A stretch of DNA of 33,089 nt, taken from positions 1-33,089 of the forward strand of contig JAQWBP010000024.1 of NCBI GenBank assembly GCA_028706315.1. The letters are read 5' to 3'. Positions 1 through 33,089 of this stretch are shown one piece after another. The translations under genes were made by a program, and so were the position numbers. The DNA is from Syntrophomonadaceae bacterium (GTDB lineage: Bacteria > Bacillota > Syntrophomonadia > Syntrophomonadales > Syntrophomonadaceae). The notes below the pieces were generated by a model that ran no database searches, was not told the origin of the DNA, and saw nothing but the letters and a program-made list of their open reading frames with translations. The stretch's first letter is position 1; the number at the start of each line of letters is the position of its first letter.

Positions 1-100
1 TTTTTTCTTGGTTAGCAGTAAAAGCTTGTCTGCGTTGTAAAAACATTTGTCTTGTATCATTCATAATCTTAACCATCCTTTTTTGAAATAGGAAGTTCAT
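1..100 (-). CDS. Possible 5' part of an unidentified gene running off the window
   Basis: On the minus strand a frame stays open from about position 169 to the window edge. In-frame ATG codons lie at 98-100, 74-76 and 62-64. From the last one the protein would begin MNDTRQMFLQRRQAF. An AAGGATGG stretch precedes the 62-64 ATG and could be a weak ribosome site. The composition (Gln, Arg, amphipathic) looks like real protein, but too little is visible to name a family. The same frame, beyond two stop codons, holds another protein-like stretch at 182-316, so this could instead be the tail of a decayed gene. The start is uncertain. Confidence 0.3.
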   Translation of the reverse strand, partial: MNFLFQKRMVKIMNDTRQMFLQRRQAFTANQEK

Positions 101-181
101 ATTGGCGCAGTGTCTGTATATGGCGCAATCCCCTTGTTCCTCTCTTATCTCACGACATAGTCTAATAGTCTAATTCTGCGG

Positions 182-316
182 TTATAGCTTTTCCATTCGA
201 GCGGCACATACCTTATATTCCTGAATTCCGGTTACCGTGTCAAGCGTTTCACTATTAGGCATGAGCCTAAATACATCTATTTGATCCAGAAACTGAGCAA
301 AACCTGATAGTACCTG
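182..316 (-). pseudogene. Short protein-like fragment, unidentified
   Basis: A 44-codon minus-strand stretch between stops reads like the C-terminal end of a soluble protein (QVLSGFAQFLDQIDVF near its start, CAARMEKL at its end). It has no start codon with a ribosome site. It lies in the same frame as the open stretch at 1-169, separated only by two stop codons (182-184 and 170-172). It may be a gene remnant. The family is not recognised, and chance cannot be excluded at this length. Confidence 0.22.
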
Positions 317-381
317 CTATATAAATATGAAGAGAGACATGACTTGATTAAAGCTAAGGCTCGGTTAGTCATAAATTCTTT

Positions 382-409
382 GCCCATCCCGATCTATATC
401 AGGATGGGC
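382..409. terminator. Hairpin beyond the 3' end of ymaF
   Basis: GCCCATCC at 382-389 pairs perfectly with GGATGGGC at 402-409 across a 12-nt loop. It lies about 30 nt beyond the stop of the minus-strand ymaF gene, where a terminator is expected. Neither side has a good T-tract, so it may only stabilise the 3' end. Confidence 0.4.
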
Positions 410-438
410 GTTTGGGGTAGAGTCTTATTAGTTAGAGA

Positions 439-867
439 CTAATCTTCTTCTTCTTGTAGCGGATTTTCTATGAAAGTTGTAAAGGCGAAATCGTGATCAT
501 GGCCGAAATTGGTTGTTGTTTCTCCTTCTACATAGTGAACATGTTTTTCTCCTTCAATGAAGATAGGGAGACCAGTCCTAATTCCAACTTCGTGGTAGTG
601 GTTAAAAAAGAAATCAGTATTAACTAGAATAGCATGTACATGACTATCACCCATAGGTATCTCTTCACTAGTTACACCGGCAAAACGATGAGTATGAGGT
701 ATACTACCAGCTACCATACCAGTTCCTGCAAATTCATGAACATGAGTTTGAATGTCAGAGTTTTGGTTTTCGGGTGGACAATCATGATGAGGGGGGCGAT
801 GCTTTTTAGGTCCCTCTGGTTTTCTTTTTGGATAACACATTCTACAGTCAGAATTTCCACAAGCCAT
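439..867 (-). CDS. ymaF: YmaF family His-rich protein
   Basis: The product is 142 aa and resembles Bacillus YmaF (function unknown). The start is the ATG at 865-867, because AAAGGAGGT (873-881) precedes it by a few bases; a longer frame from 909 would put that ribosome site inside the gene. The N-terminus has a Cys cluster (C3, C8, C11) and a basic linker. The rest carries six H-x-H motifs (HVH, HTH, HVH, HYH, HVH, HDH) at residues 42, 58, 76, 90, 109 and 123, so alternate motifs recur every 33-34 residues. This suggests a repeated beta-rich fold and possible metal binding, which is inference. There is no signal peptide or membrane segment. The gene is monocistronic. Confidence 0.8.
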   Translation of the reverse strand: MACGNSDCRMCYPKRKPEGPKKHRPPHHDCPPENQNSDIQTHVHEFAGTGMVAGSIPHTHRFAGVTSEEIPMGDSHVHAILVNTDFFFNHYHEVGIRTGLPIFIEGEKHVHYVEGETTTNFGHDHDFAFTTFIENPLQEEED

Positions 868-994
868 ACATAAACCTCCTTTCATACCAGTTAGTACATG
901 ATATGGCATATATTACCCGAGTGTTACTCGTGAGCTATAAATTGCAGGGTAGTAGATGCAGGATTATGGATTCGGTGTAAGCAGCTGAAATAGG

Positions 995-1016
995 CCTGGC
1001 CATTCCCCCGGCCAGG
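995..1016. terminator. Hairpin downstream of the MATE gene fragment
   Basis: CCTGGCC at 995-1001 pairs with GGCCAGG at 1010-1016. Read on the minus strand it lies about 20 nt past the stop of the MATE C-terminal fragment (1037-1085), so it is probably the old terminator of that lost gene. The T-tract is weak (CCTATTTC). Confidence 0.35.
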
Positions 1017-1036
1017 TGTTAGGTTAATTAATTAGT

Positions 1037-1085
1037 TCAATTAGTGCAGCGGGTCTTGCCCGGCTCCAGCTTCCTCATCTCCGAA
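1037..1085 (-). pseudogene. C-terminal tail of a MATE exporter gene (relic)
   Basis: The minus strand encodes SEMRKLEPGKTRCTN and a stop. This nearly equals the C-terminus of the intact MATE protein at 18026-19390 (SEMRKLEPGWTDCTDCN). At the DNA level, 1058-1085 matches 18053-18080 at 27 of 28 bases, and similarity continues to about 1027 with one 1-nt gap. The similarity stops abruptly at 1085/1086, exactly where the HEARO RNA begins. The rest of this second MATE gene is absent. The simplest reading is that the IscB element inserted into the 3' part of a MATE paralogue and a later deletion removed the remainder. Confidence 0.75.
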
Positions 1086-1303
1086 CACCTCTAACTAAAG
1101 TTAGAGGCATGTCCTCTAGTTGACTAGCTTAAGCGAAAGCTACGTTACCTATAAATATATAGGCATTACGGGATGCCAGTTCAAGCTCCATACACTGCGG
1201 TTAGTGGTTAAACAGGTCTGTAGGGGTAGGAACATTGCTACTAACGTAAAACAGTAAGATAACCTTAGCGATGAGTACCCAACTTCCGAAAGGAGGACGA
1301 AAA
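1086..1303 (+). ncRNA. HEARO / omega RNA of an IscB element
   Basis: This lies directly upstream of the IscB start, the normal HEARO position. Visible structure: hairpin CCTCTAAC/GTTAGAGG (1088-1107), a stem TAGCTT/AAGCTA around AAGCGA, a stem CCTATA/TATAGG, and the block GGATGCCAGTT, which I recall also being in the OgeuIscB omega RNA, where it takes part in the core pseudoknot. The 3' end, ACTTCCGAAAGGAGG, folds the IscB ribosome site into a small hairpin. Known omega RNAs of IscB carry the guide at their 5' end, copied from the flanking target; here that flank is the MATE tail at 1068-1085. A covariance-model search (Rfam HEARO) would settle the boundaries. Confidence 0.75.
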
Positions 1304-1910
1304 ATGCGTGTATTCGTACTTAATATGCGAGGCCAACCCTTAACGCCTTGCAGTCCGGGAAAAGCGAGAATACTTAAAAAAAGGCAAAGCAAAAGTAGTA
1401 AGGCGAGAGCCATTTACAATCTACTTAAGTATCTAATAGGCGAAACCAAACAACCAATATGTTTAGATATAGACGCTGGAAGTAAGCATTAGGTATATCG
1501 GCTACTACTGAGAAAGAAGGTTTATTCGAAGCCGAAGTAGAATTAATAAATGATAAGAAATGAGATAATTGGTTTACTTTCGACACGCAGGCAATATCGC
1601 AAAACCAGATACCATAAACCATTCTTCGATACACGTAAAAAGCCCGCAGACGGCTTAGCCCCTTCAATAGAAAAACAAGATTAATGGACACATAAAGGCT
1701 ATTGCGATGGTTTGTAAGTTTATGCCGATTTCTAAACTTATAGTCGAAGTAGCCCAATTTGATATTCAAAAAATCGAGAATTTTTGAATATCCGGCAAAG
1801 AATATCAACCAGGCGAACAAGAAGGCTTCTGGAACACCAGGGAACATGTTTTATCGCGAGACAAGCACCAATGTCAGGGTAAAAAAGGATGGAAGAGCGT
1901 GAATTTATAG
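1304..1910 (+). pseudogene. iscB: IscB RNA-guided nuclease, frameshifted and truncated
   Basis: The ATG at 1304 follows AGGAGG and starts MRVFVLNMRGQPLTPCSP, the typical IscB N-terminus. Correcting an extra A in the run at 1376-1382 restores KGKAKVVRREPFTI (RRXRR region). The frame then needs shifts before GETKQPICLDIDAGSK (RuvC-I, catalytic Asp), near 1485, and near 1560. The arginine-rich bridge helix (LLSTRRQYRKTRYHK) and a RuvC-II block (KLIVEVAQFD) follow, with stops at about 1675 and 1777. Similarity ends with EHVLSRDKHQCQ, the start of the HNH domain, and a stop at 1908. The HNH catalytic part, RuvC-III and the C-terminus are missing. The gene is dead: at least three frameshifts, internal stops and a large 3' deletion. 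Confidence 0.85.
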
Positions 1911-2028
1911 GGGGTAAGAAGATTTTTGTGAGGGGGAAAAATGAAAAGTATCATTTGTAAACAGAAAAAAACCAAGAAAAGGCCTAAATATATATAAATA
2001 CAATAACCATAAAGGTGGAGGCGGAAAG

Positions 2029-4095
2029 ATGAAAGTCAAGGAAATAATGACGTCTAATCCGTATGTGTTTACAATTGACCAAACCATTAAAGAGGCTGCT
2101 GAGGTTTTCTTAGAAAGGCAAATTGATGGAGCTCCGGTGGTTGATAACCAGGAAAAACTGATGGGCTTATTTTGTAAAGCGCAGCTTTTTCAGGCCGTTT
2201 CGGAAGAAATAGATTTAAACCAGCCGGTGAAGGTAATTATGGTTAACAACGTAGTAACCCTTGAGCCTGATGATGATATAGAAAAAGTTTTTACTGTGAA
2301 CCGCAGCAGACTTCCAGTAGTAGTAAATGGAAAGGTTATTGGTATTGTTACTAAATCTGACATCATCTCGAACTACCATAGGAAAATTAATGACTTAACA
2401 AATAAGTTACAGACGGTAATTGCCTCAGTTTATAATGCCATTATTAGTATAGACATCGACGGAAGGATTGCAATTTTCAACCAGGCAGCAGAAAGAATTT
2501 TCGGTAAGAAAAAAGAAGAGGTACTTGGTCTGCCATACCAGGATATGTTCATTAATGGCCGCCTGATGGAAGTTCTAACTACCGGGAAAACTATAACTAC
2601 TTACGAAGTTATATATAATGGAAAAACCTTGTTGTCTAATGTAAGCCCTATTATGCAGAATAATAGAATAATAGGAGCAGTTTCTGTCTTTCAGGACATA
2701 TCAGAGTTAGAAAAAATCTCTGAAGAATTGACTAATACTCGTAAGATTAAGGATGAAATGGACGCTGTTTTTGAAGCTTCCTATGATTATATTTTTATAA
2801 CTGATGCCGAAGGGCGAGTGCAAAAAGTAAACCAGGCCTATTATCGCATTACCGGCATAAAACCGGAAGAAATAATTGGCAAGACCATGTATGAATTGGT
2901 GGCGCTAGGCTTTTATGATAGGTCGTGTACCATTGAGGTTATTGAAACTTTAAAACCGGTTACTTTCACGCAAAAGATAAAAACGGGGAAAACAGTACTA
3001 GTCACGGGGAATCCAGTTTTTAATGAAAAAGGTGAGTTATCTAGTGTAGTAACTAATGGTCGCGATATTACTGAACTTAACCTGCTCAAGCAAGAAGTTG
3101 AACATGTACAAGGAATAAGCCAGCATTATAAAAGGGAACTTACTAGAATACAGGGGTTGAGTGGCTGTGTTATAAACTCACAAGTTATGAAAGATCTAAT
3201 GGATTTTGTCGTACATTTAGCAAAATTTGATTCGGCAGTACTTATTGTTGGCGAGTCGGGTGTGGGCAAGGAAATTGTCGCCCATCAGATTTACATCAAC
3301 AGCAACAGAAAAAATAAGCAGTATATCCGTATTAACTGTGCGGCTATACCGGAAAGTCTGCTGGAATCAGAATTATTCGGTTATACTGACGGTGCATTTA
3401 CCGGGGCCAAAAAAGGCGGTAAGATGGGAATATTTGAATTAGCTAACGGAGGTACTTTACTCCTGGATGAAATTGGGGAACTGCCGCTGGCGGTACAGGC
3501 TAAACTATTAAGGGTTATACAGGAAAACGAGGTAACCAGGATTGGGGGAACTAACCCAATTAAAATTGATGTCCGCTTGATAACCTCAACTAACCGGGAT
3601 ATCCAAAAAATGGTGGAAAATAAACAGTTTAGAGAAGACTTGTTCTATAGATTGAATGTAGTACCTATAAAAGTACCGCCCCTTCGGGAAAGAAAAGAGG
3701 AGATACCGGCTTTAGTGGAGCATTTTTTAAAAAAATTTAATGATAAATATCATCTGAATAAGTATTTAGCCCCCCGATTAATGGACAGCTTGATGGCTTA
3801 TGAATGGCCCGGCAACGTACGGGAATTGAAAAATGTAATTGAACGCGCTATAGTAACTAGCCCGGAGTCGGTTATTAGAGAAATTAAATGGAGTAGTGAA
3901 AACCATGGGGATCAGATTAGATTTAACGACAAAATTACTATGAAGAAGGTAGTGGAAGAAGTTGAAAAAGATTTGATTGTAAAGTACTTACGTAAGTACC
4001 GAACTACCAGAAAAACAGCTGCAGCTTTAGGAATAAGTCAAACAACCCTGTGTCGAAAAGCGGCTCAATACAATATAAATCTAAGGCATGGTTAA
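2029..4095 (+). CDS. Sigma-54-dependent activator with CBS and PAS sensor domains
   Basis: The product is 688 aa with ribosome site GGTGGAGG before ATG 2029. Domain order: two CBS repeats (about 1-120; families of this fold bind adenine nucleotides), PAS (about 125-225), PAS (about 245-345), AAA+ sigma-54 interaction domain (about 375-610), and a Fis-type helix-turn-helix at the C-terminus (TRKTAAALGISQTTL). Walker A is GESGVGKE (about 408), the sigma-54 contact loop GAFTGA is at about 455, and Walker B is LLLDEIGE. There is no receiver domain, so it senses ligands rather than phosphorylation. It stands directly upstream of the operon at 4422, which has a -24/-12 promoter, and probably also controls the promoter at 11453. 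The ligand is unknown. Confidence 0.93.
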   Translation: MKVKEIMTSNPYVFTIDQTIKEAAEVFLERQIDGAPVVDNQEKLMGLFCKAQLFQAVSEEIDLNQPVKVIMVNNVVTLEPDDDIEKVFTVNRSRLPVVVNGKVIGIVTKSDIISNYHRKINDLTNKLQTVIASVYNAIISIDIDGRIAIFNQAAERIFGKKKEEVLGLPYQDMFINGRLMEVLTTGKTITTYEVIYNGKTLLSNVSPIMQNNRIIGAVSVFQDISELEKISEELTNTRKIKDEMDAVFEASYDYIFITDAEGRVQKVNQAYYRITGIKPEEIIGKTMYELVALGFYDRSCTIEVIETLKPVTFTQKIKTGKTVLVTGNPVFNEKGELSSVVTNGRDITELNLLKQEVEHVQGISQHYKRELTRIQGLSGCVINSQVMKDLMDFVVHLAKFDSAVLIVGESGVGKEIVAHQIYINSNRKNKQYIRINCAAIPESLLESELFGYTDGAFTGAKKGGKMGIFELANGGTLLLDEIGELPLAVQAKLLRVIQENEVTRIGGTNPIKIDVRLITSTNRDIQKMVENKQFREDLFYRLNVVPIKVPPLRERKEEIPALVEHFLKKFNDKYHLNKYLAPRLMDSLMAYEWPGNVRELKNVIERAIVTSPESVIREIKWSSENHGDQIRFNDKITMKKVVEEVEKDLIVKYLRKYRTTRKTAAALGISQTTLCRKAAQYNINLRHG

Positions 4096-4116
4096 ATTTT
4101 AAACCGAATATGAATC

Positions 4117-4147
4117 AGGCGAACCGTTTTAAGTTCAGCCTTTTTTT
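4117..4147 (+). terminator. Terminator of the sigma-54 activator gene
   Basis: AGGCGAAC (4117-4124) pairs with GTTCAGCCT (4133-4141) apart from one bulge and is followed by seven T. It starts about 20 nt after the stop codon. The same bases contain the 17-bp palindrome proposed as an enhancer site. Confidence 0.65.
4121..4137. promoter_or_regulatory. Candidate enhancer (UAS) for the sigma-54 activator
   Basis: GAACCGTTTTAAGTTCA is an imperfect palindrome about 170 bp upstream of the -24 element at 4305. GAACCGAATTAGGTTCA at 11213-11229, about 225 bp upstream of the second -24/-12 promoter, matches it at 14 of 17 positions. The spacing suits bacterial enhancer-binding proteins. The copy also forms the stem of the activator's terminator, which could explain the symmetry here but not at 11213. 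Confidence 0.45.
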
Positions 4148-4304
4148 ATGCTTGTTTGTTTAACGTGGGTGGGTTATGTGCAACTGATCGAGTCGAAAAC
4201 GGCGCACAAATATTCGTTTTATATAGTCAATGTTGCTTATTATTCTCTCGATTTTGATTCGTTTCACTGAATACTACTCTGTTATCGCTGTCCTTACACG
4301 GGCT

Positions 4305-4320
4305 TGGCAGGAATATTGCA
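4305..4320 (+). promoter_or_regulatory. Sigma-54 (-24/-12) promoter of the gcvP-like/ABC operon
   Basis: TGGCAGGAATATTGCA fits the consensus TGGCACG-N4-TTGCA with the required 10 bases between GG and GC. The transcript would start near 4331, about 90 nt before gcvPA. The neighbouring upstream gene encodes a sigma-54 activator. Confidence 0.85.
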
Positions 4321-4340
4321 TGCAATATTAGAGCAGATGC

Positions 4341-4354
4341 TTACAGAAGGAGGT
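4341..4354 (+). other. Orphan Shine-Dalgarno motif in the 5' leader
   Basis: TTACAGAAGGAGGT lies about 10-20 nt after the predicted start of transcription and 68 nt before the gcvPA start, which has its own GGGAGGG site. No start codon lies at a useful distance. A near-copy (TTACGAAGGAGGT) sits at the same place in the leader of the other sigma-54 transcript (11488-11500). Confidence 0.35.
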
Positions 4355-4421
4355 GGGACAGCTTAACACCGTAGATAACAGTGCTAGAAAGGGTCAGAGC
4401 TTATAAGAGGGAGGGCAATGA

Positions 4422-5819
4422 ATGAGTAAAAACCCAAACTTTGTACATCCCTATATACCAAATTCAGCTTCCGCAGTCGAGCAGGATATGCTCCAAGAAG
4501 TGAGCGAAAGTGCCGCGGAAAATTTGTACAAAGTTATTCCGCAGCAATTAAAACTGAATAGAAGATTGGATTTGCCAGAGCCGTTTTTTTCGGAATATGA
4601 ACTTAAGAAACATGTGCAATCAATTCTTGACCAAAACAAATCATGTGAGGAATATGTCAGCTTTCTGGGTGCTGGGTGTTGGCAGCATTATGTTCCGGCA
4701 GTATGTGATGAAGTTAATAATCGAGCCGAGTTTCTAACTGCTTATTGGGGTGATACTTATTCCGATTTTGGAAAATGGCAGGCCATGTTTGAGTATCAGA
4801 GCATGATGGGTGAACTGCTGGATATGGAAGTTGTTAGTACCCCGACTTATGATTGGAGTTCTGCAGTCAGCAGTGCTCTTATGATGTCTGCCAGAATAAC
4901 CGGGCGGTCAGAAGCGCTAGTTGTAAGTACCACCGGTGCAGAGAGACTAATGCATATGCGCAATTTCTGCCATGATAACATGGAAATCAAACTGCTCCAA
5001 TGCCATCCTAATACAGGTCTAATTGACCTGGAAGACCTACAAACTAAGGTTTCTTCAAACACTGCGGCAGTTTATTTTGAAAACCCCGGATTCCTTGGTT
5101 TTATGGAGTCACAGGGCTCGCAGATTGCCGAAATTGCTCATGCAGTCGGTTCGCTGATAGTGGTGGGTGTTGATCCAAGTTCGCTTGGAATAATGGCCCC
5201 TCCGATAACCTATGGTGCTGACATAGTATGTGGAGATGCCCAACCGTTTGGTAACCATATGAATTATGGCGGCGGGGTATGCGGATTTATTGCTACCAGA
5301 GACGAAGAGCGTTTTGTAGCTGAGTACCCAACCATTCTTATTAGTATTGCTGCCGGAAAGACAGAGAAGGAATGGGGATTCGGGCAATGTACCCATGATC
5401 GTACTTCATATGTGAGAAGAGATCTATCACCGGACTTTATAGGGACTTCGCAATGGCTTTGTGCCATCACAGCTGCAGTATATCTCTCCTTGATGGGTCC
5501 TGCAGGTATGGTGGAATTAGGGGAAGGAATAATGCAGCGTTGTGCCTATGCTATGAAAAAGATTAGTGGCATAGAAGGTGCAGTTATTCCATTAATGGCT
5601 ACCCCACATTTCAAGGAGTTCGTAGTTGACTTTAATGCTAGCGGTAAGATGGTAGCAGAAATAAATAAAAAATTACTCAATAAAGGCATATTCGGTGGCA
5701 AAGACCTGAGCAAGGACTTCCCCGAACTTGGACAAAGTGCGCTTTACTGTGTAACCGAAATTCATACAAAAGATGACATTGATAATCTGGTTAAGGCTTT
5801 AGAGGAGGTGCTGGCATGA
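4422..5819 (+). CDS. Divergent GcvPA-like PLP-enzyme subunit (glycine dehydrogenase subunit 1 family)
   Basis: The product is 465 aa, close to the usual 440-460 of GcvPA. The fold I PLP-enzyme family is recognisable from FLGAGCWQHYVPAV, MFEYQSMMGELLDMEV and the GDAQPFGNHMNYGGG region. In true GcvPA the stretch after TAY reads approximately TPYQPEISQG; here it is TAYWGDTYSDFGKWQ, so part of the active-site lining differs. The stop overlaps the gcvPB-like start by 4 bp (ATGA), implying translational coupling and a heterodimer. No GcvT, GcvH or Lpd gene is in the window; instead a sugar-type ABC importer follows. I infer a PLP decarboxylase or related enzyme acting on another amino compound. Ordinary glycine cleavage remains the alternative. 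Confidence 0.8.
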   Translation: MSKNPNFVHPYIPNSASAVEQDMLQEVSESAAENLYKVIPQQLKLNRRLDLPEPFFSEYELKKHVQSILDQNKSCEEYVSFLGAGCWQHYVPAVCDEVNNRAEFLTAYWGDTYSDFGKWQAMFEYQSMMGELLDMEVVSTPTYDWSSAVSSALMMSARITGRSEALVVSTTGAERLMHMRNFCHDNMEIKLLQCHPNTGLIDLEDLQTKVSSNTAAVYFENPGFLGFMESQGSQIAEIAHAVGSLIVVGVDPSSLGIMAPPITYGADIVCGDAQPFGNHMNYGGGVCGFIATRDEERFVAEYPTILISIAAGKTEKEWGFGQCTHDRTSYVRRDLSPDFIGTSQWLCAITAAVYLSLMGPAGMVELGEGIMQRCAYAMKKISGIEGAVIPLMATPHFKEFVVDFNASGKMVAEINKKLLNKGIFGGKDLSKDFPELGQSALYCVTEIHTKDDIDNLVKALEEVLA

Positions 5820-7363
5820 GAAAAAATATGGATATTCACGCAGCCAGGTGGGATGAACCATTTATAATGCAGCTTGGTACTCCTGGAGAAAGAGGTATGT
5901 TTCTGCCAGCAGTTGAGGATGCCATTTACCAGGAGACCGGCGATGTTTTAGATACCATCCCTGCCTCTTTGAAACGGGAAACCAGGCCGGTTCTACCTGA
6001 AGTATCACAGCCCAGAGTGGTCAGGCATTTTCTCCGCCTGTCCCAGATGACCATGGGGCTTGATTTAACCCCTGATATAAGCCAGGGCACTTGTACCATG
6101 AAATACAGCCCTAAGATTAATGAGAGTTTTTGTAAATCACCTAAAATGACTTCTATCCATCCCTATCAGGATGAGGATACCGTTCAGGGTATCCTGAAAT
6201 TAGTTTATAATCTTAGGAATATTCTGTGCGAAATATCCGGTATGGAGGATTTCTCATTTCAACCCGGCGGGGGCTCGCAGGCGATTTATACTAATGCCTG
6301 CATAATTAGAGCCTACCATGCCGCCAACGGACAGGGTCAGCAACGCAACGAAATTATTACTACCACCTATTCGCATCCGGTTGATGCGGCAGCACCGCAC
6401 ACAGCAGGGTATAAGATCATACAACTTTTACCGGAAGAAAACGGTTACCCGAGTGTTAAGGCACTAAAATCTGCGCTCTCTGAACGGACCGCTGGGCTTA
6501 TGATTACTAATCCTGAGGATACCGGTATTTTCAACCCCCATATACAGGAGTTTGTGGATCTGGTTCATGAGGCTGGTGGGTTATGTGCTTATGACCAGGC
6601 TAATGCCAACGGCATACTTGGGATTGCCCGCGCTCGCGATGCCGGGTTTGATATGTGTCACTTCAATCTGCATAAAACTTTTTCTTCGCCTCATGGTTGC
6701 ATTGGGCCCGGTTGTGGTGCAGTTGGGGTAAAGGAAGAATTAATCCGATTTTTACCTTTGCCTGCAATAATATTTGATGGTGAAAAGTATCATATCGATT
6801 ATGATTGCCCTGATTCCATTGGGAAAGTTAGAAGTTTCTTAGGCAACATTCAGGTAGTTGTAAGGTCTTATGCCTGGATTATGAGTCTGGGAGCCGATGG
6901 CCTAAAGAGAGTAGCCGAAATAGCTGTACTTAACAACAACTATCTAACCAACCGAATTGCCGGTATTAAAGGGGTGGTACTGCCTTATCCTGATAGTGGC
7001 AACCGATTGGAACAAACTAGATTCTCCTGGGGAGAATTGCAAGAAGAAACGGGGGTAAATACCGAAGACGTAAGAAGACGGATTGTAGACTACGGTTTGC
7101 AGAGTTATCATACCAGTCACTATCCGATTATTATTCCCGAGCCTTTCACCCTTGAACCAAGTGAAACATTCTCTAAAGAGGACCTTGATTTATATGTAGA
7201 TATTTTCAGCAAAGTGTCGCAAGAAGCGTATGAAGATCCCAAACTGGTTAAAACTGCTCCCCATCGGAGCTCGACAGAGCAGGTCGATGTGTCAGTGTGC
7301 GATGATCCTGAAACATGGGCGATGACCTGGAGAGCTTTTCAAAGGAAACACCAAGAGGGGTAA
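5816..7363 (+). CDS. Divergent GcvPB-like PLP-enzyme subunit (glycine dehydrogenase subunit 2 family)
   Basis: The product is 515 aa and carries the PLP-binding lysine K287 in CHFNLHKTFSSPHG. The family blocks GTCTMKYSPKINE and SIGKVRSFLGNIQVVVRSYAW are kept. Several conserved GcvPB loops are changed: the usual DSAHGTNP is TYSHPVDA, LQPAAGAHGE is FQPGGGSQAI, the glycine-rich HGGGGPG is HGCIGPG, and the segment that normally carries a C-x-HEF motif reads NRLEQTRFSW. Keeping the cofactor lysine while changing the substrate side points to a different substrate. It is the second gene of the sigma-54 operon; GGAGG precedes the ATG inside gcvPA. It presumably acts in the cytoplasm with the 4422 product. 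Confidence 0.82.
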   Translation: MRKNMDIHAARWDEPFIMQLGTPGERGMFLPAVEDAIYQETGDVLDTIPASLKRETRPVLPEVSQPRVVRHFLRLSQMTMGLDLTPDISQGTCTMKYSPKINESFCKSPKMTSIHPYQDEDTVQGILKLVYNLRNILCEISGMEDFSFQPGGGSQAIYTNACIIRAYHAANGQGQQRNEIITTTYSHPVDAAAPHTAGYKIIQLLPEENGYPSVKALKSALSERTAGLMITNPEDTGIFNPHIQEFVDLVHEAGGLCAYDQANANGILGIARARDAGFDMCHFNLHKTFSSPHGCIGPGCGAVGVKEELIRFLPLPAIIFDGEKYHIDYDCPDSIGKVRSFLGNIQVVVRSYAWIMSLGADGLKRVAEIAVLNNNYLTNRIAGIKGVVLPYPDSGNRLEQTRFSWGELQEETGVNTEDVRRRIVDYGLQSYHTSHYPIIIPEPFTLEPSETFSKEDLDLYVDIFSKVSQEAYEDPKLVKTAPHRSSTEQVDVSVCDDPETWAMTWRAFQRKHQEG

Positions 7364-7407
7364 CTTAAGTAGTTTGATGTCTTTGACACAACCGTAGGGG
7401 GGATGAA

Positions 7408-8895
7408 ATGAGTTATTTATACATGAAGGGTATTAATAAATCTTTCCCGGGTGTACGTGCTTTAAAGGCAGTAGATTTTAAAGCAGAAAAAGGTGAGGTT
7501 CACGCGATAGCCGGGGAGAATGGAGCGGGTAAGTCCACTTTAATAAAAATTTTGTCTGGCGCATATCAACCTGACGAAGGACAAATATACCTGGACGAAA
7601 AGGAGATTAAGATAAGTACTCCTCATTCAGGCCGAATCCAAGGAATTTCAGTTATTTACCAGGAATTGAGCCTGGTTCCTTATCTGACTATAGCGGAAAA
7701 CATTTTCCTGGGTAATATGCCCAGCAAACTTGGTGCGGTTCGGCGCAATGAAATGAATAAGCGGGCCAAAAAAGCCTTGGAGGACATTGGGTTTGATTTG
7801 AATCCGTCTTCTTTGGTTAAAGACTTGAGTATAGTCCAGCAGCAGGCGGTAGAAATCGCTAAGGTTCTGGTGGAAGATGCTAAAATCGTCGTGATGGATG
7901 AACCTACTGCACTGTTGCCAGCACGCGAGGTGGAAACCTTATTTCGAGTAATAAATACCTTAAGAGACAGAGGCGTAACCGTACTTTACATCTCTCATCG
8001 ACTCAATGAGATTTTTGAAATGGCAGACCAGGTTACGGTTCTTAAGGATGGCAGTAAAGTGGGGACAGTAAGACCAGCCGATATAACCCAAGATGAGTTG
8101 GTTCAGATGATGATTGGTCGAAAACCTGCTGATCGCATTTACTGGAGCCCGGAGAGAGTGGAGAAACTTAAAGATGCCCCGGTTGTTCTTGAAGTAGAAG
8201 GACTGATGGGCGAGGAAAACCTGAAAGGGGTATCACTAGCTCTGCGCCAGGGAGAGATTCTGGGTGTAGCCGGTTTAGTTGGATCGGGAAAAAGTGAACT
8301 GGTGCAATGCATTTTTGGCGTGCAACAAGCTACAGGCGGAAAAATAAAGATTCGGGGGGAAGGACTCAAGCACCCCTCTCCTGGGACGTTAATCAGAAAC
8401 AAACTTGGCTTTTTGCCCGCTGATCGTAAACACCTGGGATTGGTTCTAGGGATGACTATAAAGCGAAACGCTACCCTAACTGCACTTCCGAAATTAAGTA
8501 AATGTGGAGTTGTGAATCAAAAGAAAGAGGATGGGGTGGTTTCGGAACTGATCGAAAAATTGAGAATTAAATGCTACAGCCTAAATCAGCAGGTAGAAAC
8601 ATTGTCCGGCGGCAATCAGCAAAAAGTGGTCATGGCTAAATGGTTACTACCCGAGTGTGAGGTACTTATGTTTGATGAACCTACGCGGGGTATTGACGTG
8701 GGAGCACGGTCGGAAATTTATGAACTTATGGTTGACTATGTGAATCAGGGTGGTGCGATTATCAACGTAAGTAGTGATACCCAGGAATTATTGGCGGTTA
8801 GCGACCGGATTATTGTTATGGGACAGGGGAAAATGACTGGCATTTTCAGTCGTCAAGAGGCTACCGAAGATAAAATTGTTAGGGCGATGTTTTAA
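7408..8895 (+). CDS. CUT2-type ABC importer ATPase (RbsA-like)
   Basis: The product is 495 aa with two fused ATPase domains, the hallmark of ribose/galactose/autoinducer-2 (CUT2) importers. Domain 1 has Walker A GENGAGKST (about 36), the degenerate signature LSIVQQQAVEIAK and Walker B VVMDEPTALL. Domain 2 has GLVGSGKSE, signature LSGGNQQKVVMAK and MFDEPTRGIDVG. It powers uptake through the permease at 8908. The ribosome site GGGGGG lies before ATG 7408, with 44 nt separating it from gcvPB and no terminator between. Specificity cannot be read from this subunit. Confidence 0.93.
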   Translation: MSYLYMKGINKSFPGVRALKAVDFKAEKGEVHAIAGENGAGKSTLIKILSGAYQPDEGQIYLDEKEIKISTPHSGRIQGISVIYQELSLVPYLTIAENIFLGNMPSKLGAVRRNEMNKRAKKALEDIGFDLNPSSLVKDLSIVQQQAVEIAKVLVEDAKIVVMDEPTALLPAREVETLFRVINTLRDRGVTVLYISHRLNEIFEMADQVTVLKDGSKVGTVRPADITQDELVQMMIGRKPADRIYWSPERVEKLKDAPVVLEVEGLMGEENLKGVSLALRQGEILGVAGLVGSGKSELVQCIFGVQQATGGKIKIRGEGLKHPSPGTLIRNKLGFLPADRKHLGLVLGMTIKRNATLTALPKLSKCGVVNQKKEDGVVSELIEKLRIKCYSLNQQVETLSGGNQQKVVMAKWLLPECEVLMFDEPTRGIDVGARSEIYELMVDYVNQGGAIINVSSDTQELLAVSDRIIVMGQGKMTGIFSRQEATEDKIVRAMF

Positions 8896-8907
8896 GGAGG
8901 GGAATAG

Positions 8908-9924
8908 ATGCTGAAGTTTAGCAAGAAGGGATTTGATAGGCGAAACTTTTGGGCCGACTATCAGGTCTGGGTAATATTTTCCGCATTGATTATCTGTTAC
9001 AGTATAATATCTCCTGAGTTTTTTACCTCGACAAATATCAATAACATATTGACTCAGAATGCGATGCTGGTTGTGGTCAGTTTAGCCCAGTTATTGGCTG
9101 TTGTAACCGGTGGAATTGACCTTTCTGTAGCAGCAATATTGGCTTTATCAGGTGTAATGGTAGCTAAGTTTGTAACTGCTGGTGTTCCGGTAGGACTGGC
9201 AACCTTAGGAGCCATAGGTATTGGTGCCTTAGCTGGATGCATAAACGGTTTCCTGGTTAGTAAGTTAAAGTTTGCTCCTTTTATTGCTACCCTGGCTACC
9301 TTGGTAATGGTAAAAGGTATGACCTTTATTCAATCTGGAGGGCACGTTATTTACGTTACCAATGAAACTTTTGCTTTCTTGGGTAGGGGAAACCTTTTGG
9401 GCATACCAGTTATAGTGTGGGTAATGATTTTGGTAACTGTCCTAGTCTGGTTTGTTATGGGTCGCACCATTGTGGGAAGAAGATTGTACGCAGTGGGTGG
9501 CAACCCGGAGGCTGCCCGTTTAGCCGGAATTAATGTCCAACGCTATTTATTTTTTGCTTATGTATGTTCAGGTGCCTTGTGTGGGTTAGCCGGAGCATTT
9601 ATGGCTTTCCGTTTGGGAGCCGGTAGTCCTACAATTGGGCAGGAATGGGAACTTGACTCGATTGCTGCGGTTGTAGTTGGTGGCGCATCATTGATGGGTG
9701 GTATTGGTACACCAATTAACGCCATGTTTGGTGCTTTTATTATCGGATTTATTCGCAATATCCTAAATCTGATGGGCGTTGCTGCTTATCCGCAGATGAT
9801 TGTAAAAGGTTTAATTATTATCCTGTCTGTAGTAAGTCAGGGTCTGGGAAGCGGGCTAATAGGATTTAAAATAAAAAAACCAGGAGGTGAAAAGGAGATT
9901 ACATCCAAGGAAAGGCAGGAGTGA
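8908..9924 (+). CDS. CUT2-type ABC importer permease (RbsC-like)
   Basis: The product is 338 aa, hydrophobic throughout with about 8-10 predicted membrane segments. It has the family blocks AQLLAVVTGGIDLSVAAILALSG and RRLYAVGGNPEAARLAGINV, plus VVVGGASLMGGIGTP, which are typical of RbsC/BPD_transp_2 permeases. AAGGAGG precedes ATG 8908, only 12 nt after the ATPase stop. It forms the membrane channel of the importer. The substrate is unknown. Confidence 0.93.
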   Translation: MLKFSKKGFDRRNFWADYQVWVIFSALIICYSIISPEFFTSTNINNILTQNAMLVVVSLAQLLAVVTGGIDLSVAAILALSGVMVAKFVTAGVPVGLATLGAIGIGALAGCINGFLVSKLKFAPFIATLATLVMVKGMTFIQSGGHVIYVTNETFAFLGRGNLLGIPVIVWVMILVTVLVWFVMGRTIVGRRLYAVGGNPEAARLAGINVQRYLFFAYVCSGALCGLAGAFMAFRLGAGSPTIGQEWELDSIAAVVVGGASLMGGIGTPINAMFGAFIIGFIRNILNLMGVAAYPQMIVKGLIIILSVVSQGLGSGLIGFKIKKPGGEKEITSKERQE

Positions 9925-9971
9925 CCAAGAAAGGGTTCTAAACAAGACTAATAATAAAGGAGGATATTTTT

Positions 9972-11045
9972 ATGCACAAAGGAAGAGCAAAAGGGGTTAA
10001 ATTTTTAGCAATTACCTTAATGCTAGTGTTTGCATTCTCTTTAACCGGATGTAGCTCAGGGGAGCAACCGGCTGACAGCGACAAGCAACAAACTGAACAG
10101 CCAGCGGCCGGCGGCACTAGCAACATGAACCCCTCGGGCGAAAAGTTTGTAATAGGTTGGAGTGAAAGAGCCCTGGCTGGTACTCCCTGGTTTGAAGCTA
10201 TGGTTACCGCAGCTGAAGAACTGGGTGCAGCCAATAATTGCGAAGTAATAGTAATTGATGCTCAAAACAAACCGGACAAGCAAGTTGCTGATGTAGAGGA
10301 TCTTATCGCCAGGAATGTTGATGCTATAGTTCTCGATCCATGTAATCCCACTGCTATTTTGACTGCAGTTGAGTCGGCAAACAAAGCTGGAATTCCAGTA
10401 GTTTGTGTAAATAGCGCTGTTGATACTAAAGATAATCCTAACGCAAAAATCGAAACTTTAATAACCTCTGATAACTATGCAATTGGTTATGGTGTAGGCT
10501 ATGAATTAGGTAAACTATGGAACAAGGATGCTGCCAATGTTGCGGTAATGAGCGGTCACCCCGGGGACATGGAAGGATGGCAGCGCAGGTGCGGTTTCAT
10601 AAGTGGTTTTTCTGAATATCAATATGAGAAATTTGGTGCTTCCAAGATTAATGTCGTTGCCCAACGCTACGCTGGAGATTGGGATCCCGACAAGGGCATG
10701 AGCCAGATGCAAGATATTTTGGTTTCGCATCCTAACCAGATAGATATTTTATTCAGTGAGGGCGATGCAATGGCTTTAGGTTGCTTGAATGCTATTAAGT
10801 CTGCAGGTGAAAGTGTCTTAGTGGGTTCCATTGATGGTCAGTTGGAAGCCATTGAGGCACTAAAGGATGGTAACATTAATGCTATTGGCATCAATAGTGC
10901 AGTCGAAACTGGTAAAGCAGGCATCGAATATGCGCTTAAAGTCCTGCACGATGAAGATATTTCGACTAGGGTTTATTTACCGTCTCCAACCATAACAAAA
11001 GATAACGTAGATAAGTTCTACAAACCAGGAACACCTTTCTTATAA
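9972..11045 (+). CDS. CUT2-type substrate-binding lipoprotein (RbsB-like)
   Basis: The product is 357 aa. The signal peptide ends in the lipobox SLTGC, followed by a Ser/Gln/Pro-rich linker to about residue 55 and a periplasmic-binding-protein type I domain (FVIGWSERALAGTPWFEAM, NVDAIVLDPCNPTAI, DILFSEGDAMALG). It would capture the ligand outside the membrane and deliver it to the permease at 8908. AAAGGAGG precedes ATG 9972. It is the last gene of the operon, followed by a strong terminator at 11086. The binding pocket sets the specificity of the whole system, but I cannot infer the ligand from sequence alone. Confidence 0.92.
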   Translation: MHKGRAKGVKFLAITLMLVFAFSLTGCSSGEQPADSDKQQTEQPAAGGTSNMNPSGEKFVIGWSERALAGTPWFEAMVTAAEELGAANNCEVIVIDAQNKPDKQVADVEDLIARNVDAIVLDPCNPTAILTAVESANKAGIPVVCVNSAVDTKDNPNAKIETLITSDNYAIGYGVGYELGKLWNKDAANVAVMSGHPGDMEGWQRRCGFISGFSEYQYEKFGASKINVVAQRYAGDWDPDKGMSQMQDILVSHPNQIDILFSEGDAMALGCLNAIKSAGESVLVGSIDGQLEAIEALKDGNINAIGINSAVETGKAGIEYALKVLHDEDISTRVYLPSPTITKDNVDKFYKPGTPFL

Positions 11046-11085
11046 ACTACTGATACTTTTATAAAGGCTAGACCTCATTCTTAAA

Positions 11086-11139
11086 ACAATGAACCTTTTG
11101 GAGTTCGTAAGGTTCCTCCAGAAGGCTCATTGTATTTTT
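11086..11139 (+). terminator. Rho-independent terminator of the gcvP-like/ABC operon
   Basis: ACAATGAACCTTTTGGAG (11086-11103) pairs with CTCCAGAAGGCTCATTGT (11116-11133) with small mismatches and is followed by ATTTTT. It lies 40 nt after the rbsB-like stop. Confidence 0.85.
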
Positions 11140-11212
11140 ACCTAGCACCATCTTGTCATCATTTTAAATAAAAGCCCCTTTATAAAAACGGTGAACCCTA
11201 AATAACTCGACT

Positions 11213-11229
11213 GAACCGAATTAGGTTCA
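11213..11229. promoter_or_regulatory. Candidate enhancer (UAS) of the second sigma-54 promoter
   Basis: GAACCGAATTAGGTTCA contains perfect arms GAACC/GGTTC and matches the site at 4121-4137 at 14 of 17 positions. It sits about 225 bp upstream of the -24 element at 11453. A looser copy (GAACCTTTTGGAGTTCG, 11091-11107) lies inside the preceding terminator. A second palindrome, TGCAT-N6-ATGCA at 11232-11247, is adjacent. Confidence 0.5.
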
Positions 11230-11452
11230 ACTGCATTAATTTATGCACCTTTCGAAAATCCGACCAGAGCTCAAATAATCTGACCCGGAAACAGTTCGTA
11301 TTTAAAATATGGCTAGCTTAAGAGCACCAATAAACTCGCTTCGACTACTTAACAATACTACTAAAATTTACGACCATGTGAATCTCCAGCTCCAGTAAGT
11401 ATAAGGCTCGAGGTTGTTTTTCTGAAAATGCCGACCAGCTAGCCAGGGATTT

Positions 11453-11468
11453 TGGCATGGATTTTGCA
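11453..11468 (+). promoter_or_regulatory. Sigma-54 (-24/-12) promoter of the 4-hydroxybutyrate operon
   Basis: TGGCATGGATTTTGCA has GG and GC separated by exactly 10 bases and a TTGCA -12 box. Transcription would start near 11479, 76 nt before the dehydratase start. The 415-nt gap 11140-11554 otherwise holds the candidate enhancers and leader elements and no gene. Confidence 0.85.
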
Positions 11469-11515
11469 AATATCAGAAAGCAAACATTTACGAAGGAGGT
11501 TTAGATCCCAGAGAA

Positions 11516-11554
11516 CTATATTGACTATTCCTATACTGTAAAGGGGGAATATAG
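11516..11554 (+). promoter_or_regulatory. Leader inverted repeat abutting the dehydratase start
   Basis: CTATATT (11516-11522) can pair with AATATAG (11548-11554), which ends directly before the GTG start at 11555. The ribosome site GGGGG (11543-11547) lies within the loop next to the stem. It may modulate initiation, but the 7-bp AT-rich stem is weak. Confidence 0.25.
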
Positions 11555-13027
11555 GTGCCTTTAAAGAAACCGCAGGAGTATATTGATGAACTGAGGCAAA
11601 TGGATATTAACCTGTATATGCTTGGTGAAAAGGTAGATAATTATGTGGATCATCCGATTATCAGACCCTCCATTAATGCCATGGCTATGACTTACAAGTT
11701 AGCTCAGGAACCAGAATACGAAGATTTGATGACAGCTACCTCCAGTCTTACCGGAAAAAAAATCAACCGTTTTACCCACCTGCATCAAAGTTCGGAAGAT
11801 CTTGTTAAAAAAGTTAAAATGCAAAGACTGTTAGGACAAAAAACCGGTTGCTGTTTTCAAAGATGTGTAGGTATGGATGCATTTAATGCAGTTTTCAGTA
11901 CCTCCTATGAAATTGATGGAATTGGGGGGACTAATTACCATGAACGTTTTAAAACGTTTATGAAATATGTACAGGAAAAGGATCTGGCAGTAGACGGCTG
12001 TATGACTGATGCCCGCGGTGATAGATCTAAAAGCCCTGGTGCCCAAAAGGATCCTGATGCCTACCTGCACGTAGTAGAGCGGCGTAAAGACGGGGTAGTA
12101 GTCAGAGGGTGCAAACTTCACCAGACCGGAATGATTAACTCCCATGAAATATTAGTAATGCCCAACAATGCCTTAAAGAAGGGAGAAGAAGACTGGGCAA
12201 TATCTTTTGCCATACCATTAGATACTCCCGGTATGATTTATGTTTATGGCCGACAGTCATGTGATACCCGCAAATTAGAAGGCGGGGATATTGATCCCGG
12301 CAACAAGTATTTTGGCGGTCAGGAAGTAATGACTATATTTAACAATGTGTTTATACCCTGGGAAAGAATCTTCCTGGATGGTGAAACCGAATTTGCTGGC
12401 ATGCTAGTAGAGCGTTTTGCAGGTTATCATCGCCAGAGTTACGGAGGATGTAAAGTGGGAGTAGGAGACACCTTAATCGGTGCTGCCAAGGCCATAACCG
12501 ACTATCAGGGAGCCTCTCGTGCTTCCCATGTCAAAGATAAAATAATTGAAATGTGTCACCTGAATGAGACTTTATACTCCAGCGGAATTGCCTGTTCAGC
12601 TGAGGGAAGGAAGACGGCAGCGGGGAACTATCTTATCGACCTGCTGCTGGCTAATGTATGTAAACAAAATGTTACCCGCTTTCCGTATGAAATGGCCAGG
12701 ATTGCCCAGGATTTAGCTGGCGGATATATAGTAACCATGCCTTCTCAGAAGGACTTTGAACATCCAGAAATAGGGGAATTGGTTAAAAAATATTCCTCCT
12801 GCAGCAGTACAGTTCCGGTAGAACACCGCCAGCGTATGCTACGTTTCATTGAAAACCTGACTATGGGCTGTGCAGCAGTAGGTTATCTTACTGAATCAAT
12901 GCATGGAGCCGGTTCACCCCAGGCTCAAAGAATAATGATTTCCCGGCTGGTTGATTTGCAGTACCGCAAAGACCTGGCAGAGAAATTATGTGGTATACAA
13001 GAAAATCATGATCTTGACTGGAAATAA
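11555..13027 (+). CDS. abfD: 4-hydroxybutyryl-CoA dehydratase / vinylacetyl-CoA delta-isomerase
   Basis: The product is 490 aa, about the length of the Clostridium aminobutyricum enzyme. It converts 4-hydroxybutyryl-CoA to crotonyl-CoA by a radical mechanism using FAD and a [4Fe-4S] cluster. All cluster ligands are present: C100 and C104 in CCFQRC (C99/C103 in the reference), and H292 and C299 in HRQSYGGCK. Y296, K300, E257 (GGQE) and a glutamate equivalent to E455 (E447, TESMHG) are also kept, so it should be active. The start is GTG with GGGGG upstream. It is first in a sigma-54 operon with the CoA-transferase. The extra C99 next to the ligand Cys is a small oddity. Confidence 0.95.
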   Translation: MPLKKPQEYIDELRQMDINLYMLGEKVDNYVDHPIIRPSINAMAMTYKLAQEPEYEDLMTATSSLTGKKINRFTHLHQSSEDLVKKVKMQRLLGQKTGCCFQRCVGMDAFNAVFSTSYEIDGIGGTNYHERFKTFMKYVQEKDLAVDGCMTDARGDRSKSPGAQKDPDAYLHVVERRKDGVVVRGCKLHQTGMINSHEILVMPNNALKKGEEDWAISFAIPLDTPGMIYVYGRQSCDTRKLEGGDIDPGNKYFGGQEVMTIFNNVFIPWERIFLDGETEFAGMLVERFAGYHRQSYGGCKVGVGDTLIGAAKAITDYQGASRASHVKDKIIEMCHLNETLYSSGIACSAEGRKTAAGNYLIDLLLANVCKQNVTRFPYEMARIAQDLAGGYIVTMPSQKDFEHPEIGELVKKYSSCSSTVPVEHRQRMLRFIENLTMGCAAVGYLTESMHGAGSPQAQRIMISRLVDLQYRKDLAEKLCGIQENHDLDWK

Positions 13028-13134
13028 CATTGAAAAATAAGTAATGAGGAAGTTGTTAGGCGACTACTGTGATTAACGCTAGCGGAATTCCCCAAAGTAA
13101 CTAAAATCTTATAGATAGAAGAGGAGGAAATATC

Positions 13135-14448
13135 TTGTTCAACTGGCGAGATTATTATAAGAGTAGAACTTGTACGGCTGAAGAGGCGGTAAAATGTATA
13201 AAATCCGGAGATAACGTTGTGGTGGGTCATGCTTGTGGTGAACCCCAGATCTTGACTCAGGCTATGAGCGCCAGATATCAAGAACTTGAAAATGTAAAAG
13301 TTATTCACCGGGTAGGACAGGGCAAATCATTGTATGCTGCTCCGGGTATGGAAGGCCATTTCCGGCATGTTTCCCTATTTGCTGGTCCTAGTACTCGCCA
13401 GGCCATCTATGAAGGCCGAGCAGATTTTATTCCTCGGTTTATTTCTGAAATACCCGAACTCTTTAGCCGGGGACACATACCGGTTGATGTGGCTTTAGTT
13501 TCGGTTAGTCCTCCCGATCAATACGGGTGTTGCAGCCTAGGCATATCGGTTGACTATACCATGAAGGCAGCTAAATCAGCCAAAATTATTGTAGCCGAAG
13601 TCAACAGCAACATGCCTAGAACTCATGGAGACTCATTTTTAAGAGTTGAGGAAATTGACTATTTTGTTCAGTCAGATATGCCTTTAATAGAAATACCCAG
13701 GCCGGTTGTAACCAAAGTTGAAAAGGAAATTGGTGACCATATAGCAGATCTGATTGAAGATGGGGCTACCCTGCAGATGGGCATAGGGGCTATTCCGGAT
13801 GCTATTTTAAGTTCCCTGCACGACAAACATGATTTAGGTATACATACCGAAATGTTTTCTGATGGGGTTATGGAGTTAGTAGAATCTGGAGTCATTAATT
13901 GCTCTAACAAGTCTTTACATCCAAATAAAATTATTTCTACTTTCATAATGGGTACCAAAAAGCTTTATGAATGGGTAGATGACAATCCGATGATAGAAAT
14001 GCACTCAGAAGACTACGTTAACGATCCCCTGGTTATTATGCAGAACAACAACATGATTTCCATTAACTCTGCTCTTCAGGTTGACGTATTAGGACAGGTG
14101 GCTGCTGATACCATGGGAGCAAAACAGTACAGTGGGGTAGGTGGACAGGTGGACTTTATTCGTGGGGTCAAACGTACCCCTGGAGGTAAATCGATTATAG
14201 CTATACCTTCTACTGCTGCTAAAGGGAAAATTAGCCGCATCGTTCCGGCGCTTTATGAAGGAACTGCGGTTACCACCAGTCGCAATGAGGTTGATTACAT
14301 AGTGACTGAATACGGAGTAGCCAAACTGCAAGGAAAAACTAACCAAGAAAGGTTAAAGGCACTGGTTAATATTTGCCATCCTGATTTTAGGAAAGAGGTA
14401 TGGGGAAAAGCCAACCTGCTCTACTACGGTGGAAATCTAGTTTTTTAG
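13135..14448 (+). CDS. abfT: 4-hydroxybutyrate (acetyl/butyryl-CoA) CoA-transferase
   Basis: The product is 437 aa of the acetyl-CoA hydrolase/transferase family, about the length of AbfT (438). Catalytic Glu239 lies in HTEMFSDGVMEL, and the CoA-binding glycine-rich stretch GVGGQVDFIRG follows. It transfers CoA from acetyl- or butyryl-CoA to 4-hydroxybutyrate, supplying the dehydratase encoded just upstream. The start is TTG at 13135, chosen for the strong GAGGAGG site five bases before it. The gap of 107 nt after abfD has no terminator. The stop is followed immediately by a transposase remnant, but the C-terminus looks complete. Confidence 0.92.
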   Translation: MFNWRDYYKSRTCTAEEAVKCIKSGDNVVVGHACGEPQILTQAMSARYQELENVKVIHRVGQGKSLYAAPGMEGHFRHVSLFAGPSTRQAIYEGRADFIPRFISEIPELFSRGHIPVDVALVSVSPPDQYGCCSLGISVDYTMKAAKSAKIIVAEVNSNMPRTHGDSFLRVEEIDYFVQSDMPLIEIPRPVVTKVEKEIGDHIADLIEDGATLQMGIGAIPDAILSSLHDKHDLGIHTEMFSDGVMELVESGVINCSNKSLHPNKIISTFIMGTKKLYEWVDDNPMIEMHSEDYVNDPLVIMQNNNMISINSALQVDVLGQVAADTMGAKQYSGVGGQVDFIRGVKRTPGGKSIIAIPSTAAKGKISRIVPALYEGTAVTTSRNEVDYIVTEYGVAKLQGKTNQERLKALVNICHPDFRKEVWGKANLLYYGGNLVF

Positions 14449-15342
14449 GGAGGCGACAACAGATAAAAAAGGGCATAGCATCATGAGCAGAATCAAGCAA
14501 AACTTTGCTCCAAGACCATTCAGGATAGCGAAAGCGAAACTCCTCGGCAGTTAGAAACATGGATATAGAATCATGGCGGGAAGCCGGGTGTAAACGGCAA
14601 TATATGGGCAGATCGTACTTGCTGGCAGTAGTGGAAAAAGAGTAGAGATGGTAGCCATTAAAAAAGCTTGACGGTAACTATCCCAACCAGAATTACAGTC
14701 AGGTTGAGAATAGATTCGTGGGCAATCACAGTTAGAAATACCATTTTGTTTACAGTTGCATATTCGTTTATTACGAGGATAAGCAGCAGTTCGTACCGGG
14801 GTACCATCACCAGCCAGGCAAAGCGAATTGACATCGCCCAAGATACCAAGGCTAGCGGAATGCAAAACAAAAAGTTCTTTAAACAAAGTGAAAATGCGGT
14901 CAAAAGGGAACACTTTTTGACGAGTAGGAGCGTGATCAAGGGCTTTAACCACCTTCGCCACTTTACCTGAAGAAGTTGTAGGAGCCTTATCGCCTTTATG
15001 TTTTCCCTTCTCAATTTTTTTAGGTTTGTGTTTAAGTTTACTCCAAAAATTAGGATTATCAGTTAGCTAAAGGCGGGTAAAAAAGTCATAAAAAGTGCCG
15101 ATGCCGGGCGTTTTACCTGGAAGGAAGCCACTTAAGACAGCAAACAAGGGAACTCGGCGTAATGCAGTAACCCATTTGGTCACCGAGAAGGTTCCTGTCA
15201 GGTGCATCAAAATATAAGATCTGAGCAAATCGGCAGGATCATGAGGGCAAGGCCCCTCATCGCGATTATGGAGATATTTTTGAAATGTCAAGGGGTAAGG
15301 CGAAAAAAGATTAGTAAAAAATAAGGTATTTATCTTTGCTGG
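14449..15342 (-). pseudogene. Remnant of a DDE (IS1182/IS4-like) transposase
   Basis: Read on the minus strand from about 15342: SPYPLTFQKYLHNRDEGPCP, then ADLLRSYILMHLTGTFSVTKW and PGIGTFYDFFTRL, an in-frame stop near 15066, then KLKHKPKKIEKGKHKG, GDGTPVRTAAYPRNKRICNC and a Cys-rich NCDCPRIYSQPDCNSGWDSYR. A frameshift near 14640 is followed by KYDLPIYCRLHPASRHDSIS and EFRFRYPEWSWSKVLLDSAHDA. This order is that of transposases with a D-G-T-P-V active-site block and a C-x-C cluster. The N-terminus and the end after DSAHDA are missing, and no terminal repeats are seen. It sits between abfT and the acyl-CoA dehydrogenase and points against them. Confidence 0.8.
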
Positions 15343-15498
15343 TTACAAGCACAGATGTATTAACATTATTGCCAAATTATGTTACCGGGTTGTGACCAAT
15401 TAATTGGAGGAAATAAAATTAGGTAGCTCATGGCAAAACCACTAGCTACCTCACTCGGAGAATTCCGAGAGACTATTTTAGGAAAGGGAGGAACTAAA

Positions 15499-16641
15499 AT
15501 GGATTTTAGTCTGCCTGAGGAACATGAAATGATCAAGCAAAGTGTAAGGGCATTTGCTGAGGATGTTTTGGGACCTAAGGTAGCTGAGCGTGATGAGCGT
15601 GAGTATTTCGATAAACAAGTCTATAACCAGATGGGAGAACTGGGCCTAACCGGCATACCATTCGAACCAGAATGGGGTGGTTCAGACATAGACTATGTGG
15701 CTTATGCGGTTGCGGTCGAAGAGCTGGGAAGGGTTGACCCTTCTGCAGCCGACACTCTATCCGCCCATGTGAGCCTAGGGGCCTGGCCCATCTGGCAATA
15801 CGGTAATGAGGAGCAGAAAAAGAAATATCTGGTTCCTCTGGTCAAGGGAGAAAAGCAGGGTGCCTTTGGTTTAACTGAACCTAATGCGGGTAGTGATGCT
15901 ATGAGTATGACCACTAAAGCAGTTCTCGACAGGGATGAATATATACTCAACGGTCGCAAAATATTTATCACCAATGCACAAGCAGCCGACACCTATATAG
16001 TTTTTGCTCGCACCGGACCGGTGGAATTAAGGAGTAAGGCTTTCAGTGCATTCATTGTAGAAAAAGGTGTTCCTGGCTTTAGTTTTGGTAAGTTTGAGAA
16101 AAAAATGGGCTTAAGAGGTACTCAGAACTGTGATTTGATATTTGAAGACTGCAGGATTCCCAAAGAGAACCTATTAGGAGAAGAAGGACAAGGCTTTAAA
16201 ATTGCTATGAGTACTCTGGATGGGGGGAGAATTGGCATAGCTGCACAGTCGGTAGGTATTGCTCAGGGGGCTTATGAACAAGCTGTAGCTTATGCCAAGC
16301 AAAGGGTTCAATTTGGTAAGCCTATTGCTGCTCTTCAGGCCATTCAATTTAAACTGGCTGATATGGCTACAGAAATTCAGGCTGCAAGGATGTTAACCTA
16401 TTTGGCCGCTTGGAAAAAATCACTAAACCAGCCTTTCGCGTTGGAGGCAGCCATGGCGAAATTAAAAGCTTCAGAGACAGCAATGTGGGTAACAAATCAA
16501 ACCGTACAAATCTTTGGTGGCTACGGTTATACCCGTGAATATCCGGTGGAGCGCATGATGCGCGATGCAAAGATATGTGAAATTTACGAAGGAACTAGCG
16601 AAATTCAAAGAGTAGTTATCAGTAGCAATGTTTTGAGATAG
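15499..16641 (+). CDS. Short-chain acyl-CoA dehydrogenase (butyryl-CoA dehydrogenase-like)
   Basis: The product is 380 aa, a FAD enzyme oxidising short-chain acyl-CoA to the trans-2-enoyl-CoA (or the reverse) with an electron-transfer flavoprotein. Catalytic glutamate E364 lies in IYEGTSEIQ, the position used by short-chain enzymes. FAD/CoA blocks GLTEPNAGSDA and GGYGYTREYPVERMMRDAKI are present. I chose ATG 15499, with GGGAGG ahead, over an in-frame ATG at 15430 that would add 23 non-family residues and lacks a well-spaced ribosome site. An 8-bp inverted repeat AGGTAGCT/AGCTACCT (15420-15450) lies upstream. It probably belonged to the abf operon before the transposon arrived. No etfAB genes are in view. 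Confidence 0.92.
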   Translation: MDFSLPEEHEMIKQSVRAFAEDVLGPKVAERDEREYFDKQVYNQMGELGLTGIPFEPEWGGSDIDYVAYAVAVEELGRVDPSAADTLSAHVSLGAWPIWQYGNEEQKKKYLVPLVKGEKQGAFGLTEPNAGSDAMSMTTKAVLDRDEYILNGRKIFITNAQAADTYIVFARTGPVELRSKAFSAFIVEKGVPGFSFGKFEKKMGLRGTQNCDLIFEDCRIPKENLLGEEGQGFKIAMSTLDGGRIGIAAQSVGIAQGAYEQAVAYAKQRVQFGKPIAALQAIQFKLADMATEIQAARMLTYLAAWKKSLNQPFALEAAMAKLKASETAMWVTNQTVQIFGGYGYTREYPVERMMRDAKICEIYEGTSEIQRVVISSNVLR

Positions 16642-16658
16642 GTTCGGAGGTGGATTTT

Positions 16659-17081
16659 GTGAGCTATGATGCAAAAATAAAAAAATGGGAAGATATTGAA
16701 CTCGGCAATACAGTCAGCTTTACCAAGACCATCACCGAGACAGATGTTATTATCTGGGTTGGCCTTACCGGTGACATGAATCCAATTCACATCGACAAGG
16801 TATATAGCAAGGGTACGCGGTTTGGTGATGTTATAGTTCCCGGAATATTAGTATTAGGGCTGATTTCAAATGTTATCACCCAGGCAACTTTTGGCAATGT
16901 ATACGCCAATCAGAACATAAAATTCTTAAAACCTGTATATATAGGAGACACAATTACTGCAGCTGCGACTATCATTGAAAAAATTGATGCTAAAAATATG
17001 GTGAAGATTGAAACCAAGTGTACCAACCAAGACGGCGCGTTGGTCATGATTGGGGAAGGAATGGAATATATTTTAAGATAA
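16659..17081 (+). CDS. MaoC-like (R)-specific enoyl-CoA hydratase
   Basis: The product is 140 aa with a hot-dog fold. The catalytic Asp-x4-His pair lies in GDMNPIHID, with the FGDVIVPGILVLGLIS helix following, as in PhaJ. It hydrates crotonyl-CoA to (R)-3-hydroxybutyryl-CoA or the reverse. The GTG at 16659 is the likely start, 8 nt after CGGAGG; an upstream in-frame GTG at 16650 overlaps that site. It lies 17 nt after the acyl-CoA dehydrogenase, so the two are co-transcribed. Together with the abf genes it places crotonyl-CoA at the centre of this cluster. Confidence 0.88.
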   Translation: MSYDAKIKKWEDIELGNTVSFTKTITETDVIIWVGLTGDMNPIHIDKVYSKGTRFGDVIVPGILVLGLISNVITQATFGNVYANQNIKFLKPVYIGDTITAAATIIEKIDAKNMVKIETKCTNQDGALVMIGEGMEYILR

Positions 17082-17174
17082 AGAAAGGCCAAACCCTTTT
17101 CGTCTAGCGTTATCTATTACCCACGGCATTTAATCTGGAGTTTGTTGATTTGTGATCCCTTCATAACATCCCGA

Positions 17175-17209
17175 GTAGGAGAGGGCGACTAACCCCCGCC
17201 ATCTCCTAC
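17175..17209 (+). terminator. Strong hairpin after the MaoC gene
   Basis: GTAGGAGAGGGCG (17175-17187) pairs with CGCCATCTCCTAC (17197-17209) with one mismatch region. The following TTGATTTTC is only moderately T-rich. It probably ends the acyl-CoA dehydrogenase/MaoC transcript. Confidence 0.6.
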
Positions 17210-17242
17210 TTGATTTTCTGAAAAGAAAAAGAAGGTTTAAAA

Positions 17243-17403
17243 ATGTCAGAAGTAATTGCCAGGGTCGTTAATTTTGAAGGGGACCTTATAATACTGAGTT
17301 TTGAAGAAAAGGCTAGTATTATATAGAAGTTTGTGAATCGTTAGGCTTAAATTCTCGCAGAGCCGTTCAGGCCTCAGCTGTCGTTCCAGTCGCCGAGGCT
17401 TAA
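17243..17403 (+). pseudogene. Small broken gene of about 52 codons, family unknown
   Basis: ATG 17243 follows GAAGG and opens 27 codons (MSEVIARVVNFEGDLIILSF near the start), ending at TAG 17324. Two bases later another frame continues protein-like: VCESLGLNSRRAVQASAVV, ending in AEA and a stop at 17401-17403. Joining the two by one frameshift near 17327 gives a plausible 50-odd-residue protein. The family is not recognised. Its end overlaps the end of the convergent plsY-like gene. A sequencing error at the shift cannot be excluded. Confidence 0.4.
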
Positions 17404-17894
17404 TACGATAGCACAGGATTGGCCTGCGAAATTGCGCTTTGGGCGTTATCCGCACCTATTTTCCTGAAGAAGGATAGATATGTTCGCCATAAATATAAGC
17501 ATGAGACAAAAAGGATCCAACCAGACGCAAAAGCTAAAATAGGCCCAAACTGACCTGCGGCCAATACCGCCCCCAGAGCAGTTGCCAGGCCTTTTCCTCC
17601 TTGAAACCCCAGCCATATCGGGTAAATGTGTCCTAGAACCACCAGGCAGGCCAGGAGTAATGCGGGTAATGCAGTCATCGTGGTATCTAGATAAACAGCC
17701 GCTGCACCTTTGACCACATCAATTATGAAAACAAAAATCGCAGCAGGCCAGCCCAGCACCGCGCGCGTGTTCATAGTTCCTACGTTGCCGCTTCCGTATC
17801 GGCGGATATCGATACCCCGACTTAATCGTCCCACGATATACGCGCTGGGGATCCTACCCAGCAGATAGGATATTCGCAGAGCGGTGGCTATCAT
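17400..17894 (-). CDS. plsY: PlsY-like acyl-phosphate:glycerol-3-phosphate acyltransferase, C-terminally shortened
   Basis: The product is about 164 aa against roughly 190-210 for PlsY, which makes lysophosphatidic acid at the membrane. Family motifs are present: YLLGRIPSAYIVGRL, IDIRRYGSGNVGTMN and LGFQGGKGLATALG. After about residue 136 (LYLWRTYLS) the sequence becomes polar and unlike PlsY (FRKIGADNAQSAISQ), so the last membrane segments are missing, probably through a frameshift or rearrangement. AAGAGG lies upstream; ATG 17892-17894 is a reasonable start, TTG 17897 or ATG 17930 are alternatives. It may be a failing paralogue, since plsY is normally essential in organisms relying on it. 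Confidence 0.7.
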   Translation of the reverse strand: MIATALRISYLLGRIPSAYIVGRLSRGIDIRRYGSGNVGTMNTRAVLGWPAAIFVFIIDVVKGAAAVYLDTTMTALPALLLACLVVLGHIYPIWLGFQGGKGLATALGAVLAAGQFGPILAFASGWILFVSCLYLWRTYLSFFRKIGADNAQSAISQANPVLSY

Positions 17895-18025
17895 CAATGT
17901 AATCAATCCTCTTATTATCAAACCATGCAAAGCATCTGGGGTAGTATTTCCTTATAATACCAACAACTGTTTCCTTTAACAATTCAACCAGAGCTACGGG
18001 GGCAGCTAGGTAGTAAGTAAATTAA

Positions 18026-19390
18026 TTAGTTGCAATCAGTGCAGTCAGTCCAGCCCGGCTCCAGCTTTCTCATCTCCGAAAATATAAAGATAGTTGTTAA
18101 GATAACTGATAATAAGTCAGCGATAGGTGCAGTCCTCCATACACCGTCTATACCCCAGAAATGCGGTAAAACTAGCAAGAGGGGTATAAAAAACAAAACT
18201 TGTCTGGATAAACTGAGTACAGCTGATTGGCGCGCTTTGCCTACTGCCTGGAAATAGGTAGAACTAATCACCTGGAAACCTATTACTGGCAGCACCGCAA
18301 AGAAGATCATCATAGCGTGAGTAGTCATGACTGTTAGCGCAGTATCACCATTACTGAATAACTCCACCAGTGGGGTAGGCCAGATGCGAATAGCCAGGTA
18401 TCCTACTAAAGCAATACAAGTACCTGCCCAAACTGCCTTTTTCCATGTTTCCTTAACTCGCCCATACTGCCGGGCTCCATAATTGAAACCAATAATCGGC
18501 TGTGCTCCCTGGCTCAATCCTAATACCGGCATAAACAACAAGGTGGATATACTCATCATAATACCAACCGCAGATAAGGCCATATCTCCACCGTAGACCA
18601 TCAAGGTTTTGTTTAATATAAGCTGCTGTATACTAGAGGCAGTTTGCATGGCAAAAGGGGCAAAACCAATGGCCATAATACTGGTCAGAACAGGCCAGGC
18701 CGGCTTGAGATTTTTTAAACGGATTTTTATCAAACTTTTTCCAGTAAAGAAATAACCTAATACCCAGATAGCTGAAACCAGCTGGGCTATTATGGTGGCC
18801 AGGGCTGATCCCCTCATGCCCCAGCCATAAATAAAGATAAAAACATAGTTTAAAGCTACATTAATTACCGCACCTAATAACTGCGTATACATTGCCATTT
18901 TAGGATTACCTTCCGCTCGGATGAAGTTATTCATACCCATACTAACCGAGCCAAAAACCGAGCCTAGCATAATAATTTGCATGAAATCTTTGGCATAAGG
19001 CAGCACTGCTTTACTAGCCCCAAAAGCAATTAAGATCGGCTCTGTAAAAAGCAGGAATATGATGGCTAAAATAGCTGGTAAAAGGATTAACATACCCATG
19101 GCATTCCCGGCTACCTTTTCTGCTTCGTCCTTTTTCTGCTCTCCCAGACGAATCGATATCAGAGCTGTAGCCCCAACCCCTATTAAAAGGGAAACTGCCA
19201 TCAGTAGAATCATAATAGGAAAAGCGACAGTAGTTGCTGCTATCGCAATTGCTCCGATTCCTCGGCCTACAAATATTCTGTCTATAACATTGTAAAGCGA
19301 GTTTACTAACATTCCGACAATAGTCGGCAAGGAAAAAGTCCACAACAGCCTGCCGATGCTTTGACCTCGCATTTCTTCTGAACGGTCCAT
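18026..19390 (-). CDS. MATE family multidrug/sodium antiporter
   Basis: The product is 454 aa with twelve hydrophobic segments. The MATE pattern is clear: GRLLWTFSLPTIVGMLVNSLYN at the N-terminus (segment 1), and GLSQGAQPIIGFNYGARQYGRVKE at the start of the second half. It exports cationic drugs or metabolites in exchange for H+ or Na+. AAAAGGAG precedes the ATG at 19390. A TATAAT at 19465-19470 on the minus strand is a possible -10 box. The last 15 codons are nearly identical in DNA to the relic at 1037-1085, showing that a second copy of this gene once existed. Confidence 0.92.
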   Translation of the reverse strand: MDRSEEMRGQSIGRLLWTFSLPTIVGMLVNSLYNVIDRIFVGRGIGAIAIAATTVAFPIMILLMAVSLLIGVGATALISIRLGEQKKDEAEKVAGNAMGMLILLPAILAIIFLLFTEPILIAFGASKAVLPYAKDFMQIIMLGSVFGSVSMGMNNFIRAEGNPKMAMYTQLLGAVINVALNYVFIFIYGWGMRGSALATIIAQLVSAIWVLGYFFTGKSLIKIRLKNLKPAWPVLTSIMAIGFAPFAMQTASSIQQLILNKTLMVYGGDMALSAVGIMMSISTLLFMPVLGLSQGAQPIIGFNYGARQYGRVKETWKKAVWAGTCIALVGYLAIRIWPTPLVELFSNGDTALTVMTTHAMMIFFAVLPVIGFQVISSTYFQAVGKARQSAVLSLSRQVLFFIPLLLVLPHFWGIDGVWRTAPIADLLSVILTTIFIFSEMRKLEPGWTDCTDCN

Positions 19391-19507
19391 AAAAATCTCC
19401 TTTTAAAAATTGCCTTGTGCTTGCGAAGGTACAATGACTAGTTTACCAGAAGCAACTCCTTTATATTATAGTAAATAATTCTTACCGATAGAAAATCTAA
19501 TCTATAA

Positions 19508-19584
19508 TTCCACTGCGGAAACCCAAAACAGCCTGTTTGAATGTGCCCTGCGGGTATTGCCCCCATAGATTTTTTACAGTGGAA
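19508..19584. repeat. Inverted-repeat-bounded element between MATE and GNAT genes
   Basis: The 386-nt gap 19391-19776 holds no gene. TTCCACTG (19508-19515) and CAGTGGAA (19577-19584) are perfect 8-bp arms around 61 nt. On the minus strand the interior contains ACCC and GGGT blocks and short GC-rich stems, suggesting a folded RNA or a small terminal-inverted-repeat element. It lies upstream of the predicted MATE -10 box, so it would not be in that gene's transcript. No known class is recognised. Confidence 0.35.
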
Positions 19585-19794
19585 CTAATCTACATTATAA
19601 GAACATATCAGTATGGTCAAGTGCCTTTTTATGGATATAGGTTAAGACCGTCCTTATCTAAAGATATATACCTTTTGAGGGAAATACTTCTATTAGTGTA
19701 TTGAACCTACAACTTATGGATTATATACTATTAGTGTTGAGTTAAGGCAGAAATGTCTGCATATTTATAGTGAATTATGCTATGGAGGGGAAAA

Positions 19795-20238
19795 ATGGCA
19801 GACGCTGGATGCAAGATAGAAAGAGCCAAAGAACTAGACATAAACCTAATGCTCGATTTATGGAACTCCATTCCAGGGTTGGGGGTAGGTCAAGGTGATG
19901 AAAAAAAGTCTCTGGAGGTTTTTTTAGCAAGAAATCCTGCAACTTGCCTAGTGCTAAAGGATAATGAGCAGTTGATTGGTACAGTGCTGGGCGGGTTTGA
20001 CGGGCGCCGGGGATATATATACCACCTGGCAGTACACCCGGATTATCGGGGGAGGGGGTATGGGGAAAAACTTTTTAACCATGTAATCCAGGAACTAAAG
20101 AGATTAGGGGCTCTAAAGATTCACCTTTTTGTTTATGGTGACAATCATACGGCCATAAGCTTTTACCAGAGCCAGAAGTGGGAACTGCGTCGGGATATTC
20201 AGGTCTTTTCCTGGGATGCCGGCAAGAGTGATAGATAA
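19795..20238 (+). CDS. GNAT family N-acetyltransferase
   Basis: The product is 147 aa. The acetyl-CoA pyrophosphate-binding motif A reads HLAVHPDYRGRGYGEKL, with the beta-bulge strand before it (GYIYHLAV) and the C-terminal AISFYQSQKWELR typical of GNAT enzymes. It transfers an acetyl group to an amine; the substrate cannot be told. Start ATG 19795 is preceded by GGAGGGG; an in-frame ATG at 19777 lies before that site. It is followed by a small hairpin (AACCCC/GGGGTT, 20242-20258). Confidence 0.88.
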   Translation: MADAGCKIERAKELDINLMLDLWNSIPGLGVGQGDEKKSLEVFLARNPATCLVLKDNEQLIGTVLGGFDGRRGYIYHLAVHPDYRGRGYGEKLFNHVIQELKRLGALKIHLFVYGDNHTAISFYQSQKWELRRDIQVFSWDAGKSDR

Positions 20239-20308
20239 ACGAACCCCTCACCGGGGTTGAGCCGACAATCAAACTAATGTAACTAATAGAGAGGAGAGCT
20301 TTATAAAA

Positions 20309-21616
20309 ATGAAACGTGTAATTATTATGGGTGCAGCGGGGAGAGATTTTCATAACTTCAATACTTATTTCAGGGATAATCCGGCCTACCAGGTAGTAGC
20401 CTTTACAGCTACGCAGATTCCGGATATAGAAGGAAGGTTATATCCCTCCGGACTAGCAGGCAAGGGATATCCCGAAGGTATCCCTATATATGCGGAAGAA
20501 GAACTGCCGGGGTTAATAAAAAAGCATAATGTGGACGAGGTAGTATTTGCTTACAGTGACGTATCCCACGAGTACGTGATGCATAAGGCCTCTCTGGTAA
20601 TGGCTTGTGGAGCCGACTTTAAACTGATGGGGCCGGAGACGACTATGATTAAGTCTAATCGCAAGGTGGTGGCGGTAACGTCGGTTAGGACAGGCGCCGG
20701 GAAAAGCCAGACTACCAGGTATGTAGCTAAAATACTTACTGAAGCCGGTAAAAAAGTTGCAGTTATAAGGCACCCTATGCCTTATGGCGACCTGGAGGAG
20801 CAGGTAGCTATGAGATTTGCCAGTTACGAAGACCTGGATAAATTCAATTGTACTATAGAAGAAAGAGAAGAATTCGAGCCTCATATCGATAACGGAATGG
20901 TAGTCTACGCCGGAGTTGACTACGAAGTTATATTGCGCCAGGCGGAAGAAGAAGCTGATGTGATTCTCTGGGACGGAGGGAATAATGATATTCCTTTTTA
21001 TGTTTCGGATATACATATAGTAATAGTGGATCCGCACCGTGCCGGACATGAGACTAGCTACCACCCGGGTGAAACTAATTTGCGCATGGCTGATATCGCT
21101 ATTATTAACAAGATTGATTCTGCTGATTCTGCTGATGTAGAGGCAGTCAAGGCAACCATAATGGAGAATAACCCCGAGGCCAGAATCATCATGGCTAACT
21201 CACCTATTACGACAGAACAGGACGAGACGGTTAAAGGCAAAAAGGTTCTGGTGGTGGAAGATGGACCTACACTTACCCACGGGGGTATGGCTTTTGGAGC
21301 CGGGGTGATAGCTGCTGAAAAATTAGGTGCCAGCGAATTAATTGATCCTCGTCCCTATGCGGTAGGCAGCATTAAGAATACCTTTGCTAAATATAACCAT
21401 CTATCAAAACTACTGCCAGCGATGGGGTATGGCAAGGCCCAGATTGAGGAACTAGAACAGACTATCAATAACTCGCCTGCTGAAGTGGTAGTCATTGGTA
21501 CCCCTATAGACTTGCGCCGGGTAATGTCTATTAATAAGCCGGCTGTAAGGGTGGGGTACGAACTGGAGGAGATAGGCACTCCCCAGCTAGCAGGACTACT
21601 GGAAAAAGTACTATAA
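20309..21616 (+). CDS. Cyclic 2,3-diphosphoglycerate synthetase-like P-loop GTPase
   Basis: The product is 435 aa. The N-terminal third is a Rossmann-like segment (RVIIMGAAGRDFHNFNTYF). A P-loop RTGAGKSQTTR (R127-R137) follows, with DVILWDGGNNDIPF and ADIAIINKIDSAD as downstream nucleotide-site motifs. The family is named after the archaeal enzyme that closes 2,3-diphosphoglycerate into the cyclic thermoprotectant. Bacterial members are common in anaerobes but their reaction is unproven. GAGAGGAG precedes the ATG, 70 nt after the GNAT gene. Another nucleotide-dependent role is possible. Confidence 0.75.
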   Translation: MKRVIIMGAAGRDFHNFNTYFRDNPAYQVVAFTATQIPDIEGRLYPSGLAGKGYPEGIPIYAEEELPGLIKKHNVDEVVFAYSDVSHEYVMHKASLVMACGADFKLMGPETTMIKSNRKVVAVTSVRTGAGKSQTTRYVAKILTEAGKKVAVIRHPMPYGDLEEQVAMRFASYEDLDKFNCTIEEREEFEPHIDNGMVVYAGVDYEVILRQAEEEADVILWDGGNNDIPFYVSDIHIVIVDPHRAGHETSYHPGETNLRMADIAIINKIDSADSADVEAVKATIMENNPEARIIMANSPITTEQDETVKGKKVLVVEDGPTLTHGGMAFGAGVIAAEKLGASELIDPRPYAVGSIKNTFAKYNHLSKLLPAMGYGKAQIEELEQTINNSPAEVVVIGTPIDLRRVMSINKPAVRVGYELEEIGTPQLAGLLEKVL

Positions 21617-21619
21617 ACC

Positions 21620-21639
21620 AGGGGACGTGACCGTCCCCT
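21620..21639. repeat. GGGGACG palindrome between convergent genes
   Basis: AGGGGACG (21620-21627) and CGTCCCCT (21632-21639) form a perfect 8-bp stem with a 4-nt loop between the convergent GTPase and ydbT-like genes. It may act as a terminator in both directions, though T-tracts are short. Its core resembles the long palindrome at 29235-29304. Confidence 0.5.
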
Positions 21640-21663
21640 TATCGGGCTACGACTTTCCCTTTC

Positions 21664-23088
21664 TCACTTGTACTGCTGGAACCAGGCCTTAATAATAGCA
21701 GCTGTTTTGCTTTCAATATGAGGCAGAGCAAAGGATGCACCCCCTGCAGTGGAGGCAGTAGTTAGGGTTAGCCGATGTAGTCCTTTACGGCGTTGGAACA
21801 AGTGCTGGGATACACCTAGCCATTGGATACGGCACCGCGGTATCACGCTAGTTACTAGTCCAAGAGAGCGGGACCTCAATATAAGCTTGTCGGCTTCGAT
21901 AGCCCAGGCTGCATCATGGTATTGCTTGCTTCCCAGGATGATGGCTGCCACCGGAAGCAGCCAGGATAAATAGCCATAAGGCACGAATATGCTAATGGGT
22001 GCGGCTATGAGCAGTGACGGAAACAGCAGGCGCATGATATAGGAAAACCTTGCCCGTGGGTCAATCTGCTCAAGTTCAGTTTCAAAGGCAAATTCAGGCA
22101 AAACGGTTTGTGAAAAGCTTGAAATCTCTGTTTTCCTGAGCAATGGGGCTATCACCACCGTTGTACCGGAGCTATCACCATATCCTGCACTCACAAGCTG
22201 AATAGAGGCTAATCCCAGGGGACGCCGTAGTAATCCTTCCACCACCATTATTGCTTGCAGGCGATTGACTGGTAAGTTCAATTGTTTCTTTTCCACCCAT
22301 CCTTGCTTAATAAGAATCCGATCACCTTCCCGTATAAGGGTAAAACTGCCATAACGAGCTAGCCACCCGACAACGGATAGAATCCAGGCCAGAATAAGAG
22401 CCAGAACAATGCCCAAAATGATGGACAAATAACTACTAAGAAACAAATGCCCTAGTCTTTGGCCGGCTTGCTCATAGAGCTGGAGGGTGGGGAACCATTC
22501 ATCTAGCTGGGAAACAACTGTTATCATAGCTACAAGCGTTACCCCGATACCATTCGAAGTACTGGCTGCCAGCAGCAGGCGACCGGTAGTAAGCTGATAG
22601 GCTGCTTTTGTTTCAGTCTCTACAGAAGCCTGCGCATTTTCCCCATGCAGCGCAGTCCGCAGGCGTTCGGCTTCTATTTGCTCTAAAGCCACCAAAGAAA
22701 CCTCGGCTTTTTTGCCACCTCCGGCAGTTTCCACCTCCAGCTTTACTAATCCAAACAGGCGTTGTACCAAACCCTGAGATATCTGCACACCATGGATACG
22801 TTCCAGCGGAATGCTTATCTTTTTCCTGATAAAAAGTCCATACTCGAGCAGAAAATCTTGTCCCTGAAGTGAATAATGATAACGCATCCAATAAAGAACC
22901 GTATAAAGAATATAGATAACTATGGTAAGGGCTAATAGGAAAGTACCCCAGCCCTTAAAAGACGACCACTTGCTTATAATTATGGCGAACCACGGAAGTA
23001 GCAACTGCCACATTTGACGCAGGTTCCGGCCTATGAATACCAGAATTGCAGCAGGATGAAGGCGATGCGGTTCATACATCCTCATCAA
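21664..23088 (-). CDS. ydbT: YdbT-like membrane protein with bacterial PH (bPH_2) domains
   Basis: The product is 474 aa. Several hydrophobic segments alternate with bPH_2 domains, recognisable from YSLQGQDFLLEYGLFIRKK...IPLERIHGVQISQG near residue 75 and repeats at about 265 (REGDRILIKQGWVEKKQ) and 400 (EADKLILRSRSLG). It matches Bacillus YdbT, which pairs with YdbS and is linked to resistance against membrane-active compounds. Its start overlaps the end of the ydbS-like gene by 17 bp, so the two are co-translated. The biochemical role is unknown. Confidence 0.85.
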   Translation of the reverse strand: MMRMYEPHRLHPAAILVFIGRNLRQMWQLLLPWFAIIISKWSSFKGWGTFLLALTIVIYILYTVLYWMRYHYSLQGQDFLLEYGLFIRKKISIPLERIHGVQISQGLVQRLFGLVKLEVETAGGGKKAEVSLVALEQIEAERLRTALHGENAQASVETETKAAYQLTTGRLLLAASTSNGIGVTLVAMITVVSQLDEWFPTLQLYEQAGQRLGHLFLSSYLSIILGIVLALILAWILSVVGWLARYGSFTLIREGDRILIKQGWVEKKQLNLPVNRLQAIMVVEGLLRRPLGLASIQLVSAGYGDSSGTTVVIAPLLRKTEISSFSQTVLPEFAFETELEQIDPRARFSYIMRLLFPSLLIAAPISIFVPYGYLSWLLPVAAIILGSKQYHDAAWAIEADKLILRSRSLGLVTSVIPRCRIQWLGVSQHLFQRRKGLHRLTLTTASTAGGASFALPHIESKTAAIIKAWFQQYK

Positions 23089-23545
23089 CCACCCTTGCGA
23101 GACTGGCTATATGGTCACGGACTTGCATGGCTACTTCATCAGCCAGTGCGGGGATTTCATGTTCCCCCGCTGCAGTAGCGATAATGACCGTTGATAATCC
23201 ATAATGGCGCATTAATGGTCCCTGTTGCATATCAACATGCTGCACTCGGACCATAGGAATAATGATATGCCGTTTGATCCATATACCACGAAATAGCTGA
23301 ATTTCCTGACTGGAAATATCATAACGCCAGCTTTTCCAGCGCACGGGTGGGATTAGTAGAATTGTAACTACAGCCACAAGTGCTATAGGTAGAGCAATGG
23401 CAGCAGAAAGCCATGTTGGCCAGGACCAGTGCTGTACTGCAAACCAGGAAGCCGGCAGCAGGAGTGATAAAAACAAGACATTAATCACTGCACTCCATCT
23501 CCAGTAGGATATAGCCTTCTTATCAATCATTTCAGTATGTTCCAT
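23072..23545 (-). CDS. ydbS: YdbS-like membrane protein with one bPH_2 domain
   Basis: The product is 157 aa with two N-terminal membrane segments (about 17-37 and 42-65), then one bPH_2 domain (YDISSQEIQLFRGIWIKRH, IIPMVRVQHVDMQQGPLMR). This is the usual architecture of YdbS, and it forms a two-gene unit with the ydbT-like gene. GGGAGGG precedes the ATG at 23545. The 259-nt region upstream (23546-23804) shows no other gene. Confidence 0.87.
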   Translation of the reverse strand: MEHTEMIDKKAISYWRWSAVINVLFLSLLLPASWFAVQHWSWPTWLSAAIALPIALVAVVTILLIPPVRWKSWRYDISSQEIQLFRGIWIKRHIIIPMVRVQHVDMQQGPLMRHYGLSTVIIATAAGEHEIPALADEVAMQVRDHIASLARVVDEDV

Positions 23546-23804
23546 AATTCCCTCCCTGGCCCTAAAAGAGACTTACTCGGATTTCTTACGGGGCCTATAA
23601 AAAACATATTCATATTTTTCCTAGATCGGTCAAACCGTATAAATATATCAATCATTTTACTCTTCTGATTATATACTAACAATGGAATTATTAGCTTATC
23701 TTAATCGTGAGGGAGCCAACCAAGAAAAAATATTTCCCTACGACCCCTAAATAATGAGTGCCCCTTACGCATATATCTATAGAATAGTAAAGGAGGAAAG
23801 ATTT

Positions 23805-25382
23805 ATGAAAAAAACCTTAACGTTCGTACTGGCATTGCTGCTGGTAGTTGTGTTATCTACCGGAACAGCGATGGCTAAACCAGATAACGGCAATGCCTGG
23901 GGGCAGGTTAAAAAACTCGAAAAGCAACAAAATTACGGGCAACTGAAAAAAGCAGAAAAGCATCAGGCGCGTGAGTTGGTGAAAAAATCGCTGCAAGAGG
24001 AATACCAGGTCTTTAGTAAGGAAAAGACTAAACAGAGTAAAAAGGTACAACTTAGAGATATCTCCCGGCACTGGGCTGCTCCTTGTATTGAAGAGATGAC
24101 CGCTATTGGGCTTTTTAAAGGCTATCCCGACGGCAGTTTTAAACCTGACCAGAAGCTTACCCAGGCTGAGGCCCTGGCTCTGGTAATGCGTATTGCCGAG
24201 GATTATGACCTTAATGTAGAGGTAGATGCAGACAAAAGTGAACTCTCCAAAGTACCGGCATGGGTACGGGGAGATGCGGACAAAGCTGCCAGAAGAGGCT
24301 TTATCAAGCTCAACCGTTTCCATTCAGCCGTACAGGCATCCAGGGCCCAGACCGCAGTTATGATTGCCAAAGCCCTAGGATTAGAACCTGTAGACACCAG
24401 TGATATGCCCTTTAAAGATGGCATCCTGATTTCTGAAGAAGATGTTGGCTACATACTAGCACTCTATCAGGAAGGAATCCTCCAAGGCAATCCTAATGGA
24501 AACTTCAACCCTAACAGTGCCATTACCCGGGCAGAAATGGCCAGCATACTGCAAAGGTTGTTAGACCAGGAAGATATTATATCAATAGACTTACCGAGAA
24601 CAGCTACCGTAGAAGAGGGTAAGTCCATCACCCTTAAGGCTACCGTTAAATATCCCAATGATAGCAGCGATAACGATAATAGTATCCGCTGGTCAAGTAG
24701 TAATACTGCTCTAGCCACCGTTAAAGACGGAGTAGTTACTGCAGCAGATGATAAGACTGGTACTGTTACCATTACAGCTACTGCTAAAAGCGGAGAATTA
24801 ACTGCATCAGCTAAATGTAAAGTTACTGTCGTAGAAGAAGAGCAGGTTACTACAGCAACATTGAAAGAGACTGGCGATGTAGAGAAACATGATGGCAAAG
24901 TATATCAAGAATATGTCTTAAGAGTAGATGGTGATAAAATTAGCCTGCATAAGGATAATGTAGAATCCATCACCCTGCAAAAAGACGACGACTCTGCTGT
25001 TAAGCTTACGGCTAATACTGACAGCACTCTCTGGTTTGATGTACAGCGCAAATCTGGAGATTACACCTTAAGAGTGGTAGATACAGATGATAATATCTAT
25101 GAAGCTGTTCTGGATTGGACTGCTCCCCGTGCGCTAATAGCTACTGCTACTGGCAATGAGGGAGAATACGATGGCAATGATTATGCCGAATATCAGCTGG
25201 GCAATCTTGATCTATCCAGTTTCAGCTACATGTATCAGATAAAACCTGATGGTAAGGTAGTGGAGCTTACTGACAACAGCGATTCCACACTGTGGTTCAA
25301 GACCGATAATCAGCTCTCTGGTAAACATACCTTCCTAATCAAGAAAAGCGGTACCTGGTACACCGCCATTATACGTTTCTAA
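23805..25382 (+). CDS. S-layer-homology surface protein with Big2 and two C-terminal repeats
   Basis: The product is 525 aa. A signal peptide is cut after about residue 23 (TAMA-KPDN). Then come a basic linker, three SLH motifs (about 80-125, DISRHWAAPCIEEM; 145-190, more diverged; 205-255, DGILISEEDVGYILALY), and a Big2 domain (about 262-345, SIRWSSSNTALATVKDG). Finally two related units of about 80 residues share a DG-x-Y-x-EY-x-L start and a DSTLWF motif. SLH motifs anchor proteins to secondary cell-wall polymer. AAAGGAGG precedes ATG 23805; an upstream in-frame ATG at 23754 would precede the signal peptide. The function of the end repeats is unknown. Confidence 0.9.
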   Translation: MKKTLTFVLALLLVVVLSTGTAMAKPDNGNAWGQVKKLEKQQNYGQLKKAEKHQARELVKKSLQEEYQVFSKEKTKQSKKVQLRDISRHWAAPCIEEMTAIGLFKGYPDGSFKPDQKLTQAEALALVMRIAEDYDLNVEVDADKSELSKVPAWVRGDADKAARRGFIKLNRFHSAVQASRAQTAVMIAKALGLEPVDTSDMPFKDGILISEEDVGYILALYQEGILQGNPNGNFNPNSAITRAEMASILQRLLDQEDIISIDLPRTATVEEGKSITLKATVKYPNDSSDNDNSIRWSSSNTALATVKDGVVTAADDKTGTVTITATAKSGELTASAKCKVTVVEEEQVTTATLKETGDVEKHDGKVYQEYVLRVDGDKISLHKDNVESITLQKDDDSAVKLTANTDSTLWFDVQRKSGDYTLRVVDTDDNIYEAVLDWTAPRALIATATGNEGEYDGNDYAEYQLGNLDLSSFSYMYQIKPDGKVVELTDNSDSTLWFKTDNQLSGKHTFLIKKSGTWYTAIIRF

Positions 25383-25400
25383 TTCTTTTCTAACCGTAAG

Positions 25401-25439
25401 CCCGGCTCCTGATAAAACAGGGGTCGGGTTTTTATTTTT
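25401..25439 (+). terminator. Terminator of the SLH protein gene
   Basis: CCCGGCTCCTG (25401-25411) pairs with CAGGGGTCGGG (25418-25428) around ATAAAA and is followed by TTTTTATTTTT. Confidence 0.85.
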
Positions 25440-25623
25440 CTCTTCTAACCAAAAATCCCTTTTCCCCCCTAAATGAAATTTTTAAAAGGAAAAATTCTCC
25501 TAATTATTGAATTATTAATTAGAAGATATAAAAGTTTTCTCCGAAAAGGGACTAAAGATCAGAATTCTGGACAGCAAAACTTTTCAGCAGGAAAAAATAT
25601 AGAAAGTTTAAGGAGTGGGATTG

Positions 25624-26439
25624 ATGGAATTTCTTATGCAGCGTTACTGGCATATTTCGGTTGTAAGGGAGAATGATAAATTTATCAGGGCTAGGACTAA
25701 TTACTCAGATTCCCGGGTAGAAATGGCAGCCGTACTTCGGGTAGCAGTGGATACTCTAAAGATCGAAGCAGCTTGGCTGGATTACACGGGCCGGCCGCCG
25801 CAGGTGATCGAGCGCCGGGAAAACATAGAGAGTCTTCGCGGAGTTATTGCCTATTTGGGGAATGGGTTAGCGCTCAGGAAAGCATTACAGGCGGTTGAGA
25901 ATGATGTAGCCCGTTCCCTCTTTAATGAGTTAGTAATAGGCATAGTTCAGGCGGAAACTTGTTTATACCAGGAAAGGGGTTACGCCACTACATCTGATTA
26001 CAGCGACGCCTGGGAGAACTTCTATGCAGGTTCTTGTCGTTATTACAGTAATACGGACAAAATAAAAGTATCCTGGGTTGATTACATAGGCCAATTAGAG
26101 CGAGAAAATAACCTTTTTGGCCGTTTTAAAAGTCAGCACTTATATCGAGAGGATAGCGTCTACAAAATTAATGGAACCATACTTGATTCCTTTCACCATG
26201 TGAGCACCAGTCTTGAACTAGATGAGAACTTGCGGGTTATAGAAGCTGAAGGGGGACTGCTGCGGGTTCCTGATAAGGTTTGCCAGCAATCGGGGATGTA
26301 TTTGTCAAATATTAAAGGGCGGGTTTTGCAGGGGCTAACCAAAAAAGAACTCGCCCATCTTTTAGGGGCCAGAGAGGGTTGTGTCCACCTTATTGACTTA
26401 ATCTATGATAGTGTCAGGACACTTGAGCTTATATATTGA
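25624..26439 (+). CDS. DUF2889-like protein of unknown function
   Basis: The product is 271 aa with no signal peptide or membrane segment. The C-terminal part (LRVPDKVCQQSGMYLSNIKG, then GLTKKELAHLLGAREGCVHL) resembles DUF2889, whose members end with a Gly-Cys-x-His-Leu motif; here GCVHLIDLIYD. The N-terminal part (MEFLMQRYWHISVVRENDKF) also contains a Cys-rich stretch (QAETCLYQERGY) and may be a related, diverged copy. ATG 25624 is 8 nt after AAGGAG. GTG 25615 overlaps that site and is less likely. It lies alone between two terminators. Confidence 0.6.
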   Translation: MEFLMQRYWHISVVRENDKFIRARTNYSDSRVEMAAVLRVAVDTLKIEAAWLDYTGRPPQVIERRENIESLRGVIAYLGNGLALRKALQAVENDVARSLFNELVIGIVQAETCLYQERGYATTSDYSDAWENFYAGSCRYYSNTDKIKVSWVDYIGQLERENNLFGRFKSQHLYREDSVYKINGTILDSFHHVSTSLELDENLRVIEAEGGLLRVPDKVCQQSGMYLSNIKGRVLQGLTKKELAHLLGAREGCVHLIDLIYDSVRTLELIY

Positions 26440-26490
26440 CGCGGGGACAGTCATTTAATAAATATAAAAACAAAAGCATATAATTGTTAT

Positions 26491-26517
26491 CCGACCTCTC
26501 AAAAAGGTCGGTTTTTT
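26491..26517 (+). terminator. Terminator of the DUF2889-like gene
   Basis: CCGACC (26491-26496) pairs with GGTCGG (26506-26511), followed by six T. The gap from here to the kinase start at 26674 shows no further gene. Confidence 0.8.
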
Positions 26518-26673
26518 GTTGGCTAGCCTCACCATGGGCCATTTTTTCGGCACAGCGACAAAAACTTCCATTTTTCCCGAAGGTTTTATAAACAGCTTTG
26601 TCAAATATATGGGGAGGAAATCAAGCCAATTGGCTGTGGAATAGAACATAAGAGGGAAAGAAGGGTAAGAACG

Positions 26674-29235
26674 GTGGGAGAAGACATTGCCGAACTACTA
26701 AAGGCAGAAAAGGAACTCCGCCATCGTCTGGCTATTGAGCAGGCTATTGCTGTCTGTTCCAGGCTGCTGGTGGGACCAGGAGAAGCAGATTTAGAAAAAA
26801 TCCTGGAGATAATGGGGAAGGCAATTGGCGCTCACAGTGCCTATATCTCTGAAAAACGCTCGCAGGGAAAGATATTCGATACTACTTATGAGTGGTGTGA
26901 TGCAGAAACCGAATCTAAGCTTAATTATTATCGCATTTTGGATTTAGTTCAGTATTTATGGTTAGCTGAACAGGTGAGTTGGGGCGAATCTATAATAATT
27001 AATAATACTGACGATATTCCTTGTGCAGCATCAGCAGAAAAAGAAATATTGCGGTTGATTAATGCCCGTGCCATGTTAATAGTTCCAATCTATGATTCTC
27101 TGCAAAATGTTAAAGGAAGTATAGAGTTTGTGGATAGGCAGGGACCACGGCAGTGGCAGGAGGCAGATATTTACTGTTTACAGGTTGTGGCGGAAATGGT
27201 GGGATTGTACTGGGAACGCCGGGAGGCAGTAAAACAGTTAAAAGAGAGTGAAGAGCGATTCCGCATGTTGACTGACACGACCCCAGCTCTAACTTTTGTA
27301 TCAATAGGTCCAGACCAACCTTTAGCTTATGTCAATGCTGCTTTTAAATCACTAACGGATCTTAACTATGAAACATGTGCTGCGCAGAATCCTTTAGAGA
27401 TGGTTCACCCTGAATACAGGGATTTAGTGAGGGCAATAGGCAAAGCTCATCGTGAGGGCACCAGGCCGCCAGCTAATCCGGCTGAATGCCAATTAGTGGC
27501 GAAAAATGATAAAGAACAGTGGGTGGTTTTATACACCAACCCTATAGAATGGGAAGGCCAGCCGGCTGTAATAGGAGTGACCCATAATATTACTAAGCGG
27601 AGAGAATTAGAAAAAGAACTAAGCCGGGCTCGTGATGAATTAGAACTCAGGGTTAAGGAGAGAACTAGGGAACTAAAGGCCATAAATCAGGCTTTACAGA
27701 TGGAAATAGAAGAACGTAAGCAGGTGGAAGCTAACCTGCGTAAGAGTGAGATAAAATTTGAAAAACTGGCCGAATCTATACCCGGCATTATATATATTGC
27801 TGATCGTGAGCGCCTGCTTTATATTAACTCAGCTACGGAGGCCATAACCGGCTATAGCCGGGAGGAATGTCTGAAAATGAGTTCCTGGCAGATGATTCAT
27901 CCAGATTATTGGCCCATTATGAAACATAATAGCTCGGAAAGAATGCAGGGTAAGAATTGTGCCCCTTATGAGCTAAAGATAGTGACTAAAGACGGCCAAG
28001 AAGTTTGGGGGATTTTATCTTCAAACAGAATAGAATATAAGGGCCGGAAAGCGTCCGTAGGCTGTATCCTGGATATTAGTGAACGGAAACAGATGGAGGA
28101 GGAGATCGCTCGGAGCAGGCAGCTGGAAGCCCTGGGAATGTTAGCCGGGGGTATTGCCCATGATTTTAATAACATTCTTACCGTTATTAGCGGCAATATT
28201 TCTCTGATCAAAATGCTGCGTCAGGTGGATGAAGATAGTGATATAACAGAAATTTTACATGAGGTAGAGGAAGCTACTATACAGGCCCAGGATTTGACAG
28301 GTCAGCTGCTTACATTCTCCCGGGGAGGGGCCCCTATAAAGGAAAGTGCTTCAGTTCAGGAACTTATTAAAGATTCTACCAGCTTTATTCTTAGAGGTTC
28401 TAATGTCCGTTGCTTTTTTACTCTCCCAGATGATTTGTGGCCGGTAAATGTAGACCGGGGACAGATTAGCCAGGTGATCCAAAACCTGGTGCTTAACGCT
28501 TGCCAGTCCATGCCCCAAGGAGGCAACATGATAATATCTGCTGCTAATGCAATGCTGGATATAAATTCGATGCCGGCATTTTCCACCAAAAGTTATGTGC
28601 GTATATCAATTAAAGACCAGGGGATTGGTATTGATGATGCGATCCTGGATAAAATATTTGATCCTTACTTTTCCACTAAGACTGGCGGCCATGGCTTAGG
28701 ACTTGCTACTGCCTACTCCATTATAAAAAAACACGACGGGGATCTTAAAATAGAATCAGAACCCGGGATAGGGACTACTGTGGAAATAATACTACCAGCT
28801 GCGGATGAAATACCGGTCCTAAAAAAGCGAGTAGAAACAGAAAGGTTTAGCGGACAGGGAAATATCTTGGTAATGGATGATGAAGATATGATTCGTAACA
28901 CCCTGGGACGAATGTTAAGGCAACTAGGTTACCAACCTTCTTTTGCTCGTGATGGTAAAGAAGCTATTAGTTTGTATAAAAAAGCCAGGCAGTCCGGTCA
29001 GGATTTTGATGTCGTAATTATGGACCTAACCATAGCAGGGGGGATGGGTGGAATCCAGGCTATTAAGGAATTAAAAACGCTAGATCCTGAGGTTAAGGCT
29101 ATTGTCTCCAGTGGTTATTGCAGTGATCCCGTGATGGCGCAATATCAGGAACATGGTTTCTGTGGGGTGTTCCCCAAACCATTTAACATCGAAACCCTGA
29201 GCCAGGTTCTAAATCAAGTTATATCCCAAAACTAA
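26674..29235 (+). CDS. Hybrid histidine kinase (GAF-PAS-PAS-HisKA-HATPase-REC)
   Basis: The product is 853 aa and soluble (no membrane segments). Domain order: GAF (about 20-185), PAS (about 190-315), coiled coil (LSRARDELELRVKERTRELK, about 315-350), PAS (about 360-475), HisKA with phospho-acceptor His at about 495 in GGIAHDFNNILTVISGN, HATPase (N-box QNLVLNACQSMP; G-boxes DQGIGIDD and GGHGLGLA), and a C-terminal receiver with acceptor D784 in VVIMDLTIAGGMGG. The H-box type (AHDFNN) is common in kinases of phosphorelays. No DNA-binding partner is encoded next to it, so its output is elsewhere. GTG 26674 is the best start, with a modest AAGGG site. It precedes the pst operon, but a shared role is only suggested by position. 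Confidence 0.9.
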   Translation: MGEDIAELLKAEKELRHRLAIEQAIAVCSRLLVGPGEADLEKILEIMGKAIGAHSAYISEKRSQGKIFDTTYEWCDAETESKLNYYRILDLVQYLWLAEQVSWGESIIINNTDDIPCAASAEKEILRLINARAMLIVPIYDSLQNVKGSIEFVDRQGPRQWQEADIYCLQVVAEMVGLYWERREAVKQLKESEERFRMLTDTTPALTFVSIGPDQPLAYVNAAFKSLTDLNYETCAAQNPLEMVHPEYRDLVRAIGKAHREGTRPPANPAECQLVAKNDKEQWVVLYTNPIEWEGQPAVIGVTHNITKRRELEKELSRARDELELRVKERTRELKAINQALQMEIEERKQVEANLRKSEIKFEKLAESIPGIIYIADRERLLYINSATEAITGYSREECLKMSSWQMIHPDYWPIMKHNSSERMQGKNCAPYELKIVTKDGQEVWGILSSNRIEYKGRKASVGCILDISERKQMEEEIARSRQLEALGMLAGGIAHDFNNILTVISGNISLIKMLRQVDEDSDITEILHEVEEATIQAQDLTGQLLTFSRGGAPIKESASVQELIKDSTSFILRGSNVRCFFTLPDDLWPVNVDRGQISQVIQNLVLNACQSMPQGGNMIISAANAMLDINSMPAFSTKSYVRISIKDQGIGIDDAILDKIFDPYFSTKTGGHGLGLATAYSIIKKHDGDLKIESEPGIGTTVEIILPAADEIPVLKKRVETERFSGQGNILVMDDEDMIRNTLGRMLRQLGYQPSFARDGKEAISLYKKARQSGQDFDVVIMDLTIAGGMGGIQAIKELKTLDPEVKAIVSSGYCSDPVMAQYQEHGFCGVFPKPFNIETLSQVLNQVISQN

Positions 29236-29304
29236 ATTCAAGTGGGGACGGTTCTTGACTTGACTTCTTTGGAAGTCAAGTCAAGAACCGTCCCCACTTG
29301 AATT
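29235..29304. repeat. Perfect palindromic repeat, 33-bp arms, 4-nt loop
   Basis: Bases 29235-29267 and 29272-29304 are exact reverse complements around TTTG. The outer arm contains AAGTGGGGACGGTTCTTGAC. It begins at the last base of the kinase stop codon. It may act as a terminator, but its perfect symmetry is much longer than needed, so I infer a REP/MITE-like mobile palindrome of recent origin. Related GGGGAC cores occur at 21620-21639 and 26443-26452. Confidence 0.85.
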
Positions 29305-29336
29305 ATGGCAGTCTCACAACTATTACTAAAAGTTAT

Positions 29337-29364
29337 TAGACAATTAACTTATAATAATTATAAT
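29337..29364 (+). promoter_or_regulatory. Sigma-A-type promoter of the pst operon
   Basis: TAGACA (29337-29342) and TATAAT (29359-29364) are separated by 16 bp in a very AT-rich stretch. Further TTAA-containing repeats around it could be a PhoP/PhoB-type box, but I cannot fit a clear consensus. Confidence 0.55.
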
Positions 29365-29406
29365 AGTTAATATAATACTTAAGTATATTTTATGGAGGTT
29401 GATTTA

Positions 29407-30321
29407 ATGAAAACTAAAAGACTGCTGTCGATTCTTTTAGTGGCTGCCATGTCATTATTCCTATTATCTGGTTGTACAGGGGAACAGCAGGGCGCGGATA
29501 ATAATCCTGCCCCAGAGCAAAAGTCCTCTATTAAGATTGGTGGTTCTAGTACTCTGGCACCGATCATTGCTAAATGTGCGGATAACTTTACCGAGGAGTT
29601 TAAGACCTGGGATAAAGTAGATGCCAGTTTACCTGAAGAACCTATAGTAATATTCGTTTCTACCGGTGGTTCTGGATTTGGTATGAAATCAGCTGTAGAT
29701 GGGACTTTTGACTTTGGTATGGTATCCAAAGACCTGAAAGATGAAGAAAAGGCTCAGTTTGCAGATGGAACTAATGTTCAACTTGGTTCCGACGTTCTTG
29801 ATATTGCAGTTAATCCCAGCAATCCTGTAGCGCAAGTAAAACCTGACCTGACTACCGAAGAGTTGAAAGCAATTTTCTCCGGTGAGATCAAAAACTGGAA
29901 TCAGCTTGATGCTAGTTTGCCGGATCGTGCTATAGTAGTTGCGGTACGTGACCTGGGTGGTGGCGCCAGCGAAGTTTTTGACAAGGCGGTAATGAAGGGA
30001 ACACCTATTTCACCTGAAGCTTTACAGATTCCCTCCATGGGCGCTCTGGCGGGCAAAGTTATGGATAATGCTGATACTATAGGATATGTTTCCTCCGGGT
30101 TGGTAAATCAGAACCCGGACAAAATTACGGCGTTAAGCGTAGATGGCATAGCTCCCACTGTAGAAAATATTGTGGCTGGAAAATATACAATTGGCAGACC
30201 ACTGCTGCTAGTTAGCCCTAATAAACCTGACAGCAAGGAAAAAGCCTTTTTAGACTACCTGCAGTCTGAGAAAGGACTCAAAGTAGTTGAGGAAATGGGC
30301 TATATTCCTTTTTCGAAATAA
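29407..30321 (+). CDS. pstS: Phosphate-binding lipoprotein PstS
   Basis: The product is 304 aa. The signal peptide ends in lipobox LSGC (Cys23). The PstS-type binding-protein signature GGSSTLAPIIAKCADNFTEEF is present, with later pocket residues in STGGSGFGMKSAVDG and RDLGGGASEVFDK. It captures phosphate outside the membrane for PstCAB. ATG 29407 is used because GGAGGT at 29395-29400 is its ribosome site; an in-frame ATG at 29392 lies ahead of that site. It is the first gene of a four-gene pst operon and is followed by an internal hairpin that may raise its expression over the rest. Confidence 0.92.
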   Translation: MKTKRLLSILLVAAMSLFLLSGCTGEQQGADNNPAPEQKSSIKIGGSSTLAPIIAKCADNFTEEFKTWDKVDASLPEEPIVIFVSTGGSGFGMKSAVDGTFDFGMVSKDLKDEEKAQFADGTNVQLGSDVLDIAVNPSNPVAQVKPDLTTEELKAIFSGEIKNWNQLDASLPDRAIVVAVRDLGGGASEVFDKAVMKGTPISPEALQIPSMGALAGKVMDNADTIGYVSSGLVNQNPDKITALSVDGIAPTVENIVAGKYTIGRPLLLVSPNKPDSKEKAFLDYLQSEKGLKVVEEMGYIPFSK

Positions 30322-30341
30322 AACTAGAAAATAGATTAAAT

Positions 30342-30376
30342 AGCGGGCAGGGTAGTCATCCTGCTCGTTATTTTTT
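30342..30376 (+). terminator. Attenuating terminator between pstS and pstC
   Basis: AGCGGGCAGG (30342-30351) pairs with CCTGCTCGTT (30360-30369), two of the pairs being G-U, and is followed by ATTTTTT. No new promoter is evident before pstC, so readthrough is expected and pstS would be made in excess. Confidence 0.7.
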
Positions 30377-30400
30377 CCTGTGGTTAGTGAGGTAAAAGAT

Positions 30401-31300
30401 ATGCATCTTGCGCAATCTAAAACTAATACCAGAGAAAAGTTTTTTGTCGCTGGTATTACTATAATTGCTGCTCTATCCAGCCTATTACTTATAGCAGTAG
30501 TATTTTTTATGCTGCAGGAAAGTTTACCGATTTGGTTAGATACAGGGGGATTTAAATTCTTAACAGGAGCTAACTGGAGACCGGTGGCGGTTCCGCCTAA
30601 GTTAGGTATTGCACCCATGCTGGTTAGTACTATGTGGGTGGCCTTAGGCGCTCTTCTTATTGCAGCTCCGCTCGGATTTGGCTGTGCTATATTCATGGCC
30701 GAATTTGCTCCGGCATGGTTAGCAGCAGTTATCCGGCCGGTTTTAAACATGCTTACCGGCATACCGTCGGTAGTATACGGATTTTTGGGGGCAGCAGTTC
30801 TGGTAAAATTTTTTGAAGTTACCTTCGACCTGGCCAGTGGTGAATCATTATTTGCCGCATCTTTAGTACTGGCTGTCATGGTTCTGCCCTTTATTGTAGC
30901 TAATTCTGAGGCCGCTTTACGTGCTGTACCTGCTGAATATCGTTATGCGGGCCTTTCCCTGGGAGTATCGAAGCCATACTTTGCGCTTCATATCCTGGTT
31001 CCCATGGCCAGAAAAGGAATGTTAGGGGCTCTGGTACTAGCCTTTGGCAGGGCTATGGGAGAAACTATGGCGGTACTTATGCTGGCCGGAAATACTTTGT
31101 TAGTGCCGACTTCCTGGTTTAGTAAGGGCGAGCCCCTGCCGGCTTTAATTGCCCTGGAATTAGGGAGCGCTACCCCGGGTACGCTGCACTATCAGGCCTT
31201 ATTTGCTGCCGGGCTGGTTCTGGTGGTATTAGTAATAGCTGTCAACGTAATAATCAATATTATCTTGCGCCGTACGCGAAGCGGGGTGAACAGTATTTGA
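30401..31300 (+). CDS. pstC: Phosphate ABC permease PstC
   Basis: The product is 299 aa with six membrane segments. The PstC family blocks LTGANWRPVAVPPKLGIAPM and VLNMLTGIPSVVYGFLGAAV are present, with the ATPase-contact loop EAALRAVPAEYRYAGLSLGVSK and GRAMGETMAVLMLAGN near the end. ATG 30401 follows GTGAGGT; a GTG at 30380 in frame is less likely. Its stop overlaps the pstA start (TTGA). Confidence 0.92.
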   Translation: MHLAQSKTNTREKFFVAGITIIAALSSLLLIAVVFFMLQESLPIWLDTGGFKFLTGANWRPVAVPPKLGIAPMLVSTMWVALGALLIAAPLGFGCAIFMAEFAPAWLAAVIRPVLNMLTGIPSVVYGFLGAAVLVKFFEVTFDLASGESLFAASLVLAVMVLPFIVANSEAALRAVPAEYRYAGLSLGVSKPYFALHILVPMARKGMLGALVLAFGRAMGETMAVLMLAGNTLLVPTSWFSKGEPLPALIALELGSATPGTLHYQALFAAGLVLVVLVIAVNVIINIILRRTRSGVNSI

Positions 31301-32142
31301 ACAAACGTAATTTAACCGACTATTTACTGACCGGATTTTTCTGGGTATCAGGGTTATTTATCCTGCTGGTACTGGTGGCTATACTAGCATATCTAATATG
31401 GCGTGGCGGAGCCTTTATAAATATGGAATTTATCCTGGGCAGTCCCGCTGGTTATCCTCTGGGCAGTGAAGGAGGCATATTTCCGGCCATAAAAGGAACT
31501 TTGTGGCTGGTACTGCTAGCCCTGATTTTTTCTATTATTCCCGGCCTCGCTACAGCTATTTACTTGAGTGAATATGGGCGTAATCAACGCCTGGCTGAAC
31601 CGGTTAACCTTCTGGTACAAAGCATGACCGGGATTCCTTCGATTGTTGTAGGTCTGTTTGTATACGCCTTGTGTGTCGTTAAACTACGCTGGGGTATATC
31701 ACTATTAGCCGGAGGAGTAGCACTAAGTCTCATGGTTTTCCCGGTTATAGTAGTTACCAGCCGTGATGCCCTGCTGGCAGTTAATGATAATTATCGCCTG
31801 GTGGCCAAGGCCCTGGGAGTATCTGAATCTTATACTCTCTGGCGCATCATATTACCCCGTGCTGTTCCCGGTATACTGGCGGGGATTCTGCTGGCTCTGG
31901 GTTACGCTGCCGGTGCCACAGCACCGATAATGGTTACTGCAGCTGCCATTATAGCCAGTTCCTCCGGGGTATTGCTAGAACCAGTTATGGCCTTGCCTTA
32001 TCACCTTTATATTCTTTTTAATGAACATATGTCTTTGGACAATGCTTATGCCACAGCACTTGTTCTGGTGCTTATGCTGCTTTTTATCAATGCTCTGGCC
32101 CTGTGGCTGCACAGCATGCAAGAAAGGAATAATGCGCGATGA
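31297..32142 (+). CDS. pstA: Phosphate ABC permease PstA
   Basis: The product is 281 aa with six membrane segments. The PstA blocks YPLGSEGGIFPAIKGTLWLV and SMTGIPSIVVGLFVYALCV are present, plus the EAA-like loop DALLAVNDNYRLVAKALGVSE. The TTG start at 31297 overlaps the pstC stop, and its own stop overlaps the pstB start, so all three are translationally coupled. It forms the channel with PstC. Confidence 0.92.
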   Translation: MNKRNLTDYLLTGFFWVSGLFILLVLVAILAYLIWRGGAFINMEFILGSPAGYPLGSEGGIFPAIKGTLWLVLLALIFSIIPGLATAIYLSEYGRNQRLAEPVNLLVQSMTGIPSIVVGLFVYALCVVKLRWGISLLAGGVALSLMVFPVIVVTSRDALLAVNDNYRLVAKALGVSESYTLWRIILPRAVPGILAGILLALGYAAGATAPIMVTAAAIIASSSGVLLEPVMALPYHLYILFNEHMSLDNAYATALVLVLMLLFINALALWLHSMQERNNAR

Positions 32143-32888
32143 ATGCGGTAGAGTTAGAAAATTTTAATACCTGGTATGGACAAGATCCTGTCTTACAGGA
32201 CATTAATATATCTTTTAATAATAATTCCATTACGGCTATCGTGGGACCGTCTGGTTGTGGAAAAACCACTCTTTTGCGCAGTATTAACCGGACTGCGGAA
32301 CTGGAAAAAGGCTTTACCTGTCAGGGTGATATACGGGTGCTGAGAACGCCTATATATCAGATAAAGGAGCTTTCTACCGTTAGGCGTCAAGTCGGCATGG
32401 TATACCAAACTCCGGTAGCACTTCCTTTAAGCATCCGGGAAAATGTACTTTTTGGGCCCAGATATTATGGCGTAAAACAACGTTCCCAGCTGGATAATAT
32501 AGTAGAAAGCTGCCTGCGCAAAGTCGCCCTCTGGGACGAAGTAAAGGATAGGCTAAAACATCCGGCGGATAAACTTTCAGGCGGACAAAAGCAGCGCCTG
32601 GCTATGGCCCGGGTTCTAGCTGTGGAGCCACAGGTACTACTATTAGATGAACCCTGTTCCAGCCTGGATCCTGCTTCAACTGGATTAATTGAGGAATTGC
32701 TGGAGGAGCTGGCTAGGGAATTATGTATCATTATTGTTACCCATAATCTCTCCCAGGCACGTCGTATTGCTCGGGAAACGATTTTTATGCTGGATGGAAG
32801 AGTAGTAGAGAGCGGGGCCACCGCTGCCATATTTGCTGCCCCCGGGAATGATAAAACGCGGGGTTTTGTCTCCGGACTCTACGGTTAA
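32139..32888 (+). CDS. pstB: Phosphate ABC ATPase PstB
   Basis: The product is 249 aa. Walker A is GPSGCGKTTLLRSINR, the ABC signature LSGGQKQRLAMARVL, Walker B VLLLDEPCSSLDP, and the H-loop VTHN. The Q-loop VGMVYQTP matches PstB (often VGMVFQKP). It supplies energy for phosphate import through PstCA. No phoU is seen in the remaining 200 bases. Confidence 0.93.
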   Translation: MNAVELENFNTWYGQDPVLQDINISFNNNSITAIVGPSGCGKTTLLRSINRTAELEKGFTCQGDIRVLRTPIYQIKELSTVRRQVGMVYQTPVALPLSIRENVLFGPRYYGVKQRSQLDNIVESCLRKVALWDEVKDRLKHPADKLSGGQKQRLAMARVLAVEPQVLLLDEPCSSLDPASTGLIEELLEELARELCIIIVTHNLSQARRIARETIFMLDGRVVESGATAAIFAAPGNDKTRGFVSGLYG

Positions 32889-32899
32889 TGAAAACAACA

Positions 32900-32952
32900 G
32901 CGGGGATGGGTGGGTTGAACCTGTCCCATTCTTCCCCCTGCCACCTCCCCGC
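32900..32952 (+). terminator. Hairpin after pstB
   Basis: GCGGGGA (32900-32906) with GGTGG (32909-32913) pairs with CCACC and TCCCCGC (32941-32952). There is no T-tract, so termination may be factor-dependent. Confidence 0.4.
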
Positions 32953-32979
32953 CGCGAAAGTTCCCCAAAAATAAGTCAC

Positions 32980-33005
32980 ACATTTCAACTGAAATGTATT
33001 ATAAT
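32980..33005 (+). promoter_or_regulatory. Palindrome overlapping a possible promoter
   Basis: ACATTTCA (32980-32987) and TGAAATGT (32990-32997) form a palindrome with a 2-nt centre, just before TATAAT (33000-33005). No good -35 box is seen. It resembles a repressor or activator site for a gene beyond the window. Another inverted repeat, TACCTGA/TCAGGTA (33046-33064), lies downstream. Confidence 0.4.
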
Positions 33006-33089
33006 AAATATGTAGTTTAGTATGGTAGGTATTTATATATTTCTTTACCTGAAATAATCAGGTAGGGGAAATTACAATAGTAGGATGGA

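Follow-up and report, generated by a model that had tools for sequence, protein, structure and literature searches.

IscB-type mobile elements are RNA-guided and related to Cas9. The stretch of DNA analysed here (the window, 33,089 nucleotides) carries a HEARO RNA whose 5' flank closely resembles the end of a MATE transporter gene about 17 kb from the element remnant. This raises the question of whether an IscB element once landed in a second MATE gene and took its guide from it, and whether such a guide could have directed IscB to the surviving copy; an earlier note had answered yes to both. On balance we favour an insertion in a second MATE copy that was lost afterwards, followed by decay of the element, with the intact MATE gene probably not a proper target.

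The Rfam HEARO model RF02033 matched positions 1083-1283 of the plus strand from end to end (model positions 1-211) with 84.9 bits at a cut-off of 83, and this is the sole HEARO RNA in the genome. The scaffold is degenerate, the 5' strand of its guide-adaptor hairpin, GTCAACTA, being reduced to GAACA. It is followed on the same strand, at about 1304-1898, by an iscB reading frame (a gene of the PLMP, RuvC and HNH domain type), which tblastn and profile matches identify as a pseudogene only. This remnant corresponds to residues 1 to about 201 of 417 and ends inside the HNH domain (the tblastn match itself covers residues 2-216); it contains several frameshifts and 13 stops. The C-terminal half of iscB and the right end of the element are missing, and neither that right end nor the body of a MATE gene is present in 1899-2028. 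Judged from its sequence, the element is dead; with iscB reduced to a truncated pseudogene, RNA-guided cleavage at present is in practice excluded.

The stretch 1938-1991 (KSIIC) was considered as a leftover of the C-terminus of IscB or of the right end, and rejected: its tblastn E value was 0.03, its DNA alignment score was 33 against 47 for the best of 200 shuffles, and the clade profile gave no support. The ATGA at 2029, the start codon of the sigma-54 gene, was also rejected as the right flank; immediately before it lies a ribosome-binding site belonging to the gene itself, and no end of the element was seen at this point. The product of this gene (2029-4095, directly to the right of the element remnant) is a sigma-54 activator with N-terminal CBS domains and with PAS domains; its orthologues in relatives are about 45-54% identical over the full length and do not lie beside YmaF.

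The intact MATE gene occupies 18026-19390 on the minus strand and matches PF01554 and TIGR00797. The repeat on which the earlier note was built is confirmed, 1058-1085 agreeing with 18053-18080 at 27 of 28 bases, and alignment with the end of the MATE gene showed that it belongs to a longer homology between 1011-1085 and 18005-18080 (76 columns, 83% identity, one gap). This homology spans the last 16 or so MATE codons (SEMRKLEPG...), the stop and a few bases past it. Read in the MATE sense, on the minus strand, the fragment gives CSEMRKLEPGKTRCTN and a stop where the intact gene gives FSEMRKLEPGWTDCTDCN and a stop; one base is missing ahead of the stop of the fragment, and the similarity persists beyond it. 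The likelihood that two such stretches are alike by chance is virtually nil. Two other weak matches of the fragment in relatives are clearly of that kind; here, however, the E value of the alignment is 1.4e-16 for the local comparison and 2.3e-15 when all of the 2.5-Mb genome is searched, and the coding sense, the stop region and the lineage-specific tail all agree. Chance was ruled out by the extent of the alignment.

The fragment at 1011-1085 thus appears as a remnant of a second MATE copy, the paralogue of the intact gene. Most of the closest MATE homologues compared in the family genomes are 65-83% identical to the intact protein, align to about its residue 444 and then continue into unrelated tails. 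The tail common to the fragment and the intact gene was found in no other genome compared; the fragment therefore probably comes from a duplicate younger than the split of these genera. Besides the intact MATE protein, the genome encodes two more that are MATE-like, and these are only 33% and 23% identical. The intact MATE gene, then, resembles the guide through the kinship of two MATE genes.

Other genes of the window were also inspected. Beside the intact MATE gene, 17400-17930 encodes a PlsY-like glycerol-3-phosphate acyltransferase; its profile match covers only 1-120 of 164, and the gene may be shortened. A cluster at 11555-17081 encodes an HpaB-type flavoprotein, a CoA-transferase, an acyl-CoA dehydrogenase and a hot-dog/MaoC-type protein, each scoring far under the NCBIfam cut-offs for named enzymes, so that 4-hydroxybutyrate fermentation is no more than a guess at their pathway.

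To place the edges of the element, we compared it with related elements gathered from genomes of the family, from GTDB and viral contigs, and from plasmid and phage records. The left edges listed for 17 of them show a scaffold that starts with GTCAA or a close variant, and 6-8 of the first 8 scaffold bases pair with a strand further downstream. In the OgeuIscB structure this pairing forms the guide-adaptor hairpin, and the guide is immediately followed by the first base of the hairpin (PMC9640706). The window retains an intact 3' strand of the hairpin, TAGTTGAC, and a 5' strand cut down to GAACA; registers near the junction gave at most 4 of 8 pairs, the level of a random 8-mer, and no guide-adaptor hairpin is thus formed directly behind the guide. 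We read the broken hairpin as decay of a member of the IscB/HEARO family and not as the mark of another family.

The HEARO model aligns G--AAC-A with GTCAACTA. Because the hairpin strand is reduced to GAACA and is aligned from 1083, the guide probably ends at 1082, with an ambiguity of three bases (1082-1085): the GAA at 1083-1085 fits both the MATE match, which runs to 1085, and a remnant of the HEARO 5' arm. The earlier statement that the end of the MATE match coincides exactly with the start of the HEARO RNA accordingly holds to within 3 bases, the covariance model beginning at 1083 and not at 1086. The candidate omega RNA guide is then 1067-1082 on the plus strand, CAGCTTCCTCATCTCC, placed by the start of the HEARO model directly 3' of it and by the left edges of the 17 related elements. 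When this 16-mer was searched for in the window with up to 3 mismatches, only its own site and 18062-18077 were found, at a chance mean of 0.19.

In three viral or phage loci, L103 (2670-2999), L105 (480-808) and L125 (1670-2001; all positions approximate and upstream of iscB), the GTCAA hairpin strand is absent while the remaining HEARO-like RNA is recognisable by eye; these elements may obtain or hold a guide in another way.

The other edge was read from 16 related insertions, and in all 16 the right flank starts with ATGA or ATGG (ATGR), mostly after a hairpin. The edges had been set by eye, and the joins were hence checked independently. Joining the flanks of L124 at these edges gave one open frame whose product is a full-length PALP enzyme by its profile match (1-295 of 295); the joins of L101, L106, L120 and L123 placed a Shine-Dalgarno sequence at normal spacing before the ATG; and for L122 and L123 the ATG of the ATGR is annotated as the start codon of the gene that follows. 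In a tree of the first 202 residues, the window IscB fell inside the ATGR group, beside L124 and L122, with support of 0.73 and 0.92 and a long branch. ATGR appears to be the motif that this IscB clade needs. We infer the motif of the window element itself from these relatives; its own TAM-interacting domain is gone. The motif published for the related DtIsrB is NTGA (PMC9581776). No natural empty sites of the related elements were found by exact or similarity search.

In L101, L106, L120, L122 and L123, the IscB element occupies exactly the gap between a Shine-Dalgarno sequence and the start codon of the downstream gene, so that the start codon gives the ATGR and the Shine-Dalgarno region becomes the guide. 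One Syntrophomonadaceae genome (G006) carries two IscB copies 2.1 kb apart in L018 (2435-3141 and 4544-6004), each with ATGAA behind it; a large part is deleted from within iscB in the first copy, and the second carries a frameshift.

The window junction lies at most 3 bases from the left edge expected from the 17 related elements, and this nearness favours an insertion. We consider the present junction likely, if not proven, to be the original insertion site. The course of events would have been as follows. An IscB element of the IS200/IS605-like type, with HEARO/omega RNA and iscB and belonging to the ATGR-adjacent clade, would have inserted antisense into the coding end of the second MATE gene, so that some 16 bases of this gene, up to 1082, became its guide; the MATE copy would have supplied the ATGR on the other side of the element. 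The hairpin strand adjoining the guide would then have lost about three bases, and iscB would have been disrupted by frameshifts and stops. The second half of iscB and the right end, together with almost the whole second MATE copy, would have disappeared through one or more deletions. Both the nature of the junction and this order of decay are what we infer from the remains.

The main rival is that 1085/1086 is a secondary breakpoint, at which a deletion or rearrangement joined a MATE remnant to a HEARO RNA already without its outer 5' strand and guide, so that 1067-1085 was never a guide. Several observations that weigh against an insertion speak for it. The 5' strand of the hairpin is broken at the junction, GTCAACTA being unrecognisable beyond G..AAC.A and unpaired where relatives keep 6-8 of 8 pairs; the GAA at the edge matches MATE exactly; ATGR is present at this point in none of the 29 MATE genes compared (the intact one and 28 others); and the right side of the locus, which lacks both the right end and the MATE body, certainly underwent another deletion. 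A random break, on the other hand, would have had to land within about 8 bases of the natural edge of the element, and the G, AAC and A can be aligned to the lost strand by two small deletions, small indels being common elsewhere in the pseudogene. We regard a secondary breakpoint as possible but rather doubtful.

The genomes of relatives were also consulted. No uninterrupted second MATE copy was found, the DNA search of 54 family genomes giving chance matches only, and the MATE tails of the relatives differ. Neither kind of empty site was present in the relatives' genomes examined, none of which is of the same genus, and no MATE gene lies beside YmaF or the sigma-54 regulator gene in the relatives examined. 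With the right end and the MATE body absent from 1899-2028, joining the flanks in the window does not restore the target, whereas the same test works in L124. Of the proposal that the element landed in a MATE paralogue, what stands is that a MATE tail adjoins the HEARO scaffold at the guide position and nearly matches the intact gene; the insertion into a second copy is likely but unproven, and the expected uninterrupted gene did not turn up in the relatives examined.

With an insertion into a second MATE copy as the preferred reading, the surviving gene can be examined as a target. The near match to the guide in the intact gene lies at 18062-18077 on the plus strand (15 of 16 bases) and continues at 18078-18089 with GAAAATATAAAG, which is without ATGR. 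The result depends little on the exact guide end: wherever the end is set between 1081 and 1085, 15 of 16 bases agree with the site and the next bases are CGAA, GAAA, AAAA, AAAT or AATA, the continuation for an end at 1085 being AATATAAAG. ATGR was found nowhere within 18051-18120. The guide match is thus present at the intact gene and the motif directly after it is absent. If the guide ends at 1082, the lone mismatch is 10 bases from the motif side and falls inside the stretch from -1 to -13 over which the compact nucleases tested were specific (PMC9755519).

According to the earlier note, the guide would have been able to lead IscB to the MATE gene that survives, with AATATAAAG as the flanking motif. 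In favour of this, the guide agrees with the site at 15 of 16 (or 17 of 18) bases and has no mismatch over the 8 motif-proximal ones, and ATAAA, which some other IscBs use (PMC13180657), is present at 18084-18088. This ATAAA, however, is 3-6 bases off the guide end and does not directly adjoin it; the relatives all have ATGR, and the window IscB groups among them; moreover, the hairpin has been broken and only a pseudogene is left of iscB. We consider such targeting highly improbable. Judging from the related elements, AATATAAAG is not the motif of this IscB clade, and the idea of a second chromosomal target is unsupported, because the MATE site has no ATGR in reach. That a guide from one MATE copy once directed IscB to the other through a motif since lost at 18078-18081, and that cutting or repair between the two copies helped to eliminate one, is scarcely credible. 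The surviving MATE gene was probably never a proper target, and by the same reading of the sequence around it is none now. Nothing can act on the site today, because IscB is a truncated pseudogene and no other IscB was found in the genome.

Unless the flanking motif of the clade is there as well, a near match to a guide says little, and the present case shows how claims of this kind can be tested. Comparison of 16 related insertions made it possible to read the edges and the probable ATGR motif of this IscB clade from sequence alone; they help in judging other IscB relics and provide a testable prediction for intact relatives.

Compared with known systems, the window element is an ordinary relic of a known kind. 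It resembles the IscB/HEARO (OMEGA) elements of the IS200/IS605 type (RF02033; NCBIfam NF040563, guided_IscB) in having a HEARO scaffold with iscB behind it on the same strand and flank sequence directly 5' of the scaffold, at the guide position; it differs in its degeneration, the guide-adaptor hairpin being broken, iscB truncated and rich in stops, and the right end gone. Its closest relatives are L016 (Syntrophomonas sp. BL5_bin.17), L122 and L124. OgeuIscB and OrufIscB are, like the type of the window element, IscBs with a 5' guide and a 3' motif; the motif of OrufIscB is NTAAA (PMC13180657), in contrast to the ATGR flanks among the relatives of the window element. The OMEGA nickase IsrB (DtIsrB) is a related effector whose published motif is close to the ATGR of this clade (PMC9581776), but IsrB has no HNH domain and a longer RNA; the window remnant extends into the HNH domain and is therefore not an IsrB.
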